From Methylomonas sp. (lineage in GTDB: Bacteria > Pseudomonadota > Gammaproteobacteria > Methylococcales > Methylomonadaceae), in NCBI GenBank assembly GCA_026989395.1, contig JALSJK010000078.1, forward strand, positions 1 through 64,000: a stretch of 64,000 bases of DNA. Direction: 5' to 3'. The notes beneath the pieces are model-generated. The model worked only from the letters and a program-made list of their open reading frames with translations. It had not been told where the DNA came from and did not search any database. This document shows positions 1-64,000 of this stretch, one piece after another. Position 1 is the first letter of the stretch. The number at the start of each line of letters is the position of its first letter. The translations under genes were made by a program, and so were the position numbers.

Positions 1-2
1 AA

Positions 3-197
3 AAGATTCAACCTATTTTAGAATCGGCACGCAAACGAACAAAACCGAGAACAGTAGATCTTTACGATGTATTTTGTGGGGTATTGTATATTGTGAAGAC
101 TGGTTGCCAATGGCGGCAGCTACCTTCGGAATACCCGAAATGGCGAACGGTTCATGAATATTTTTTGACACGCTTATTTTTTTTCAGGATATTGTAA
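3..197 (+). pseudogene. IS5-family transposase, N-terminal fragment
   Basis: An open frame entering from the left edge encodes the N-terminal region typical of IS5-type DDE transposases, with the recognisable stretch DLYDVF...VKTGCQWRQLP...YPKWRTVHEYF. It stops at a TAA at 195-197 shortly after this domain, and the catalytic DDE part is absent. The last few residues before the stop no longer look like the family, so the junction with the neighbouring IS66-type end lies around 165-195. Whether the copy is complete to the left cannot be seen. Confidence 0.7.
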
Positions 198-229
198 TCT
201 GTGTGTCCGGTTTAGTGTGGCCATTTCAC

Positions 230-253
230 TAGATGGTGGCGCTGGACGCTTAC
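230..253 (-). repeat. IS66-type terminal repeat (second, inner copy)
   Basis: Read on the minus strand, a GTAAGCGTCC end starts at 253. The 24 bp at 230-253 match the 24 bp at 655-678 at 22 positions and in the same orientation. It interrupts the tnpB start of the neighbouring IS66-type copy, so it looks like the end of a second, related IS66-type element that inserted into the first and was later lost. Confidence 0.6.
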
Positions 254-302
254 AATCCATCGGCTCAACCACCAGCCAAATCTTCTCAGGATTTGCAATC
301 AA
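254..302 (-). pseudogene. tnpB: IS66-family tnpB, first codons only
   Basis: Overlapping the end of tnpA, a TTG-initiated frame begins with the conserved IS66 TnpB start (IANPEKIWLVVEPMD) and is cut after about 16 codons by another IS66-type terminal repeat. No further tnpB or tnpC sequence follows. This shows that the element is a truncated IS66 copy unable to move on its own. Confidence 0.65.
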
Positions 303-595
303 ACCTGACATTGTAATAGCTCCGCCACCCAGCGCGGGGAAATGCTCATCGGTAATTCCAGACGATGCCCCGAACTCAATCGGAGCATCATAAAACCGGG
401 CAATGGAGGGGAGGCTTCAGCCTGAAAGGTTACTGGCACCAAGGCCCCCGGCTTGTCTTTGACGTTCAGCTGATCGTGTCGGCACCAGCGGCCAAATGTT
501 TTGCTATTAATACCATGCTGGCGAGCATACGCCGCTTTCGTGAGTCCACTGTTCTGCCAGGCGTTAACGTGCGCTTGTTTTTCATGTTGTTGCAT
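299..595 (-). CDS. tnpA: IS66-family accessory protein TnpA
   Basis: This 98-aa protein resembles the small first ORF of IS66-family elements, a helix-turn-helix accessory protein. The N-terminal half has the family-like pattern AWQNSGLTKAAYARQHGI followed by FGRWCR; the C-terminal half ends in a short hydrophobic strand region (MMLRLSSGHRLELP). The reading frame is intact from ATG to TGA, and the tnpB start codon overlaps its end as in complete elements. The tnpB and tnpC genes are missing, so the protein is probably a relic without function. Confidence 0.75.
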   Translation of the reverse strand: MQQHEKQAHVNAWQNSGLTKAAYARQHGINSKTFGRWCRHDQLNVKDKPGALVPVTFQAEASPPLPGFMMLRLSSGHRLELPMSISPRWVAELLQCQV

Positions 596-654
596 TTAAT
601 CGCTCCTCCAAATTTCAAAAATTCAGGAGAATAGCTTTTTTTATGGAACCGGAG

Positions 655-678
655 TAGATGGTGGGGTTGGACGCTTAC
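655..678 (-). repeat. IS66-type terminal repeat (outer end)
   Basis: Reading on the minus strand from 678 inward gives GTAAGCGTCC, the usual beginning of an IS66-family end, 60 bp upstream of the tnpA start. Immediately outside lies ISAs1-type transposase sequence, so this copy inserted into an older ISAs1 element. The flanking 8 bp (679-686) would be the target duplication, but the partner end is lost. Confidence 0.6.
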
Positions 679-1150
679 CCAAAAGTAAGCCAATGGGAAG
701 GTTTACGCAGTATTGGTATGGTTCAGCGTGAATGCACGATAGCAGAGAAAACAAGCGTTGAAACTCGTTACTTTATCAACTCCATCAAACCAGAGGCCAA
801 GGTATTTGCTCATGCGGTTCGAAGCCATTGGGGAGTGGAAAATATACTGTTTACGCTGAAAAATGCACTTTTGACATTCTGTAACATACTGAATGCAAAT
901 CAATTATTATGAATGTAGTGAGGTATTTTTGACCGTAAACAGTATAGTTTGCATTGGTGTCTGGATGTGACCTTCAGGGAAGATGAAAGTCGCATCCGAA
1001 CGGTAAAATGCACCTGCTATCATGAGTACATTAAGGCATATCTGCTTAAATTTACTTCAGAAGGAATCTTCTACAATGAGTATGAATAAAAAAAGACTGA
1101 AAGCTGCATGGAATGATAGTTTCCGATTTAAGTTGTTATTTGGAAACTGA
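679..1150 (+). pseudogene. ISAs1-family transposase, C-terminal remnant
   Basis: From 679 the plus frame encodes the C-terminal part of an ISAs1-type transposase: SQWEGLRSIGMV, then TVETRYFI-like and RSHWGVEN. The coding sequence breaks at 845 and resumes after 944 with SLHWCLDVTFREDESRIR; removing the 100-bp insertion plus one TA restores the frame exactly. About 75 bp further on it degenerates, and the usual C-terminus (KKRLKAAWNDSFRFKLLF) reappears in another frame before the TGA at 1148-1150. The 5' half is missing because an IS66-type end abuts at 678. It is therefore broken at least three ways. Confidence 0.8.
845..944. mobile_element. 100-bp MITE flanked by TA duplication
   Basis: The 100-bp segment begins TACTGTTTACG and ends CGTAAACAGTA, and the similarity of its arms extends imperfectly to about 24 bp. 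It is flanked by TA on both sides (843-844 and 945-946). Deleting the segment and one TA restores a continuous ISAs1-type transposase frame, which marks it as an insertion. TA duplication with short inverted ends is typical of elements moved by IS630/Tc1-mariner transposases. It has no coding capacity. The family assignment is inferred from the TA target only. Confidence 0.8.
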
Positions 1151-1260
1151 TTTTAATGCGTTTGCCCTGGTTGCCCACCCTTATTACTACTCGTCCCATA
1201 TCATTTATAGTCACTTGCTTCGGTATGCTCCTCAGGTTCCGGGGGCTGAACATTTACTAT

Positions 1261-2337
1261 TCATTTCGGCAAAAGCAACTCATTGTAAAAGTGAGCATAT
1301 TTTTTCGCCAAGACAATAGGGCTATATTTTTTTGAAAATTTTTTTCCCTTCTCTGACAACATTTCGAGATCTTTTTGCCTACTAATGAAACTCTCCAGTA
1401 TTTCGGCCAATTCACTAGGATCAGAAGGGTCGAACAAAATTGCAAAATCCTCACCGTCCAGTAAACTAGTATGCGCAGGTATTTCCGAAATTACGCAGGG
1501 AAGACCAATTTTCATCGCCTCCAAAACAACATTCGGCATCCCTTCCTTCCATGAAGGAAGAACCAACAAATCTGAAGCGCCCATTATTGAATAAACATCA
1601 CTCCTGAAACCTAACATCCTAATTGATTCAGTCAACCCTAACTCGTGAATCCTAGATGATACTTTATCTTCTTCTCCAGCTCCGCAAATCATCAACTGCC
1701 ACGGATATCTCGTCTTAAGCATCGCAAGTGCTTCGAGTAATATTTGCCAATTTTTTACATCAATCAACCTTCCAACAAATAGTAGTCTAAATGGCTCATC
1801 TATGTGTCTTGCTACTTTTTTTTCCCTAATCGATTTGGGTATATCAACTGCATTTGGAATTATTGTATGTACCTTTTTATTAAATAAATGCTGATAACAT
1901 TTGTTTGACGAATATATTGGTGCATTAGAAACAATTGCATCGGCAAAAAAATAATCGGCAAAAAATTCAATAACATCTTTCCATCCACTAAATATTTTAG
2001 TGCTTCTAAAAGAGGCAACTGTTGGCAATCCATATCTTTTTGCTGCAAGAAAACCCGGCAATATTAATGTTTGAGGCAACCAACAATGAACAATATCAGG
2101 TTTAAAACGATCTATAACATCACATATTTCCTCGAATAAAAACCATGGGTATTTTGCTTTGTTGGATAATTCGAAAAGCTCACATTCCTCCGAATTAATA
2201 GTATTATTTGAACCGTCAATAAAAAAAACTCCAAAATTCAGAGAAGCTTCTTTACCATGATTAACTAGAATATTTAGTTGTCGTTCCGCACCACCAGCAC
2301 TTAAAGAATGAATACAATGTAATACTTTAATCGGCAT
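1261..2337 (-). CDS. GT4-family glycosyltransferase
   Basis: A 358-aa retaining GT-B glycosyltransferase of the GT4 type. The N-terminal Rossmann half begins KVLHCIHSLSAGGAERQL, the glycine-rich acceptor-side loop of the family. The C-terminal half has LLFVGRLIDVKN and GASDLLVLPSWKEGMPNVVLEAM, the nucleotide-sugar binding E-x7-E region. It should add one sugar to the lipid-linked repeat unit at the cytoplasmic face of the inner membrane; donor and acceptor cannot be read from the sequence. It is the last gene of the minus-strand polysaccharide locus, 5 bp after the polymerase gene, and is followed by IS remnants. The DNA is AT-rich compared with the genes after 14.5 kb. Confidence 0.85.
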   Translation of the reverse strand: MPIKVLHCIHSLSAGGAERQLNILVNHGKEASLNFGVFFIDGSNNTINSEECELFELSNKAKYPWFLFEEICDVIDRFKPDIVHCWLPQTLILPGFLAAKRYGLPTVASFRSTKIFSGWKDVIEFFADYFFADAIVSNAPIYSSNKCYQHLFNKKVHTIIPNAVDIPKSIREKKVARHIDEPFRLLFVGRLIDVKNWQILLEALAMLKTRYPWQLMICGAGEEDKVSSRIHELGLTESIRMLGFRSDVYSIMGASDLLVLPSWKEGMPNVVLEAMKIGLPCVISEIPAHTSLLDGEDFAILFDPSDPSELAEILESFISRQKDLEMLSEKGKKFSKKYSPIVLAKKYAHFYNELLLPK

Positions 2338-2342
2338 CTTAT

Positions 2343-3833
2343 TTACTTTATACTGAATTTTACACGCTTCCCTAATACAACCAAGCCCAAATTATAAATC
2401 AGTAAAATTATAATGATAAACCCCAGTGGTTTAGTGAAATTAATAAAATCATTTCTTACTGTCCGCATAAATGTCCAGAAAACAGATCCAACCAACAAAT
2501 AAACATAAGGGTGAAGAATAATATTTTTTTGATCAAGGCGTGACAATAAAAAACCTAAAACACCAAAATAGCCAATAACACCAACTATTCCAAAGTTAAA
2601 ATAAGGCTCTGCAATTGCCGAAAAACCTACGCCTTGCCCATGATCAAATTTCCACCGATTTAGCTTGTAGGTAATCCAATCGGCAGGAGTTAATTCCATC
2701 AATGCAGATTTATCAAACGATGCCTTGCTACTTTTATTTCTTCTTGACTTACTAGAATCGATTGAAAAACCAATATTAGGAATCATTTCTTTAAGAGCCT
2801 GCCAATAACTGTACCCATATCGGAAAGGATCTTTATTAGGGATAAATTTAATTACTTCAGAAAGAACTCCAAAAGAAGCTCCCATCTCAACAAATGAATC
2901 TACAACATTAACTTTCTCATATGATGACGCTAACTGCTCAGTACCTAGATCTTGATAGGCTCCCATTTGACGAAAAACCCCCACGACCGCAATTGCCACC
3001 AGAACAAAAGACAGAAAAGATAAAGCAACTACTGCTGGTATTTTCCGACCTGTCTTTACCCAGAGAATTATCCCTACTAAAGATGGGAATAGAGCAGCAG
3101 ACCTATAACCTGAAAGCATCATCAACAAAAAAAAGAAAAGCGTTAATGGATAAACAAATAATCTCTGGATTTTCGTGCTTGCCGATACTGTTAATAAAAT
3201 CAGGGCTCCAGGCAACACCATCATAAATACTCCAAATCCACGCGTATCTGTCCTTACATTAAATAATTCTTCCCGCGAATAAGCCAAAATATTGCCATAA
3301 GATGAAATTGCCCATACTAAAAAGATTAAAGCAGCCAAACTCAAACCAACTCCTTGCAAGAAGATAAAGTTATTAGTTTTTTTGAGATCAACGTTATTAA
3401 TTTTCACACTTATGTTATTTCGTCTACTAGTAAAAACGCCAATTACAGCCCCAATTCCAAAAGAACAGAAGGATAAAAAAACATACCACCCTGCAATCTC
3501 CATTCTAATGCTAGTAGTTGACTTAACCCATGAATGCACTTCAGCCAATCCAAATGTTATCAAGTAAATCAACCCTAAATGGAATAAAGCCACTCCAATT
3601 AGATAAGCACTAGAAAACAAATATAATGAACGATAATAGGAATAAAATGCTGAAAAATATATTATTAACCATAAAAATGAAGCAATAAATATTTTTGTTG
3701 GCCAATACTGTCCACCAGAGACCCCCTCCAGAATCTCGATAACTGAAAACAGCAACCCTATAATACTAAATACAAACAGAACAACCAAACCTAGTTTGGA
3801 TCGTAATTTTTGTACTTTATTTATATAAGACAT
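2343..3833 (-). CDS. O-antigen/capsule polymerase-like membrane protein (Wzy type)
   Basis: A 496-aa polytopic membrane protein with a dozen or so hydrophobic segments spread over its length and a large polar loop in the second half (about residues 300-400, including the charged SKSRRNKSSK stretch). Wzy polymerases join lipid-linked repeat units at the periplasmic face and are too divergent for motif identification. The assignment rests on topology, size and position between a glycosyltransferase and the Wzx-like flippase. The FRYGYSYWQALKEMIPN loop resembles the loop seen in O-antigen polymerase-like proteins. It could alternatively be an O-acetyltransferase or another membrane glycan enzyme, but none of their motifs are visible. 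Confidence 0.65.
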   Translation of the reverse strand: MSYINKVQKLRSKLGLVVLFVFSIIGLLFSVIEILEGVSGGQYWPTKIFIASFLWLIIYFSAFYSYYRSLYLFSSAYLIGVALFHLGLIYLITFGLAEVHSWVKSTTSIRMEIAGWYVFLSFCSFGIGAVIGVFTSRRNNISVKINNVDLKKTNNFIFLQGVGLSLAALIFLVWAISSYGNILAYSREELFNVRTDTRGFGVFMMVLPGALILLTVSASTKIQRLFVYPLTLFFFLLMMLSGYRSAALFPSLVGIILWVKTGRKIPAVVALSFLSFVLVAIAVVGVFRQMGAYQDLGTEQLASSYEKVNVVDSFVEMGASFGVLSEVIKFIPNKDPFRYGYSYWQALKEMIPNIGFSIDSSKSRRNKSSKASFDKSALMELTPADWITYKLNRWKFDHGQGVGFSAIAEPYFNFGIVGVIGYFGVLGFLLSRLDQKNIILHPYVYLLVGSVFWTFMRTVRNDFINFTKPLGFIIIILLIYNLGLVVLGKRVKFSIK

Positions 3834-3852
3834 ACTGTATTTTTAAAATATT

Positions 3853-4374
3853 TCATTTGTTAATATACTTCTCTATTAAAACCCTTTTTTTTTCAATCAA
3901 AGAAATTCCTCTAATATTCATTTTCCTTCCCTTTATTGATTCATAATACTCAGACTTCGTTTTAATAATTTTAGCTGGAACCCCAGCAACTATTGTCTCA
4001 TCTGGAATATCTTTTGTCACCACCGATTTTGCTCCAATTACCACATCATTCCCAACTTTTACATTAGGTAAAATTGTAGACCCATAGCCAATAAACACAT
4101 TATCACCAATTTCAATAGATCCAAAAATATCAATATCTGGGTCTTTTTCCCGAAAGATCCAAACCCCTCCGTCATGCGTGAAAAATTTCACATCACCAGC
4201 GACAGTAACATGATTTCCAATCTTAACTAAATAAGGTTCACTCCCAAAAGTTCCTTCCATAGGTTTAATACTAATTAATCTTGCTTCTTCGCCAATTTGA
4301 ACACCTAATGAACGAGCATATTCAACAGGGTTTTTCTTGATCATATAGTATGCAAATATTTTTTTGAGTATCAT
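3853..4374 (-). CDS. Left-handed beta-helix (hexapeptide) acyltransferase
   Basis: A 173-aa protein with imperfect hexapeptide repeats ([IV]-G-x4) from about residue 70: IGNHVTVAGDV, IEIGDNVFIGYGSTILPNV, VGNDVVIGAKSVVTKDIP, ending with the family hallmark AGVPAKIIK. The FFTHDGG segment carries the likely catalytic histidine. Such CoA-dependent enzymes of the CatB/maltose-O-acetyltransferase type usually O- or N-acetylate a sugar. Here the substrate is probably a residue of the surface glycan, which is an inference from the location between the polymerase and flippase genes. The length is normal for the family. Confidence 0.8.
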   Translation of the reverse strand: MILKKIFAYYMIKKNPVEYARSLGVQIGEEARLISIKPMEGTFGSEPYLVKIGNHVTVAGDVKFFTHDGGVWIFREKDPDIDIFGSIEIGDNVFIGYGSTILPNVKVGNDVVIGAKSVVTKDIPDETIVAGVPAKIIKTKSEYYESIKGRKMNIRGISLIEKKRVLIEKYINK

Positions 4375-4423
4375 GACAATATTTATGTTCTTAACTACCA
4401 GTTACATATAAGGTATTTGAATT

Positions 4424-5911
4424 TTAATTTTTTATAACTCTAAACCTATTAAAAATAATTTTCTTTTCTAGCCTATTGACCCCAAGAAAAAATGTCAATA
4501 CAAAAAGAATAATAAAAGTTAAAACACTGCTTAAAATAAGCTTACCCCACGAGTTAATAATAACATGATGAGATACTTTCCAACAAATTCCAATAAACAA
4601 CAAAGTGACTATAAAGCGTCTATAGTGAAATACCTTTTTTTTTACTTTCAGGAAGTCCCTTATAACTAAAGGGTAAGTAATCGATAGGATACCCCTACCT
4701 AATATCAATGCCAAACATAAACCCATAATCTTATACTTTGGGACTAAATAAACCATTAAAAATAATAAAACCACAGAAGATAAAAAGCCTAATATAACTT
4801 TTTTTCTCACATCTAATGCCAAGTTCAATATATTAGCATCATGCCTAATGAATACAAGCTGCATAATACACAGCGCAATAAGCGCATTTATATCATCACC
4901 AGCATAGTGTGTTTCTCCCACCCATAAATTAAGGAAAGAATGATTAAAAATAATAACCAAACTACAAATAGTAAGCATCAACCACCAACTATAAAGAAAA
5001 CTTTCTCTTCTAAGCTCTGCCGCCCTATCTAACTCCCCTTTCCCAATAATTCCTGCAAGCCCTGGTAAAATTGAAGAAACAGCAGTTAATATTGCAATTG
5101 TCATCATTTGAGAAACATACATAGTCAAAACGTATTGAGAAACAATTTTTGGTGGCAAAAAAAATCCAAGGACAATTACATCTCCCGTGAATACCCACAA
5201 ACTTATAAATGCCCAGAGGGTATACCAAAAACAACGGATTAAAGTCATCTTTATTTCATTAATATTTGGTTTTCTTAGCCCTAACCATGAAATATTGAGT
5301 CTAGCAACTATCAAGTAACTTAAAATAAATAAAAAAGATGCGAATAACTGCGCTCCAGCGACCCCCTTAATTCCATAACCTACAATAACTGCAACTGCGG
5401 AACATACACCACCCACGATTAAAATAAGAGCTTGAATTCCCAAAAGCTTATAGGCAATATTCATTCCTCTTATTATCGCTTCCAGAATAGCTGCAATTGC
5501 CATAAATAAAGCATTGAGCCCTAAAATGGCTAATGTTATTTTTACATCCTGTTGTAATTCAGTTGCTATATGAAAAAAACCTGGTAATAACTTTATTAAA
5601 GCAAAATATGAAAATATTAATAATGGGGAAAATAAAAGTAGACTTATTATTGCACTACCGATAGCCCGTTGCTTCTTTGCAGTATCTTCATTATTTTGTT
5701 GACTTGCAATAACCCATTTTAATACTTCTGATGACCTACCATCCAATGCAGCAACTTGAAAAGAACTCTTCTGAATGAGCTGCCAAATACCAAACATAGC
5801 CCCTCCCAAATGAGTTACCAGAATTGGCGTTAAAAAAAAATTAATAGCGATACGCGCTATCTGGTCTACTGCTAATTGACAGGTATTTAATAAAGCTTTT
5901 TTGGTCAACAT
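4424..5911 (-). CDS. Wzx-type lipid-linked oligosaccharide flippase
   Basis: A 495-aa protein with roughly 12-14 hydrophobic helices and the start LLNTCQLAVDQIARIAINFFLTPILVTHLGG, which matches the polysaccharide-biosynthesis branch of the MOP superfamily. It should flip the undecaprenyl-linked repeat unit to the periplasmic side, ahead of Wzy polymerisation. Its start lies 3 bp after the stop of the upstream 703-aa gene, so the two are probably co-translated. The DNA is strongly AT-rich and rich in AAA and ATA codons, fitting acquisition as part of a variable glycan cassette. Confidence 0.8.
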   Translation of the reverse strand: MLTKKALLNTCQLAVDQIARIAINFFLTPILVTHLGGAMFGIWQLIQKSSFQVAALDGRSSEVLKWVIASQQNNEDTAKKQRAIGSAIISLLLFSPLLIFSYFALIKLLPGFFHIATELQQDVKITLAILGLNALFMAIAAILEAIIRGMNIAYKLLGIQALILIVGGVCSAVAVIVGYGIKGVAGAQLFASFLFILSYLIVARLNISWLGLRKPNINEIKMTLIRCFWYTLWAFISLWVFTGDVIVLGFFLPPKIVSQYVLTMYVSQMMTIAILTAVSSILPGLAGIIGKGELDRAAELRRESFLYSWWLMLTICSLVIIFNHSFLNLWVGETHYAGDDINALIALCIMQLVFIRHDANILNLALDVRKKVILGFLSSVVLLFLMVYLVPKYKIMGLCLALILGRGILSITYPLVIRDFLKVKKKVFHYRRFIVTLLFIGICWKVSHHVIINSWGKLILSSVLTFIILFVLTFFLGVNRLEKKIIFNRFRVIKN

Positions 5912-5914
5912 TAG

Positions 5915-8026
5915 CTATTTACACACAAAAGGAATCAATTTAAATCGTTTTGATTCAATTACAGTACTAATTTTATTTTTTTCCTTCCAAACATCAGCAA
6001 AAGCCCACGTACATTTTGAATGATTTTCAATTCCTATAGTGAGTAAATTTATTGATTTGCCTATATTGATTTCTTTTTTCATTGAATTTAAATTAGATAG
6101 TATCACTAAGATTCTTTTTTTATCCTTTGATAAATAATGACTATGAAAAACATTGTTATTAAAAATATTCTTTGGGTAATTCCAATATCCTACGAAATCA
6201 GCCGTTTCTGGATTAATCCAGTCTATCAACTTTAAAATACCTACTCTTGATTCTAGTTTCGCAAAAGCCCATGTTGGCATATCATGTAAAAGAGCTAAAG
6301 ACATAAAATTTTGATAAGCATTCTCATATTCTTTTGAGGCATGCCATTCTTTCTTTTCCATTTTTTTAGGCCTAGAAGATCTTTTCAACCGATTATCTTC
6401 TGTAAAAATGACTTCCATCCAAACAGTTGGAACCCCAAAGGCCACTCCACTTAATCTTGACCTAACCTCATCCAATGATGTAGAGCCGATGTAGTCGTAA
6501 TTATTCAGCCAATGGTTGAACTCTTCGCCTTGCACCATCCCAGTCACAAACGTATATGCCGGAATGATCATAGAATTTGAATTATGGCTAAATATTAATC
6601 CCTTTTTTCCTTTTAAATACAATAATGTAGCTAACCGTTTATGAAACTCTCTTAATGCCAAGATATCTGTCGAACCCCTCTTATATCCTTTTGAATCAAA
6701 CCAAAGGCCATTTTTTGGATTTTCGGTCACCATAACACCACCTTGGTCAAAATACAGCCCTTCGAATCCTAACTGATCGATTAACTCTGAAAAACGAAAA
6801 AGAAGATAATCTGTATATCCTTCAGCTCTGTGAGTTAAAAAATAGTCGTCTCTTTTGCTAACAAAGGGATTATCGTATTTTATTTTCCATACTTTTTCTG
6901 GTTTAACTTCCCACAATAATCTATATTTTTGATAGTTTGGGTCAAATCGATTCAAGGTATGAGCAGAAAAATAAGGCAATATATCAATTTTATACTTTTT
7001 GAAGTTTTCTAATACCAATTTGTTTTTAAACAACCCAGGATAGACCTCCTTATCTTTTTTTGGCAAGAGACTTTCAACTCCTGAAGGATAGTCAACGAAA
7101 GGTAGATTTTGATGGGCAAAAGCGGTTATCCACCATAAATTTATTCCATGATTTATGCCTTCTTTCATACTTGCTGACCGAGCAACGCGATATTTCCTAA
7201 TATTTCCATTACCTTTTTTGATTGGCGTTACCAAAAAATTGAATTTAAAAACTGCCTCAGCTACTAAAGGGGTTTTTCCGGCAATTAAATTCTGCTGAAT
7301 ATGAACATAGTTCTTCTGTTCTCGGATAATAGTTGAATGTTCATAGTCGCCGAGCCAACCAATGGCATTGTCTTGAAATAGCCAAAAGCTTCTTTCCCCA
7401 TCGACAGTTGAAATTGCATTTAGAAAAGGGCCATTGTATTTCATTTCATGTAAAACGTGTTTTGTTCTATTACTAATTCCATCTGGTTTAAAAATCAGCA
7501 TTTTTGTCCATGGATTCTCTAAAACATCAGTTTCAAAAGAAAAATTTTGAATTTCAATTGATTGTAACGGTTTTAATGTGACCTCAACCATTGCAACGCC
7601 ATCATATTCCACTCGGGTTACTACCGATATTTTTAACTTATTATTAACAACCGTTTCACCATAAATCACCGCATGATGCTCAGTCTTTTTAGAAAAATTT
7701 AAACTACCAGGACTTAAGTCAATTTTTTTTCCTTCTATGACTAAAGATAGTTTTGTATTTGTAACTAGTAACTTCCCTTTGGAAAACATTTCCACAGGTA
7801 AAAAGGTATTTTTCCAAATATATTTCCTTCCTGCCCCCAATAAAATTGTTTGGTCTAAATACTTTAACGGGAAAAAACCTGGTAAAACTATTTCTTCTTT
7901 ACCGATATCATTATTCCACCACTTGGGCTTCAGTTCGTTAGAGTTAACTGGGAAATTCACCGCAACTATGAATAGAACGGTAAAAATTCTAAAACGAAGT
8001 GTTTTTAAAAAAGATTGCCTTCCCAT
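5915..8026 (-). CDS. Exported glycosidase-like protein of the polysaccharide locus
   Basis: A 703-aa protein with a signal peptide: a basic start (MGRQSFLKTLRFR), a hydrophobic core and a cleavable stretch near residue 28. The first ~270 residues are beta-rich (sandwich-like). The middle reads like a TIM-barrel glycoside hydrolase: KIDILPYFSAHTLNRFDP, GFEGLYFDQGG with an Asp at a strand end, GLIFSHNSN, and later GVPTVWMEVIF. The C-terminal ~100 residues form a beta domain. It resembles uncharacterised glycoside-hydrolase-like families (DUF6067/GH36-like folds), but I cannot assign a family. Lying between wzx and a glycosyltransferase gene, it may trim or edit the polymer in the periplasm. Enzymatic activity is an inference. 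Confidence 0.55.
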   Translation of the reverse strand: MGRQSFLKTLRFRIFTVLFIVAVNFPVNSNELKPKWWNNDIGKEEIVLPGFFPLKYLDQTILLGAGRKYIWKNTFLPVEMFSKGKLLVTNTKLSLVIEGKKIDLSPGSLNFSKKTEHHAVIYGETVVNNKLKISVVTRVEYDGVAMVEVTLKPLQSIEIQNFSFETDVLENPWTKMLIFKPDGISNRTKHVLHEMKYNGPFLNAISTVDGERSFWLFQDNAIGWLGDYEHSTIIREQKNYVHIQQNLIAGKTPLVAEAVFKFNFLVTPIKKGNGNIRKYRVARSASMKEGINHGINLWWITAFAHQNLPFVDYPSGVESLLPKKDKEVYPGLFKNKLVLENFKKYKIDILPYFSAHTLNRFDPNYQKYRLLWEVKPEKVWKIKYDNPFVSKRDDYFLTHRAEGYTDYLLFRFSELIDQLGFEGLYFDQGGVMVTENPKNGLWFDSKGYKRGSTDILALREFHKRLATLLYLKGKKGLIFSHNSNSMIIPAYTFVTGMVQGEEFNHWLNNYDYIGSTSLDEVRSRLSGVAFGVPTVWMEVIFTEDNRLKRSSRPKKMEKKEWHASKEYENAYQNFMSLALLHDMPTWAFAKLESRVGILKLIDWINPETADFVGYWNYPKNIFNNNVFHSHYLSKDKKRILVILSNLNSMKKEINIGKSINLLTIGIENHSKCTWAFADVWKEKNKISTVIESKRFKLIPFVCK

Positions 8027-8097
8027 TTTTTTAATTTTGAGGAATGATAACTAAAAGAAAAAATAATAATACGCAAAGACAATTTTATAGCCCATGT

Positions 8098-9276
8098 TTA
8101 ATTCAAAGCCTCTCTAGATCCCTTCTTTACTTGATAAGCTAAAATAATTTCTTCGGCTATTCGATGCCAGGAAAACATGGAGGTCACTATATTTTTCGCA
8201 GAATAAATAAAACTATTCTTCAACTCAGTATTTTTTACAAGAGTGACAATTGCCTGACTAAAAGCATCGGCATTAAGCGAAACCACATATCCAGCATTAT
8301 ATTCTGAGACTTCTGGGAAATGACATTCTTCTGAAACGATGACTGCACATCCATACGCCATTGCTTCAGTAATTGCCATGCTAAAACCTTCTTGCCTAGA
8401 AGGCAATACGAAACATTCCGCATTTTTCAATGCAGAATATTTGAGATCACCATAAATCGGACCAATAAAATGAACCTTACTATCAAGATTATTTTCTTTT
8501 ATTTTTCGCTCCAAATTTTCTAGTTCTCCATCATCATTTCCGGCAACAACTAGATTCAAATTATCTATCTGACTAGTTACTTGGGCGAAACAATCAATCA
8601 AAATATCCAATCCTTTTTTATAATGCAACCTACTTAGAAAAAGAATAAAGGGCTTATTTTTTAATTGAGAAAAGGAATCAAAAAAAATATTTTTGTCGAC
8701 ATTATCTTTAATTTTCTCAGGAAAAATACCATTAGGAAAAACACGTAATTCACATTGTAGACCAAGAGGTTTAATTAATGTTTTTTCAGTTTCATTAAGA
8801 CAGTGGATAAAAAGAGATTTATTCAATAAATATCTAGAAAAAAAAGTAAGCATTATTTTTTTCTTCCATTTTTTTTGTGAAAGGCTCCATGGGTCTAACA
8901 TGCCTCTAGGAGAAAAAACATATGGCTTATTAAAAATCAAAGCAATCACTGCACTCAGAAGTACAATTGGATCCCATACTCCATGCATATGGACAATATC
9001 AGCTTTGCGGATTTCATTAAGAAGAGGTTTAACAGCACTAATCGCCAAAACCTTATCCTTGATTCCTTTATTTGGGATTAAAACTAGTTCTATTCCATTA
9101 AAGTAAGGAATATTATTTTTAGTTTTTTCAATCCCTTTTTTTTGATCTTTCGAATACATAAAAGCTAAAGATACTTGATGATGCTGTTTTGCTTGCGCTG
9201 CAGCTAAACTTGGCGCACTAACTGCTGGCCCCCCATGTACAGGGTCAATTGTTTTAATAACGTGGAGAATTTTCAT
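8098..9276 (-). CDS. GT4-family glycosyltransferase
   Basis: A 392-aa GT-B glycosyltransferase. The N-terminal half starts KILHVIKTIDPVHGGPAVSAPSL and includes MHGVWDP and FSPRGMLDPWSL, seen in WcaI/WbuB-like GT4 enzymes. The donor-binding half shows ILFLSRLHYKKGLDILI, VVAGNDDGE and ECFVLPSRQEGFSMAITEAMAYG with the E-x7-E motif. It probably acts early in repeat-unit assembly on the cytoplasmic membrane. It lies 70 bp after wecB and about 70 bp before the exported glycosidase-like gene. The sugar transferred is unknown; the neighbouring fucose, glucuronate and ManNAc precursor genes give candidates only. Confidence 0.85.
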   Translation of the reverse strand: MKILHVIKTIDPVHGGPAVSAPSLAAAQAKQHHQVSLAFMYSKDQKKGIEKTKNNIPYFNGIELVLIPNKGIKDKVLAISAVKPLLNEIRKADIVHMHGVWDPIVLLSAVIALIFNKPYVFSPRGMLDPWSLSQKKWKKKIMLTFFSRYLLNKSLFIHCLNETEKTLIKPLGLQCELRVFPNGIFPEKIKDNVDKNIFFDSFSQLKNKPFILFLSRLHYKKGLDILIDCFAQVTSQIDNLNLVVAGNDDGELENLERKIKENNLDSKVHFIGPIYGDLKYSALKNAECFVLPSRQEGFSMAITEAMAYGCAVIVSEECHFPEVSEYNAGYVVSLNADAFSQAIVTLVKNTELKNSFIYSAKNIVTSMFSWHRIAEEIILAYQVKKGSREALN

Positions 9277-9345
9277 TGAATAGCTCAGGATAAAATTAAA
9301 TCAGGAATTACCAGCATATTACTGGCTTCGAAAAAAAATAACCCA

Positions 9346-10476
9346 TCAAAAAAGAAATGTAATAATTCTCGATGCCGCCTTCCCATCCCCATAAGGATTA
9401 TGGGCCATAGACATCCTTTCATAAACATCCTTATCCAACAAAACCTTTTCAACTCCACCTACAATTTTCGATTTATCCGTCCCGACTAATAACACCGTCC
9501 CCGCATCAACTGCTTCAGGTCTTTCTGTTACCTCTCTCATCACCAGCACGGGCTTTCCTAAAGAAGGCCCTTCTTCCTGAATTCCACCAGAGTCAGTCAA
9601 TATCAGATCACTATGATCCATCATCCAGACAAAAGGCGCGTAATCCAATGGATCGATCAAAAAGACGTTGCTAATGTCATTCAGGATTTCAAAAACAGGG
9701 TTTTGTACATTTGGATTCAAATGAACTGGATAAATTAAATCCCAATCAGGATATTTTTCTGCCAATTCTTTAATGGCGTTGCATAAATCAATAAAACCCT
9801 GGCCAAAATTTTCTCTTCTGTGTCCGGTAATTAAGATCAGCTTTCGTTCTTTATCGATAATTCTCTGAAACAGTTGCTCACCAAATTTTTCTGTCCATTC
9901 AGCTTCGGGCTTTGAATTAACTTTATCTCTGACAATCAAAAGTGCATCGATAACTGTGTTACCAGTGACGACAATTTTATCTTCTGGCACACCTTCGTCT
10001 AATAAATTCTGCTTTGACTTAGGTGTTGGAGCAAAATGTAAATCCGCAAGCCGACCAACCAGAGTGCGGTTTGCTTCCTCGGGAAAGGGGGCTCTAAGAT
10101 TACCTGTTCGCAACCCAGCTTCTACATGGCCTACTTTTATCCCCTCGTAAAATGCCGCCAGCCCTGCGGCAAAGCAGGTTGTTGTATCACCATGCACCAA
10201 AACCACATCAGGTTTTGCTTTCCGTAGAACATCACGCAAACCTAGTAAAACTTTTGCCGTTATATCGAACAAATCTTGATTTGGCGCCATCAAGTCAAGA
10301 TCATACTCGGGTATTATATCAAAAAGATTAAGAACTTGATCCAGCATTTCCCTGTGCTGTGCAGTTACACAGACCAATGATTCAATTTCATCATGCTTCT
10401 GTAATTCGAGGACAACAGGAGCCATTTTGATGGCTTCAGGTCTGGTTCCGAACACGGTTAGTACTTTTAAAGTCAT
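9346..10476 (-). CDS. wecB: UDP-N-acetylglucosamine 2-epimerase (non-hydrolysing)
   Basis: A 376-aa enzyme that interconverts UDP-GlcNAc and UDP-ManNAc in the cytoplasm. It has the N-terminal signature [31 protein letters not shown], the [20 protein letters not shown] loop, [10 protein letters not shown] and the C-terminal TDSGGIQEE, all typical of WecB/MnaA. The length is standard. The partner WecC (UDP-ManNAc dehydrogenase) is not recognised nearby: the dehydrogenase at 10788-12092 looks like a UDP-glucose enzyme. ManNAc may thus be used directly, or WecC lies elsewhere. Confidence 0.92.
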
Positions 10477-10787
10477 CTTATATGGTTTTCCAATAAATTT
10501 GTTTGTTTATTAACTTTTATTCACTCTTGTCTGTTGGTGCAATCTGCAGAGAATATTTAAGTTAGGTTAAAGTTTCCCTTTGATGTGAATTAAGAGACAA
10601 TTGTTTTTCCTATATTCATAGGGTTGGGATTTTTTTATTTTTTATTTTCCCCTCAACCAACCTTCTCCCTCTGGAGAAGGCTTTAAAGTTTTAAGCTCTT
10701 AATTCATATTTCATCAAATCTTCTTACTTTCGAGTGGGTACGGCAACTATTTCCCACCTAGGAGAAAATTTGAACGTTTCTCTATCT
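10477..10787. other. Intergenic stretch between wecB and ugd
   Basis: 311 bp of AT-rich sequence between two minus-strand genes, with no convincing ORF. It holds one strong hairpin at 10661-10680, listed separately. The stretch 10500-10620 probably contains the promoter of the wecB-led downstream part of the locus, but no clear -35/-10 pair could be picked. Confidence 0.5.
10661..10680 (-). terminator. Hairpin downstream of ugd
   Basis: Perfect 8-bp stem (CCTTCTCC / GGAGAAGG) around a CTCT tetraloop, 108 bp beyond the ugd stop. No U-run follows directly on either strand, so it may be a widespread intergenic palindrome rather than an intrinsic terminator. Confidence 0.4.
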
Positions 10788-12092
10788 TTACCTTCCTACA
10801 CAATAATAGTTTAGCCCAGCTTCTTCCATTAGCTTTGATTCATAGACATTTCGTAAATCAACAAATACATTTCCATTCATCATCGATTTTATTTTCTTCA
10901 AATCCAGTCCACGATACTGATTCCATTCTGTCATTAATACTACTGCATCTGCTCCATTACAGGCATCTTCAATAGAAGAGCAATACGATATGTTTTCTGG
11001 CAATAAAGGTTTTGCCTCTTCCATTGCTTCGGGATCATGCGCATTAATTTTTGCACCTTTATCAAGTAAGGCAGGTAATATCGCAAGTGCGGGTGCATCG
11101 CGCATATCATCGGTTTCTGGCTTGAAGGCAAGTCCTAATACTGCAATGGTTTTACCCGATTCAGATCCACCAAGCGCATGGCGAATCTTACTCACCATTC
11201 TGGCTTTTTGGGCTGCATTGACTTCAACAACGGATTCAACAATCCTGCTAGAAACACCATGCTCCTGAGCAATTCTAATCAATGCCAAGGTATCTTTTGG
11301 AAAACAGGAGCCGCCATAACCAGGTCCTGCATGAAGAAATTTCTTGCCAATTCTGCCATCCAGCCCCATACCTTTTGCAACTGCATGTACATCTGCTCCT
11401 ACTTGCTCACATAGCATGGAAATTTCGTTGATAAAGCTTATTTTTGTCGCTAAAAATGCATTTGCTGCATATTTGATTAATTCCGCACTCTCCAAATCGG
11501 TGACCAAAATAGGCGCTTCGATTAAATTGAGTGGCCGATACAATTCTTTAAGAAGCTTTTCTGCTCGTTCACTTTCCAGACCAAGAACCACTCGATCTGG
11601 TCGCATAAAATCACCGATCGCCGATCCTTCCCTCAAAAATTCAGGATTAGACACAACATCAAAATCAGCTTGTGGATTGGTTTCTATAATGACTCGGTAG
11701 ACCTGTCTTGCCGTTCCAACGGGGACGGTTGATTTATCAACAATAACTGTATAGTCCTTTAAGTGGACAGCAATTTCCTCAGCAGCTTGATAGATATATT
11801 TTAGATCAGCATGACCATCACCCCGTCTCGTTGGTGTACCAACTGCAATAAAAATAATGTCTGCATTTTTGACTGCATCTTCCAAATCCAGGCTGAAACT
11901 AAGCCGCCCGGCTTGTACATTTTTTTCAACTAAATCGTCAAGTCCTGGTTCATAGATGGGAATGCCACCTGCATTAAGCTTGTCAATTTTTGCTGGATCC
12001 TTGTCAACACAAGTCACGTCGGCTCCAAATTCAGCAAAACAAGCTCCTGAAACCAAGCCAACATATCCTGCGCCAATCATCACTACGTTCAT
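10788..12092 (-). CDS. ugd: UDP-glucose 6-dehydrogenase
   Basis: A 434-aa member of the UDP-glucose/GDP-mannose dehydrogenase family. The N-terminal NAD domain is MNVVMIGAGYVGLVSGACFAE; the middle has SNPEFLREGSAIGDFMRPDRV; the catalytic cysteine is in GPGYGGSCFPKDT; the C-terminal UDP-binding domain has GLAFKPETDDMRDAPAL. Those motifs and the length match bacterial Ugd (RkpK/UdgA type), which makes UDP-glucuronate by two successive NAD-dependent oxidations. UDP-glucuronate is a likely building block of this glycan, which would make the polymer acidic. It stands alone between gaps of 270 and 311 bp, so it may have its own promoter, possibly inside the repeat arm at 12160. Confidence 0.93.
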   Translation of the reverse strand: MNVVMIGAGYVGLVSGACFAEFGADVTCVDKDPAKIDKLNAGGIPIYEPGLDDLVEKNVQAGRLSFSLDLEDAVKNADIIFIAVGTPTRRGDGHADLKYIYQAAEEIAVHLKDYTVIVDKSTVPVGTARQVYRVIIETNPQADFDVVSNPEFLREGSAIGDFMRPDRVVLGLESERAEKLLKELYRPLNLIEAPILVTDLESAELIKYAANAFLATKISFINEISMLCEQVGADVHAVAKGMGLDGRIGKKFLHAGPGYGGSCFPKDTLALIRIAQEHGVSSRIVESVVEVNAAQKARMVSKIRHALGGSESGKTIAVLGLAFKPETDDMRDAPALAILPALLDKGAKINAHDPEAMEEAKPLLPENISYCSSIEDACNGADAVVLMTEWNQYRGLDLKKIKSMMNGNVFVDLRNVYESKLMEEAGLNYYCVGR

Positions 12093-12159
12093 TAATCCAT
12101 CCTTAAAAAAATGTTTTCAATAAAAAATTATTTGCAAAAACCATAACTCGTTAATTTAA

Positions 12160-12205
12160 TACCTGAATCCGTGACTTCACTACGGCGCAGGTGGCAAGCT
12201 CTTGA
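12160..12205. repeat. Single arm of a dispersed intergenic repeat
   Basis: TACCTGAATCCGTGACTTCA followed by CTACGGCGCAGG closely matches the right arm (read on the opposite strand) of the 165-bp palindrome at 34196-34360. The first 20 bp also match that element's left arm and the motif at 43628. It sits upstream of ugd, about 70 bp from its start, in the same relation to the gene as the 34.2-kb copy has to hslO. Confidence 0.6.
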
Positions 12206-12362
12206 TTTATTTTCTCCCCACCCAATCCTCTCATCAAAAGAGGGCTTAACTTAATGGTTGCCTTGTTACCTACATTGAAATAACGAATTCAGCTCAAGGC
12301 AATTCATACTAAATAATAGTCTGTATACAAAGTATAACGTGAATTTATTAGCGGGAACTGAA

Positions 12363-13301
12363 TCAATCGGCTTGTTGACTGTACCATTCATACGTCTTAG
12401 TAATCCCACGCTCCAAGTCTGTCCCAGCTTTCCAGCCTAATTCATTTAAAAACCCAACATCAAGTAATTTCCTAGGTGTCCCATCTGGTTTGCTGGTATC
12501 AAATTCCAGCTTGCCAACAAAACCAACCTTTTCTTTGACCAGCTCTGCTAATTCTTTAATGCTTACATCACGTCCAACACCGACATTAACTATCTGGTCG
12601 CCAGAATAATTCTCCATCAAAAAAACCGTGGCCTCTGCCATATCATCAACATACATAAATTCACGTTTAGGCTTACCTGTCCCCCAAATGATTACAGTAT
12701 TATCGCCTCGAATTTTTGCTTCATGAAATTTCCGGATCAGGGCAGGTAAAACATGGGAATTTTGCAAATCAAAATTATCTCCCGGCCCATACAAATTGGT
12801 AGGCATAAGGCTAATCGCATCAAAATCATATTGTTTCCGATAGGCCTGACACATTTTAATACCAGCAATTTTAGCAAGTGCATACCATTCATTGGTCGGT
12901 TCCAATGGTCCCGTCAGCAAATATTCTTCTTTAAGAGGTTGTGGAGCCATTTTAGGATAAATACATGACGACCCAAGAAAAACCAGTTTTTTCACTCCGG
13001 CCTGATAAGCTCCATTAATAACATTATTTTGGATAACCAAATTATCGTAAATAAATTCAGCAGGATAAGTGTTGTTAGCATGTATGCCTCCCACTTTTGC
13101 AGCTGCATCAATAACAATATCAGGTTGCTCTTGCGCATAAAACTGATTTACCGCTTGCGTATCTTTTAAGTCAAGCTCCCCTCTAGAACGTAAGACAAGA
13201 TTCTTGTAACCCTTACTTTGCAAATTTTTAACAATTGCCGAGCCAACCAAGCCATTATGGCCAGCCACAAAAATCCTGGCATCAAGTGAAATATTTTTCA
13301 T
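12363..13301 (-). CDS. fcl: GDP-L-fucose synthase
   Basis: A 312-aa short-chain dehydrogenase of the WcaG/Fcl type that epimerises and reduces GDP-4-keto-6-deoxymannose to GDP-L-fucose using NADPH. The cofactor loop is [13 protein letters not shown], and the catalytic Ser/Tyr/Lys lie in LGSSCIYPK and [19 protein letters not shown] and the length also fit. It follows gmd by 27 bp, and the two form the standard GDP-mannose to GDP-fucose module. A 270-bp gap separates it from ugd. Confidence 0.93.
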
Positions 13302-13328
13302 GATAATCCTTTCTCCTTTTGTTCCATT

Positions 13329-14417
13329 TTATTCGTGATAATTAAAGGTTTTATAACCTTCTCTACGGCATAGCTCATCTTTTTTTGCTGCCTGCAAGTC
13401 TTCTCTAACCATTTCAGCAACGAGTTCATCAAATCTGATTTTAGGCTCCCAACCCAATTTATTTTTGGCTTTTGAAGGATCTCCCAATAAAGTTTCAACT
13501 TCTGTAGGCCTAAAATAACGCGGATCAACAGCTACAATGCACTTACCAGTTTCTTGACTAAAGCCCTTCTCTTTCACTCCTTGTCCTTGCCAATCAATTT
13601 TGATATCAAGTTCATTAGCCGCTGCATTGACAAAATCTCTTACTGAATATTGTATGCCAGTTGCTATAACAAAATCATCTGGCTGTTCTTGTTGCAACAT
13701 CAGCCATTGCATTTCCACATAATCTTTGGCATGCCCCCAATCTCTTTTGGCATCAAGATTCCCCAAATACAAGCAATCTTGCAAACCTAGTTTAATTCGT
13801 GAAATTGCACGGGTGATTTTTCTGGTAACAAAAGTCTCTCCTCTCAATGGGGATTCATGATTAAACAGAATTCCATTACAGCCATAAATACCATAAGCCT
13901 CTCTGTAATTAACAGTAATCCAATAGGCATACATTTTGGCAACCGCGTAAGGAGAGCGCGGATAAAAAGGCGTAGTTTCTTTTTGCGGGATTTCCTGGAC
14001 CTCTCCAAAAAGTTCAGACGTTGATGCCTGATAAAAGCGGGTTTTTTTTTCTAATCCCAGCATTCTAATCGCTTCTAGTATTCTTAGAGTACCAAGAGCA
14101 TCTACGTTAGCAGTATATTCTGGCGATTCAAAAGAAACGGCCACATGACTCTGGGCGCCTAGGTTGTAGATTTCATCCGGCTGTACTTTTTGAATGATAC
14201 TGATCAGATTGCTGGAATCAACCAAATCCCCATAGTGCAGAACAAAATTTCGGTTTTCTATATGCGGGTCTTGGTACAGATGATCAATTCGATCCGTGTT
14301 AAAAGAAGAGGCGCGGCGTTTAATGCCATGAACAATATAATCTTTTTTTAGCAGGAATTCCGCCAGATAAGCACCATCCTGCCCTGTAACTCCTGTAATT
14401 AATGCTACTTTTTTCAT
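13329..14417 (-). CDS. gmd: GDP-mannose 4,6-dehydratase
   Basis: A 362-aa NADP-dependent dehydratase starting the GDP-fucose branch. It has [15 protein letters not shown] at the cofactor site, [16 protein letters not shown] with the catalytic Thr/Ser-Glu region, [12 protein letters not shown] carrying the Tyr-x3-Lys pair, and [16 protein letters not shown], all diagnostic for Gmd. It is the first gene of the minus-strand polysaccharide locus. The 137 bp in front of it are AT-rich and should hold the main promoter, though no clear boxes are visible. Confidence 0.94.
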
Positions 14418-14554
14418 TGGTCAATTAAGATCTCGATGATTAACTAGAATGTTAATTCTATCTTGTTTATCTTAAAAAAACCTTCAAATTACAATTTTTT
14501 TACACTCCTCTTGAGGTAGATTTCATTTCCCAATCATGAAACCAACAAATTTGG

Positions 14555-14929
14555 TTAATGGGACTGAGTAATTTCCGCACAATTATCTCGACCTTGAACC
14601 CGTTTGGTTTTAACTAAATATGCTTTGTCCTCAATGGTAATTTCCCCAATCTTGTCATTTTCTTGCATGGTCAAAAAAACATCATTGGATCTTTCTTTTC
14701 CCTCAATATGACCAATCCAGATCAAGATACCCTCTACGTTGATTATAATTCTGTCCCTGATTCCCTTAAGTCTCTGCCCGCTGGCCAATTCAATATCTAA
14801 AATATCAGACCATAGCGTTTCATTATCGACAGTAGCAAAACCATTCAGAGAATGGCATGTTCTTGGCAAAGTTTCTGCAATAGAAAATTGAGCTGAAGCT
14901 GGATTGATTTCTTTAGTTTCATTATTCAT
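14555..14929 (-). CDS. Small protein of unknown function
   Basis: A 124-aa cytoplasmic-looking protein without signal peptide or membrane segment. The middle, ILIWIGHIEGKERSNDVFLT followed by a Gly-x-Ile and a Tyr-Leu-Val strand, resembles the propeptide-like N-terminal domain of secreted reprolysin-like metalloproteases (W-x-G...G...S-x-V-x-L-T), but the protease part and export signal are missing. The start follows a plausible Shine-Dalgarno (AGGATC). It lies between gmd and the divergent ntrB. No function is assigned; the resemblance is by eye only. Confidence 0.5.
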   Translation of the reverse strand: MNNETKEINPASAQFSIAETLPRTCHSLNGFATVDNETLWSDILDIELASGQRLKGIRDRIIINVEGILIWIGHIEGKERSNDVFLTMQENDKIGEITIEDKAYLVKTKRVQGRDNCAEITQSH

Positions 14930-15076
14930 TTTGGTGATCCTAAATTACTATGAAATAAAGTTTAATCAAGTATCAGAGAAAAACTGTGAATTTGATGGCG
15001 TTTCTCCATAGATCAACAAAAAACTCAAAAACTACTAACTCCGTAAGCATAGGCAAGTAAATATTTTTATGATATT

Positions 15077-15093
15077 TGCACCAAAATAGTGCA
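15077..15093. promoter_or_regulatory. NtrC-binding site in front of ntrBC
   Basis: TGCACC-AAAAT-AGTGCA is a perfect dyad that agrees with the known NtrC consensus (TGCACY-N5-RGTGCA). It lies about 130 bp upstream of the ntrB start and 9 bp upstream of a TATAAT hexamer at 15103-15108 that has no good -35. The position matches the autoregulatory NtrC site of the enterobacterial glnL promoter, where phosphorylated NtrC represses. Repression rather than activation is an inference. Confidence 0.8.
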
Positions 15094-15220
15094 AACATGC
15101 TTTATAATGGGTCTAATCCTAATATTCTTATCTGGAACCTTACCTTTTCCACGCCTAGCTCCATATGGCGTAATAGTTGCTTGAAGATTGAATGCCATTC
15201 AAGTTTTTTAAACAAACATT

Positions 15221-16273
15221 GTGCTAGAAAAAATCCTAGATCATCTTAACGAATCAATCCTGCTGTTTAATCAACAATTGGAGCTGGAATATATTAACAG
15301 CGCAGGAGAGGAATTATTTGCCGACAGTTCCCGACACCTCATCGGGCTTTCAGCACAAAATTTATTTAAAAGCTCTGAGCCCGATTTTATTCAAGATATT
15401 AAACTTTGCCTGACTACCGGAGAACCCCTTGTTGATCGCAATTTAAACTTTCATCATTTAAAAAAAAGCCTGACCCTCAATTTAAGTACAACCCCACTCT
15501 TTGATGGCCAACAAATATCTTCGGTATTGGTTGAACTTAGCCAAGTCGACCGACATCTACAAATTTCCAAAGAGGAATATCTGCTTGCTCAACAAGAAGC
15601 TGCCCGTATGCTGGTTAGAGGACTCGCTCATGAAATAAAAAACCCACTGGGAGGCCTTAGAGGCGCGGCACAATTATTGGATGGCGAACTCAGCAATCCA
15701 GAACTAAAAGAATATACCCAGATTATTATTGCAGAATCTGACAGATTACAGGCCCTGATGAATAAAATGTTAGGGCCAAACATGCATCCAAATAAAATCC
15801 CTATTAATATTCACGAGGTACTTGAACGGGTGAGACAGCTTGTTATTGCCGAAACCTCAGACAGTATTTCAATTACACGTGATTTCGATCCCAGTATTCC
15901 CCTTATCAAAGCCGACAAAAACCAACTCATTCAGGCAATACTGAATATAGTCCGCAATGCGATTCAAGCTCTAGAAAATAAAGGTGAAATAATTTTAACA
16001 ACACGAATCAGAAGGCAAATGACCATACGCCGCAAGCTCTACAAACTCGCCATTCATATAGATATTACTGACAACGGACCCGGCATTGCTCCAGACATGA
16101 TCGGCCAGGTTTTCTACCCGATGATTACCGGGCGACCCGAAGGTACCGGTTTGGGGCTTTCCATTACCCAATCGCTTATCAATATGCATAACGGCATTAT
16201 TGAATGCCAAAGTGAAGCTGGAAAAACTGTTTTTTCTATTTTTCTACCCCTGGAGAATTGCAATGGAGAATAA
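15221..16273 (+). CDS. ntrB: Nitrogen regulation sensor kinase/phosphatase NtrB
   Basis: A 350-aa soluble histidine kinase with a GTG start. An N-terminal PAS domain spans about residues 1-110; the H-box GLAHEIKNPLGGLRGAAQLL contains the phosphorylated histidine; the ATPase domain shows NIVRNAIQAL (N-box), DNGPGI (G1) and GRPEGTGLGLSI (G2). The absence of membrane segments and the GLAHEIKNPLGG box are typical of NtrB/GlnL, which phosphorylates or dephosphorylates NtrC under PII control. It overlaps ntrC by 11 bp. The usual upstream glnA gene is not present here. Confidence 0.93.
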   Translation: MLEKILDHLNESILLFNQQLELEYINSAGEELFADSSRHLIGLSAQNLFKSSEPDFIQDIKLCLTTGEPLVDRNLNFHHLKKSLTLNLSTTPLFDGQQISSVLVELSQVDRHLQISKEEYLLAQQEAARMLVRGLAHEIKNPLGGLRGAAQLLDGELSNPELKEYTQIIIAESDRLQALMNKMLGPNMHPNKIPINIHEVLERVRQLVIAETSDSISITRDFDPSIPLIKADKNQLIQAILNIVRNAIQALENKGEIILTTRIRRQMTIRRKLYKLAIHIDITDNGPGIAPDMIGQVFYPMITGRPEGTGLGLSITQSLINMHNGIIECQSEAGKTVFSIFLPLENCNGE

Positions 16274-17675
16274 ATATACCGCCTGGATTGTTGATGATGA
16301 CAAATCCATTCGCTGGGTACTCGAAAAAGCTTTAAACAAGGCTGAAATAGCAACGCACAGCTTTACCAATGCCAACAGCCTTCTTGCTGAATTAGATAAA
16401 TCATTGCCCGACACATTGATTACTGATATACGGATGCCGGGTATGGATGGCATAGAATTATTGCAAAAAGTCCAGCATCAGCACCCCGACTTACCAGTGA
16501 TCGTCATGACCGCCCACTCTGACCTTGAAAGCGCTGTTTCAGCCTTTCATAGCGGAGCCTTTGAATATCTACCCAAGCCATTTGATATCGAGGAAGTTAT
16601 CAGTCTCGTTCAACGAGCCTGTCTGAACAGTACACGTCGTAATAATGCACAAATCGAAGACGAAAATATTGCCGAAACCACGCCCGAAATTATCGGTGAA
16701 GCGCCCGCCATGCAGGAAGTTTTTCGGGCCATCGGACGTTTGGCACGTTCTCACATTACGGTATTAATAAATGGTGAATCAGGAACAGGAAAAGAGCTGG
16801 TTGCCAAAGCCTTGCACCGCCACAGTCCGAGAGCAAAAAAACCGTTTATTGCATTGAATATGGCCGCAATTCCAAATGAACTCATGGAGTCTGAACTTTT
16901 TGGACATGAAAAAGGCGCTTTTACCGGTGCAAACTCAAGAAGATCAGGACGTTTTGAACAAGCCGATGGCGGCACTTTATTCCTTGATGAAATTGGCGAT
17001 ATGCCGGCAGAAATGCAAACTCGTCTGTTACGGGTTTTAGCCAATGGCGAATTTTATCCAGTGGGTTCTCACACATCATTAAAAGTAAATGTCAGAATTA
17101 TTGCCGCCACTCATCAAAACCTTGAGAACCTTGTTGAAAAAGGTTTATTCCGGGAAGATCTGTTTCACCGCCTGAATGTTATAAGAATTCATATCCCTCC
17201 ATTGCGCAATCGAAACCAGGACATTCCCTTACTGATGCAACATTTCCTTGCAAAAGCAGCAGCCGAGCTTAATACCAGTATTAAAATTTTGCAACCTGAT
17301 GTCGAAACCTATTTATGCTCACTCGACTGGCCTGGCAATGTCAGACAACTGGAAAATCTTTGTCAATGGTTAACTGTTATGGCCTCTGGCCGAGAAATTC
17401 ACATGGAAGAGTTGCCGCCGGAATTACTCAATCAAACAACTACGGAAAAGGCAGAGCCCATGGAAAAAGACTGGCAACAACTCTTCAGACAATGGGTCAA
17501 GAAGCAATTACAGAGCAATCAACCAGAAATTGCCAAACAAGCCATTTCAATTATCGAGGCAGAACTAATAAAAACAGCGCTAAACCATACCCATAACCGG
17601 CGGAACGAAGCCGCCATCTTGTTAGGGTATGGCAGAAATACATTGACCAGAAAAATTAAAGAACTTTCTCTGTAA
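16263..17675 (+). CDS. ntrC: Sigma-54-dependent nitrogen response regulator NtrC
   Basis: A 470-aa three-domain activator: a receiver domain (ITDIRMPGMDG with the phospho-accepting Asp near residue 54), a sigma-54 AAA+ domain (Walker A GESGTGKELVAK, the GAFTGA loop that contacts sigma-54, DEIGDMP, GNVRQLENL), and a Fis-type helix-turn-helix at the end (RNEAAILLGYGRNTLTRKIKEL). The ATG at 16263 is chosen because it begins the receiver domain (MENKYTAWIVDDD), follows GGAG, and overlaps the ntrB stop. An upstream TTG at 16200 would add 21 unrelated residues. It should drive nitrogen-assimilation genes under limitation. Confidence 0.94.
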   Translation: MENKYTAWIVDDDKSIRWVLEKALNKAEIATHSFTNANSLLAELDKSLPDTLITDIRMPGMDGIELLQKVQHQHPDLPVIVMTAHSDLESAVSAFHSGAFEYLPKPFDIEEVISLVQRACLNSTRRNNAQIEDENIAETTPEIIGEAPAMQEVFRAIGRLARSHITVLINGESGTGKELVAKALHRHSPRAKKPFIALNMAAIPNELMESELFGHEKGAFTGANSRRSGRFEQADGGTLFLDEIGDMPAEMQTRLLRVLANGEFYPVGSHTSLKVNVRIIAATHQNLENLVEKGLFREDLFHRLNVIRIHIPPLRNRNQDIPLLMQHFLAKAAAELNTSIKILQPDVETYLCSLDWPGNVRQLENLCQWLTVMASGREIHMEELPPELLNQTTTEKAEPMEKDWQQLFRQWVKKQLQSNQPEIAKQAISIIEAELIKTALNHTHNRRNEAAILLGYGRNTLTRKIKELSL

Positions 17676-17685
17676 GACTTTTAAT

Positions 17686-17714
17686 TTGATGAATCCTTTA
17701 GACTTTATTATGCT
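17686..17714 (+). promoter_or_regulatory. Sigma-70-type promoter of the tolC-like gene
   Basis: TTGATG at 17686-17691 and TATGCT at 17709-17714 are separated by exactly 17 bp, ending 41 bp before the ATG of the outer-membrane channel gene. It starts just beyond the ntrC stop, so this gene need not depend on ntrBC transcription. Confidence 0.55.
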
Positions 17715-17755
17715 ATGCTTCTTTTTACCCAATAAAAGTTTTTGTAATAGTTTTC

Positions 17756-19066
17756 ATGCTTGTAAAAAAAAGTCTAATTTTTTGTTTTTTATTTTTTGTT
17801 CTTTCTCCAGGTTATTCTCAAAATCTCATGGAGACCTATCAATTAGCTCTTGAAAATGACCCTGTGTTAAAGCAGGCACTCGCCAATCGAAGAGCAACTG
17901 ACGAAATAAAATATCAGAATATTGCACAAATGCTTCCACAAATATCTGGAAGAGCAGAAAGCAACTTTAACCGCTTGAATAACAAAAAAATCAATTTCCA
18001 AGGACAGGGATTGCAAGAATATTATGAACATAGCTATTCCTTAAATCTGACTCAACCCATCTTTCACTGGGAACACTGGGTACAATTAAGTCAAGCCGAC
18101 AATCAGATTGCCCAAGCCGAAGCACAATATCTAGCAGAGCAGCAAAATCTTATTACCCGTACATCAGAAGCTTATTTTAATATTCTTGCTGCACAAGATG
18201 CCCTTGAATTTACCATTGCAGAAAAAAACGCTATTGCCAGACAACTGGAACAAGCCGAGCAGCGCTTTAAAGTCGGTCTGATCGCCATTACTGATGTCCA
18301 TGAAGCCCGTGCAGGCTACGATAAAGCACGATCCGATGAAATTACCGCCATCAATGAAGTCGATAATGCAAAAGAAGCACTGAGAGAAATTATAGCCGAG
18401 CAAGATTTTCTGTTATCTTCCCTGGCAATGGAAATACCTTTACCCAGTCCGAAACCAACCGATATTGAAGAATGGAGCAAAAATGCCCAACAACAAAACC
18501 TGGAAATTATTTCTGCATTCAATGAAGCCGAAGTAGCCAGAAAAAAAATCGCTCTGGAACGAAGTGGCCACTTACCGCAGTTGGATCTCATCGCCTCCCA
18601 TCGAGAATCAGACAATAACAGCTCCTTTGGGCTGCGTGGCGATTCACAACAAGTAGGGCTACAGCTTAATGTCCCAATATTTGAAGGAGGTGGGGTATAT
18701 TTTCGCACCCGTCAGGCAGAGCAACAATACATTCAAGCCAAAGAAAAACTCATTGCCAAAAAAAGGGAAATTGAACGACAAGTAAAAGACGCCTACCGCG
18801 GCGTTATTTCCAGTATCAGTCGAGTTGAAGCACTGAAAGCTTCTGTCATTTCAGCAGAAAGCGCACTGGAAGCAACAGAAGCAGGATTCGACGTTGGTAC
18901 GCGAACCATGATTGATGTGCTGACCGCTACCCGTAACCTGACCCGGGCCAAAAGCGACCACTCCAAAGCACGATACGAATATATCATTAACAGCATCAAG
19001 CTAAAACAATCTGCGAGCATTCTTAAAGTTGAAGATATACAAGCAATTAATACCTATTTACAGTAA
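17756..19066 (+). CDS. TolC-family outer-membrane channel protein
   Basis: A 436-aa exported protein with a signal peptide (MLVKKSLIFCFLFFVLSPGYSQ) and the two-fold helical repeat of TolC-type channels. NLMETYQLALENDPVLKQALANR opens the first repeat, and long heptad-rich helices lie around residues 110-215 and 310-430. GFDVGTRTMIDVLTATRNLTRA in the second half is the classical TolC motif. It should form the outer-membrane duct of a type I secretion or drug-efflux complex. No inner-membrane pump or adaptor gene is adjacent, so it probably serves several systems. It is convergent with ribBA. Confidence 0.9.
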   Translation: MLVKKSLIFCFLFFVLSPGYSQNLMETYQLALENDPVLKQALANRRATDEIKYQNIAQMLPQISGRAESNFNRLNNKKINFQGQGLQEYYEHSYSLNLTQPIFHWEHWVQLSQADNQIAQAEAQYLAEQQNLITRTSEAYFNILAAQDALEFTIAEKNAIARQLEQAEQRFKVGLIAITDVHEARAGYDKARSDEITAINEVDNAKEALREIIAEQDFLLSSLAMEIPLPSPKPTDIEEWSKNAQQQNLEIISAFNEAEVARKKIALERSGHLPQLDLIASHRESDNNSSFGLRGDSQQVGLQLNVPIFEGGGVYFRTRQAEQQYIQAKEKLIAKKREIERQVKDAYRGVISSISRVEALKASVISAESALEATEAGFDVGTRTMIDVLTATRNLTRAKSDHSKARYEYIINSIKLKQSASILKVEDIQAINTYLQ

Positions 19067-19131
19067 AAAAGCATTTACATTCAAGAATTTTTAGCAAAGG
19101 GTGTTTTATTGTAGAATCTTGAAATAAACAG

Positions 19132-20241
19132 CTAATTACCAGGTACTGTTTCAACAATTTCCAAATCAAAACCAGACAAGCCAAAATATTTCTTCTGGGT
19201 TCCCATTACCTTCATTTTTTTCACCCCCAGATCGGCAAGAATTTGTGAACCGGTACCCGTGGTTCGCCAGTCCATTGGTTTTTCTGCGCTATTTCCCACA
19301 GAAACGCCATTATCCTCCATTTGATATTGATGTATTAGCTCAACTAGCGCCTTATTATCCTCTTTCTGACGAATCACCACCAAGACCCCTGCCCCTTGTT
19401 CAGCAATCTTTTTCATTGCCATCCGCAATGAAATGCTGCTTTCATTTCGGGTTGAAGCAAATAAATCAGATAACAGGTTTTTTGCATGTACTCTGACTAA
19501 AACTGGATTATTTCCGGAAACCTCTCCCATAACCAGTGCCAAATGCAGATTATTGTCATTTCGGTCTTGATATGCGTACAAACGAAAATCACCGTATTCA
19601 GTTGGAAAATGGCATTCACTAATCCGTTCCAAAGTGTTTTCATTCTGAATACGATGATGAATTAAATCCGCAATGGTCCCTATTTTCAGGTTATGTTGCT
19701 TGGCAAAGGCTTCCAGATCAGGTTTTCTGGCCATACTGCCATCTTCATTGAGAATTTCGACAATCACTGCCGCAGGCTCCAGACCAGCAAGTTTAGCCAA
19801 ATCACAACCTGCTTCGGTGTGACCTGCTCGAGTCAAAACGCCACCCGATTGCGCCATCAAAGGAAAAATATGACCAGGTTGAACCAAATCATCTGGCTGG
19901 GCATCTTTTGCCACGGCAGCCTGGATGGTTTTAGCCCGATCCGAAGCTGAAATTCCGGTTGTAACACCTTCGGCTGCCTCAATGGAAACCGTAAAATTAG
20001 TCGAATGTGCAGTTTTATTTTCATTAACCATTAACGGCAAACGCAATTGCTGGCAGCGTTGCCGGGTTAAAGTCAAACAAATTAAACCACGGCCAAAACG
20101 GGCCATAAAATTAACATCTTCCGGCCGCACATGCGATGCAGCCATCACCAAATCACCTTCATTTTCCCGGTCTTCATCGTCCATAATGATAACCATTTTT
20201 CCCTGGCGAATATCTTCAATAATTTCTTCAATACTGTTCAT
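19132..20241 (-). CDS. ribBA: 3,4-dihydroxy-2-butanone 4-phosphate synthase with degenerate GTP cyclohydrolase II domain
   Basis: A 369-aa protein. Residues 1 to ~200 are RibB: DDEDRENEGDLVMAA binds metal and substrate, and GGVLTRAGHTEA.CDLAKLAGL completes the site, so it makes the four-carbon riboflavin precursor from ribulose 5-phosphate. The rest aligns with GTP cyclohydrolase II, but the three zinc cysteines are gone: where RibA has H-S-E-C and S-L-R-C-D-C-G, this has HAKNL and STRNESS. The cyclohydrolase half is therefore probably inactive, a situation known in several gammaproteobacteria that carry a separate ribA. It overlaps ribE by 4 bp and ends the nrdR-rib operon. Confidence 0.9.
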   Translation of the reverse strand: MNSIEEIIEDIRQGKMVIIMDDEDRENEGDLVMAASHVRPEDVNFMARFGRGLICLTLTRQRCQQLRLPLMVNENKTAHSTNFTVSIEAAEGVTTGISASDRAKTIQAAVAKDAQPDDLVQPGHIFPLMAQSGGVLTRAGHTEAGCDLAKLAGLEPAAVIVEILNEDGSMARKPDLEAFAKQHNLKIGTIADLIHHRIQNENTLERISECHFPTEYGDFRLYAYQDRNDNNLHLALVMGEVSGNNPVLVRVHAKNLLSDLFASTRNESSISLRMAMKKIAEQGAGVLVVIRQKEDNKALVELIHQYQMEDNGVSVGNSAEKPMDWRTTGTGSQILADLGVKKMKVMGTQKKYFGLSGFDLEIVETVPGN

Positions 20242-20897
20242 GATTGAATAAACCCGGCTTTTTGCAACAATTCCTGGGTGACTGGGTCACTTGGCTCCGC
20301 AGCTGTTTCGCCTTGCATCAAACGCTCCATGTATCGAGCCAATAAATCCACTTCCAGATTAACTTTTGCTCCAATTTCTGTTTTTCCCAAAGTTGTTTCC
20401 TTTAAAGTATGAGGGACAATATTCACGCTAAAAACCGAACCATCAACTTCATTGACAGTTAAACTAATGCCATCAATACAAATAGAACCTTTTTCGGCAA
20501 TGTATTTAGCCAATTCATCTGGCGCTTTAAATCGAAACCGAAATGACCTGGCATCGGGTTTTTTATCAATCACCTCACCTAATCCATCCACATGACCACT
20601 GACAATATGCCCTCCCATGCGGGTGTTGGGTGTTAACGCTAATTCAAGATTAACTGGGGTGCCAACCACTGCTGTGGCCAGTGTTGTTCTAGACAAAGTT
20701 TCATTGGAAACATCCGCAACAAAGTACTGATCCCCCAACTCAACTGCCGTTAAACAAACGCCATTAACAGCAATGCTGTCACCCAACTTCACATCCTCCA
20801 TCGGCAATTTACCAACGTCTATCGTCAACATGCAATCGCCTGATTTTGGACTCATTGCTTTGATTTTGCCTACTGACAAAATAATTCCTGTAAACAT
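20238..20897 (-). CDS. ribE: Riboflavin synthase, alpha subunit
   Basis: A 219-aa trimeric enzyme that dismutates two lumazine molecules to riboflavin. It has two homologous barrel halves, each with the family pattern: the start MFTGII..VGKI, GDSIAVNGVCLT, NLELAL....MGGHIVSGHVDG in the first half, and KGSICIDGISLTVNEVDG, FSVNIVPHTLKETTLG in the second. The length is normal. The stop overlaps the ribBA start, and the gene is 13 bp downstream of ribD, so the three are one transcript. Lumazine synthase (ribH), often next, is not in the window. Confidence 0.93.
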   Translation of the reverse strand: MFTGIILSVGKIKAMSPKSGDCMLTIDVGKLPMEDVKLGDSIAVNGVCLTAVELGDQYFVADVSNETLSRTTLATAVVGTPVNLELALTPNTRMGGHIVSGHVDGLGEVIDKKPDARSFRFRFKAPDELAKYIAEKGSICIDGISLTVNEVDGSVFSVNIVPHTLKETTLGKTEIGAKVNLEVDLLARYMERLMQGETAAEPSDPVTQELLQKAGFIQS

Positions 20898-20910
20898 AAA
20901 TACCTGTTAT

Positions 20911-22002
20911 TTACTTGGCAACCAAGTGGAACCAGATATCCGGTCCAATATGTCGCGTATTAATAATTTTTAACTGTTTTTTTTCGGCCATGGTTTGCAT
21001 ACCGGGCAAATTAAACAAACCGCGACCTTTTGAGCCTAAAATGCAAGGCGCCATATAGACCAACCATTCATCCACCAGGTTCAATTGCAATAAGGCACCA
21101 TTCAATACGGCACCCGCTTCAACCAAAATCTGATTTATTTGCTGTTTCGCTAAAAAAGTCATCACTTGTTTAAGATCAAGCCGGCCATTTTCTTCAGGCA
21201 AACAAAAAACCTCAGCCCCTGCCTGCGTCAATAATTGATGTTTTGATTGATCTTGTGAACACGTGAAAATTATGGTCCGTCCCGGCAATTCCAGCATTTT
21301 TGCAGTAACTGGCATCTGAAGATTAGAATCCAGAACCACTCGTACCGGTTGCAAAACGTCAACATCCTCCAGCCTGACATTCAAAGAGGGGTCATCGGCT
21401 AAAACTGTATTAATACCCGTTAGAATAGCAGAACTTTCCGCTCTAAGCTGTTGAACATCGTTCCTGGACTCTGGAGAAGTAATCCATTTACTTTCACCAG
21501 ATGCCATTGCCGTACGTCCATCAAAGCTCATAGCCATTTTACTGACGACCCAGGGTTTACCAGCCTCCATTCTATTGATAAAGCCTTTATTTAACGCCCT
21601 TGCATCCTGCTCAAGCAAACCCGATTCAACCGTGATTCCTGCATCACGCAATTTTTGCAAACCTTGGCCCGCAACCAACGGATTTGGGTCTTGCATGGCA
21701 ACCACGACTCTTTTTATATCCGCTTGAATAAGCGCTTCGCAACAAGGGGGGGTTTTACCATGGTAACTGCACGGCTCCAAGGTCACATAGGCAGTTGCCC
21801 CGGAAACATCATCATCCGCATTTTGCAAAGCATTAACCTCAGCATGACCCTGCCCTGCTTTTTTATGCCAGCCTTCAGCAATCACTTTGTTACCTTTGAC
21901 GATCACACAACCAACTCTGGGGTTGGGATCAGTCGTATAACGTCCTTTCGCAGCCAATTTTATGGCTAGCGCCATAAATTCAGCATCCTGTAAATCCGCC
22001 AT
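20911..22002 (-). CDS. ribD: Bifunctional riboflavin deaminase/reductase RibD
   Basis: A 363-aa two-domain enzyme for the second and third riboflavin steps. The N-terminal zinc deaminase shows HAEVNAL and PCSYHGKTPPCCEALI (H-A-E and P-C-x-x-x-G-x-T-P-P-C). The C-terminal reductase from about residue 150 has PWVVSKMAMSFDGRTA and the ILVEAGAVLNGALL nucleotide region. The start ATG shares a base with the nrdR stop (TAATG), indicating translational coupling. The nrdR-ribD pairing is a long-conserved gammaproteobacterial arrangement. Confidence 0.94.
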   Translation of the reverse strand: MADLQDAEFMALAIKLAAKGRYTTDPNPRVGCVIVKGNKVIAEGWHKKAGQGHAEVNALQNADDDVSGATAYVTLEPCSYHGKTPPCCEALIQADIKRVVVAMQDPNPLVAGQGLQKLRDAGITVESGLLEQDARALNKGFINRMEAGKPWVVSKMAMSFDGRTAMASGESKWITSPESRNDVQQLRAESSAILTGINTVLADDPSLNVRLEDVDVLQPVRVVLDSNLQMPVTAKMLELPGRTIIFTCSQDQSKHQLLTQAGAEVFCLPEENGRLDLKQVMTFLAKQQINQILVEAGAVLNGALLQLNLVDEWLVYMAPCILGSKGRGLFNLPGMQTMAEKKQLKIINTRHIGPDIWFHLVAK

Positions 22003-22454
22003 TACTGTTTTTGCAAACTTTTGATCATTTCAGTAAAATCGCTAACATCCTGAAAACTTCGATAAACGGAAGCAAACCGGACAAATGCGACATGATCAAG
22101 TGTTTTCAGTTCGGTCATCACCATCTCGCCCAGAACATTGGCAGCCAACTCGCGTTCGCCACATGAAGCTAATTGCTTTTTTATTTGGGATATAGAAGCT
22201 TCAATGCGTTCACTGTCAACAGAGCGTTTTTCCAGCGCCCGAATCATACCAGCACGTAATTTATCTTCCTGAAACTGTTCGCGGGTACCGTCACGCTTGA
22301 CAATCCGAGGCAATGTTAAAGCAGCCACTTCGAAAGTTGTAAATCGCTCCTTGCAAGAAACACACTCCCGTCTGCGTTTGACCTGATCACCTTCATTGGT
22401 CAACCGGGAATCGATGACTTTGGTATCGTTTGCAGTACAAAATGGGCAGCGCAT
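22002..22454 (-). CDS. nrdR: Transcriptional repressor NrdR
   Basis: A 150-aa regulator of ribonucleotide reductase genes. It has an N-terminal zinc ribbon (MRCPFC...[12 protein letters not shown]), then an ATP-cone ([26 protein letters not shown]) that senses ATP/dATP. The ATG at 22454 is chosen because it starts directly at the zinc ribbon and gives the standard length; longer readings add 31 unrelated residues. It is first in the nrdR-ribD-ribE-ribBA operon. Its own target boxes were not found in this window. Confidence 0.94.
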
Positions 22455-22676
22455 ATGTTTTTGACATTTGTTGGATAACCAAACAACAATTATACGCTGC
22501 GAAGATAAGAAAGAGAAAGCTGCCAACCTAATTTGGAAGCTATTCATGGCCTGCCAGGTTTTAAAAAGCTATTACTACTATTCGGGTTTTACTTCGAAAA
22601 ATCTTATAACCTTGGAGCGAATACACTACACCAGACGCACAGATTAAAATATTCCTAAAAAAAACAACAATTCAGA

Positions 22677-23855
22677 TTAACCATTTCTGAAGCTTATCAC
22701 TACACGTCTGTTTTGTGATCTACCCTTTGGAGTCCGGTTGCTTTTGATAGGTCTGGATTCACCAAATGCTCTTACCAGAATCTGGCTTTTCGTAACCCCC
22801 TGACTTTCAAGATATTTTTTAATGACATTGCCTCGTTTTCTGGAAATAATTTTATTAGTTGATTTTGAACCCAGGCTATCCGTATGACTATTAATGACTA
22901 AACGGCCTTGACGAAAATATTCACGAACATATCGAGCCAACAAACTGAGTCGTTTTTTCTCGGTTCGGGTCAATTTGGTATTTCCTTTCCGGTAATGCAA
23001 CCATTTTAATGCATCAGGTCCAAATACATGAATACGAATAATATTTTTATCCTGACTTTTATTGAATTTGGCAGAAATTTTTACTCGATCTTCGGTTACT
23101 CCCTGCGCCATTAAGGCTTGTTTTAAAGAAGCTGACCTTTTAGTAAACCATTTCCTGTCAAGACCTTTCATCATTACTGTTTCACTGCCAATCACGACCT
23201 GACTGTTTTCAATTTCTTTCATGTAGGCCGCGATTTTGCTTACCTTGTCGAGAGCAAATTGATTCAGTGCTTTACTGCCTGGATCAAAAAAAACAATCGT
23301 GTCCTGTAGCTCACGCAATCCGAAAGGCAGCATATTTTTTCTGCAATCACGAAAAGTTTCATAGGGTTCTAGAAATTTTATTGCTGAAATGGCAACTCGG
23401 GTTTCAACAATATCCAGATCAGAAATTGCCCTTGTGTAAGTAAAAACCGGACTTTGACCTTGCAAGAGTGCATCAATCATGGTTTCAGCCGTATTGCCGA
23501 ATACCACGAGTTTGTCATAGGCTTTTGCTTCCGAAGTGTTATCCAGGTATACCAAATAGTCATGGGGTGATGCTACGCCCTGCTGCCAAAGGGAAGGTTG
23601 TGCTGATAAACTGGCTTTTATAACCGGTGGTTTGAAACGTTGTTCCTGAATTGAAAATTGCAAGGCCTCACCTGAGCGATGGGTAAATACAGCGTTGCCA
23701 TAACGTGGGATTCGTTGAATTAATTCGCAGTTTGTTTTGCTGGTTTGTACATCCCAATTTGCTTTGAGCAAAGGCACTTCAAAATAATCCCCATAACTAT
23801 TAGCAATTGATATGATCAAGAGAATGCAAACTGATCCCAAAAATTTCATTTCCAA
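22677..23855 (-). CDS. MotY-like OmpA-family protein with tandem OmpA-like domains
   Basis: A 392-aa exported protein. After a signal peptide (MKFLGSVCILLIISIANSYG) comes a MotY-like N-terminal domain (LKANWDVQTSKTNCELIQRIPRYGNAVFTHRSGE, residues ~30-165). The C-terminal ~100 residues are a canonical peptidoglycan-binding OmpA domain (NSHTDSLGS...SRKRGNVIKKYLESQGV...FGESRP...GRSQNRRVVI). Between them (about 180-275) lies a second, degenerate OmpA-like copy (DTIVFFDPGSKALNQFALDKV...RSASLKQALMAQGV) lacking the H-T-D core. True MotY is shorter, with one OmpA domain, and works in the sodium flagellar T-ring. A flagellar role here is uncertain because no other flagellar genes are near. Confidence 0.75.
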   Translation of the reverse strand: MEMKFLGSVCILLIISIANSYGDYFEVPLLKANWDVQTSKTNCELIQRIPRYGNAVFTHRSGEALQFSIQEQRFKPPVIKASLSAQPSLWQQGVASPHDYLVYLDNTSEAKAYDKLVVFGNTAETMIDALLQGQSPVFTYTRAISDLDIVETRVAISAIKFLEPYETFRDCRKNMLPFGLRELQDTIVFFDPGSKALNQFALDKVSKIAAYMKEIENSQVVIGSETVMMKGLDRKWFTKRSASLKQALMAQGVTEDRVKISAKFNKSQDKNIIRIHVFGPDALKWLHYRKGNTKLTRTEKKRLSLLARYVREYFRQGRLVINSHTDSLGSKSTNKIISRKRGNVIKKYLESQGVTKSQILVRAFGESRPIKSNRTPKGRSQNRRVVISFRNG

Positions 23856-23959
23856 ACAATACCTGTTGTTAAAAGATTTTCTGGGAATGGTATCGGCAGA
23901 TCAGGCGAAATATTTAGACTTTAATAATTTTTGTTTTTGCAGCGCTGAATGGTTTTTTG

Positions 23960-24100
23960 TTATTTTGCTCGAAAAATTAGCCAGAAAGCGATGCCACTGG
24001 CAAGAAAAATAGCCATTGCCAGCTCCGGGTTTGTTCTTAAAAGCACTTTAGCTGTTGCTGACAAAACTAAAATAGCGAAAATAATTGCAATTGTTCTCAT
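23960..24100 (-). CDS. Small membrane protein, 46 aa
   Basis: A 46-aa reading frame with ATG start: two short hydrophobic stretches (TIAIIFAILVLSATA and AMAIFLASGIAFWLIF) joined by KVLLRTNPEL and a basic C-terminus. It is oriented like the MotY-like gene and sits 104 bp upstream of it. No good ribosome-binding site is visible. The regular two-helix hairpin pattern argues for a real gene, but length alone gives little support. Confidence 0.4.
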   Translation of the reverse strand: MRTIAIIFAILVLSATAKVLLRTNPELAMAIFLASGIAFWLIFRAK

Positions 24101-24127
24101 TGGCTTTTATGGGGTTTCAACAAAAAA

Positions 24128-24155
24128 TTGTATGCAAGGAAATTAGCGGTACAAT
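24128..24155 (+). promoter_or_regulatory. Promoter of the small lipoprotein gene
   Basis: TTGTAT (24128-24133) and TACAAT (24150-24155) with a 16-bp spacer, 27 bp upstream of the lipoprotein ATG, which itself has a strong AAGGAG ribosome-binding site. Confidence 0.5.
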
Positions 24156-24182
24156 TTCTGAATTACAAAAAAGGAGAACGCA

Positions 24183-24317
24183 ATGAAAAAACTCATTTTA
24201 TCGCTAGTAACCAGTTTTTTTATTATTGGCTGTGGAGAAAATACTACCGGGCAGAAACGCCATGATCCCAATCATCACGAAAATATCCGTTTGACAAGCA
24301 AACCAACAATCCATTAA
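24183..24317 (+). CDS. Small lipoprotein, 44 aa
   Basis: A 44-aa protein beginning MKKLILSLVTSFFIIGCGEN: a lysine pair, a hydrophobic core and a lipobox with Cys at residue 17. The mature peptide is only ~28 residues, polar and His/Asn-rich (KRHDPNHHENIR). AAAAAGGAGAA lies 6-8 bp before the ATG, and a -35/-10 pair lies just upstream. Promoter, ribosome-binding site and lipobox together make it a convincing gene despite its size. It converges on the sugar kinase gene with 1 bp between the stops. The function is unknown. Confidence 0.7.
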   Translation: MKKLILSLVTSFFIIGCGENTTGQKRHDPNHHENIRLTSKPTIH

Positions 24318-24318
24318 A

Positions 24319-25200
24319 TCAATTGAATAGCCCCCATGAATCGATAAATTTTTGATAAAAATTCCCATCAGAACTAACAGCGCCGCGTATCGCGACAACA
24401 GCGCTGGCAAATTCAGATGCGCGTTGCATAATTACCTCAAAAGGCCATTTATTGAGTAACCCCAGCAAAAAAATACTGCTGAATGCATCACCAGCACCAA
24501 CTGTATCCACAACACTCACATCAGATTCCGGATGGGTGTGAAACTGAAAACCACTTTTAGTTATTAATTGCGCCCCATTGCTGCCGCGCGTTATTAAAAC
24601 CAATTCAAGGTTGTTATTTTCAGAAAAAATAGTTTCTCCCTTTTCAGGATCTAAATTTGAAAAACTGTCCAGTTCCTGCTCATTGACTTTCAGCCATTTT
24701 GCATCGTTTGTTAATGCAGAAATTAATTCAGGCTTTATCCAGGGTGGACGTAAATTAACATCAACAAAACATTCGGCAGAGTTTTGCTGTTGTAATTTCG
24801 TTAAAGTGTCTTGTGACTGCTGACTACGCTGTGCCAAGCTGCCGTGATAAAGCAAAAAACCTTCAGAAACTTCGGGCAATTGTTTTACATCGATAAAATC
24901 CCAGGCACTATTTTCAACAATATCATATTCGGGCTCGCCTTGATTGAAACTAACTTCTACTCGGCCAGTTGGGTGAAATTGATCCCTTTGTATGCCTGCT
25001 GCCTGCATGCCCCACTCCTTCATAGCAAGCAAAATTTGACCGCCTTCGGTATCATTGCCGACCCTGGAAATTAATAGTGGATGTGCATTGAATGCTTGTA
25101 AATGCCAAGCTACATTAAACGGCGCTCCACCCAATGTTTTTTTTCCATCAGGAAAACAATCAAAAAGAACCTCGCCAAAAATGACAATTTTTTTATTCAC
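24319..25200 (-). CDS. PfkB-family carbohydrate kinase (fructokinase-like)
   Basis: A 293-aa ribokinase-fold sugar kinase. The start VIFGEVLFDCFPDGKKTLGGAPFNVAWHL contains the substrate-binding G-G-A-P-x-N-V-A, and DTVGAGDAFSSIFL contains the catalytic Asp and anion hole. The FPDG...LGGAPFNVA pattern is most like bacterial fructokinases, so fructose 6-phosphorylation is the likely reaction; other sugars are possible. It lies 26 bp downstream of the dynamin-like gene on the same strand. Confidence 0.82.
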   Translation of the reverse strand: MNKKIVIFGEVLFDCFPDGKKTLGGAPFNVAWHLQAFNAHPLLISRVGNDTEGGQILLAMKEWGMQAAGIQRDQFHPTGRVEVSFNQGEPEYDIVENSAWDFIDVKQLPEVSEGFLLYHGSLAQRSQQSQDTLTKLQQQNSAECFVDVNLRPPWIKPELISALTNDAKWLKVNEQELDSFSNLDPEKGETIFSENNNLELVLITRGSNGAQLITKSGFQFHTHPESDVSVVDTVGAGDAFSSIFLLGLLNKWPFEVIMQRASEFASAVVAIRGAVSSDGNFYQKFIDSWGLFN

Positions 25201-25226
25201 AGGTTCGAAACCTGTCGAAATAAAAA

Positions 25227-26624
25227 TTACCGACTAAATCCGTCATTCAGGTATTGAAACAGACTCTTGGTTCTTTCGAGTAATGCTTGAAGCCGTTTTC
25301 GAATTTCATCATTCCATCCAGCCGGGTTTTTAACAGGTAAATACATACGGGCTTTGGTTAAATTCTTTTCAAACAAACCTGCTGGATTCTCTAAACGCCC
25401 TTCAATGCGTCTGCGTTCCTGTAACGAATTTTGTACGACTTTTGCATGGCCTTTGCTAATTAATAAATAAATCGGGATTAATATTAAAATGACAATTATT
25501 AATGCAATAGGACCAATAATCGGGTCAAGTAAAGCACTCATTAAGCCTAAATGGACCTCTAAAAATACCATTACAGATGCGGCTAATCCACCAATCAATG
25601 CCAAAGTAAAATGAGAACGCTCTTTCCATAAATTGATGGCCTCTTTTACCTCTGGAACAATCTCATCTTCGTTCGCCCGAATACTTTTTTCGAGACAATC
25701 AACAATTTGATAAGCGCGATGGATAGTTACATTTTCAATTCGCATTTCAATTTCATCAAGCTCCGGATAACTTCCACCGCTAGAAGCGCTTGCTTTATGA
25801 CCTGCAATTTGGCTTAAAACATTGCCTCCCGGCGCAGTTGACGCTGTTGCTTTTGATTCTTCGAGCACTTTAAACTGGGTTAGCTTCATGCCTTTTTCAA
25901 CCAGTTTATTTTTTAATTGTTCCGTATTTCTCTGTACAAAAGGCAAGGTATCCGGATCATCCCGCTGATAGACAATAAAAATTACTTTTTCTGGTTCTTT
26001 CTGCTGCCTCATTTCATTCAGCGCGAAATCGAGCTTATTATGATCGGTGTCGTTAGCATCAAGAAACACCAGAACCAGATCAGAAACATCCATGACATGG
26101 CTGTATAAAAACTGTGTAACTTTATTTTTTGCTTCAAACAAACCAGGCATATCAATCAAAATTTTGCCTTTCAAACGCTCGCTGGTGCAGGTTTTTAATT
26201 CCAGATAAGTATTGACTCTGTGACCCTCTTTAGCAACAGCTTCAAGTTTCTTGCTAACTTGATAAAAAGGAAAACGAGGATCTCCATCTAGGGCAGTACC
26301 TGGCAAAGTGACATTATCCTGACTGGCGCTATATTGATAAACAGTAATTTTGTCAGAAACTGAAAGTGAAGGCTGGAGCAGATTGGTTTTCAGATAACGG
26401 TTTACAAACTTTGCTTTTCCAAAACCATCGCTACCCATGACAGTGATCACTGGCCACCAGGAAACCTTGCTGGCAGTCGTATCTTCCGGGTCAAGCAGAC
26501 CCAACTCATATTCGATTTGATCCAGCTCTTTAAAAATCTTGACTGCCTCAATTAAAGCCGGATTTTGTCCTGAAAGAAAACTCTCCAGATTGGTTAAATA
26601 ATTGCTAGTTGTTTTTTCTGCCAT
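25227..26624 (-). CDS. Dynamin-like GTPase, membrane-anchored
   Basis: A 465-aa protein with a GTPase domain in the first ~280 residues: P-loop GSDGFGKAKFV (Ala replaces the usual Ser/Thr after Lys), G3 DMPG, and a VLVFLDANDTDHNKLD region. Two adjacent hydrophobic segments lie at about 335-395 (LALIGGLAASVMVFLEV and IGPIALIIVILILIPIYLL), followed by a charged helical tail. This layout (GTPase, helices, membrane hairpin) is that of bacterial dynamin/EHD-like proteins, which shape or repair membranes. The odd P-loop leaves GTP hydrolysis uncertain. Confidence 0.65.
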   Translation of the reverse strand: MAEKTTSNYLTNLESFLSGQNPALIEAVKIFKELDQIEYELGLLDPEDTTASKVSWWPVITVMGSDGFGKAKFVNRYLKTNLLQPSLSVSDKITVYQYSASQDNVTLPGTALDGDPRFPFYQVSKKLEAVAKEGHRVNTYLELKTCTSERLKGKILIDMPGLFEAKNKVTQFLYSHVMDVSDLVLVFLDANDTDHNKLDFALNEMRQQKEPEKVIFIVYQRDDPDTLPFVQRNTEQLKNKLVEKGMKLTQFKVLEESKATASTAPGGNVLSQIAGHKASASSGGSYPELDEIEMRIENVTIHRAYQIVDCLEKSIRANEDEIVPEVKEAINLWKERSHFTLALIGGLAASVMVFLEVHLGLMSALLDPIIGPIALIIVILILIPIYLLISKGHAKVVQNSLQERRRIEGRLENPAGLFEKNLTKARMYLPVKNPAGWNDEIRKRLQALLERTKSLFQYLNDGFSR

Positions 26625-26723
26625 GGAACTTAACCTTTATATTTTAATTATTTGATTTAATGATATATTTTAATTGGCACAAATTGCAACTATAGTTGCC
26701 CCCTATTTCATCGCGTATTTTAT

Positions 26724-28880
26724 CTATGCCGTTTCATGCTGAATTGAAGCCCGAACACAACGCAAGATATCATATTCAAAAGCCCCATCCAATGCCTCAT
26801 AGACTGGTTTTAAAGCATTTTTCTGATCTGCAGGCAAAGCCAAAATACATTCTTCAATAGTTTTGATTTCGGCATCACTCAAATCTACGACCTCGTTTAG
26901 CTTAACCTCACCCATTGCCAAATTCTGGGCTAAATGTGAAAAAACAGTGGATTTTTTTAGACCTCGTTGTTCGGCAATTTTTTCCACTGAGTATCCCAGG
27001 CGAAATAAATCCAGGGTTTCAGAAACAGTTTCTGAAACTGGCTCTCGAGCTGATTCTACCGGAACATCCCTAAACTCATTAATAACATCAAGAAAAGCAT
27101 CACCATATAATTCCAGTTTTTTTTCTCCAACGCCTGAAAGTTGAAAAAATTCCTGATGATTATTCGGCTTTTTTTCCATCATGGCCATCAAAGTCGCATC
27201 ATGAAAAATAACAAATGGAGGAACATCCTGAGCATCGGCAATTTCCTTACGTTTAGCCCGCAATGCTTCCCACAATTTATTATTCTGATATTTAACCTGG
27301 TTTGTTGCATGCTGCCGATCTTTAGAAACCTTAACCTGAATATCTTTACGCAGCATGAGCTGCTGCTCACCACGCAAAACAGGGCGACACGCCTCAGTGA
27401 GCTTTAATCCACCATAGCCTTCAAGATCCACCGACACCAACCGCCGGGCAACTAATTGCCTGAATACCGAGCGCCATTGAAATTCATCCAGATCCTTTCC
27501 TATCCCGAAAGTGCTGAGCTGCTCGTGACCAAGATTTTTGACTCGTTCAGTTGATTTTCCCAGCAAAACATCCAGCAGATAATTTACGCCAAACCTTTGT
27601 CCAGTACGATAAATACAGGATAAGGCTTGTTTTGCGGCCAGTGTACCGTCCCATGTTGCCACCTGTTCCAGACAGGTATCGCAATTACCACAAGGGTTTT
27701 CCAAGTGATCGCCAAAATAAGCCAGCAATCTTTGCCGCCGACAAGTCACTTGTTCACATAAGGCTAACATGGCATCCAGTTTGTGTAATTCTACACGTTT
27801 ATGAGCCTCATCAGCCTCAGACCCTTCCAACATTTGTCTGAGTGTTACAACATCCTGTAAACCGTAGGTCATCCAGGCATTTGCAGGAAGCCCGTCACGC
27901 CCGGCACGACCGGTTTCCTGATAATAAGCTTCAATACTTTTGGGCAAATCCAGATGAGCTACGAATCGAACATTGGGTTTATCGATACCCATTCCAAATG
28001 CGATTGTGGCAACAATAACCACGCCCTCTTCCATTAAAAACCGATGCTGGTTTTGCTGCCGTTCATTGGCAGGCATCCCGGCATGATAGGGTAATGCCGA
28101 AATTCCCTTTTGATTTAACCAGTGCGCCGTTGCATCAACTTTTTTTCGGGATAAACAATAGACGATCCCTGCATCACCGGCATGTTCATTACGTATAAAA
28201 TGAAACAGCTGATCACGAGCATTTTGCTTCTGGACAATCTGGTAACGTATATTAGGCCGGTCAAAACTACTGACAAAATGATTGGCTGTTTCCAGCTCCA
28301 AACGTTTAACAATTTCCTCGCGCGTCCTTTCATCTGCAGTCGCCGTTAATGCGATTCTGGGAATTTTTGGAAATCGTTGATGTAACAGCGAAAGTTGTAA
28401 ATAATCGACACGAAAATCGTGGCCCCATTGGGAAACACAATGAGCTTCATCGATGGCAAACAAAGCAATTTTTATTTGTTCGAACAGCGCCAGTGTGCGA
28501 CTGGAGGTTAAACGCTCTGGCGCAATATACAGTAGATCCAGCTCATCATTTCGTAACTGCCGCTCAATGATTTGAACTTGCTCAAAAGACAAGGTTGAAT
28601 TCAAGTATGCCGCTTTTACTCCCAGCAAATCCAATGTGCTAACCTGATCCTGCATTAAGGCAATTAGCGGAGAAATCACGACACCGACACCTTCACGAAT
28701 AATCGCCGGAAGTTGATAACAAAGCGATTTGCCGCCCCCCGTTGGCATTAATACCAGGGCATCTTCACCTTGAATCAGTTTTTCAATAATGGCTTGTTGC
28801 TGGCCCCGAAAACACTCATAGCCAAAGACACTGTGTAAAATTTCAGCTGCTTGATTATCAATCGTCAAGACTTCAGTCAC
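26724..28880 (-). CDS. recQ: ATP-dependent DNA helicase RecQ
   Basis: A 718-aa 3'-5' helicase. Motif I is [14 protein letters not shown], motif [16 protein letters not shown], motif [12 protein letters not shown], and the zinc site is completed by CGNCDTC. A winged-helix domain and an HRDC domain (~540-610) follow. The last ~100 residues contain a helix-turn-helix extension ([28 protein letters not shown]) seen in longer RecQ forms. It acts in recombination and replication-fork repair. It diverges from gshA across an 88-bp gap. Confidence 0.95.
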
Positions 28881-28913
28881 GATATTAATTTTTTATAATT
28901 GAACAATAGACCT

Positions 28914-28919
28914 TATAAT
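28914..28919 (+). promoter_or_regulatory. Candidate -10 box of gshA
   Basis: TATAAT in the 88-bp divergent gap between recQ and gshA, 49 bp before the gshA start. The -35 region at 28891-28896 (TTTTAT) is poor, so this is tentative. Confidence 0.3.
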
Positions 28920-28968
28920 ACGTCCATTATATACCCATCATGACACAAAACTCACAAGGACTTTTAAT

Positions 28969-30561
28969 TTGGACGCTCGCAATCTGCATCGCTTAAATCA
29001 ATTACTCGATAACGGACACCAATCCTTCCTGACTCAAGGCCTCAAAGGCATCGAAAAAGAAAGCTTACGCATTACCCCAGAAGGGGTTATTTCCCAAATG
29101 CCACACCCACAGGCACTTGGCTCAGCATTGACACACCCCTACATCACTACCGATTATTCTGAAGCGCTACTGGAATTTATCACCCCACCTTTTGTTGATA
29201 TCAAGGAAACCTTGAGTTTTTTGCAAAATATTCACCAATTTATCTACAACCATCTCGATGATGAAATACTTCTGGCATCCAGTATGCCTTGTGGAATTGA
29301 TGGTGATGAAAGCATCCCCATCGCTGAATATGGATCTTCCAATATTGGCCAGATGAAACATGTTTATCGCCGTGGACTGGCGTATCGCTATGGCCGCACT
29401 ATGCAAGCAATTGCTGGTATTCATTTTAATTATTCGGTATCTGAAAAATTGTGGCCAGCATTACTAGAGATAGAAAAACACCCCATTGCTTTGCATGATT
29501 TCATTTCCGAATCTTATTTTGGCGCCATTCGTAATTTCCTTCATCAAGGCTGGCTTATTTTGTATTTATTTGGCGCATCGCCAGCTATTTGCAAAGCCTT
29601 TTTCAAAAGCCGACCTCATTTAATGGGACAATTTGAGGAGTTCGACCCATGCACTCTCTATCATCCTTATGCAACAACGTTACGCATGAGTGATATTGGT
29701 TATAAAAGTAAAAGCCAGGCCAGCCTGGCGATTGATTATAATTCTCTGGATGGCTATGTTAAGAGTTTAGGCGAAGCCATAACAACACCCTACCCTGAAT
29801 ATCAGAAAATAGGAGTGGTTGTCGATGGTCAATATCGACAGCTCAATGGCAACATACTCCAAATTGAAAATGAATTTTACAGCCTGATTCGCCCCAAACA
29901 GATTGCAAAGTCGTGCGAAAAACCTACTCACGCTTTGAAAGAAAGAGGAGTAAGATATCTGGAAGTTCGTTCATTAGACCTGAATCTTTTTGAGCCACTC
30001 GGAATTGACGAGAACTGCGCAAATTTCCTTGAGGCCTTTCTTTTAACTTGCTTGTTTCAAGATAGCCCTCCAAATGCTGTTTCTGATTATAATGAGAATA
30101 ATCAAAACCAATTAGCCGTTGCCAATGAAGGGAGAAAACCCGGGTTAAAATTACAAAAACGAGGGCACCAAATTAATTTGCAGGACTGGGCGAATGAAAT
30201 TCTCGAATGTATGGAACCCGTTTGCGCTGCCTTGGATCATAACAATAATCTTAAACCCTACAGCAAGTCATTAGCGGAACAGCGGCAAAAAATTGATAAT
30301 CCTGACCTGACTCCATCGGCCCGTATTTTAGCCGGCATGAAGAAAGAACATATACCCTTCGCTCCTATCGCGTTAAAAATTTCCAAACAACACAAGCAAT
30401 TTTTTCAAAATCTAGCGTTTGACCCTCAAATGATTGAGAAATTTAAAAAACATACTAATGAGTCATTTGCCATGCAACGAAATATTGAAGCGTTTGATTA
30501 CAATTCCTTTCCAGATTTTTTAAAATGCTATTTTTCTCAATCCCAGTTTGCTGACTGCTAA
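28969..30561 (+). CDS. gshA: Glutamate-cysteine ligase
   Basis: A 530-aa enzyme of the gammaproteobacterial (E. coli) type, catalysing ATP-dependent gamma-glutamylcysteine formation, the first step of glutathione synthesis. Recognisable are [13 protein letters not shown] near the N-terminus, [14 protein letters not shown], the IHFNYS strand and [20 protein letters not shown]. The start is TTG, preceded by AAGGA at normal distance; no in-frame ATG occurs until residue ~44, past conserved sequence. E. coli gshA also starts with UUG. cysH follows 10 bp downstream, linking cysteine supply and glutathione. Confidence 0.94.
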
Positions 30562-30571
30562 CCATCTCTTC

Positions 30572-31297
30572 ATGAACACCAAGATAACAAGCCTACAGAA
30601 ACAATTACACAATCAAAACCCGAGGAAAATTATCAAAGCAGCACTGGAGCAATTTGATAATATTGCTATCGCATTCAGTGGCGCGGAGGATGTTGTATTA
30701 ATCGACCTTGCCAGCAGAATTCGTAAAGATATTCAGGTTTTTTCATTAGATACCGGAAGATTGCACCCGGAAACCTATCGCTTTATTGAAAAGGTCAGAA
30801 ACCACTATCAAATTGAAATTGAACTACTAACACCTGACAGAAATGTCCTGGATGACTTTGTCAAAGCCAAGGGTTTATTCAGCTTTTATCAGGATGGACA
30901 CCAAGAATGCTGCGGGATTCGTAAAGTCGAGCCTTTAGCACGAAAACTGGTCACGGTTGATGCCTGGATTACCGGCCAACGTAAAGATCAAAGTTTGGAT
31001 ACCCGACAAAATCTTTCTGAAGTAGAAATTGACACGAGTTTTTCTAAAGAAGATCATACTTTAATCAAATTTAACCCATTATTAAACTGGAATTCAGCAC
31101 AGGTTTGGGATCATATTGAAGCTTATCAGGTACCATATAATGAACTGCATCAACATGGTTATATCAGTATTGGCTGTGCACCCTGCACCCGCCCAGTATT
31201 GCCAAACCAACATGAGAGAGCAGGTCGGTGGTGGTGGGAATCAGATAATAAAAAGGAATGTGGATTGCATGCGGGAAATCTCGACAAAACAAAATAA
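30572..31297 (+). CDS. cysH: APS reductase-type CysH (4Fe-4S)
   Basis: A 241-aa thiol-dependent reductase making sulfite from adenylyl sulfate. The PP-loop-like [14 protein letters not shown] and [13 protein letters not shown] bind the nucleotide. The cysteines [11 protein letters not shown] and IGCAPCTRP form the C-C...C-x-x-C set that ligates a [4Fe-4S] cluster, which separates APS reductases from the cluster-free PAPS enzymes of enterobacteria. The C-terminal ECGLH holds the catalytic Cys. The ATG at 30572 is chosen; a TTG at 30548 would overlap gshA and add 8 residues. Confidence 0.92.
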
Positions 31298-31305
31298 CTC
31301 AGCGA

Positions 31306-32520
31306 TTATTGAATTCCAAAAGCACGATTAAATTGACCTTGCTCATGAAACTTTTTCAAGTCAATTCCATAAGCATCAGAATGCAATACCTTGTGTATTC
31401 GATATTTTTCCCCTGAGGCATCTTTTTGTTCTGCTGCCAAATCAATAATCTGATGCGGCTGTGGTTGTTTTTCAGCGTCCAGTAATAACAAAACCTTTGG
31501 TCTGGTTTTATTGTGGATATTTTTTTCAATTACCACCGCCACCTCGCCATTACTCATTTCCACTAGATTTCCTACCGGATAAATCCCTATACAATCAATA
31601 AACTGGATAACAAACCTGGCATCAAAATGGGTCTCCCGAGAACGGGTTAAAATATTTATCGCTTCTAGATGCAAACGACCTTTTTGATAGACCCTGTCAC
31701 TGGTAATGGCATCATAAGCATCCACAATAGCAACAACTCGCGTATATTCAGAAATCCCCTGGCCATTTATACCTCTTGGATAGCCACTTCCATCCAGTTT
31801 TTCATGGTGTCCATAAGCAACATCAACAGCCCCCGGAAAAACTCCTCGGGCGGACATAATGACATCCCGGCCCCAAGTCGTATGCGCTTCCATCAGCCGC
31901 ATTTCATCTTCAGTCAGTTTGCCTGGTTTATTCAAAACTTCCAAAGGAACCTTCATTTTGCCCATATCATGTAACAACGCGCAAATTCCAAGATTATTGA
32001 GATCCTGGATCGACTTTTTTTGATGACGCCCAAGCATGATAGCCAAGAGGCAAACGTTTAAACTATGCTGCTGAGTATATTCATCTTTACTTTTAAGTTG
32101 TGTCAACAGCGCCATTGCATCAGAATTTTCAATAATTCTATCGACGCAATCAGCTACCGCTGCTTTAGCTGCTTCGGTATTCAAAGTATTCCCAAAACGA
32201 ACATCGTGCATCAAATCTTTAACCAGGTTGCTGGTTTGCTGATAGGTGTGCTGAGAATCTGCAAAAGCCCGAGAAAAATTGAGTTTTTTTTCGGTCCCCG
32301 AAGTTCCGGTTAAAGCATCGCCATGAATTTGTTTTTGATAGGCAGGGTCAATAAAAACATAATCGCAAACATCTTGAACAGCCTTAATATCTGCAGTCGT
32401 TTTAATATCAAAACCCTGCATTAAAAAAGGCGATTGCTCCCACGGAATTTCCAGCTGGCTAACAAACATACCTATTTGCAATTCATAGACATGCAGTTTT
32501 ATTAATCCCTTTCCTGTCAT
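31306..32520 (-). CDS. HD-GYP cyclic-di-GMP phosphodiesterase
   Basis: A 404-aa cytoplasmic protein with an N-terminal DUF3391-like region (residues ~1-130, starting LIKLHVYELQIGMFV) and an HD-GYP domain from about 160. The metal-binding LLHDMGKMKVP, the VAYGHHEKLDGSGYPRG hallmark and DAYDAITSDR are complete, so c-di-GMP hydrolysis is expected. It abuts the stop of the upstream lipoprotein gene with no spacer. The diguanylate cyclase at 54429 is a potential counterpart. Confidence 0.9.
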   Translation of the reverse strand: MTGKGLIKLHVYELQIGMFVSQLEIPWEQSPFLMQGFDIKTTADIKAVQDVCDYVFIDPAYQKQIHGDALTGTSGTEKKLNFSRAFADSQHTYQQTSNLVKDLMHDVRFGNTLNTEAAKAAVADCVDRIIENSDAMALLTQLKSKDEYTQQHSLNVCLLAIMLGRHQKKSIQDLNNLGICALLHDMGKMKVPLEVLNKPGKLTEDEMRLMEAHTTWGRDVIMSARGVFPGAVDVAYGHHEKLDGSGYPRGINGQGISEYTRVVAIVDAYDAITSDRVYQKGRLHLEAINILTRSRETHFDARFVIQFIDCIGIYPVGNLVEMSNGEVAVVIEKNIHNKTRPKVLLLLDAEKQPQPHQIIDLAAEQKDASGEKYRIHKVLHSDAYGIDLKKFHEQGQFNRAFGIQ

Positions 32521-33285
32521 TTACAATAATGCCTGATTTTCTGAACCAGTCTGTTGATAATCACGATAATCTATCCGGAGTTTCAGTCCAGCAAACCGGC
32601 CCCCAAATTTAACCAATTCCAGTGTTTTTTTATCAAACCATAACTTTAAATCTGAAAAAGCCCGGTCTTCATAACCCTCATCAATATGAGCCGTTTGCAA
32701 TAAAAAACGATAAAAGTACACTTCTAAACCATCCTCTTCCGTTTTTTTCAAAGGAGGCCCAAGATATTTAATGATTATAGTTTGCTTAGGTAATTTTGCA
32801 GAAATCTTTAACATTTTGTCTGAACTAACCTTTAGCTGACGCTTTGATTCAATAATATCACCGCCTCCTAAAGAACGTAATGAAGCTTCCAGAAATTCAG
32901 GCGGGGCCATTTTTAAAAATTTAGGCGAAAGAGACAAATCAGTTAATTTTTGTTGATGATTAAATTTTAATGAAAAAAAATAATTGATTTCTGGCTTTAT
33001 CAATTCGCCTTGATCATCAATCTTGCGAAACAACAACTGCCATTTTTCACCTGATTTTTCTTGCAAAATGGAACTGGGCTGCAATTTTGCCAAATAAACA
33101 AAATCCTCAGAATAAAGTAATGGCTGTTTAAAATGCCAGGTTAAATCATCAGCGACAATCAAAGAAAAATACTCATCAAAGTCATTGAGTTGAAGTTTTA
33201 TTTGTAAGAGCCTCCAATAGACACAGCCTGACAAAAAAGCTGTCAGTAGCAAGATAACAAACAAATGTATCGCAAAGCGGCACAT
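32521..33285 (-). CDS. Lipoprotein of unknown function
   Basis: A 254-aa protein with a lipoprotein signal (FVILLLTAFLSGCVYW, Cys at about 21). The mature part is predicted mostly beta strands with alternating polar/hydrophobic residues (LKLWFDKKTLELVKFGGRFAG near the end), reminiscent of DUF3108-like periplasmic beta barrels, but no family is firmly recognised. It lies 1 bp after hslO and directly before the HD-GYP gene; the three probably form one operon. Confidence 0.65.
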   Translation of the reverse strand: MCRFAIHLFVILLLTAFLSGCVYWRLLQIKLQLNDFDEYFSLIVADDLTWHFKQPLLYSEDFVYLAKLQPSSILQEKSGEKWQLLFRKIDDQGELIKPEINYFFSLKFNHQQKLTDLSLSPKFLKMAPPEFLEASLRSLGGGDIIESKRQLKVSSDKMLKISAKLPKQTIIIKYLGPPLKKTEEDGLEVYFYRFLLQTAHIDEGYEDRAFSDLKLWFDKKTLELVKFGGRFAGLKLRIDYRDYQQTGSENQALL

Positions 33286-33286
33286 T

Positions 33287-34159
33287 TTAATGAATCGCCG
33301 AGGAAGGCTGACCTGAATCTGAACCCAAAACTATTTTTTCCAGATCAGCACGGGAAAAATGATATTGTTTACCGCAAAACTCGCAATTGGCCACTATTTC
33401 ACCCTGTTCCTGCAGAATTTTTTGTAATGCTTCTTGTTGCATAGCGAAAAGTGTTGATTCAATTTTTTCAGTTGAACAATTACATTTAAATTGACATGGC
33501 TGGGCTTCAAAAAGCTTAACTTGCTCCTCATGAAACAACCTGTGAAGCATTTCATGAGCAGGTAAACTCAATATTTCTTCTTCGGTAATAGTATTTGCGA
33601 GCATGCTAATTCGCTCCCAATCATCCTGCACATTTTTTTGATCTGGCAGTTCCTGTAAAAAAAGTCCTGCCGCATGCGTTGAATTAGCAAATAACCAGAT
33701 TCGTGTTGGTAATTGCTCGGATTGTGTAAAATAAGTTTCCAAGGCATCAGAAAGTTGACGACCTTGTAAAGGCACAATTCCTTGATATGGTTCCGGAGCA
33801 TCTGACCTGATAGTCAATATTAATTGCCCTTCTCCAAACATGTCTTTCAACAAATTTGAATGGGGGGGATTTTCTGAATATCGCGCCCAACCCCTGAATT
33901 CCTGATTTTGGGTACATTGAGCAACCACCGCTTGTAGCGGCCCTTCCCCCTGAGCCTGTAAAATCAATGAACCCTCAAATTTAATCGTCGCTGATAACAA
34001 AGTTGCCGCAGCCACCATTTGTCCAAGTTGCTCCTGGACCCATAAAGGATAAAGATGGTTCGACTTGGCTGTTTGCCAACTTTCCTGCAACCTAACCCAT
34101 TCACCACGAATACCATAATCTTGAAATACAAATCGCTGTAGGATATCTTGTTGTTTCAT
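33287..34159 (-). CDS. hslO: Redox-regulated chaperone Hsp33
   Basis: A 290-aa cytoplasmic holdase activated by oxidation. The N-terminal domain begins KQQDILQRFVFQDYGIRGEWV, with GPLQAVVAQC and GILPLQ-like strands. The C-terminal zinc switch is intact, with C-N-C and C-E-F-C cysteine pairs. The ATG at 34159 aligns with the start of other Hsp33 proteins; an upstream TTG at 34183 would add eight residues. A good promoter (TTGAAA at 34211-34216, TATAAT at 34189-34194, 16-bp spacer, minus strand) lies directly upstream, within a dispersed repeat. Confidence 0.92.
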   Translation of the reverse strand: MKQQDILQRFVFQDYGIRGEWVRLQESWQTAKSNHLYPLWVQEQLGQMVAAATLLSATIKFEGSLILQAQGEGPLQAVVAQCTQNQEFRGWARYSENPPHSNLLKDMFGEGQLILTIRSDAPEPYQGIVPLQGRQLSDALETYFTQSEQLPTRIWLFANSTHAAGLFLQELPDQKNVQDDWERISMLANTITEEEILSLPAHEMLHRLFHEEQVKLFEAQPCQFKCNCSTEKIESTLFAMQQEALQKILQEQGEIVANCEFCGKQYHFSRADLEKIVLGSDSGQPSSAIH

Positions 34160-34188
34160 TTTTAAAATTAATGAGTTAGTCAATTTTC

Positions 34189-34216
34189 ATTATACTACCT
34201 GAACCCGTGATTTCAA
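34189..34216 (-). promoter_or_regulatory. Promoter of hslO within a dispersed repeat
   Basis: On the minus strand, TTGAAA (34216-34211) and TATAAT (34194-34189) with a 16-bp spacer, 29 bp before the chosen hslO ATG. The -35 half lies in the motif TGAACCCGTGATTTCA that recurs at 12164 and 43628. Confidence 0.55.
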
Positions 34217-34360
34217 TGCGGATAATTAGGGTATAAGATATTGGTTTCACAGGGGTTTAAAAAAATCTCAGCTTCGTTCATCGGTTAAGCGGGTATTTTT
34301 TAACTGCTGCGTAATCAATATCTTACGACCTGTGCCGTAGAGAAGTCACAGTTTTAGGTA
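34196..34360. repeat. 165-bp imperfect palindrome (dispersed repeat, two arms)
   Basis: Both ends carry TACCT, followed by related arms: left TGAACCCGTGATTTCAATGCGG, and right, read backwards, a similar TGTGACTTCTCTACGG. Inside, TAAGATATTG appears on one strand in each arm (34233 region and 34315 region). The element fills the gap between divergent hslO and msrA. A related single arm lies at 12160 and the core motif at 43628. No protein of meaningful length is encoded. Confidence 0.6.
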
Positions 34361-34403
34361 CCACTCAATTGCAATTTTATTAATCATTCTGTTAATCCTA
34401 TAT

Positions 34404-35021
34404 ATGAAAACAAGCACCATTATTTCCGCAACTGATGCACTGCCAGGACGTGCCGAAACAATGCCTGTGACTAAAGACCACTTTGTTACCGGCAATCCGA
34501 TCAAAGAACCATTTCCCGAGCATTTGGAAAAAGCAATGTTTGGCATGGGCTGTTTTTGGGGTGTGGAACGAAAGTTCTGGCAAATTCCGGGCATCTATAG
34601 TACTGCCGTTGGTTATTCAGGCGGTTTTACGCCAAACCCGACCTATGAAGAAATTTGCACAGGCTTGACCGGTCATACAGAAGTGGTTTTAGTGGTTTTT
34701 GACCCTGAAACGGTTTCGTATCAGGATTTACTTAAGTTCTTCTGGGAAAATCATAACCCCACTCAGGGCATGCAACAAGGAAATGATACTGGAACTCAAT
34801 ATCGTTCAGCAATTTATACATATAGTACCGCCCAACAAGAACTTGCAATGAAATCCAGAACTCATTATCAGATACGGCTCAACGAAAACGGATTCTCGAC
34901 AATTACAACTGAAATCAAACCGGCTTCAGAATTCTATTATGCGGAAGATTACCATCAAGCCTATCTGGCTAAAAACCCTTCTGGATATTGCGGAGTTGGT
35001 GGACTTGGCGTTGGCTATTAA
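34404..35021 (+). CDS. msrA: Peptide-methionine (S)-S-oxide reductase MsrA
   Basis: A 205-aa repair enzyme reducing methionine sulfoxide in proteins. The catalytic [13 protein letters not shown] motif, the VGYSGG loop, [21 protein letters not shown] and the C-terminal resolving Cys in SGYCGVGG are all present. An N-terminal extension of ~45 residues precedes the domain, as in E. coli MsrA. It diverges from hslO, another oxidative-stress gene, and shares the repeat-filled gap with it. A hairpin lies 85 bp after its stop. Confidence 0.94.
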
Positions 35022-35105
35022 TAATTCTGATTAATCAATCTTAATGGGTAATATGAATAGCCTGGTTCTTGTTTGCCAGCTATATCCTGAAAAAAATGCA
35101 AAAAA

Positions 35106-35129
35106 AAGGCGATTCATCAAAATCGCCTT
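35106..35129. terminator. Hairpin downstream of msrA
   Basis: Perfect 8-bp stem AAGGCGAT/ATCGCCTT with an 8-nt loop. The plus strand continues AAAATCGTTTT, a weak U-run, while the minus strand continues with a long T-run, so the structure could end transcription in either direction. Confidence 0.55.
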
Positions 35130-36586
<1,457 letters not shown>

Positions 36587-36595
36587 TTTTTTTGC

Positions 36596-36629
36596 GACAG
36601 AAGATAGTGAAGTTTTCCTGTCTTCTGTC
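36596..36629 (+). terminator. Terminator-like hairpin after trxB
   Basis: A perfect 9-bp stem (GACAGAAGA/TCTTCTGTC) with a 16-nt loop lies 10 bp after the trxB stop and is followed by ATTTTAA. The short U-run suggests a modest intrinsic terminator between trxB and aat. Confidence 0.55.
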
Positions 36630-36646
36630 ATTTTAACCACCCAACT

Positions 36647-37384
36647 ATGCAAGAATCTGAAAGAATTCTAAGAGTACTTGACCCCGACCTGCCTGATCAA
36701 CCCTTTCCACCTGCTACTTCGGCATTACATGACCCTGACGGATTATTGGCAATTGATGGCTGCCTCTCCCCAACCCGTATTCTTAATGCCTACCGGCACG
36801 GTATTTTTCCCTGGTATTCAGAAGGTGAACCGATCCTGTGGTGGTCCCCAGACCCAAGACTGATTCTGTTTCCAGATGACCTGATTATTTCTCGTAGCTT
36901 AGCAAAAACCTTGCGCCGAAAAAAATTTACAGTCACTTTGAACCAGGCTTTCCCTGAAGTAATTAAAGCTTGTGGTAATCTTAGAAAAAATCAGGAAGGT
37001 ACCTGGATTACGGATGAAATGCGTCTAGCTTATATTAAATTGCATCAACTGGGTGTTGCCCATTCCATAGAAACCTGGATTGATAAGGAATTAGTAGGAG
37101 GTCTTTACGGCTTAACGATAGGCCAGGTTTTTTTTGGAGAATCCATGTTCCACAAAAAAACTGATGCATCAAAAGTTGCATTTGTTCATCTTGTAGAATT
37201 ATTAAAAAAACTGAATTTCAAATTGATTGATTGTCAGGTGCGTACTGACCATTTAATCAGTCTCGGCGCCAAAGAAATTTCCAGGGAACATTTCCTGGCT
37301 TTGCTTGACCAATACTGTGAAAGTTCGCCTGACAAAACGCTTGAAAATACAGATTCTCAACTATCCAACTTTTCAGATAAGTAG
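36647..37384 (+). CDS. aat: Leucyl/phenylalanyl-tRNA--protein transferase
   Basis: A 245-aa enzyme that adds Leu or Phe to N-terminal Arg/Lys of proteins, marking them for ClpAP. It has the family signatures FPPATSAL.DPDGLLAIDG, LNAYRHGIFPWYSEGEPILWWSPDPR, YIKLHQLGVAHSIE.W and GGLYGL.IGQVFFGESMFH. The C-terminal ~20 residues form a polar tail beyond the usual domain. No clpS or clpA is adjacent. Confidence 0.94.
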   Translation: MQESERILRVLDPDLPDQPFPPATSALHDPDGLLAIDGCLSPTRILNAYRHGIFPWYSEGEPILWWSPDPRLILFPDDLIISRSLAKTLRRKKFTVTLNQAFPEVIKACGNLRKNQEGTWITDEMRLAYIKLHQLGVAHSIETWIDKELVGGLYGLTIGQVFFGESMFHKKTDASKVAFVHLVELLKKLNFKLIDCQVRTDHLISLGAKEISREHFLALLDQYCESSPDKTLENTDSQLSNFSDK

Positions 37385-37435
37385 ACAAGCCCTTTTTTTC
37401 TTGAGAAGGTACAATAAATCATTTTAGCTCGTTGA

Positions 37436-38188
37436 ATGGATACGCAACTGCTCCCGAAAAAACTAACTTTATTATCGATCCTGATTTTTTTTGGTTTATG
37501 GCAAGGGCTAGCCATGCTCATTCAGAGCAATACTTTTCCACTTCCCATTGTCGTTATTGACGTTCTTTGGCAAGAAATTAAAAACGGTCAGCTACCTTAT
37601 CATCTTGGCGTAACACTTTTCAGGCTGATAATCAGTTTCACCATCTCCATGATTATCGGCTGCGCTATTGGCATATTGCTCGGTCAATATAAACAATTAA
37701 ATGCCTTTTTCGATAATTGGCTGGTTATCTTTTTGAATATCCCGGCACTGGTTACTATTATATTGTGCTACGTTTGGTTTGGTCTTATTGAAACAGCGGC
37801 TATTCTGGCCGTCGTCATCAACAAAGTTCCCAATGTTGTTGTCACTATTCGCGAAGGCACCCGTACCCTTGATAAAGATCTGATGGAAATGGCTGAATGT
37901 TATCGATTCGGCAAATGGAAAACCTTTTTACATGTTATCTGGCCGCAGTTACATCCTTTTGTGATGGCGGCAGCACGATCCGGTCTGGCGCTGATCTGGA
38001 AAATTATTCTGGTCGTGGAACTTCTGGGCAGAAGCAACGGCATGGGTTATCAACTGCATTTGTTTTTTCAGATGTTTGATGTTGCCAGCATCCTGGCTTA
38101 CACCATTGCTTTTGTCAGTGTGATTCAAATAATTGAATTATTTATTTTGAAACCACTGGATCAAAAAGCCATGAGGTGGCGAAGATGA
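37436..38188 (+). CDS. ABC transporter permease, NitT/TauT type
   Basis: A 250-aa inner-membrane protein with about six helices, of the SsuC/TauC/NrtB permease family. The cytoplasmic coupling loop REGTRTLDKDLMEMAECYRFGKWKTFLHVIWPQ fits the EAA motif. It should pair with the ATPase encoded next, whose start overlaps its stop (ATGA). No substrate-binding protein gene is adjacent, so substrate (nitrate, taurine, sulfonate, thiamine precursor or other) cannot be inferred. Confidence 0.85.
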   Translation: MDTQLLPKKLTLLSILIFFGLWQGLAMLIQSNTFPLPIVVIDVLWQEIKNGQLPYHLGVTLFRLIISFTISMIIGCAIGILLGQYKQLNAFFDNWLVIFLNIPALVTIILCYVWFGLIETAAILAVVINKVPNVVVTIREGTRTLDKDLMEMAECYRFGKWKTFLHVIWPQLHPFVMAAARSGLALIWKIILVVELLGRSNGMGYQLHLFFQMFDVASILAYTIAFVSVIQIIELFILKPLDQKAMRWRR

Positions 38189-38919
38189 CAGATGTTACCA
38201 TCCAAATTAATCACAAATCCTTTCTTTCCCCTGATTCCGGAGCAGAAAAAACTGTCATAAAAAATCTGAACATTTCGCTGAAATCAGGTGAATTTGTCTG
38301 CCTGGTGGGGCCTTCTGGTTGCGGCAAAACCACCTTACTCAATATTTTGTCAGGGCTGGACAAAAAATTCCAGGGTTCAATCAATCTTGGCCGAAGTCAA
38401 ACTCATACTGATATTGGTTATGTTTTTCAAAACCCAAGATTACTACCCTGGCGAACAGTCAAAGAAAACCTGAAGCTTGCTACGAATGCTACTGATGATG
38501 TCCTGGAACCGTTGCTTGAGCTGATGAAACTAACGGATGTTCAGCACAGCTACCCAGAGCAACTGTCATTGGGCATGAGCCGCAGGGTTGCCATAATTCG
38601 GGCCTTTGCAATTGATCCTGAGTTATTATTAATGGATGAACCTTTTGTTTCGCTCGATCCGCCAACCGCCCGTCAAGTCAGACAATTGTTGATTAAATTG
38701 TGGACCAATCGCCCGCACACTATTTTATTCGTTACCCATAATTTGCGGGAAGCCATCGCTCTGGCAGACAGGTTGATTTTTTTATCAGCTTCCCCAATGT
38801 CTGTTGTGGCTGAAATACCCGTACCAATTGCACGAAAAGAGCGACTGAATGAAACAGAAATCGAATTATTCAGGACAAAAATATTTTCAGACTATCCTGA
38901 TATTGCCAGTTTGGTCTAA
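38185..38919 (+). CDS. ABC transporter ATPase, NitT/TauT type
   Basis: A 244-aa ATPase. Walker A is GPSGCGKTTLLNILSG, the Q-loop VFQNPRLLPWRTVKENL, the signature is LSLGMSRRVAI (the usual L-S-G-G-x-x-Q-R is varied, with M-S-R replacing the Gln-Arg part), Walker B LLLMDEPFVSLD, and the H-loop FVTHN. The RLLPWRTV Q-loop is characteristic of SsuB/TauB/NrtD ATPases. The ATG at 38185 overlaps the permease stop; a GTG 9 bp earlier is possible. Confidence 0.87.
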   Translation: MTDVTIQINHKSFLSPDSGAEKTVIKNLNISLKSGEFVCLVGPSGCGKTTLLNILSGLDKKFQGSINLGRSQTHTDIGYVFQNPRLLPWRTVKENLKLATNATDDVLEPLLELMKLTDVQHSYPEQLSLGMSRRVAIIRAFAIDPELLLMDEPFVSLDPPTARQVRQLLIKLWTNRPHTILFVTHNLREAIALADRLIFLSASPMSVVAEIPVPIARKERLNETEIELFRTKIFSDYPDIASLV

Positions 38920-38969
38920 CTTATTGATCTTTGTACATGGCAAAAATTGATGAAAAGGAGTGAAATTAT

Positions 38970-39107
38970 GTAACTATTCAGCGTATTTATAGATTCAATA
39001 TCAGTGACTTATTCCAGAAGACGCCGTAAATACGTCCCTGTAGGCTTGGTATGTGTCATCCATGACACATACACTTCTTCCATAAGTCACTGATGTTGAG
39101 TAGTTAC
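38970..39107. repeat. 138-bp intergenic palindromic element
   Basis: The ends are inverted (GTAACTATTCA ... TGAGTAGTTAC). Further inside, ATCAGTGACTTATTCCAGAAG pairs imperfectly with CTTCTTCCATAAGTCACTGAT, and the centre contains GCCGTAAATACGTCCCTGTAGGCTTGG with an ATGTGTCAT/ATGACACAT hairpin. A similar CGCCGTRAAT...TGTAGGCT palindrome type is common between genes in gammaproteobacteria. It separates two unrelated ABC operons and may act as a terminator or be a mobile REP-like unit. Confidence 0.65.
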
Positions 39108-39223
39108 GAAATTATTAATTAAGACTGAAAATCAATCCATTAAAATCCCACTTGGTTTTTTTATCCAGGCTCCTGTTAAAATCATTCCAATTTCCTATTT
39201 AAATCTATTGCCAGCTATTGAAA

Positions 39224-39919
39224 ATGTCCATAATACCAGCGGTAGCAATTCATCAACTTGAAAAAAGCTATCTGGAATCTGATCAAAAGCATCATATTTT
39301 CAGCCAGTTGAATCTTAGCATTGCCCCTGGAGAATTCATTGTACTGTTGGGTCGCAGTGGTTCCGGGAAATCAACGCTATTAAATTTGGTCAGCGGTATG
39401 GATCAACCTGATTCTGGAGAAATTATTGTTAATGGTATCAATCTCACTCGGTTGCCGGAACATGAGCGCACGATTTTCCGGCGTCATCACATCGGCTTTG
39501 TATTTCAGTCGTACAATCTCATTCCAACATTAACGGTAGAAGAAAATTTATTGTTACCATTGGAGCTAATCAAGCGGATTAATTCAACAGATAGGAAAAA
39601 AGTGATTGAGTTACTGTCAAAACTGAATCTGTCCGATCGACTTGATAGTTATCCGGATCGACTTTCTGGCGGTGAACAGCAACGAGTCGCCATCGCTCGA
39701 TCATTAATACATAACCCTGATTTAATCCTTGCCGATGAGCCTACCGGCAACCTCGATCTTGACACTGGAAAAAAAGTTCTGGAACTACTAATTGGCTTAG
39801 TGGAAAAAGCCGGAAAGACCTTAATTATGGCGACACATAGCCGCGAAGTTATTGGCTCCGCTGATCATGTTTTTTCCATCCGCAACCAGCAGTTGCTTCC
39901 CAGCAACGACAATTTATGA
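39224..39919 (+). CDS. ABC transporter ATPase, LolD/AttE-like
   Basis: A 231-aa ATPase of the LolD/MacB family: Walker [55 protein letters not shown], signature [15 protein letters not shown], Walker [14 protein letters not shown]-loop MATHSREV. These ATPases power FtsX-type mechanotransmission permeases rather than solute import. It overlaps the permease gene by 4 bp. The ATG at 39224 is used; a TTG two codons earlier is an alternative. Confidence 0.88.
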
Positions 39920-42468
39920 CTTCAATTCTGGTTCGCGCCAACAGAAATTTTCTATTCCAGCACCCCTGGCAATTAGCACTCGCATTAATAGGAATTTCCC
40001 TGGGTGTTGCAGTAGTCATCGCTATTGATCTTGCTCTTGAAAGTTCACTCCAGTCTTTTCAACAAATCAACCAGGTTGTTTCTGGAAAAACATCGCATCG
40101 AATTATTGCCAGAGACGGAAATCTGAATGAAAAACTCTATACACAACTTCGAGTAGAGCTTGGAATTCCAAACCTCGCGCCAGTAATACGTGGCAACATT
40201 CAGTTGGCAAATCATCCGGGTGAGCCATTTAAAATATATGGCATCGATCCATTGATAGAAGATACATTTCAGTCAACATGGCGACTACAAACGAGTAATC
40301 AAAAATCTGCTATTTCTTTGATTCGTCTGGTTTCAGAAGCTAATACAGCCCTGATTGCCAAAGTGACTGCTGAACAATTGGCTTTGAAAATCAATGATCA
40401 TCTCGCAATTGCAACTCCGAAAGGAACATTGAATTTGAAGATTATCGGTTTTTTAAATCAAAACAGTACGATATCCAGTCAGATTTTAAAAAACCTGATG
40501 ATTACTGATATTTCAACGGCACAAGAAATTCTCAATCAGCCTGGAAAACTTAGCTTTATTGAATTTATGAGCGAAGGCAACAACGATAAACGCTTTCTTG
40601 AGTCCATTCGCAATCATCTTACTGCTGATACTTTATTAATCACATCAGAAAATCAAATCCAATCCATGCGTCAAATGACCAAGGCATTTAATATTAATTT
40701 AAAGGCGCTGGGTATGCTTTCTTTATTAATAGGCATGTTTCTGATTTACAACACCATGACTTTTCTTGTCATTCAACGGCGTCGCCTGATTGGAGGTCTG
40801 CGATGTATCGGAGTCACCCGCCGTCAAATCTTCACCCTGATCATCTCTGAAGCCCTGTTCTTGGCATGTATTGGAAGCTTGCTTGGCATTTTCCTTGGCG
40901 TCCTGATCGGGAATGCTTTACTGCAATTAACTTCGACAACCATCGAAACAATTTACTATCAGGTGGGTCAAGTAGCCCTTATCATTTCACCGGAACAACT
41001 TGGCAAAGGCATGATATTAGGTATCGGAGCCACAATTTTTGCGGTATTGCCACCTGCTTGGGAAGCAACGAAAGTATCGCCAACCTCTTCATTAATCCGC
41101 TCACAGCTTGAAAGAAAAATTTACAAATTTACCCACATCGCTGGCATTTTGGGTTTGATTTCCGTGCTCGGCGGAGTCATCCTGGCCTTTAGTTCAGAAA
41201 AAAGTATCTTTCTTGGTCTCGCCAGTATTTTTATTTTGCTTTTCGGATTTGCTTTGATGATCCCCGGTCTTACGGTTTTGATGATGAAGCTGCTTGAAAA
41301 AATTAGCAACCATTTTCTTGGCATTTTAGGTTCATTGCCACCAAGAATGGTGGGTTCCGAAATCAGCCGAACTGGCGTGGCCATTGCCGCATTAATGATT
41401 GCAGTTTCAGCCACTATTGGTATGGATTTAATGGTAAACAGTTTTCGACAAACTGTTTCAGACTGGATAACAACCAGCTTACGCGCTGATTTCTATGTTT
41501 CTGCTCTCAGCAATCAATCATCCACTCAAAAACAACTGATTGACCAAAGTGTTAAAGATAAAATTAACGCCTTGCCAGGGGTGCAAATGTTGAGTAGTGT
41601 TTTACACACCCGTATCATTTCAGAATCAGGGCTTATAAAGGCTTCTGTTTTTGAATTAAACAACAAATCTCAAGACGGCTTCATCTTTAAGCAAAAAATT
41701 GACGGTAACTTGTGGCAACAATTCGAACAACGACAAACAATTTTTATCACGGAATCTTTCGCCTATTTCCATGAATTGAAGGTTGGTGAAACTTTATTTC
41801 TGCATACAAAAAAAGGGCATCAGCCTTTTAAAATAATTGGGATTTATTCTGATTACAGTGGTGATCAAGGCCACATTGCCATGACTCGAAAATGGTATCA
41901 ACAGTATTGGAAAAATTCGGGCTTTACCGGCATTGGTATCTATGCAGATACCAATGCCAACCAGCAGCAGCTTAAACAAAACATCCAGAAACTATTAACC
42001 CCTGAGCTGACTCTAAAATCCAATCAGTCAATTTATAAAGCTTCCATGGAAATTTTTGAACAGACTTTTGTTATCACCAACGCTTTGCGCTGGATAGCCG
42101 CTGGAATTGCTTTCACGGGTGTTTTTAGCGCATTAATGGCATTACAGTTTGAACGAATCAAGCAATTTGGAATTTTACGCGCCATTGGCGTTACCCAGCG
42201 CCAATTAACTTTACTGATTATGACAGAAACAGGATTGATTGGCCTGATAGCCGGTGTGTGTGCAATTCCCGTGGGCTATTTTATGGCTTATATATTGATT
42301 TTTATTGTTTATTTACGTTCTTTTGGCTGGACTATGGCTTTTCATTTTAATGTTTCAGTACTATTTCAGGGTCTGGCGCTGGCGTTCACAGCCGCATTAC
42401 TCGCAGGCATTTTACCGGCGATAAAAATGGCTCAAACCAAACCAGCTGAAGCACTGCGATCAGAATGA
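39916..42468 (+). CDS. FtsX-family ABC permease, large fused form (AttFG-like)
   Basis: An 850-aa permease with two FtsX units. A first membrane helix near residue 20 is followed by a periplasmic domain (~45-240), three helices around 250-380, a central pair of helices (~400-460), a second unit starting near 480 with another periplasmic domain (~510-700), and a final helix trio. Each FtsX unit shows the family loop (RRRLIGGLRCIGVTRRQIF and ERIKQFGILRAIGVTQRQL). It resembles LolC/LolE or AttF-AttG joined in one chain. It overlaps both neighbours by 4 bp. A role in lipid, lipoprotein or hydrophobic compound extraction is inferred from the family. Confidence 0.82.
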   Translation: MTSILVRANRNFLFQHPWQLALALIGISLGVAVVIAIDLALESSLQSFQQINQVVSGKTSHRIIARDGNLNEKLYTQLRVELGIPNLAPVIRGNIQLANHPGEPFKIYGIDPLIEDTFQSTWRLQTSNQKSAISLIRLVSEANTALIAKVTAEQLALKINDHLAIATPKGTLNLKIIGFLNQNSTISSQILKNLMITDISTAQEILNQPGKLSFIEFMSEGNNDKRFLESIRNHLTADTLLITSENQIQSMRQMTKAFNINLKALGMLSLLIGMFLIYNTMTFLVIQRRRLIGGLRCIGVTRRQIFTLIISEALFLACIGSLLGIFLGVLIGNALLQLTSTTIETIYYQVGQVALIISPEQLGKGMILGIGATIFAVLPPAWEATKVSPTSSLIRSQLERKIYKFTHIAGILGLISVLGGVILAFSSEKSIFLGLASIFILLFGFALMIPGLTVLMMKLLEKISNHFLGILGSLPPRMVGSEISRTGVAIAALMIAVSATIGMDLMVNSFRQTVSDWITTSLRADFYVSALSNQSSTQKQLIDQSVKDKINALPGVQMLSSVLHTRIISESGLIKASVFELNNKSQDGFIFKQKIDGNLWQQFEQRQTIFITESFAYFHELKVGETLFLHTKKGHQPFKIIGIYSDYSGDQGHIAMTRKWYQQYWKNSGFTGIGIYADTNANQQQLKQNIQKLLTPELTLKSNQSIYKASMEIFEQTFVITNALRWIAAGIAFTGVFSALMALQFERIKQFGILRAIGVTQRQLTLLIMTETGLIGLIAGVCAIPVGYFMAYILIFIVYLRSFGWTMAFHFNVSVLFQGLALAFTAALLAGILPAIKMAQTKPAEALRSE

Positions 42469-43619
42469 ACCTAAAGCCAGTGGCATTAGCCGGTTTATTA
42501 CTGCTGATATCATTGTCTCTGTTCTTTGTTGGCCCTTTGCTTGTAACTGATTCGCCGGATCATTCGTTACCTGGCACCACTTCCCTGGCAGTACTTTCGG
42601 CTGTTGACGATCAATTTGAGAAAGTACTGAAACCGAGGAAATTTACTTTTCCACGGGATCATGGAGCGCATGAAAATTATCGAACAGAATGGTGGTATTT
42701 TACCGGTAATTTACAAAACCAATCAGGAAGAAAATTTGGCTACCAATTGACATTTTTCAGATATGCACTGAACAGAAAAAATATCACTTCCATTTCAGCA
42801 TGGCGCAGTAACCAAATGTATATGGCGCACCTGGCATTAACAGATGTCGAAAACAAACGATTTTATAGCGATGAAAAATTCAGCCGCTCTGCAAATGGTC
42901 TGGCGGGATCAAAAACCAATAAATTTAAAGTCTGGTTACATCACTGGTCTGCGGAACAACAGGGTGCTGAGAACTCACCCATCCATTTAACAGCCGAAAC
43001 AAGCCAATTCTCGATCGATTTATTATTGCAAATCACAAAACCATTAGTTTTACAGGGTCAAGAAGGCTTTAGCCAAAAAAGTAGTGAGCCCGGCAATGCT
43101 TCCTATTATTACTCCTACACACGGCTCAAAACCATTGGCACTATTCGTGTCGCCAATTATTTTTTTACAGTTTCAGGAATCAGCTGGATGGACCGGGAAT
43201 GGAGCACCAGCTCCTTGTCTGCCGAACAAATTGGTTGGGACTGGTTTGCTTTGCAGTTCTCAGATAATACTGAATTAATGTATTATCAACTCAGAAGAAA
43301 AGATGGTCGTACTGATAAAAATAACTCGGGGGCAGTGTTTCTTGCCGATCACTCCAAAATCCCCCTTGGCCCTGCCGATATAACCGTAAAAATTCTCGAT
43401 CAATGGAAAAGTCCTCATTCTGGCATTGCCTATCCATCGCACTGGCAACTTTCGATCCCTTCCCAACAAATGGAAATAGAAATAAAGCCATTGATAAACA
43501 ACCAGGAATTAAATCTTAGTTACCGTTACTGGGAAGGCGCTGTTGCTATTCGTGGCAGCAAAAAAGGCATACCAATTACAGGTCAGGGATATGTTGAGTT
43601 AGCCGGCTACCGAAATTGA
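42465..43619 (+). CDS. AttH/CrtC-like lipocalin-domain protein
   Basis: A 384-aa exported protein with an N-terminal signal or anchor (LKPVALAGLLLLISLSLFFVG). The core has the AttH/carotenoid-hydratase-like hallmarks: FPRDHGAHENYRTEWWYFTGNL near residue 65, FFRYAL, MAHLALTD, and SGISWMDREWS in the second half. AttH-type proteins have a double lipocalin-like barrel that binds a hydrophobic ligand and are encoded with an ATPase and FtsX permeases in AttEFGH operons, exactly as here. The ligand is unknown. Confidence 0.82.
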   Translation: MNLKPVALAGLLLLISLSLFFVGPLLVTDSPDHSLPGTTSLAVLSAVDDQFEKVLKPRKFTFPRDHGAHENYRTEWWYFTGNLQNQSGRKFGYQLTFFRYALNRKNITSISAWRSNQMYMAHLALTDVENKRFYSDEKFSRSANGLAGSKTNKFKVWLHHWSAEQQGAENSPIHLTAETSQFSIDLLLQITKPLVLQGQEGFSQKSSEPGNASYYYSYTRLKTIGTIRVANYFFTVSGISWMDREWSTSSLSAEQIGWDWFALQFSDNTELMYYQLRRKDGRTDKNNSGAVFLADHSKIPLGPADITVKILDQWKSPHSGIAYPSHWQLSIPSQQMEIEIKPLINNQELNLSYRYWEGAVAIRGSKKGIPITGQGYVELAGYRN

Positions 43620-43627
43620 AGCATATT

Positions 43628-43643
43628 TGAATCCGTGATTTCA
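43628..43643. repeat. Dispersed TGAATCCGTGATTTCA motif
   Basis: A 16-bp motif, itself partly palindromic, identical or nearly identical to the sequences at 12164-12179 and 34200-34215. Here it lies in the 33-bp convergent gap between the attH-like gene and the sensor kinase gene, without the rest of the larger repeat. Confidence 0.5.
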
Positions 43644-43652
43644 GGATATAGT

Positions 43653-45017
43653 TTATTCACCGCAGCGTTGCTCAATACTTATAACCCATTTCATTCCTCC
43701 CAGCTCCTGACTTTTTTCACCCTTTAGCGTTCCCCCCATCAAATTAACTAATTCATTAACAACGGCCAGCCCTATTCCATGGCCATCGATATTTTGATCA
43801 GCTCTAACACCCCGTTTTAGTATGTTATCAAGATTTTCCAAAGCAATGCCAGGGCCGTCATCTTCGATGGAAAGGCAACTGTAGTTATAATGACAATTGT
43901 TTGGAATAGTAATTTTGATTTTGCTTTTACACCATTTACAAGCATTATCGAGTAAATTGCCAGCAATTTCATAAAAATCACCTTCATCGCAACACATTGA
44001 AAAATGCTCGGGTATCACAAGCTCAAAACGAATATTCTTATTTCCGTAGACTTTTTCCAAAGAATGAATGATTTTTTCAAGAACCGGTAAAACTACAATT
44101 CTTCCAGAAATTTGTTTCTGTCCTTTAGCTGCAGCACTTTGTAATTGATATTCAACAATATCATTCATACGGTCTACTTGATTCTGGATGGTTTCTCTGC
44201 TGCTAACAATCTTATCGCCAGCCTCGAGGCACCCCCGCAAAATGGCTAACGGTGTTTTCAAACTATGCGCTAAATCAGCCAGAGTATTCCGGTAGCGGGT
44301 TAAATGAGCTCTTTCACTATTAATCAAGCCATTCAGGTTGTGGGCCAATAACTGCAGCTCTGACGAATAAGAACCTTTTAAAAACTCTATTTCCCCTTGT
44401 TCTATGGCATGCAAATCATTGCCTATTTCACGTAGGGGTCTCAAGCCCCAACGGATTACAGCAAAAAGTATGATCAAGAAAAATACGGCAAAAATCAAAA
44501 GCCAGTAGTACAAAGTTTGTCTGAAAGTTTCAATTTGTTGATCCAGAAAACGAGCTTCTTCTGCAATAGTAACAATAAATTCGTATTCCTTACCAGAGTC
44601 ACCCTCCCAAATAATATCGTACTGTAAAGCGAACCGGCTTGGTTCGTCCAATTGTCTCACGAAAAGACTTTCACCTGGTTTTGGATCGGTATTTAAAGAA
44701 TTTTTTAGCCCAAGCGCGGAGGCTGAACGCCAAATCATCACGCCGTTTTTTTTGTGAACGAACGCATATAACCCAGAACCTGGAGTTGCTAAACGTGGTT
44801 CGTGAAGAAATTCATCAGAGATTTTTAACCGGCCATTGGGCAATAACTCAGCTACAGAAAGTAATGCGTAAATCTGGACTTGTAACCGCTCTTGCAACGC
44901 TTGTTCTGCACTTTTTCTAAAACCTTGTTCTAAAACCAAAGCCATTACTGCAAAAGCAATTGCCAAGATAATGCCTGCAGAAAATAATAACCGAAATTGG
45001 AGTGATCTGAATCTCAC
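43653..45017 (-). CDS. PhoQ-like sensor histidine kinase
   Basis: A 454-aa membrane kinase: a first helix at ~10-32, a periplasmic sensor domain (~33-165) with PhoQ-like segments (PGSGLYAFVHKKNGVMIWRS), a second helix at ~168-190, HAMP, H-box DLAHSLKTPLAILRG, then N-box NLLDNACKWC, DDGPGI and GHGIGLAVV. It overlaps the response-regulator gene by 4 bp. The domain order matches PhoQ, which senses divalent cations and antimicrobial peptides; the actual signal is unknown. Confidence 0.87.
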   Translation of the reverse strand: MRFRSLQFRLLFSAGIILAIAFAVMALVLEQGFRKSAEQALQERLQVQIYALLSVAELLPNGRLKISDEFLHEPRLATPGSGLYAFVHKKNGVMIWRSASALGLKNSLNTDPKPGESLFVRQLDEPSRFALQYDIIWEGDSGKEYEFIVTIAEEARFLDQQIETFRQTLYYWLLIFAVFFLIILFAVIRWGLRPLREIGNDLHAIEQGEIEFLKGSYSSELQLLAHNLNGLINSERAHLTRYRNTLADLAHSLKTPLAILRGCLEAGDKIVSSRETIQNQVDRMNDIVEYQLQSAAAKGQKQISGRIVVLPVLEKIIHSLEKVYGNKNIRFELVIPEHFSMCCDEGDFYEIAGNLLDNACKWCKSKIKITIPNNCHYNYSCLSIEDDGPGIALENLDNILKRGVRADQNIDGHGIGLAVVNELVNLMGGTLKGEKSQELGGMKWVISIEQRCGE

Positions 45018-45682
45018 TCGCCGATGCGATATCCACGACCACGGAGGGTTTCAATAGGATCAGTTTTTCCTTCAGGGTCGAGCTTTTTTCTCAACCTGCC
45101 AATAAACACCTCAAGGACATTACTATCCCGGTCATAATCTTCATTATAGATATGTTCTGTTAACGTGGCTTTAGAAATCACCTCTCCCTGATGGAACATC
45201 AAATATTCCAAAACCTTGTATTCAAAAGCAGTCAATTCGAGCTTTTGTTTATCCACAAAAACTTCTTGGGATACGCTATTAAGCTCAATATTTTTGCAGG
45301 TTAAAACCGGATGGGCATTGCCGACCGAACGGCGAATCAAAGCATTGACCCGTGCCAACAACTCTTCAAAATAGAAAGGTTTTACCAAATAGTCATCCGC
45401 ACCTGCGTCAAGACCTTCGACCTTATCTTGCCAACGAGTACGCGCCGTTAAAATCAAAATTGGAAAGGCCTTGTTTTTCTGCCGAAGTTGTTTGATTAAC
45501 TCTACACCAGAAAAATCTGGCAGACCAATATCAATAACAGCGATATCCAATGGATATTCATTCCCTATATGAAGTCCGTCAGTCCCGTTATGAGCAACAT
45601 CTACAGCAAAACCTTTTTGAGTAAAAAAGTCCTGAATTTGTTGACACAAAACCTGTTCGTCCTCAACAACAAGAATACGCAT
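45014..45682 (-). CDS. OmpR/PhoP-family response regulator
   Basis: A 222-aa regulator: receiver domain with DIAVIDIGLPDFSG (phospho-Asp near residue 51) and LDAGADDYLVKPF, then an OmpR-type winged helix (LTAFEYKVLEYLM, VLEVFIGRLRKKLDPEG, IETLRGRGYRIGE). Receiver sequence and partner suggest the PhoP group. It lies 13 bp after the PepSY-like gene and overlaps the kinase gene, forming one operon. Confidence 0.9.
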   Translation of the reverse strand: MRILVVEDEQVLCQQIQDFFTQKGFAVDVAHNGTDGLHIGNEYPLDIAVIDIGLPDFSGVELIKQLRQKNKAFPILILTARTRWQDKVEGLDAGADDYLVKPFYFEELLARVNALIRRSVGNAHPVLTCKNIELNSVSQEVFVDKQKLELTAFEYKVLEYLMFHQGEVISKATLTEHIYNEDYDRDSNVLEVFIGRLRKKLDPEGKTDPIETLRGRGYRIGE

Positions 45683-45695
45683 ACTCTTACCCTGT

Positions 45696-45974
45696 TTATT
45701 GTTTTTTATCTAGCGGCTTGCCGGTTTCAGCATCAACCTTTTCATTTTGTACCCTGCCCTCATCAGACAGTGTTTTGATGACATGAACCTCTCGCCCTTT
45801 AATTACCTCGGTTTTGGCACCTAAAACACGGCTTTTTTTGTCATCAGCCACTTTCCTCGCAGCTTCATCAACGCTTACTTTTGCTAAAACAAGCAAATCT
45901 GATTCAGTAAAACTGTAGGCGGTATGGATTGTTAAAAAGCTGAGCAAGAAAAAAATAGTCAAAGTTTTATTCAT
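45696..45974 (-). CDS. PepSY-like exported small protein
   Basis: A 92-aa exported protein with signal peptide MNKTLTIFFLLSFLTIHTAYS. The mature part, ending ESDLLVLAKVSVDEAARKVADDKKSRVLGA.....HVIKTLSDEGRVQNEKVDAETGKPLDKK, matches the PepSY pattern of a helix followed by strands ending in V-D-A-x-T-G. The ATG at 45974 is chosen since it starts the signal peptide directly. Small PepSY proteins encoded beside PhoPQ-like pairs are thought to modulate or be targets of the system. Confidence 0.75.
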   Translation of the reverse strand: MNKTLTIFFLLSFLTIHTAYSFTESDLLVLAKVSVDEAARKVADDKKSRVLGAKTEVIKGREVHVIKTLSDEGRVQNEKVDAETGKPLDKKQ

Positions 45975-46228
45975 ATTTGAGAAATCAAGTAGCATAATGA
46001 AGCGCGTTCTTTTTATTAAAAAACAAGAAACTAATTATTATTATTTGATATTGATGAAAATACCAAGAGACGGATAAACCGAGACTGAACATATTATAAA
46101 CAATTTAACACGATTAGCAGTATTTATTAAGAAACCAATAACCAAATTTTGACCTATAAACCGAATCAGACCCAACATATTTTTATTGCGTATTCAAGCA
46201 ACTAGTGCCTTTTTTTTGCCTGAAACCA

Positions 46229-46286
46229 TGATAACTTAATTATCAAATACTAAATGACAGTAAATAAAATAATTTTCCTATATAAT
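46229..46286 (+). promoter_or_regulatory. Promoter region with palindromic operator of the CsgG/caspase operon
   Basis: In the 354-bp divergent gap (45975-46328), TATAAT stands at 46281-46286, 42 bp before the operon's first ATG. A -35-like TGACAG at 46255-46260 is 20 bp upstream, which is long. TGATAA-CTTAA-TTATCA at 46229-46245 is a perfect 6-bp dyad just upstream, a plausible regulator site. The remaining gap is AT-rich without ORFs and should include the promoter of the PepSY gene. Confidence 0.4.
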
Positions 46287-46328
46287 TTAGGATCTTAAAA
46301 AAAATACTAACAAAAATTTGGAGAAAAC

Positions 46329-47210
46329 ATGATTCAACGAATACTACTGACAATTGTCATGGGATTGACTCTTTCCAATAGCCTGATGGCTAAATCAAAC
46401 CAGCCAGCTGTTGCAATCAAAGAGCCTGTTATTGGCGACACTGTTAATCGAAATCTGTTAAGGCGGCTGGATACCGACATTATTCGCTCAGAAATGGAGG
46501 CTTCCTTCAGAGCTACCCGAAAATTTCGCGTGCTAAGCCGAGACAAAGCAACATTAAAAGCAGTTCTGGATGAACAGGATTTTGCCAATTCAGACCTGGC
46601 TAAAGGCGATGCTGCAAATTCCGGCAACCTTAATAATGCCCATTATTTAATCTTGCCAACGGTACAAGATTTCAGGTTTTACCGCAAACATACTCCTCTG
46701 CCTAATTTTGACAGCAAATATAAGCGTAAGGATTGGGGCGTTCTTGCTGTCAATGCGCAAATGATTGATACCAGCACCGGTCAAATTGTGACCACCTTTT
46801 TCCTGAAAGATACCTTTGCCACAAAAAATAAAATTGTTAATAGCAACACCGGCGCACCCAGCAGTGTCTATTTTTCGAAAATGGCCAAGGGTATCGCAGC
46901 ACAATTGGCAAACCAGTTTGTTGCCCAGGTTTATCCGATGAAAGTCATTAAACGCACCCGAACCAATGAAGTGATTATCAATCGAGGCAAAGACGGCGGA
47001 CTTAAAGTCGGCGAAAAACTGAATGTGTATTTTGCCGGAGAAGCGCTGATTGACCCAGATACGGGTGAATCTTTAGGCTCCAGTGAAGAATTCATTGGCA
47101 CTGTTAAAGTCACCCGCATTTTGCCCAAAATCACTTATGCAAAAATCACCTCTGAGCAGGATTCGGAAGGTTACCCTATGCAAGCAGGCAATATCCTGAG
47201 AAAACCCTGA
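46329..47210 (+). CDS. CsgG-like exported protein
   Basis: A 293-aa protein with a cleavable signal peptide (MIQRILLTIVMGLTLSNSLMA), no lipobox, and a CsgG/TolB-N-like domain at ~25-205: RSEMEASFRATRKFRVLSRDKATLKAVLDEQDF, AHYLILPTVQDF, MIDTSTGQIVT, MAKGIAAQLANQFVAQVYPMKV. The last ~80 residues (INRGKDGGLKVGEKLNVYF....DPDTGESLG...VTRI) form a small module resembling the C-terminal domain of FlgT-like proteins. It opens a six-gene operon with a GGAGA ribosome-binding site. CsgG itself is an outer-membrane lipoprotein channel; a channel role here is not shown. Confidence 0.75.
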   Translation: MIQRILLTIVMGLTLSNSLMAKSNQPAVAIKEPVIGDTVNRNLLRRLDTDIIRSEMEASFRATRKFRVLSRDKATLKAVLDEQDFANSDLAKGDAANSGNLNNAHYLILPTVQDFRFYRKHTPLPNFDSKYKRKDWGVLAVNAQMIDTSTGQIVTTFFLKDTFATKNKIVNSNTGAPSSVYFSKMAKGIAAQLANQFVAQVYPMKVIKRTRTNEVIINRGKDGGLKVGEKLNVYFAGEALIDPDTGESLGSSEEFIGTVKVTRILPKITYAKITSEQDSEGYPMQAGNILRKP

Positions 47211-47245
47211 ATCATTACTCTGAAAAATTCTAAATAGGCAATGAT

Positions 47246-49153
47246 ATGAAACAACAATCACCTTTTTCAATCGCAAAAATAATAATTCTAATTCTTTTCG
47301 GTTTTCTTATCAGTGCCTGTGGTGAAAAAACTGATGAAAATGAAGGACAAAAATCCTCAGAAAACGGTACTTTAGGTTTTGCTAAAAACCAGCAAGGACA
47401 AATTAAAATCGCAGTTTTAAGTACCAGTGATTTCTTTCCTGACCGGGCTGTTCAGCAACGAATGGGGCTTCCTGAAGATCTGGCAGCTCGAATCATCGAA
47501 AATTTACAAAAAAGCAATCGTTTTAATGTTCTGGAAAGAACAGCATTAAGAAAAATCATCAATGAGCAACAGTTCGGCAAAGGCGATAAAGAATCCTTTC
47601 TTGACCGTACTTTAAATGCCGCCACCGAAAATTTGCCCGATGTCAGCGGTTATGCAGTGAAATGGACAGGCATATTGTCAGACCATAATGATATTGTTAA
47701 GGAATATCAAAATCTGGGTACCACCATGGGAGCTGATTTCCTGGTGTTTGCAGTTCTGGAAAAAGCGGATGAAAAAATCAAAAACACTAATATCCCTCAT
47801 AGTGAAACGGGAAAGCAAATAACCAAGCATGTATCTGATGCCCGGCTTCGATTAAGAGTCATTGATACAAAAACCGGAATGATCGCAGGCACAGCAAGTT
47901 TTAGAACCAAAGTTAGCGAGTCGGTATTTGCAGGCCGTGAATCCAATCGTGATGCATACTCAACTTTTGACCATGTTGGCGCTCTCGCCGCACACAAAAT
48001 TCTGGATATCGTGTCACCGCCTAAAATTGTCAGCGCCAACCCTTATGTGATAAACCGTGGCAGCAACGATGGTTACACCGCTGACAATACCTTTAAAGTT
48101 TTCAGGGAAGACAAGGAAATACAAGACCCTAGTGGTATTACTATCGGTAGGCTTAAATCTCCTGTTGGCAATATCAAGCTGGACGCCGTTCAAGATACCA
48201 TCTCGGTAGTCGATATTGTCGATGGCGACATACAAGTTGGTGATTTACTGGAAATTCCTGAGCAAACTTCAAGTGCGAGCAGCTTATCCCAACAAGCAGT
48301 AAAACCAGTTGAAAGAACATCCCAAAATGGCAAACTAACCATTGCCATAGGAAAGGTTCACTTCAATGCTAACAATAATTATATTTTTCTTTCCGTTGAT
48401 GATTACCCTCGGGTCAAAAATGACCTGATGGTTAAACTAACCAACTCCAATCGTTTTGATGTTCTTGAAAGACATGAGATTGATCAGATTCTGGATGAAA
48501 AAAACTTTACCGCGTTAATGGGTGGCGATGAAATTGATCCATATTTAAAAGAAACGATTGGGGCAGATTATTTAGTTCTAACCGCGGTTGATAAATTTGC
48601 TATCCAGTCAGAAAATAATAAGCTTGCCTATGTTGATGAAGTTCAAACTCGTCATTATGGCATCGTCGAAGCCACTTTGCGTATCGTTGACAGCCATACT
48701 GGCAAACTTCTGGCCGCTGATAAAATTCGCATCAACAAAAAACTGGAAAAATATAATAAAAATATTGCCGCCAACACATACAGCAATCTGATTGATGAAT
48801 TTACTGATTTAATGGTCAGCAAAATTGTACATCGCATTTATCCCATTAAAATCATGGCGACACTTCCTGATGGCAGTGTCTATATTAACCGTGGACTGGA
48901 TGGAGGTTTGAAAGCTGGTGATATTTTCAATGTTATGCGCCCTGGCCAGGAATTGATTGATCCAGATACAGGCATTTCATTTGGCTCAGCAGAAACAAAA
49001 GTTGCCCAGTTAAAACTAGACACCGTAGAACCTGCACGAGCAAAAGCAGCCATCATTAGTGGCAACGAAGTTCAGCGAGGGGATATCTTGCGCGAGGCTG
49101 AAACCCAAAAACAAATACCCAAACAACCCGAAGTCAATAGACCGGTTTTCTAA
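47246..49153 (+). CDS. CsgG-like lipoprotein with duplicated module
   Basis: A 635-aa lipoprotein (LILFGFLISACGEK, Cys at 25). Two copies of the module in the preceding gene follow. The first spans about 48-330 (RIIENLQKSNRFNVLERTALRKIINEQQF, GADFLVFAVL, VIDTKTGMIAG, then YVINRGSNDGYTADNTFKVFRE). The second spans about 360-620 (LTNSNRFDVLERHEIDQILDEKNF, GADYLVLTAVD, IVDSHTGKLLA, then VYINRGLDGGLKAGDIFNV.....DPDTGISFG). They are joined by a Ser/Gln-rich linker (~335-355). It lies 35 bp after the first gene. It may sit at the inner face of the outer membrane. Confidence 0.75.
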   Translation: MKQQSPFSIAKIIILILFGFLISACGEKTDENEGQKSSENGTLGFAKNQQGQIKIAVLSTSDFFPDRAVQQRMGLPEDLAARIIENLQKSNRFNVLERTALRKIINEQQFGKGDKESFLDRTLNAATENLPDVSGYAVKWTGILSDHNDIVKEYQNLGTTMGADFLVFAVLEKADEKIKNTNIPHSETGKQITKHVSDARLRLRVIDTKTGMIAGTASFRTKVSESVFAGRESNRDAYSTFDHVGALAAHKILDIVSPPKIVSANPYVINRGSNDGYTADNTFKVFREDKEIQDPSGITIGRLKSPVGNIKLDAVQDTISVVDIVDGDIQVGDLLEIPEQTSSASSLSQQAVKPVERTSQNGKLTIAIGKVHFNANNNYIFLSVDDYPRVKNDLMVKLTNSNRFDVLERHEIDQILDEKNFTALMGGDEIDPYLKETIGADYLVLTAVDKFAIQSENNKLAYVDEVQTRHYGIVEATLRIVDSHTGKLLAADKIRINKKLEKYNKNIAANTYSNLIDEFTDLMVSKIVHRIYPIKIMATLPDGSVYINRGLDGGLKAGDIFNVMRPGQELIDPDTGISFGSAETKVAQLKLDTVEPARAKAAIISGNEVQRGDILREAETQKQIPKQPEVNRPVF

Positions 49154-49183
49154 CAAACAATAAAAAATCCTTTCGAGGGAAAT

Positions 49184-50869
49184 ATGAATAAAAACTACAA
49201 AAAAAAATTTCGCCCAATGAGCCTGGTTCATGGCTTAACAAAGTTGAGAACCAGGTCTTTATTTCCCTTTAAAGGCTGCAAAAGGCAGCCCCCCCTGTGT
49301 ACAGCCAGCACTGTTTTTATGGCTTTCTGCCTCCTAGCTCTTCAACCTCAACAAGTCTATGCCATTGATTTTCTGGATGCTTTAAACAGTAGTCTTAAGC
49401 AGATCAATAAAAGCATCCCTAAGCCACCTGGTTCGGTGCCTCATCACAAGCCAGTAAAACCTGTTCCTGGCCATTATCCAGCCAACACTCATCAAAAAAG
49501 AAAAATTCAATATCAAATTACCTATGAAGGTTATTCCAAAGATTTTGTCCCCATCAGAAATTTAATTGCCTCAGGTGATTTCAAACGCGCATACGAACTG
49601 GAGCAACAAAACATCAAGGATAATGGTATTGATTTTTTAAATTCTGTTGAAGCCGGCCTGTTATCAATTGATACCCACCACACCCTTGATGGCATTAAGG
49701 ATTTTGCCAGCGCTGAAACTTATCTCAAACAAATGATGGGGCGATCTATTGCCGAAGAGTCTTTTACTCAATACGGCCTGGAGGCCATGAGCCTGATATC
49801 CGGAAAAGGGGACTTGGTTGAATATATCGGGGAACCCTATGAAAGAATCCTGATGCTTAATTATAAATCCATTGCCTATTTATTGAATGGCGAAAGGAAA
49901 GCCTATAATGTCACCCGCCGGGCAATCGACTGGCAAAATATCGAAAGAAAAGAATTTGAGAAAAATATTGGGGAAATAAAAAAGCAGGTTAAAGAAAACG
50001 AGAAAAAACCAGAGACAGAAAAAGCCGCATCTTATGCTCCAGAAGCTTTCGACCTGATCTTCAATCAATATAAACGTTACCAATCCAAAGCCAACAGCGT
50101 CCCCAGTGCGTATATTAATCCGTTCGGATTTTATATGGCTGGAATTATTCAGGAATTTGACAGCTATGAAGATGCATCGCTGCGAGGTAATGCCAGAATT
50201 TCTTATAAAAAGGCTCTGGAATTAAACCCTAGAAGCAAGGTTATCAAGCGGGCCATCAGAGCTACCAAAAGGAGACCTCCGCGACATAAACGCCTGGTGC
50301 ACGTTATTGTTGCCGATGGGTTTGCTCCTGAGAAAAAGACGCTTTCCTTTACACTAAATATAGGCGGGGGGTTGGTTCCCATCAAATCACCTCTTTTTGA
50401 GCCGGTCAAATCTTCTGTAAAAACCATCAAAATAAAATCAGGTAGAAAAGTATTGGCAACACTCTCCCCCATTGCTGATATTGAAGCGATCATTTTAAGA
50501 AACCAGCTGGACAAACTGCCGATTGAACAAGCTCGAGTCATGACGTCTATCGCCCGGAATATTGGCGAAAATTTATTATGGAATCAGCTTGGTGGCTTTG
50601 GCGTCATTGGCAAACTTTTTCGTGAAAGTTTTGCCAACCCGGATATGCGCGCCTGGATGACTTTACCCAAAAAAATATCGGCAGCTCGTTTCTATGTTTC
50701 AAAAAGACTAAAAAAAATCACCATTATCAGCTACGATAGGCGGGGCCGGAGATTGGCAAAAAAACATGTATTTTTAAACAGAAAATCGCATAATTTTATT
50801 TATGCCAGAAGCATAGAAAAAGCAATTTACGCACAAGTTAATAAAAACCTATGGATCAAAAAACCATGA
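49184..50869 (+). CDS. COG3014-like exported protein with TPR-like helices
   Basis: A 561-aa protein with a late N-terminal hydrophobic segment (TVFMAFCLLALQPQQVYA, ~43-60, after a basic stretch) that acts as a long signal or anchor. The middle (~110-360) is helical with a TPR-like pattern and the EPYERILMLNYKSIAYLLNGE motif of the uncharacterised COG3014 family; ARISYKKALELNPRSKV resembles a TPR. The C-terminal third (~370-560) is beta-rich (HVIVADGFAPEKKTLSFTL). In other gammaproteobacteria COG3014 genes sit with ycfL- and lpoB-like genes, as here. The function is unknown. Confidence 0.7.
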   Translation: MNKNYKKKFRPMSLVHGLTKLRTRSLFPFKGCKRQPPLCTASTVFMAFCLLALQPQQVYAIDFLDALNSSLKQINKSIPKPPGSVPHHKPVKPVPGHYPANTHQKRKIQYQITYEGYSKDFVPIRNLIASGDFKRAYELEQQNIKDNGIDFLNSVEAGLLSIDTHHTLDGIKDFASAETYLKQMMGRSIAEESFTQYGLEAMSLISGKGDLVEYIGEPYERILMLNYKSIAYLLNGERKAYNVTRRAIDWQNIERKEFEKNIGEIKKQVKENEKKPETEKAASYAPEAFDLIFNQYKRYQSKANSVPSAYINPFGFYMAGIIQEFDSYEDASLRGNARISYKKALELNPRSKVIKRAIRATKRRPPRHKRLVHVIVADGFAPEKKTLSFTLNIGGGLVPIKSPLFEPVKSSVKTIKIKSGRKVLATLSPIADIEAIILRNQLDKLPIEQARVMTSIARNIGENLLWNQLGGFGVIGKLFRESFANPDMRAWMTLPKKISAARFYVSKRLKKITIISYDRRGRRLAKKHVFLNRKSHNFIYARSIEKAIYAQVNKNLWIKKP

Positions 50870-51393
50870 TAAAAAAAATAATCACTCTCATCCTAGTTAC
50901 CTTTTTGACCAGTGGCTGCACTGCAAAAAAAGGTGCCAATATCCAATACCTGGCACAAAAAACCATTGACGACACGCATCCCCGTGCCACATTAATTCTG
51001 GGTTCAAGTGAACTGGTCAATAGAGTTTTAATTACCAATGTCAGGGTCGCTCAAGTTGGCTTGCTTCCCAAAGCCGGTATAGATGTTCAAAACTTGACTG
51101 ATAATCGCTACAACCTGGAATACAAGATTGTCTGGCGAGATAAACAGGGATTTCCGATTAATGTTGGCAATGTCTGGCACCGATTTGTTCTAAGCCCTAG
51201 AAAAATCAAAAGTTTCCAGAGTATGGGAAAGACAGAAGAGGCCTATTCCATCCAGTTTACTGTACGTTTCCCTGATGATTTATTTATTGAATCAGATAGA
51301 CGTGAGCAAGAATCAAAACAAATGGTCCCTTGCCCTCCTCCACTACCGCCGATTTGTCCTAAATCCATGAGAGATCGCGTACAATTCAAATAA
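50866..51393 (+). CDS. YcfL-like (DUF1425) lipoprotein
   Basis: A 175-aa lipoprotein (MIKKIITLILVTFLTSGCTAKKG). The mature part has the DUF1425 pattern: LINTNVRVAQVGLLPKAGIDVQNLT-like segment and LEYKIVWRDKQGFPI with W..F.L. YcfL is the standard partner encoded immediately before lpoB in E. coli. The ATG overlaps the stop of the COG3014-like gene (ATGA); an in-frame ATG 15 bp earlier lies inside that gene. The C-terminus (CPPPLPPICPKS) is Pro/Cys-rich and unusual. Confidence 0.78.
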   Translation: MIKKIITLILVTFLTSGCTAKKGANIQYLAQKTIDDTHPRATLILGSSELVNRVLITNVRVAQVGLLPKAGIDVQNLTDNRYNLEYKIVWRDKQGFPINVGNVWHRFVLSPRKIKSFQSMGKTEEAYSIQFTVRFPDDLFIESDRREQESKQMVPCPPPLPPICPKSMRDRVQFK

Positions 51394-51422
51394 AGATTAT
51401 TATTGATTATAGGATTACAAAC

Positions 51423-51947
51423 ATGATGAAAAAGATAATAGTAATAAGTACCTGTGCATTGTTAGCAACTGGCTGCGCCCAAAACCGACTCGGTGGCCAA
51501 TCCAGAGTTTCCATTTTAGACGATTCCAGTCGGGCTCACCTGGAAGCTGAATTAACAATGGCTGACTACACCGCCTTCGCAGAAAAAGTCACCAACAAGA
51601 TGTTGGCATCAAGATTGGTTCAAAGCTGGGGACGAAAACGCCCCCGTCTGGTTGTCGGAAGAATGCTGAATAATACCGATAATGAAAGTATACGGATTCA
51701 GGATATTTATGATCGGATTACTGAAACCATTTTGGGTTCTGGCTTGGTGCGGTTATTGGACAAATCTGCAACGTCTTTTGATTATGTCGTCAATACAGAA
51801 TTATCCTCCACGCGCCAATATGGTACTGGCGGCGAAGAATTAGCTTATTTTAAGCTGGAATTCAAGATGTTCAAGATTGATGGGGAAATGGTGGGCCAAT
51901 GGTCAGATGTATTACCATTAGGTAAAGCCAGAAGAAATTTCCTTTAA
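51423..51947 (+). CDS. lpoB: LpoB-like penicillin-binding-protein activator lipoprotein
   Basis: A 174-aa lipoprotein (IVISTCALLATGCAQNR). The domain runs from about residue 40: LTMADYTAFAEKVTNKMLASRLV, RPRLVVGRMLNNTDNESIRIQDIYDRITETILGSGLVRLLDKS, DYVVNTELSSTRQYGTGG, YFKLEFKMFKIDGEMVGQWSD. This agrees with LpoB, the outer-membrane activator of PBP1b. The LpoB fold is related to the TolB-N/CsgG fold, so it is a cousin of the first two products. The usual Pro/Gln-rich spacer after the lipobox is very short, which would limit how far it reaches into the peptidoglycan. Confidence 0.8.
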   Translation: MMKKIIVISTCALLATGCAQNRLGGQSRVSILDDSSRAHLEAELTMADYTAFAEKVTNKMLASRLVQSWGRKRPRLVVGRMLNNTDNESIRIQDIYDRITETILGSGLVRLLDKSATSFDYVVNTELSSTRQYGTGGEELAYFKLEFKMFKIDGEMVGQWSDVLPLGKARRNFL

Positions 51948-51978
51948 TTCCTGGTTAACTTTACACGCTGATATATTT

Positions 51979-53094
51979 ATGAAAATTGCTTGGCTGACCA
52001 TAATTTTTTTTCTGGGGACGATTCCATGCTACGCTGCCCCAAAGACTGCATTGGTTATAGGCAATTCCAATTATCAATCATCACCATTAACCAACCCGGT
52101 TAACGATGCTACTGATATAGCTGAAAAGCTCAGATATCTGGGCTTTGAGGTTTTTGACAAATTCGATTTAAATCGAAAACAAATGCGAAATGCCATTCGC
52201 GAATTCGGTCAAACTTTAAAACAAAAAGGCGGAGCAGGTATTTTCTTCTATGCTGGTCATGGCATCCAAGTTAAAGGGGAAAATTATTTAATTCCTGTCG
52301 GCGCTGATATCCAATCCGAATTTGAAGTTCCTGATGAATCTGTTCAGGCAAATTTATTATTACGCGCTCTGGAAGATGCCGGCAATCCTCTAAATATCGT
52401 GGTATTAGACGCTTGCCGGGATAACCCTTTTGCACGCAGCTTTCGTTCCTCAGCAAAAGGACTGGCGAGAATGGAAGGTGGAGTGGGAACTCTTATTGCC
52501 TACTCAACTGGGCCGGGAAATGTGGCAATGGATGGTGAAGGACGCAACAGCCCCTATACTAAATATTTACTCAAATATATGACCCAAACCGGACTGTCCA
52601 TTGAACAGGTTTTCAAACGCGTCAGAGTGGGCGTGGAAAAAGATTCAGGAGGACGACAAATTCCTTGGGAATCATCATCGTTACGAAACGATTTCTATTT
52701 TGTTCCAGAACCTGTTGAATTGACCAAGCATTCACCACAAAACCAGATTAATAAAGACATTGAAAAGTCAAAAAAACACACCATAAAGGTAACTGCTTCT
52801 GAAACAAGAGCCAAAAACAGCTCATTGGTGACAAATGCGCTGATGACCAATTATGTCGACACCAATTCACAGACAACTTCAGGTTATAAATTAACTATCT
52901 ATACCAACCCTGGCTCTGCGCAAATACGCATACTCAATCTGGACAAAAATTATCATTCCGGTATCACACTTGAACCCGGGGATTACAATTTGGAGATCAG
53001 TAAAGAAGGATATTTAAGTAAAAAACAATGGGTAACAATTGACCAGGATAATGTGGAAATGCAAATAACCCTGGTGCCACTAGACTATGAATAA
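51979..53094 (+). CDS. Exported caspase-fold (C14) peptidase with PEGA domain
   Basis: A 371-aa protein with a signal peptide (MKIAWLTIIFFLGTIPCYA). The caspase-type domain (~22-260) has the start KTALVIGNSNYQSSPLTNPVNDA, the catalytic His94 in FFYAGHG and Cys146 in VVLDACRDNPF, and YSTGPGNVAMDGEGRNSPYT, as in metacaspase-like C14 proteins. A polar linker (~265-295) leads to a PEGA-type beta domain (LTIYTNPGSAQIRILNLDK...LEPGDYNLEISKEGYLSKKQWVTI). Substrates and timing of activation are unknown. It is the last gene of the operon, 31 bp after lpoB, and converges on a TPR lipoprotein gene. Confidence 0.85.
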   Translation: MKIAWLTIIFFLGTIPCYAAPKTALVIGNSNYQSSPLTNPVNDATDIAEKLRYLGFEVFDKFDLNRKQMRNAIREFGQTLKQKGGAGIFFYAGHGIQVKGENYLIPVGADIQSEFEVPDESVQANLLLRALEDAGNPLNIVVLDACRDNPFARSFRSSAKGLARMEGGVGTLIAYSTGPGNVAMDGEGRNSPYTKYLLKYMTQTGLSIEQVFKRVRVGVEKDSGGRQIPWESSSLRNDFYFVPEPVELTKHSPQNQINKDIEKSKKHTIKVTASETRAKNSSLVTNALMTNYVDTNSQTTSGYKLTIYTNPGSAQIRILNLDKNYHSGITLEPGDYNLEISKEGYLSKKQWVTIDQDNVEMQITLVPLDYE

Positions 53095-53100
53095 AACCTG

Positions 53101-53667
53101 TTAATAATTATCCGCTTTTGTTTTTGCTTCTTTTGCGCCAAACTGATTACCCTGCATCCGTCTTGCTTCTGCAATTAACAACCACGCCCGACGTTTTATC
53201 AAAGTGTTATTTCCTGCAAGAAGCGCTGACTTTTTAGCCAAAGCCTCTGCAAGCCTGGCTTTTCCTTGCCTTAAACGAACTGCTGCCAATTTATAAACCA
53301 ACTTGGCATTTCTTGGTTCGATTCTTAAAGCCCTTTCAATCGTAGAAACTGCTTGTTCATATTCTCCGGCTTTGTAACTTTGGTCGGCCTTTGTCAGCAA
53401 TGCGACAACAGCGGGTGTCAAAGGTTTATTGTGAGTAAAATAATCAGAATGCCTTTTTTGAGGGGAAGTTTGGTAAGGATAAGTTTTAACAGTTTGTTGT
53501 TTTCCAGAAAAAACCTCTTTATTTTCACTGGGGTAGTGCCTTTTAGTTTCTGTATTCTGCCTTGAACTGTAAATAGAGGATTTCCTCTGTGCTCTCGATG
53601 TATGATAAGTACAGGCCGCCAATAAAAAAACCAGTATTGTCAGTAAAATAAATTTATTTTTTTTCAT
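53101..53667 (-). CDS. TPR lipoprotein
   Basis: A 188-aa lipoprotein (FILLTILVFLLAACTYH). After a Ser/Lys/Gln-rich low-complexity stretch (~20-75), TPR-like repeats follow (ALLTKADQSYKAGEYEQAVSTIERALRIEPRNAKLVYKLAAVRLRQGKARLAEALAKKS shows A..A and 34-residue spacing), then a basic C-terminus. It probably scaffolds envelope proteins. The start overlaps the stop of the upstream gene (TAATG), so the two are coupled. It has only 6 bp to the caspase stop. Confidence 0.75.
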   Translation of the reverse strand: MKKNKFILLTILVFLLAACTYHTSRAQRKSSIYSSRQNTETKRHYPSENKEVFSGKQQTVKTYPYQTSPQKRHSDYFTHNKPLTPAVVALLTKADQSYKAGEYEQAVSTIERALRIEPRNAKLVYKLAAVRLRQGKARLAEALAKKSALLAGNNTLIKRRAWLLIAEARRMQGNQFGAKEAKTKADNY

Positions 53668-54209
53668 TAAAAAAGTTCAATATCCTCATCTTCTTCGGTT
53701 TTTTGTTCTTCTGAAGCAGCAATCTTAAGGGCTTCTTCAACGCTTTTTCCACTTACAATGGCATCAAACAATGCTTTTTCGGATTCCATGGTATAGGTAG
53801 ATCGAATCTGTTCCTGTAGTTTCGCCCACTCCCTTGGATTATACAGGCGTTCCGGACTTTCGACGATATCTGATAACGCTTTCAAGCTGAATGTAACATG
53901 CTGCAACCGCTGCTGTAATCGATCATAGAACTGAAAAGCAACAATTGAAGTTCTGATTTTATCTGAGGTAGCAGCACAATGCGCTAATGCTAAATCTTTT
54001 GCATCACTTGGCTCTAATAAATCCAGTTGTTCATTGATTCCCGCCAAATGTTCCACCATCGCAGTAAATGACTCAGTCAAAACAGTTACTGAATCGTCCC
54101 CTTCAACCATACTTCCTTCAACATGCGTGGCAGAAAGAGCTAGTAATTTGACTGTTTCTCTAACCTGGCTCCAGTCTAGATCAGGTTGGTGTGCGTAGGA
54201 TTGTGTCAT
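53667..54209 (-). CDS. Conserved helical cytosolic protein
   Basis: A 180-aa soluble all-helical protein. AFQFYDRLQQRLQHVTFSLKAL and LYNPREWAKLQEQIRSTYTMESEKALFDAI are conserved-looking segments, resembling proteins of many gammaproteobacteria often annotated as hypothetical and sometimes located next to GGDEF proteins; F-Q-x-x-D-R-L-x-Q recalls CheZ-type helices. The C-terminus is very acidic (KTEEDEDIELF). The ATG at 54209 follows GGGG at normal spacing; a TTG at 54224 would add five residues. A signalling role with the nearby cyclase is only a guess. Confidence 0.7.
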   Translation of the reverse strand: MTQSYAHQPDLDWSQVRETVKLLALSATHVEGSMVEGDDSVTVLTESFTAMVEHLAGINEQLDLLEPSDAKDLALAHCAATSDKIRTSIVAFQFYDRLQQRLQHVTFSLKALSDIVESPERLYNPREWAKLQEQIRSTYTMESEKALFDAIVSGKSVEEALKIAASEEQKTEEDEDIELF

Positions 54210-54248
54210 AAATAATTTCCCCAAAATAAGTCAGCAAAATGCATCTTC

Positions 54249-54390
54249 GAATCTGTTTAAGATCTGCTACACCACTGCTATTTATGCTTAGGCGGTAATC
54301 GAAACCTTCATTTACTCCTTGTAAACTTTCGGTTTCTGCGCTCCGTCCTCACACAACTAACAGCGGTTCCTAACGATCTTGAACAGATTC
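54249..54390. repeat. 142-bp inverted-repeat element
   Basis: GAATCTGTTTAAGATC at 54249-54264 and GATCTTGAACAGATTC at 54375-54390 pair at 15 of 16 positions. Inside, CGAAACC/GGTTTC and TTTAC/GTAAA form nested smaller hairpins around 54299-54333. It fills the gap between the diguanylate cyclase and the helical protein, both on the minus strand. It could be a structured leader RNA or a REP-like repeat. Confidence 0.5.
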
Positions 54391-54428
54391 TTAAAAGCGT
54401 ATCTTGAAGAAATTATAGTCAATGAATC

Positions 54429-55712
54429 TCAAGCTGCCATTGTCTCGATCCTGTTTCTACCATTCTCTTTCGCTCGATAGAGTGCCTTATCAGCCCTGGA
54501 TAAAATATCATCTAAACTGGTGTCTTGTTTATTCAATGCGGAAACACCAATGCTAATAGTTATCTGAATTTCACCTTTTTCGGTCACTAAATAATGATTG
54601 GCGATAGTTTGACGAATTTTATCAGCCAACTTCTCAGCCCCTTCAATTCCAGTATTTGGTAACACAATCACAAATTCTTCACCCCCATAGCGGGCAAATA
54701 AATCACTGTCACGAAGCTGGCGTTTCGTGACATTGGCAAATTCTTTCAATACCTCATCACCTACTGCATGGCCATATTTATCATTGACTGACTTGAAGTA
54801 ATCAATATCAATCATCATCACTGATAATGGCTCCTTGGTCCGAGCAGCAATGGAATAATATTTTTCGGCAATATCAAAAAAACTACGTCTGTTTCTTATA
54901 TGGGTTAACGGATCGGTTGCTGCAAGTGTGTTGAGCTGTTTGTTGCTTAATTCTAATTCATGAGTTCTTTCACTAACTTCTTTTTCCAGAATACGCTGAT
55001 AATTATTTTCAATTTGCAACCATTCTTCTTTTGCCAGATCAAGCTTTCTTAGCATTTGATTGCCTATTGCCTCAATTGCCTTCAACTCATTCTCTTCTTG
55101 AATATGCAGATCAATTCTTGATTTAGAAAGGTTCCCTAAATTAATTAACTCGATATCCTTAGCCAATTTGTTCAAAGGTTTTATGAATATTTTTTTTACT
55201 GCCCAAACCAATAATGCACACAACAAAAATATTTTGATTATGCCCAGCAAAAAAATCAATGCAAAACCAAATTTGAGACGATTTAAAATAACGCCGGAAT
55301 CGGAATATAACCGAACTGTCGCCAATCGAATGGTATCGTCGGCAAACTGCCTGGTGATAACAAGTTCTCGAGAAAATAATTGGGTATCAGATAATCCTAC
55401 ATCCTTACCTTGAGCAAACAAACTGTTACCATTTGCATCTACAATTAACACGCTCACCACTACTGGTAATGCCAGAATCTTATTACCAATTTCAGATAAC
55501 TGTTGATTATCCGGAGCATTTAATGTTTGTTTTAGATCATTTTTAAATGCATTAGCAATTACTTTAAGTTCATTGGAAATATCTTTTTTTGTATGTTGAT
55601 ACACTTGAACAACATACAACCCCGTTAATAGCAAAACACCAGCAAAGTAAATCAGTAAAACCGATCTAAGTAACTCAACTAAAATTGATCTTCTTGCCTG
55701 GTAATGCTTCAT
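54429..55712 (-). CDS. Membrane-bound diguanylate cyclase
   Basis: A 427-aa protein: helix at ~10-32, a periplasmic sensor region (~33-145), a second helix at ~147-172, HAMP (~173-225), a coiled coil (~225-260) and a GGDEF domain (~265-427). The active-site loop is FARYGGEEFVIVLPN, and the R-x-x-D inhibitory site (RDSD) sits five residues upstream, so it should make c-di-GMP with product inhibition. IDYFKSVNDKYGHAVGD and ISIGVS are also present. The sensed signal is unknown. Confidence 0.92.
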   Translation of the reverse strand: MKHYQARRSILVELLRSVLLIYFAGVLLLTGLYVVQVYQHTKKDISNELKVIANAFKNDLKQTLNAPDNQQLSEIGNKILALPVVVSVLIVDANGNSLFAQGKDVGLSDTQLFSRELVITRQFADDTIRLATVRLYSDSGVILNRLKFGFALIFLLGIIKIFLLCALLVWAVKKIFIKPLNKLAKDIELINLGNLSKSRIDLHIQEENELKAIEAIGNQMLRKLDLAKEEWLQIENNYQRILEKEVSERTHELELSNKQLNTLAATDPLTHIRNRRSFFDIAEKYYSIAARTKEPLSVMMIDIDYFKSVNDKYGHAVGDEVLKEFANVTKRQLRDSDLFARYGGEEFVIVLPNTGIEGAEKLADKIRQTIANHYLVTEKGEIQITISIGVSALNKQDTSLDDILSRADKALYRAKENGRNRIETMAA

Positions 55713-55947
55713 TTTTTTCGTAGTTTATTGATTTCTTAGGACAATCAAAGTAAAAGTAAACTATTTCACCTGGTTTTATAAAATTACACAACATTTAATT
55801 TTTTGCACATCAACACGCACAAAATTTTGTGTCGATAAATAGGCCTTTAATTTCAGTGCTAAAGAAAACGCAACTATTATAAATGATTTAAGATTTTGTT
55901 TTTTTACAATATAATTGACCTAGACATCAAAACAGGAGTTTTTCTTC

Positions 55948-56592
55948 ATGATCTTTTTGACGCGATTATCGTTATTTTATTTGATTCTTATTATCGCAGG
56001 TTGTTCCAGTATTTATTACAGTGCCCTGGATTCTGTAGGCATCCAGATGCGGGATATTTTAGTTCATCGAGTCATTGAAGCTCGCGATACTCAACAGGAA
56101 GCGAAAGAACAATTCAAATCTGCGCTGGAACAATTTACGGCGCTTACCAATTTCAAGGGTGGAGATTTGCAAGACACCTATAAGAAATTAAATGAAGAGT
56201 ACGAAGATAGTGTTGCCAAGGCCGAAGAACTACAAAAACGAATTGAAGATATAGAAGATGTCTCCGAATCTTTGTTTGAAGAATGGGAAGATGAAATTGG
56301 ACAATATAGCAGTACCTCCCTAAAACGAAGCAGTCAGCAAAAATTAAGGGAGACTAAAAGGCGTTACAAACAACTTATTGCCGCGATGAAGCGAGCAGAA
56401 GCAAAAACCAAACCAATATTAGCTGTTTTCAAAGATCAGGTTTTGTATTTAAAACATAACCTTAATGCTCAGGCCATCAGCTCCCTAAAAGGCGAATTAA
56501 CATCCATTGAATCTGATGTTTCTGCTCTGATTTTGTCAATGGAAAAATCAATCAATGAAGCTGACCAATTTATTAAAACCATGGAAAAATAA
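55948..56592 (+). CDS. DUF2959-family lipoprotein
   Basis: A 214-aa lipoprotein (LSLFYLILIIAGCSSIYYSALDSVG) with a long, strongly helical, charged coiled-coil body (DTQQEAKEQFKSALEQF, KRIEDIEDVSESLFEEWEDEI, SSQQKLRETKRRYKQL). The E-x-x-E-D-E-I-x-Q-Y and R-E-T-K-R-R-Y motifs are those of DUF2959. Known only as a conserved envelope protein; its role is unknown. It is divergent from the diguanylate cyclase gene. Confidence 0.82.
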   Translation: MIFLTRLSLFYLILIIAGCSSIYYSALDSVGIQMRDILVHRVIEARDTQQEAKEQFKSALEQFTALTNFKGGDLQDTYKKLNEEYEDSVAKAEELQKRIEDIEDVSESLFEEWEDEIGQYSSTSLKRSSQQKLRETKRRYKQLIAAMKRAEAKTKPILAVFKDQVLYLKHNLNAQAISSLKGELTSIESDVSALILSMEKSINEADQFIKTMEK

Positions 56593-56666
56593 AAAAAATC
56601 ACATTTAGCATCTAAAAATCATGTACCATGCAGATTTTCAATTTATACCAAAACACTGATTTTTTA

Positions 56667-57149
56667 ATGAAAATAGAAAATAACAAAGTGGTCTCATTCC
56701 ACTACACTTTGACCGATGACGAAAACAATGTTCTTGATAAATCTGGTACTGATGAACCATTAAGTTATCTCCATGGCGCTGGTAATATCATCCCGGGTCT
56801 GGAAAAAGCATTGGCAGGCAAGGAAGTAGGTAATAAATTAAAGACTCGAATCGAGCCAGAAGATGCTTACGGAGCCAAACAAGAAGGTATGGTTCAGGTC
56901 TTACCCAAAGAAGCTTTTCAAGGAGTGGATAAAATTGAGCCCGGATTGCAATTTCAAGCAGCAGGACAGAACGGTGAACCTGTAGTTGTAACAGTCACAA
57001 AAGTTGAGGGCGATCAGGTTACCATTGATGGCAACCATCCTATGGCCGGCATTGCCTTAACCTTCGATGTAGAAATTGATGACATCCGTGACGCCACAGA
57101 AGATGAAATTGCCCATGGTCATATTCATGGCGATGGCTGCAATCACTAA
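56667..57149 (+). CDS. slyD: FKBP-type peptidyl-prolyl isomerase, SlyD-like
   Basis: A 160-aa isomerase with the SlyD arrangement: VVSFHYTLTDDENNVLDKSGTDEPLSYLHGAGNIIPGLEKAL (FKBP half), an insert-in-flap region (YGAKQEGMVQVLPKEAFQG...VTIDGNHPMAG), then ALTFDVEIDDIRDAT. The tail is short but His-rich (AHGHIHGDGCNH), as in metal-binding SlyD. The ATG at 56667 begins the domain; an ATG at 56628 would add 13 residues without homology. It is 75 bp after the DUF2959 gene. Confidence 0.85.
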   Translation: MKIENNKVVSFHYTLTDDENNVLDKSGTDEPLSYLHGAGNIIPGLEKALAGKEVGNKLKTRIEPEDAYGAKQEGMVQVLPKEAFQGVDKIEPGLQFQAAGQNGEPVVVTVTKVEGDQVTIDGNHPMAGIALTFDVEIDDIRDATEDEIAHGHIHGDGCNH

Positions 57150-57161
57150 TAACCCTTAAAA

Positions 57162-58322
57162 TTACTCAGAGATATGATTGCTTTGCAAATAACGCTCTGA
57201 TTGCATTTCAATCAGTCTGGACACGGTGCGTTTAAATTCAAACGCACCATCACCTTCCAAATAAAGTTCATCTGGGGCAACTTCTGCAGTGCATATTAAC
57301 TTCACTTTATGCTCATAAAGCGCATCAATAAGCGTTGAAAAGCGCTTGGCTTCATTACGTTTTTTAGAACTCATTCTGGGTATATCTGACAAAATCAAGG
57401 TTGTAAATTCACTGGCAAGCTCTAAATAATCGGAAGAACCTAAAGGCTGCTCACAAAGCTCCTGAAATGAACTTAACACCAGATCGCCATGAACCGCAGA
57501 AAGGGAAATTTCGCGCCCCTTGATCTCTAATTTCCCAGGTATTTGCGGAGCATAAGCTGTTAATTCATCAAAACTGTTTTGGATAAATTTGTCTGCTTGA
57601 TCGTCAATTGGAAAATAATACCGGGTTTGCAAAGCATGTAAATGCTGAAGGCGATAATCTTTTCGTGCGGGCAAATCCAGCGTCAAGCAATATTCTTGTA
57701 ACAAATCAATGAAAGGTAAAAACAAATCCCTTTGCAAGCCATTTTGATACAAATCTTTGGGATGCCGATTAGAAGTAATAACCATGACAACATCTAATGC
57801 AAATAACTGACTAAACAACCGGCCTAAAATCATGGCATCAGCAATATCTGTGACATGAAATTCATCAAAGCATAGCAGCTTGGTTGATGCCCTGATTTCT
57901 TTTGCCATAGTCATAATCATGTCGCCGGTTCTGTTTTGTTTTCGCCATTGATGAACAAACTCATGAACTTCCAGCATAAAAGCATGAAAATGAACTCGAC
58001 GTTTTTGTTGAAATGGACAAGCTTCGTAAAACAAATCCATCAACATCGATTTACCCCTGCCTACGTCACCATGGATATAAATACTTTTGCACGATTCAGG
58101 AAACTGTGACAATATTCTTTTTGCCCGACTTAGATTTTCAAATTGCAAGCTGTTAACTACATTGCTTAAAAGCACCTGCAAATGATTCAGCACGTCTAAT
58201 TGAGCCGGATCTTTCTGGAGATGGTGTTGCTCAACCTGCTTTTGATATTTATCAAATAACAATCCAGAGACATCCTGGTTCGGTATTTGTTGCACACCGG
58301 ACTGAAAAATGAAATTAAGCAT
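57162..58322 (-). CDS. zapE: Cell-division ATPase ZapE
   Basis: A 386-aa AFG1-type AAA ATPase. It begins near GLLFDKYQKQVEQHHLQKDPAQL, with Walker A YIHGDVGRGKSMLMDLFY, RVHFHAFMLEVHEFVH, Walker B LLCFDEFHVTDIADAMIL, VITSNRHPKDLYQNGLQRDLFLPF and the C-terminal RFSTLIDALYEHKVKLICTA. All are ZapE/YhcM hallmarks. It acts with FtsZ under stress. It is transcribed away from the metal-efflux block, with a 157-bp gap. Confidence 0.93.
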   Translation of the reverse strand: MLNFIFQSGVQQIPNQDVSGLLFDKYQKQVEQHHLQKDPAQLDVLNHLQVLLSNVVNSLQFENLSRAKRILSQFPESCKSIYIHGDVGRGKSMLMDLFYEACPFQQKRRVHFHAFMLEVHEFVHQWRKQNRTGDMIMTMAKEIRASTKLLCFDEFHVTDIADAMILGRLFSQLFALDVVMVITSNRHPKDLYQNGLQRDLFLPFIDLLQEYCLTLDLPARKDYRLQHLHALQTRYYFPIDDQADKFIQNSFDELTAYAPQIPGKLEIKGREISLSAVHGDLVLSSFQELCEQPLGSSDYLELASEFTTLILSDIPRMSSKKRNEAKRFSTLIDALYEHKVKLICTAEVAPDELYLEGDGAFEFKRTVSRLIEMQSERYLQSNHISE

Positions 58323-58479
58323 CAGATTATATTGCTAATATAAAGTCTATTGTTGTAAATATAGTGGGACTTGGAAATATTGAACTAATTTCAATGTGAT
58401 TTGGTGGATCATTCACAGTAATTATAACGCATCGTGACGAAGTTAATTATCAGAACTCTTATGAGAGAACTAACTTTTT

Positions 58480-60789
58480 TTACTTTGCCTTAAGCAGCCT
58501 CAAACCATTAGCCACAACTAAAAGAGAAGCGCCCATATCTGCAGCAATGGCTGCCCAGAGTGTTGCCAATCCTGCAAAAGCCAGAATGGCAAATGCTGCT
58601 TTCAGGGACAATGCAAAGAAAATATTTTGCCTGATAATACGCAAAGTTCGTTTGGAATGCTCAACTAACCAGGGAAGTTTGGAAAGATCATCACTCATTA
58701 AAGCGATGTCAGCCGTTTCAATGGCCGCATCTGAACCCATAACGCCCATTGCAATGCCAAGGCTTGCCCGACCGAGTGCCGGCGCATCATTAATTCCATC
58801 GCCCACCATTGCGACTTTTTCATATTTAGCAACCAACCGACTTATTTGTTCAACTTTATCAGCGGGGAGTAATTCTGCGTAAATCTCGTCAATACCTATT
58901 TGTTTAGCAATATTTTCAGCAGTCACCTGATTATCACCCGTCAACATGACCAAGTGCTGAACTCCTGTTTTTTTCAAGGCTTTTAAAACAGATTGTACTT
59001 CAGGCCGAGGCTGGTCTGCTACGGCTATCAGACCACAAACATGCTGGTCATTACCTACCGCAATAACGGTTTTTCCCGTTTGCTCCAAAGCCTGTGCCTT
59101 GTCACTGATTTCCGGGGTTTCCTGTGCTCGCTCAAGCAAATATCTTCTGGAACCCAACCAAAAAGTCGTTTCATTAAACACGCCCGTTACACCTTTTCCA
59201 GGCAGCACTGTCACATCATCAGCACTGGAAATTTCTATTTGCTGATTCTGAACATATTTAACTATCGCCGCAGCTAGTGGATGATTACTGCGTATCTCCA
59301 AAGCCGCCGCTCTACTCAATAACTCTTCCTGAGTATGATTATTAAAAGGTATAACATCTGTCACTACAGGCTTTCCCTGGGTCAAAGTTCCCGTTTTATC
59401 AAAGGCAATTGCCTTTAAAGATGCCGGAGCTTCAATATAAATTCCACCTTTAACCAATACGCCTTGTCGAGCTGCGTAAGCTAATGCGGCAACTATACTG
59501 ACCGGGGTCGAAATAACCAAAGCACAGGGGCAAGCTATGACTAACAAAACCAGCGCCCGATACAACCATTCCTGCCAGGATCCTACCATTAACAACGGTG
59601 GAATAACAAACACTGCCAATGCTAATAACATAACCACGGGGGTATAAATTCGGGCAAACTTTTCCACCCATTGTTCTGCTTCAGCTCGTTTACTGTGAGC
59701 TTCTTCTACTAGACGAATAATATGAGCCAAAGTGGTATCTGAAGCAATTTTGGTCGATTTCACTTCCAACATCGCTTCACCATTAATGCTGCCGGCAAAT
59801 ACATGATCACCGATTTGTTTAGTGACTGGAACACTTTCACCGGTAATAGGCGCTTGATTGACTGAGCTGACTCCTGAAACGATTTCCCCATCCAATGGAA
59901 TCTTATCCCCCGGCTTTACAATAAAAACCTCCCCAACAACCACCTCAGAAGCAGGAATTTGTTTTTCCTGACCATTTTTTTCTTTTACCAGTACTGTTGA
60001 AGGAGCTAAATCCAATAAGGCTTCCACAGCATTTCTGGCTCTGGCAATACTCCAACTTTCAATAGCCAATGACAGGGAAAATAAAAAACTTACCGCCGCT
60101 GCTTCAAACCATTCATTGATAATGATTGCGCCGATTATGGCAACAAACATCAGAAGATTCATATCCGCCCGCAAGCGTTTTAAAGCATAAAAAGCTTTAA
60201 CTATAATATGCCGAACCCCAAAAACTATAGCCAATCCATACGCTGCTTTTTCGGGTAATGGCATGGCCACCTGACTGTGAGCATTCAATAATTTACCAAG
60301 ATACTGGGTAAATTGCTGCCAGGTAAACGTCAAGGTTTCAGGGGATTTGAAAAGATTTTGTAAATCAGTAAATCCCCCGGCTAATGCGATATGCATGAGG
60401 ATACCGGAGAAAATGAACAAACCACTAAGTGCAGCAAACAATGTTTGAGAGCGCTGTCGCTTTTTGATGTCTGGTTGGGTATATCCTTGCTTCCAAGGAG
60501 TTGCTTTCATTCCGGTTAAGCCAACGGCTTTAATGATGGCTTTTTCCGATACGGAATTAGCTTCAGGAACAACCGTCATTCGACCATTGATTACGTCAAA
60601 CACCAATTTATCAGCACCACCCACTAGAGGACCAATTTCAGATTTTAAAATAGAAACTTCCTCAACACAGTCAAGCCCTTCAATTTTGAATGTTGTTCCT
60701 TTCTGAAACCCGGCAGTTGTTGATTGTAACGTTTCACTCGACTTGTCATGGCAACAACAAGATTCTTCCGCTTGATTCAGTTTGCTCAT
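58480..60789 (-). CDS. Zn/Cd/Pb-type P1B ATPase
   Basis: A 769-aa heavy-metal P-type ATPase. The N-terminus has a Cys cluster (AEESCCCHD, residues 8-15) and an HMA-like domain in which the usual C-x-x-C is replaced by C-x-E-E (EGLDCVEEV, Cys41). The membrane part has the CPC motif (VIACPCALVIST), the phosphorylation site is FDKTGTLTQGKPV, the hinge AMVGDGINDAPAL. C-x-E-E N-termini are reported in divalent-metal (Zn/Cd/Pb/Co) pumps. It follows the PII-like gene by 115 bp. The exact metal cannot be fixed from sequence. Confidence 0.88.
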   Translation of the reverse strand: MSKLNQAEESCCCHDKSSETLQSTTAGFQKGTTFKIEGLDCVEEVSILKSEIGPLVGGADKLVFDVINGRMTVVPEANSVSEKAIIKAVGLTGMKATPWKQGYTQPDIKKRQRSQTLFAALSGLFIFSGILMHIALAGGFTDLQNLFKSPETLTFTWQQFTQYLGKLLNAHSQVAMPLPEKAAYGLAIVFGVRHIIVKAFYALKRLRADMNLLMFVAIIGAIIINEWFEAAAVSFLFSLSLAIESWSIARARNAVEALLDLAPSTVLVKEKNGQEKQIPASEVVVGEVFIVKPGDKIPLDGEIVSGVSSVNQAPITGESVPVTKQIGDHVFAGSINGEAMLEVKSTKIASDTTLAHIIRLVEEAHSKRAEAEQWVEKFARIYTPVVMLLALAVFVIPPLLMVGSWQEWLYRALVLLVIACPCALVISTPVSIVAALAYAARQGVLVKGGIYIEAPASLKAIAFDKTGTLTQGKPVVTDVIPFNNHTQEELLSRAAALEIRSNHPLAAAIVKYVQNQQIEISSADDVTVLPGKGVTGVFNETTFWLGSRRYLLERAQETPEISDKAQALEQTGKTVIAVGNDQHVCGLIAVADQPRPEVQSVLKALKKTGVQHLVMLTGDNQVTAENIAKQIGIDEIYAELLPADKVEQISRLVAKYEKVAMVGDGINDAPALGRASLGIAMGVMGSDAAIETADIALMSDDLSKLPWLVEHSKRTLRIIRQNIFFALSLKAAFAILAFAGLATLWAAIAADMGASLLVVANGLRLLKAK

Positions 60790-60904
60790 AAGCTTGTATA
60801 TATCATTTCATTCAAGGGCTTAATTACTTTATATAATTAATGATCATCAAGGCAATTTTTTAAATTGTGCAAATAACACGTTCGAAAAGCAGTTATAAAA
60901 ATTA

Positions 60905-61246
60905 TTAAACGGCAATTTCTCCAGTTTCACCAGTACTGATCCGAACAGCATCCAGCACTGGCAGAACATAGATTTTGCCATCACCTTTCAGCCCTGTATG
61001 TGCATTACTACGTATCGCTTCAATGACCTCCTGGGATTTGTCATCATGACACGCTATTTCAAGTTTTAACCTAAATACCAGACCAAAATTATCTTCATCA
61101 AAAATAGCATCAGAATTTTCTTTTCGAGTACGTCCACAACCTCGTATATCTAACAAGCTGATACCCGTAAGTCCTTTAATTTTATGTAGGGCCAGCATAA
61201 CATTTTCCAGTTTGTGAGGTTTTATATAAGCAATTACTTGTTTCAT
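60905..61246 (-). CDS. PII-like signalling protein linked to metal efflux
   Basis: A 113-aa member of the PII superfamily: MKQVIAYIKPHKLENVMLALHKIKGLTGISLLDIRGCG at the start and GLKGDGKIYVLPVLDAVRISTGETGE at the end. The T-loop region differs from GlnB/GlnK: there is no Tyr51-type uridylylation sequence, and the segment GRTRKENSDAIFDEDNFG is charged. A PII subgroup encoded with RND and cation-efflux genes (called PII-NG) has been described, and the position here between a CzcA-like pump and a P-type ATPase fits it. Its effector and partner are unknown. Confidence 0.82.
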   Translation of the reverse strand: MKQVIAYIKPHKLENVMLALHKIKGLTGISLLDIRGCGRTRKENSDAIFDEDNFGLVFRLKLEIACHDDKSQEVIEAIRSNAHTGLKGDGKIYVLPVLDAVRISTGETGEIAV

Positions 61247-61488
61247 TTTATAGTCTCTGTGTTATTAACGGGTTATCAAACGTCTCTTTGTACATGATAA
61301 AAAATCGTAAGAAATAGGAAATGTAATTTTTTGTCGTACCACATAAAAAACCTTAAAAATTAAATGGTTTAAAATGTTTTATATGGAGATATTTTTTGTT
61401 ATTTCTTACTGGAACTCCCCGCCCCCACCGTAAAAAAACGGCAGAGAGCATTTTAGGTGCTGTATTTCCAGCGAGTTATTCCAAAAAA

Positions 61489-64000
61489 TTACTTTTTAAT
61501 TTCCTCATCTGTCACAAACCACTTAAATAAAGCGGGTATAACCAGCAAGGTTAAAAATGTTGATGTTACTAAACCACCAACAACAACTGCTGCCAATGGC
61601 TTCTGAACTTCTGACCCTGTGCCGGTTGCCAGCAAAAGTGGAATCAATCCTAATGCTGTGGTCACAGCTGTCATTAATACCGGCCTCACTCTCAAACAAG
61701 CCCCTCTAATTGAAGCTTCATCAATGTCAACACCATCTTTAATCAGTTGATTTAAATAGGTCATCAACACCATGCCATTTTCCAGAGCAATACCAAACAG
61801 CGCAATAAAACCCACTGATGCAGGAACTGAAAGATTCTGGCCACTAATCCATAACGCAATCACACCACCGACCAATGCCAGAGGAATATTCAATAAAATC
61901 AAGGCCGCATTTTTCAGCGACCCAAAACTGCTATACAGTAGTAACGAAATAATAACCAAGGTAGCGGGAATCACGATAGCCAAACGCTTATTGGCTTCCT
62001 GTTGTAATCGAAATTGCCCACCCCAGGTGGTGTAATACCCAGGTGGCAATTGTATTTTGTTATCAATTGCTTGTTGGGCTTCTTCTACAAAAGAAACAAT
62101 ATCCCGTTCAATAACATTGGCTTGAATACTGATAAATCGTTGATTATTTTCACGGGTAATTTGCCTTGGCCCGACAATTTCTTCGATGGTCGCAATTTGC
62201 GCCAAAGGCACTTTGATACCTTCTGGTCCGCTAATTAATAAATTACGAATTGCCTCGGGAGTACTTCGATCCTGTTCCCGATAGCGAACTAAAATATCAA
62301 AACGCCTGATTCCTTCAAACACTTGTCCTGCCGTAACGCCCCCAACGGCGCTGCTGATCACATTTTGTACATCGACCAGATTGAGACCATATCGGGCAAT
62401 CGCACGACGATCTGGTGTAATGACAAGTTGTGGCGTTCCAGATACCTGATCGACCTGAACATCTGCTGCACCTTCAACAGCTTTAACAACTACCGAAATT
62501 TCATCGGCCTTGGTTTTTAACTGTTGTAAATCATCGCCAAATAATTTTATCGCCAGCTCAGCCCGAACTCCTTCTAATAATTCATCGACTGTCATTTCGA
62601 TAGGTTGAGTCAGATTTGCGGTTATACCCGGTAAACTGGCAACAGATTGGCGAATATCTTTCTCGATTAACGCTTGATTCCCAGGGTCTCTCCAGTCTTC
62701 TTTTTCTTTAAGAATGATATACATTTCTGCTGAATTAATCGGATCTGCATGAGCGCCGACTTCGCCCCGACCAATACGACTGGTAACTTCAATCACTTCA
62801 GGAATTTTCAGCAAACGTCGTTCAACAATTAAGGTATTGCGTTTACTTTCATTAATAGAAATAGAAGGTGCCATTGTCAAACGCACAACTATCGTACCTT
62901 CCTGTAATTTTGGCGTAAATTCCGAACCCAAAAAAGGGAAGATCACCATGCCAATCAGTAAAAGTCCAGCCGATAATGCAACTGCAATCTTGCGGTTGTT
63001 AACAAAATATTCAACTAAAGGACGATAGGGTTTAAGCAAAGCATTCAGTATTCGCTCATCCATGGTCGGTTTACCATCGGCTTGTTTTAAAGCACGCCTC
63101 ATTAATGCATCAGATAATACCGGGGCAATAAACAGGGCATAAATCAATGAACCTAACATGGCTAATGCTACGGTATACGCTAATGGCCTAAAGGTTTTTC
63201 CCTCCACGCCCTCGAGTGTAAACAAAGGTAAAAACACAATAATGATAATGGCGATGGCAAATAAAATAGGTTGACCCACTTCCCTACAGGCTCTTCCAAC
63301 AACATGCAGTCTCGATTCTTCAGGATCTGATTCCCGCAGCAAACGATCAACATTTTCTACCATAACGATGGTACCATCGACCATCATCCCAATTGCAATC
63401 GCCAAACCACCTAATGACATTAAGTTTGCAGATATGTCAAAAAATCCCATGGCAATAAAAGCAAACATCACCGAAAATGGAATTGATAATGCAACAACCA
63501 GACTGGGACGAAAACCGCCCATAAAAGCAAACAATACCAATGCCACCAAGATAACCCCCTGCACCAAAGCACTGGTAACAGTACTTACAGCGGATTCAAC
63601 AATATCTTTTTGTTGGTAATAAGGCACAATACTGACACCTTTCGGCAAGGTTTTATTGATGTCGCTTATTTTATTTTCAACCCGTTCAATCACCGTTGAG
63701 GCATTGGTTCCATATAATTTAATTGCCATCCCGGCAACAACTTCTCCCTTACCATTATGAGTTTGTAGACCACGCCGAATTGCCCCACCAATTTTTACTT
63801 CAGCTAGTTCGCGTAGGTAGACAGCTCTGCCATCAACGCTTTTAATGATAATTTCATTTAAATCATCAATTCCAGTTGCGAGCCCCACTGACCGAATAAC
63901 AAATTGTTCACTGTTTTTTTCCAGGTATTGGGCGCCGACGTTTAGGTTATTTGCCTCAATACGCTCTATCACTTCTTTTAATGTCACGTTATAACGAAGT
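61489..64000 (-). CDS. HME-RND heavy-metal efflux pump (CzcA/CusA-like), 5' part outside window
   Basis: The reading frame stays open to the right edge (upstream codons L-R-Y-N-V before V-T-L-K-E-V), so the N-terminal ~200 residues of a ~1030-aa pump are outside. Visible: MGGFRPSLVVALSIPFSVMFAF and TM4 GGLAIAIGMMVDGTIVMVENVDRLL, periplasmic pore segments (RIGRGEVGAHADPINSAEMYI; IRRFDILVRYREQDRS), and the second half SFIALFGIALENGMVLMTYLNQL-like helices to KWFVTDEEI. The TM4 pattern A-I-G-x3-D-G differs from the D-F-G-x3-D-G of CzcA. It sits upstream of the PII-like gene with a 242-bp gap. Confidence 0.92.
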   Translation of the reverse strand, partial: LRYNVTLKEVIERIEANNLNVGAQYLEKNSEQFVIRSVGLATGIDDLNEIIIKSVDGRAVYLRELAEVKIGGAIRRGLQTHNGKGEVVAGMAIKLYGTNASTVIERVENKISDINKTLPKGVSIVPYYQQKDIVESAVSTVTSALVQGVILVALVLFAFMGGFRPSLVVALSIPFSVMFAFIAMGFFDISANLMSLGGLAIAIGMMVDGTIVMVENVDRLLRESDPEESRLHVVGRACREVGQPILFAIAIIIIVFLPLFTLEGVEGKTFRPLAYTVALAMLGSLIYALFIAPVLSDALMRRALKQADGKPTMDERILNALLKPYRPLVEYFVNNRKIAVALSAGLLLIGMVIFPFLGSEFTPKLQEGTIVVRLTMAPSISINESKRNTLIVERRLLKIPEVIEVTSRIGRGEVGAHADPINSAEMYIILKEKEDWRDPGNQALIEKDIRQSVASLPGITANLTQPIEMTVDELLEGVRAELAIKLFGDDLQQLKTKADEISVVVKAVEGAADVQVDQVSGTPQLVITPDRRAIARYGLNLVDVQNVISSAVGGVTAGQVFEGIRRFDILVRYREQDRSTPEAIRNLLISGPEGIKVPLAQIATIEEIVGPRQITRENNQRFISIQANVIERDIVSFVEEAQQAIDNKIQLPPGYYTTWGGQFRLQQEANKRLAIVIPATLVIISLLLYSSFGSLKNAALILLNIPLALVGGVIALWISGQNLSVPASVGFIALFGIALENGMVLMTYLNQLIKDGVDIDEASIRGACLRVRPVLMTAVTTALGLIPLLLATGTGSEVQKPLAAVVVGGLVTSTFLTLLVIPALFKWFVTDEEIKK

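Follow-up and report, generated by a model that had tools for sequence, protein, structure and literature searches.

Apparently ancient CsgG/FlgT_C-type modules in a two-module lipoprotein and its neighbour, with a possible link to peptidoglycan synthesis

The 635-aa lipoprotein encoded in the DNA analysed here (the window, a stretch of 64,000 nucleotides from contig 78 of G000, a methane-oxidiser's genome of 3.27 Mb that is 98% complete) contains the same module twice, a CsgG/TolB-N-like domain followed by an FlgT_C domain, and a third copy of this module forms the 293-aa product of the preceding gene, P. Judging from a tree of the modules, P and the N-terminal (N) and C-terminal (C) halves of the lipoprotein are old paralogues, whose origin precedes the divergence of the families examined, or else a transfer between those families. 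Their fold and neighbours suggest a modular scaffold or ring on the outer-membrane side that is tied to peptidoglycan synthesis, a tentative proposal to which we give slightly less than even chances.

The operon comprises six co-directional genes with intergenic gaps of 35, 30, -19, 29 and 31 bases (Table 1), and the positions and sizes of its first two genes are as the original prediction had described them. The name COG3014 for the 561-aa protein is one that we presume to apply. Promoter-like sites were not more frequent than in shuffled sequences. Our literature search found no paper describing the operon and none combining CsgG, LpoB and YcfL, or CsgG, FlgT and TolB; DUF1425 turned up in a single mention in one paper.

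Table 1. Features of the operon, with positions in the window
Feature	Position	Strand	Remarks
P, separate single-module protein, 293 aa	46329..47210	+	Sec signal peptide; CsgG-like 62-198, FlgT_C-like 213-279
Two-module lipoprotein, 635 aa	47246..49153	+	Lipobox ISAC, Cys25
N module (residues 49-338), CsgG-like + FlgT_C-like	47390..48259	+	T1 clade; additional ~35-residue segment
Linker between N and C modules, 21 residues (339-359)	48260..48322	+	Low confidence; pLDDT < 50 at 339-361
C module (residues 360-618), CsgG-like + FlgT_C-like	48323..49099	+	T3 clade
COG3014-type protein, 561 aa	49184..50869	+	hhalign E 1.8e-34 vs ~470-aa lipoprotein of single-module operons
YcfL/DUF1425 lipoprotein	50851..51393	+	19-base overlap with preceding COG3014-type gene
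Divergent LpoB-type lipoprotein, 174 aa	51423..51947	+	Sole stand-alone LpoB-family gene found in G000
Exported caspase (Peptidase_C14), C-terminal PEGA domain	51979..53094	+	Recurrent neighbour of operon

The internal repeat and its third copy in the preceding gene, both claimed earlier from the sequence, were borne out by significant alignments. In BLASTP the N and C halves matched each other over 267 aa with 27% identity (E 1.7e-21), while P matched the C half (E 5.6e-28) and the N half (E 5e-9); the corresponding Smith-Waterman z-scores, computed against 500 shuffles, were 29 (N with C), 34 (C with P) and 12 (N with P). Mutual identity of the three modules is about 25%. Both proteins have Pfam hits to CsgG and FlgT_C, with two to FlgT_C in the larger one, and the CsgG scores (72.3 and 24.9 bits) exceed the curated cut-off of 20.8; this domain architecture, also predicted before, is one on which Pfam, alignments and structure search agree. 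The landmarks said to be common to all three modules do recur in the same order: a helix (RKFRVLSR at 64-71 in P, NRFNVLER at 91-98 in N, NRFDVLER at 402-409 in C), a strand (NAHYLIL at 103, GADFLVF at 162 and GADYLVL at 439), a D-x-x-T-G turn (at 147, 207 and 482) and INRG (at 217, 269 and 547). The last of them, D-P-D-T-G, is present in P (242) and in the C half (572) and absent from the N half, which has D-P-S-G (294-297) instead. Relative to the nearest relative, dN/dS is about 0.03 in P, N and C, indicating that all three modules are under strong purifying selection.

A search with a profile built from the two-module protein returned few orthologues. Among 301 genomes of the window's order, 12 carry a multi-module gene, with two modules in nine and 2.5 in three. 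Including one genome of another order (G445), two-module proteins were found in ten genomes (the others being G000, G001, G002, G017, G572, G641, G523, G620 and G598). Three complete modules lie in a single protein of 913-932 aa in six genomes (G277, G428, G430, G431, G432 and G436) of f106, a family in the order to which G445 belongs. In f7, a sister family to the window's family f1, proteins of 824-831 aa (G448, G470, G481) have a third module that ends before FlgT_C (L118:7002-9497, L119:6458-8953 and L120:1873-4347), the next gene beginning some 20 bases on; this loss of FlgT_C is a clean, conserved truncation. The operon itself is conserved. P stands upstream of the multi-module gene in 18/18 genomes where the contig permits, with one small ORF called between the two in G277, and the COG3014-type, YcfL and LpoB genes follow downstream in 18/18 genomes whose contig extends that far.

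The original prediction proposed tandem duplication and fusion within the operon, which the proximity of three homologous modules would favour. We built a tree of 77 modules with IQ-TREE (LG+C20). Three clades in it have 100/100 support, one made up of P (18 rows), one of N together with T1 (19 rows) and one of T2 (9 rows); T2 adjoins C with T3, so that P, N/T1, T2 and C/T3 sort by their position in the protein, not by genome, across two orders. AU tests on alternative groupings rejected a duplication giving rise to N and C inside f1 (p-AU 5.6e-31), as well as separate T2+T3 duplications in f106 (1.4e-7) and f7 (1.7e-6); the groups tested had been named after inspection of the topology, yet such p values are extreme. 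Positional sorting and these rejections together indicate that the fused halves are ancient paralogues, and a recent duplication in the window's lineage, refuted by the AU tests, retains practically no probability. A grouping of T2 with the C modules of f7 and f106 as a single clade was not rejected (AU p 0.38), so T2 may either have been lost on the way to the window's protein or have been gained in the f7/f106 lineage. The modules of G445 nest within f106 in the tree, and its two-module state would be explained most simply by loss of T2.

For the C module, modelled from an alignment of 15 modules, AlphaFold2 predicted two domains (pLDDT 77), the first alpha/beta and bearing a long beta hairpin, the second all-beta. 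The full-length model of the two-module protein was weaker (pLDDT 61), with an unstructured linker at 339-361 and no predicted mutual orientation of the modules. In a Foldseek search with the C module the best PDB match was FlgT, both in the LPHT ring (E 2e-15) and alone (1e-14), ahead of GNA1162, CsgG (9e-7), DUF330, CT253, PelC (2.5e-5) and TolB (5.6e-5). TM-scores to FlgT were low (0.42-0.47 over the query), either because the domains are differently arranged or because the model is imprecise, so the likeness is one of single domains and not rigid. On these models, the module appears structurally closer to the middle and C-terminal domains of FlgT than to CsgG. FlgT (a flagellar H-ring protein; PDB 3w1e, 8z5n; FlgT_C PF16538) shares with every module a TolB-N-like middle domain and then FlgT_C. 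The window's modules differ in that they lack the N-terminal domain of FlgT, the CsgG-like domain following immediately on the signal peptide or linker; moreover, there are two or three such middle-plus-C-terminal units per chain, they are 13-14% identical to FlgT, and the locus lies outside any flagellar gene cluster. The FlgT_C part of the module is also matched (E 7e-9) by one domain of TsaP, a ring protein associated with the pilus secretin (PDB 3jc8), whereas TsaP has a LysM domain and no CsgG-like domain of it was matched. LpoB (an activator of PBP1B; PF13036) has a related TolB-N-like fold. Elsewhere in G000, on contig 23, a 416-aa lipoprotein combines SH3_3 with a CsgG/FlgO domain (L001:676-1926).

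The CsgG matches could suggest an outer-membrane secretion channel in which the double protein gives a pseudo-oligomeric pore. CsgG contributes two membrane beta-hairpins per protomer to the 36-stranded barrel of a nonamer (PMC7304575). With CsgG itself (the curli secretion channel; PF03783; PDB 4uv2, 4uv3) the window protein shares the CsgG domain fold and the FxxLER helix, and its Pfam CsgG scores are above the cut-off; it differs in the added FlgT_C domain and in having several modules per chain. The profile match to CsgG covers residues 52-186 and stops there. Taking the hairpin positions of CsgG to be as we assume them, the stretch aligned with the TM1 hairpin has 6-10 charged or His residues in 22-23, and no second hairpin (TM2) is present: in the models, the strand that follows the D-x-x-T-G turn passes straight into a helix. 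These three features, the charged TM1 stretch, the absent TM2 and the match ending at 186, make a CsgG-type pore unlikely. Further, no curli gene (CsgE, CsgF, CsgA, CsgB) was recognised among the operon neighbours, and the multi-module proteins of f7 and f106 have no convincing lipobox. A CsgG-type channel with a pseudo-oligomeric pore seems very improbable; a periplasmic assembly appears the likelier alternative from the models and alignments.

The resemblance to FlgT, including the LPHT-ring structure 8z5n as a top match, could also point to a flagellar accessory, namely an additional H-ring-like collar around the LP ring whose multi-module chains replace or supplement FlgT. FlgI was found in 11/12 multi-module genomes and in 163/289 other genomes of the window's order (Fisher p 0.016, kinship ignored), an association that is suggestive. 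In line with it, FlgI is lacking in three genomes (G021, G603, G541) that have the single-module version and belong to the same family, and no further FlgT_C gene was found in G000. Nevertheless, G001 has the locus and no FlgI was found in its draft assembly; in f106 the frequencies of FlgI (7/8 vs 10/16) do not differ significantly (p 0.35); a separate protein with FlgT_C, ~390-420 aa long, exists in G017, G021 and G523; and the operon contains LpoB and no flagellar gene. A flagellar role thus looks decidedly unlikely, even if less so than a pore.

The operon neighbours direct attention to the cell wall. A one-module version of the operon occurs in other Gammaproteobacteria (e.g. loci L049-L053), including the close relatives G021, G541 and G603, with CsgG-FlgT_C, COG3014, YcfL and LpoB genes in the same order and with partners homologous to those of the multi-module operons (hhalign, for YcfL 2.8e-19 and for LpoB 5e-12; for the COG3014-type protein see Table 1). 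The two versions differ in that one has a single module and the other P plus two to three modules; in addition, one-module operons carry a full-length, canonical LpoB, and no caspase was seen alongside them in the stretches read. In multi-module operons the match to the LpoB profile is limited to roughly its first half, the C-terminal half having diverged; the window's LpoB matches profile positions 2-73 of 147 (Pfam), and the same divergence was noted at L113:11831-12958. As in G000, no stand-alone LpoB-family gene other than the operon's was found in G001, G017, G572, G641 or in those genomes of f7 and f106 that were checked, while a fuller LpoB lies elsewhere in genomes G523, G620 and G002. 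Two LpoB-type genes stand in tandem in the operons of G523 and G620. PBP1B with the UB2H domain was present in 18/19 genomes checked, including the window's own. Because of its divergence, the operon LpoB may fail to activate PBP1B.

The exported caspase is a recurrent, dispensable neighbour of the operon. Homologous exported caspases lie downstream of the operon in f1 (six loci) and upstream of it in f106 (six loci), and none was found in G017, G448 or G470; in the one f106 caspase examined, from G277, the fusion includes PEGA and an FGE-sulfatase domain. Besides the window's, such genes were noted beside the operon at L048:13050-15155 and L113:12997-14178. Anti-phage defence was considered and rejected, as PADLOC gave no convincing match except to its generic caspase model. 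A separate five-gene cluster lies near the operon in some relatives (L113:1262-6100; L049:9290-13847), encoding a DUF4384 lipoprotein, a 150-aa lipoprotein, an MltC-like transglycosylase, an LPP20 lipoprotein and a 'QPDLDWSQVRE' protein; a homologue of this last gene lies past the caspase in the window (53667-54224).

How the large protein is held in the envelope seems to vary among lineages. The earlier claim of a lipobox confined to the large protein is right when that protein is set against P in the window; the downstream YcfL and LpoB genes carry lipoboxes as well, and the property is specific to a lineage. Indeed, a lipobox is present in 7/8 f1 orthologues with a complete N terminus, whereas the proteins of f7, f106 and, within f1, G523 have a signal peptide without a convincing lipobox, so lipidation of the large protein is not general. 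At the N termini from G017 and G572 (L059:8777-10639, L115:4227-6092), Asp follows the lipobox Cys at +2, a residue that in E. coli favours the inner membrane.

Putting fold and neighbours together, we propose that the product of the operon's second gene is a periplasmic protein of several modules, each joining a domain of the FlgT-middle/CsgG/TolB-N type to an FlgT_C-type beta domain, and that in the window's organism a lipid anchor holds it to a membrane. The P, N and C modules are old, specialised paralogues, and P and the multi-module protein most plausibly build one assembly on the outer-membrane side, possibly a ring as in FlgT, CsgG and PelC. Together with its operon partners (the COG3014-type protein, YcfL and the divergent LpoB), this assembly would position or control the peptidoglycan synthase PBP1B, the exported caspase being a likely accessory where present. 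As relatives have two, 2.5 or three modules, the protein would behave as a scaffold of changeable length. The interaction of P with the multi-module protein, the formation of a ring and the link to peptidoglycan are inferred; the missing lipid anchor in other families, the poor full-length model (pLDDT 61), the low TM-scores to FlgT and the divergence of the operon LpoB count against the proposal.

The varying number of modules (2, 2.5 or 3), the seemingly flexible linkers of about 20-40 residues and the loss of the last FlgT_C in f7 would also suit fused modules that serve as bead-like adaptors, binding P, the COG3014-type protein, YcfL and LpoB without any ring. Several structural neighbours of known assembly, FlgT, CsgG and PelC, form rings (PMC7304575, PMC4960245), which argues against such adaptors, and we regard them as somewhat unlikely. 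Pseudo-oligomeric rings made from fused modules, as first suggested, are a possible candidate. More elaborately, four specialised FlgT/CsgG-type modules (P, T1, T2 and T3) might form a hetero-oligomeric envelope ring or stack whose height or symmetry is set by the number of modules per chain, co-regulated with peptidoglycan synthesis through the divergent LpoB and, in some lineages, the exported caspase; we offer this as speculation that is unlikely to hold in full.

To conclude, a single module in each chain is the usual state of ring proteins of the CsgG, FlgT, PelC and TolB-N kind. Here, chains have persisted over long periods with one, two, 2.5 or three modules, in every case beside a separate single-module protein where the contig reaches, and this variety of lengths makes the locus suitable for testing directly how the symmetry or stacking of a ring depends on the length of its chains. 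Moreover, the operon links a fold of the CsgG/FlgT type to an LpoB-type protein and an exported caspase.

Follow-up and report, generated by a model that had tools for sequence, protein, structure and literature searches.

An operon of envelope-protein genes in the methane-oxidising bacterium Methylomonas sp. ends in a gene that very probably, judging from sequence and model comparisons, encodes an active, exported, Arg/Lys-directed peptidase of the paracaspase type. The explanation preferred here, with about an even chance of being right, is that of a regulatory or processing periplasmic paracaspase, PEGA-docked and cutting after Arg or Lys, which would act on or in the operon's envelope complex. 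Positions are those of the window, the whole 64,000-nucleotide stretch that was analysed (Table 1).

Table 1. Genes of the operon and parts of the caspase protein, with window positions.
Feature	Position	Strand	Basis
CsgG1: CsgG-type protein, FlgT_C/TsaP-like C-terminus, first operon gene	46329..47210	+	PF03783 E 1.5e-5
CsgG2: lipoprotein, two CsgG-type stretches and FlgT_C domain	47246..49153	+	PF03783 E 4.7e-20, PF16538 E 2e-10, lipobox ISAC
P561: 561-aa protein, TPR-like stretch	49184..50869	+	without Pfam family
YcfL-like lipoprotein (DUF1425)	50851..51393	+	PF07233 E 1e-12, lipobox TSGC
LpoB-like lipoprotein, ends 31 bases before caspase gene	51423..51947	+	PF13036 E 1.4e-6, lipobox ATGC
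Caspase ORF	51979-53094	+	371 aa, ATG start
Signal peptide, residues 1-19	51979..52035	+	hydrophobic core, A-x-A-type site, without lipobox
Caspase/paracaspase catalytic domain, residues 20-245	52036..52713	+	PF00656, MALT1 matches, model, invariance, dN/dS
Fast-changing linker, residues 246-302	52714..52884	+	56% identity to L104, dN/dS 0.47
PEGA-like domain, residues 304-367	52888..53079	+	PF08308 E 2.4e-4

The caspase protein

The initial annotation gave the coordinates, frame and catalytic residues (His94 in YAGHG, Cys146 in DACRDNP) exactly, and the signal peptide, intact dyad and PEGA tail that it proposed are all borne out, the last as PEGA-like. The signal peptide was called by simple rules (hydrophobic core and site motif) rather than by a trained predictor: residues 3-12 form the core, with a mean Kyte-Doolittle value of 2.69, and cleavage is predicted after C-Y-A, whose last residue, 19, immediately precedes the caspase domain. 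A rule-based scan found no lipobox at the N-terminus. By alignment and scan, the operon orthologues also carry a signal and an A-x-A-type site before the domain, including L123 and L126, for which the scan listed no site and the alignment shows NAFA and HAFA, respectively.

The caspase fold, of the peptidase C14/paracaspase type with a His/Cys dyad, is seen both in sequence and in a predicted structure. PF00656 (Pfam C14) covers residues 22-240 (E 5.1e-43), and a sequence search of the PDB places MALT1 first (phmmer E 2.1e-17; profile E 5e-24). A model of residues 19-245 built from 15 sequences has a pLDDT of 88.7 and a pTM of 0.90 (a full-length model from 10 rows, with a pLDDT of 53.8, was set aside); with it, Foldseek finds MALT1 at E 5.4e-17, and VIA-align gives human MALT1 as the best match (Z 27.4, 2.5 A over 211 residues, 28% identity). 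All 10 operon orthologues and all 15 aligned catalytic domains keep His94 and Cys146; the acidic residues Asp43, Asp144 and Asp185 are likewise invariant in the 15. In comparison with L104, the nearest relative of the window, the catalytic part has a dN/dS of 0.014, indicating strong purifying selection and speaking for a working enzyme; the value is 0.015 for the neighbouring LpoB-like protein and 0.10 for residues 303-371, the PEGA part, the linker being far more variable (Table 1). On its own, the PF08308 match to the tail is marginal (21.4 bits against a curated cut-off of 20.8); it is stronger in orthologues (E 3.1e-7 in L109, 3.2e-12 in L127).

If His415 and Cys464 are taken to be the catalytic residues of MALT1, on which assumption the position counting rests, the printed alignments pair Asp43 and Asp144 with MALT1 Asp365 and Asp462; Asp185 is a candidate counterpart of Glu500, by position in the same loop only. 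In PMC4357240, MALT1 is described as binding a P1 Arg via Asp365, Asp462 and Glu500. Since the acidic residues appear to match this pocket and are invariant, a basic (Arg/Lys) P1 preference is predicted, and the Arg/Lys substrates suggested in the initial annotation are plausible. MALT1 (C14B) is the closest known likeness by sequence and by fold; the protein described here differs in being bacterial and exported, in lacking death or Ig domains, and in its PEGA tail.

The presentation of export as a rarity was overstated. Of the 60 different caspase ORFs collected, which lean towards relatives of the query, 35 have a signal-like hydrophobic stretch just before the domain; many of the tblastn relatives in 271 plasmid records align from residue 1, and a 2012 survey of 671 sequences noted, in the portion available, N-terminal helices as possible signal peptides, and cell-surface operons (Asplund-Samuelsson 2012, PMC3501461). 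Signal peptides being common in the family, and suspected in 2012, export alone is therefore not new. The bacterial orthocaspases and metacaspases described in that portion of the survey share the C14 assignment, the dyad and an N-terminal hydrophobic segment with the present protein, and caspase-FGE fusions were already known from 33 sequences; PEGA, curli and CsgG do not figure in its main text as available, nor is pairing with an LpoB-type gene described there. What is less ordinary is the setting in an envelope lipoprotein operon. Searches of an open-access library, judged by listings, turned up no paper that connects caspase homologues to LpoB, to YcfL, to CsgG or to the operon as a whole. 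Of the four plasmid neighbourhoods inspected (from 271 records), two have OmpA-family genes next to the caspase, and none has a gene named CsgG or LpoB; a scan of viral contigs gave four relatives, two of them weak and none with operon genes nearby.

The operon and its caspase-bearing loci

All operon genes lie on the same strand, separated by gaps of 29-35 bases or, in one case, overlapping by 19 bases, with the caspase gene last; because of this spacing, co-expression in one operon is likely. The lipoprotein neighbours pointed out in the initial annotation belong to it, a lipobox being present in CsgG2 and in the YcfL-like and LpoB-like proteins; as suggested there, they may serve the enzyme as scaffold or substrate. 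Profile matches of CsgG1 include 6ve2, a LysM domain protein (E 2.3e-8), and TsaP 3jc8 (E 7.9e-6), its C-terminal part resembling FlgT_C and TsaP-type structures. PDB searches gave nothing credible for CsgG2, no match for the LpoB-like alignment, and for P561 nothing beyond a weak hit on a TPR design (E 1e-4). In having CsgG-type and FlgT_C domains, the operon resembles the FlgT/TsaP/CsgG outer-membrane assemblies; unlike these, it is without flagellar or pilus genes.

Lipoproteins of the E. coli LpoB and YcfL families adjoin in this operon, DUF1425 being the YcfL family. The LpoB-like protein exceeds the Pfam cut-off for PF13036 but reaches only 36.2 bits against the cut-off of 110.55 for the NCBI LpoB equivalog TIGR02722, far below it and hence "LpoB-like" rather than LpoB. 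In E. coli, the target of LpoB is the UB2H domain of PBP1b; the genome encodes one PBP1b-type UB2H domain. The stretch at window 53101-54224 holds a gene for a TPR lipoprotein, convergent to the caspase gene, with another behind it in the same orientation for a 185-aa protein without a Pfam match; both are kept beside the caspase in genomes G001 and G002.

With P561 as the anchor, a search of 84,980 species of the GTDB collection gave 30 operon loci: 10 have a caspase, 14 have both possible slots visible and empty, and 6 were not judgeable, being at contig ends or unclear (L110, L112, L118, L122, L130, L133; in L110, the apparent CsgG1 match is CsgG2 at the contig edge). Since 14 or more of the 30 loci have the operon but no caspase, the enzyme is an accessory of it. 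Close relatives L107 and L108 have the operon without the protease, the LpoB-like protein of L107 being still 81% identical.

The caspase occurs in more than one arrangement. That of the window, a caspase with PEGA tail after LpoB, is found in 4 of the 30 loci (L104, L105, L106, L109), all titled methanotroph bins; the contigs of L104 and L105 are those of G001 and G002, in which the gene order is that of the window. (In L105, a longer reading frame masks the LpoB gene in the ORF table; tblastn finds the gene there, as L008 of the same genome.) In six others (L119, L123, L125, L126, L127, L131), a longer caspase-PEGA-FGE gene precedes CsgG1, its domains having been checked in L127 and the loci aligned. 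In a more distant operon, that of G041, the gene right after LpoB encodes a dyad-intact caspase fused with a CsgG-like protein, and the sister genomes G015 and G063 have the same CsgG-like protein without a caspase; its CsgG likeness rests on own-built profiles (E about 5e-5 to 1e-4), Pfam making no call.

Several of these neighbourhoods have further peculiarities. In G041 (L135:3406-7519), the fusion gene is followed by genes for an OmpA-family protein and for a DUF4384-bearing Ser/Thr kinase, a set absent beside LpoB in the two sisters. In a deltaproteobacterial bin, a VWA plus CHAP protein follows the operon in place of the caspase (L121:8919-10937), and a Methylomonas bin has a tandem pair of LpoB-like genes (L110:4053-5221). 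Two loci whose titles name Opitutaceae and Thalassolituus (L112 and L114) cluster with Cycloclasticus loci in the P561 tree or are identical to them, so that bin labels or contigs may be wrong.

Origins of the association

In a caspase tree of 58 rows (domains under 190 aa, identical domains and the truncated L091 having been dropped), the window type and the FGE type each form a clade (100/99 and 100/100, respectively), with the G041 fusion far from both. At least two, and probably three, independent origins of the caspase at the operon may be read from these placements: two are well supported because the fusion caspase belongs to another branch, and a third is likely, given the differences in position, in architecture and in nearest relatives. 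A constraint joining the window and FGE types in one clade is not rejected (p 0.098), so the number may be two rather than three. A P561 tree was built from 50 rows, after removal of loci duplicated within a genome and of P561 proteins under 350 aa, with seven truncated loci unscored. On it, three changes of caspase state are required when unknown loci are not counted; the root being arbitrary, gains and losses are not separable by change count alone.

The tie between caspases and LpoB/CsgG genes is weak as a general tendency and strong for this operon within its clades. A position test drew on 75 caspase-bearing genomes of the class (369 searched), with 138 caspase places and 60 LpoB/CsgG clusters: four caspases lay within 5 kb of a cluster against 0.42 expected, or three against 0.39 without the window genome, few events in either case. 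One of those three pairs, in G288, is near yet not in an operon (the caspase is 3.7 kb from LpoB, with intervening genes, two on the strand opposite LpoB) and was not counted as one; another, in G324, is divergent. A general rule that caspases adjoin LpoB/CsgG genes was accordingly dropped, the excess across the class being only small, and the claim is restricted to this operon. The closest relative outside the window clade, in G318, does not adjoin an LpoB- or CsgG-like gene. The window genome's own paralogue in this subfamily (C67) is surrounded by genes that the analysis did not connect with an envelope complex.

Caspases of the paralogous subfamily also stand next to a lipoprotein of about 410 aa, of SH3-FlgO/CsgG type, at three loci (L096, L098, L102); this was not used as proof because the caspases are not one group and two of the pairs are convergent. 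In the window genome, a protein of this SH3-FlgO/CsgG type (C23; see also L103:4285-5535) has no caspase beside it. In G002, another caspase gene is directly followed by one (L098:2005-4737) whose 910-aa product has Sel1 repeats and, at its C-terminus, a caspase domain.

Possible roles of the enzyme

That the same operon appears to have gained a caspase more than once suggests a job in the cell envelope and lends support to a functional link. Under the preferred explanation, the protein would be a Sec-exported cysteine peptidase (clan CD, C14, MALT1-like), made with and probably working on or inside a periplasmic or outer-membrane complex of CsgG/FlgT-like proteins, the TPR-like protein, and the YcfL-like and LpoB-like lipoproteins. 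We infer the periplasmic location, the proteolytic activity and the P1 Arg or Lys; substrate, switch and PEGA role are guesses, namely that the tail might dock the enzyme to the envelope, and that a cut after Arg or Lys, in a partner or in some client in the envelope, might switch or mature the complex.

Other readings give the operon a lesser or a different part. Bacterial caspase homologues are mostly treated as enzymes of cell death (PMC3501461), and homologues were met in many unrelated settings; a stand-alone protease of cell death or autolysis might then sit in the operon by chance or for co-expression only. This sits badly with an operon that gained a caspase repeatedly, in three arrangements of which one is a fusion, and the reading is considered unlikely. 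Another possibility is a non-regulatory maturase, trimming an operon protein or an exported surface client once, at assembly: the partners' CsgG/FlgT/TsaP-type domains are typical of outer-membrane assemblies, and the gene spacing makes co-expression likely, but L107 and L108 keep the operon without the protease, with little change in the LpoB-like protein of L107, and a cleavage site was not seen. A maturase thus seems rather unlikely.

A further reading is that of a protease triggered by phage or other envelope injury to kill or seal the cell. Caspases belong to several defence systems, and the PADLOC caspase model aligns with a portion of the domain, over its own positions 5-130 of 453 (E 1.8e-9). 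This match is partial, with no full match to a known anti-phage caspase system with its partner genes; the two partners scanned, the LpoB-like and 561-aa proteins, match no defence model, and the caspase and operon trees each unite the window type in a single clade, unlike a mobile defence island. Envelope defence is accordingly judged very unlikely. Pseudo-variants of bacterial caspases exist, according to the abstract of PMC6426788, so that a pseudo-enzyme serving as scaffold might be imagined; the invariant dyad and the low dN/dS of the catalytic part make this hardly credible.

The preferred explanation, a processing or regulatory enzyme of the envelope complex, can be widened to a family of envelope switches, in which exported paracaspases would repeatedly have joined a CsgG/FlgT-YcfL-LpoB complex that senses envelope or peptidoglycan state, the caspase making the response irreversible by cleavage, for example of an LpoB-like activator of peptidoglycan synthesis; this is a distinctly doubtful extension. 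The operon offers named partners, caspase-free close relatives as a control, and an obvious residue to mutate. Should the link hold, the caspase-fold proteases of these bacteria would be outer-envelope regulators rather than death enzymes.
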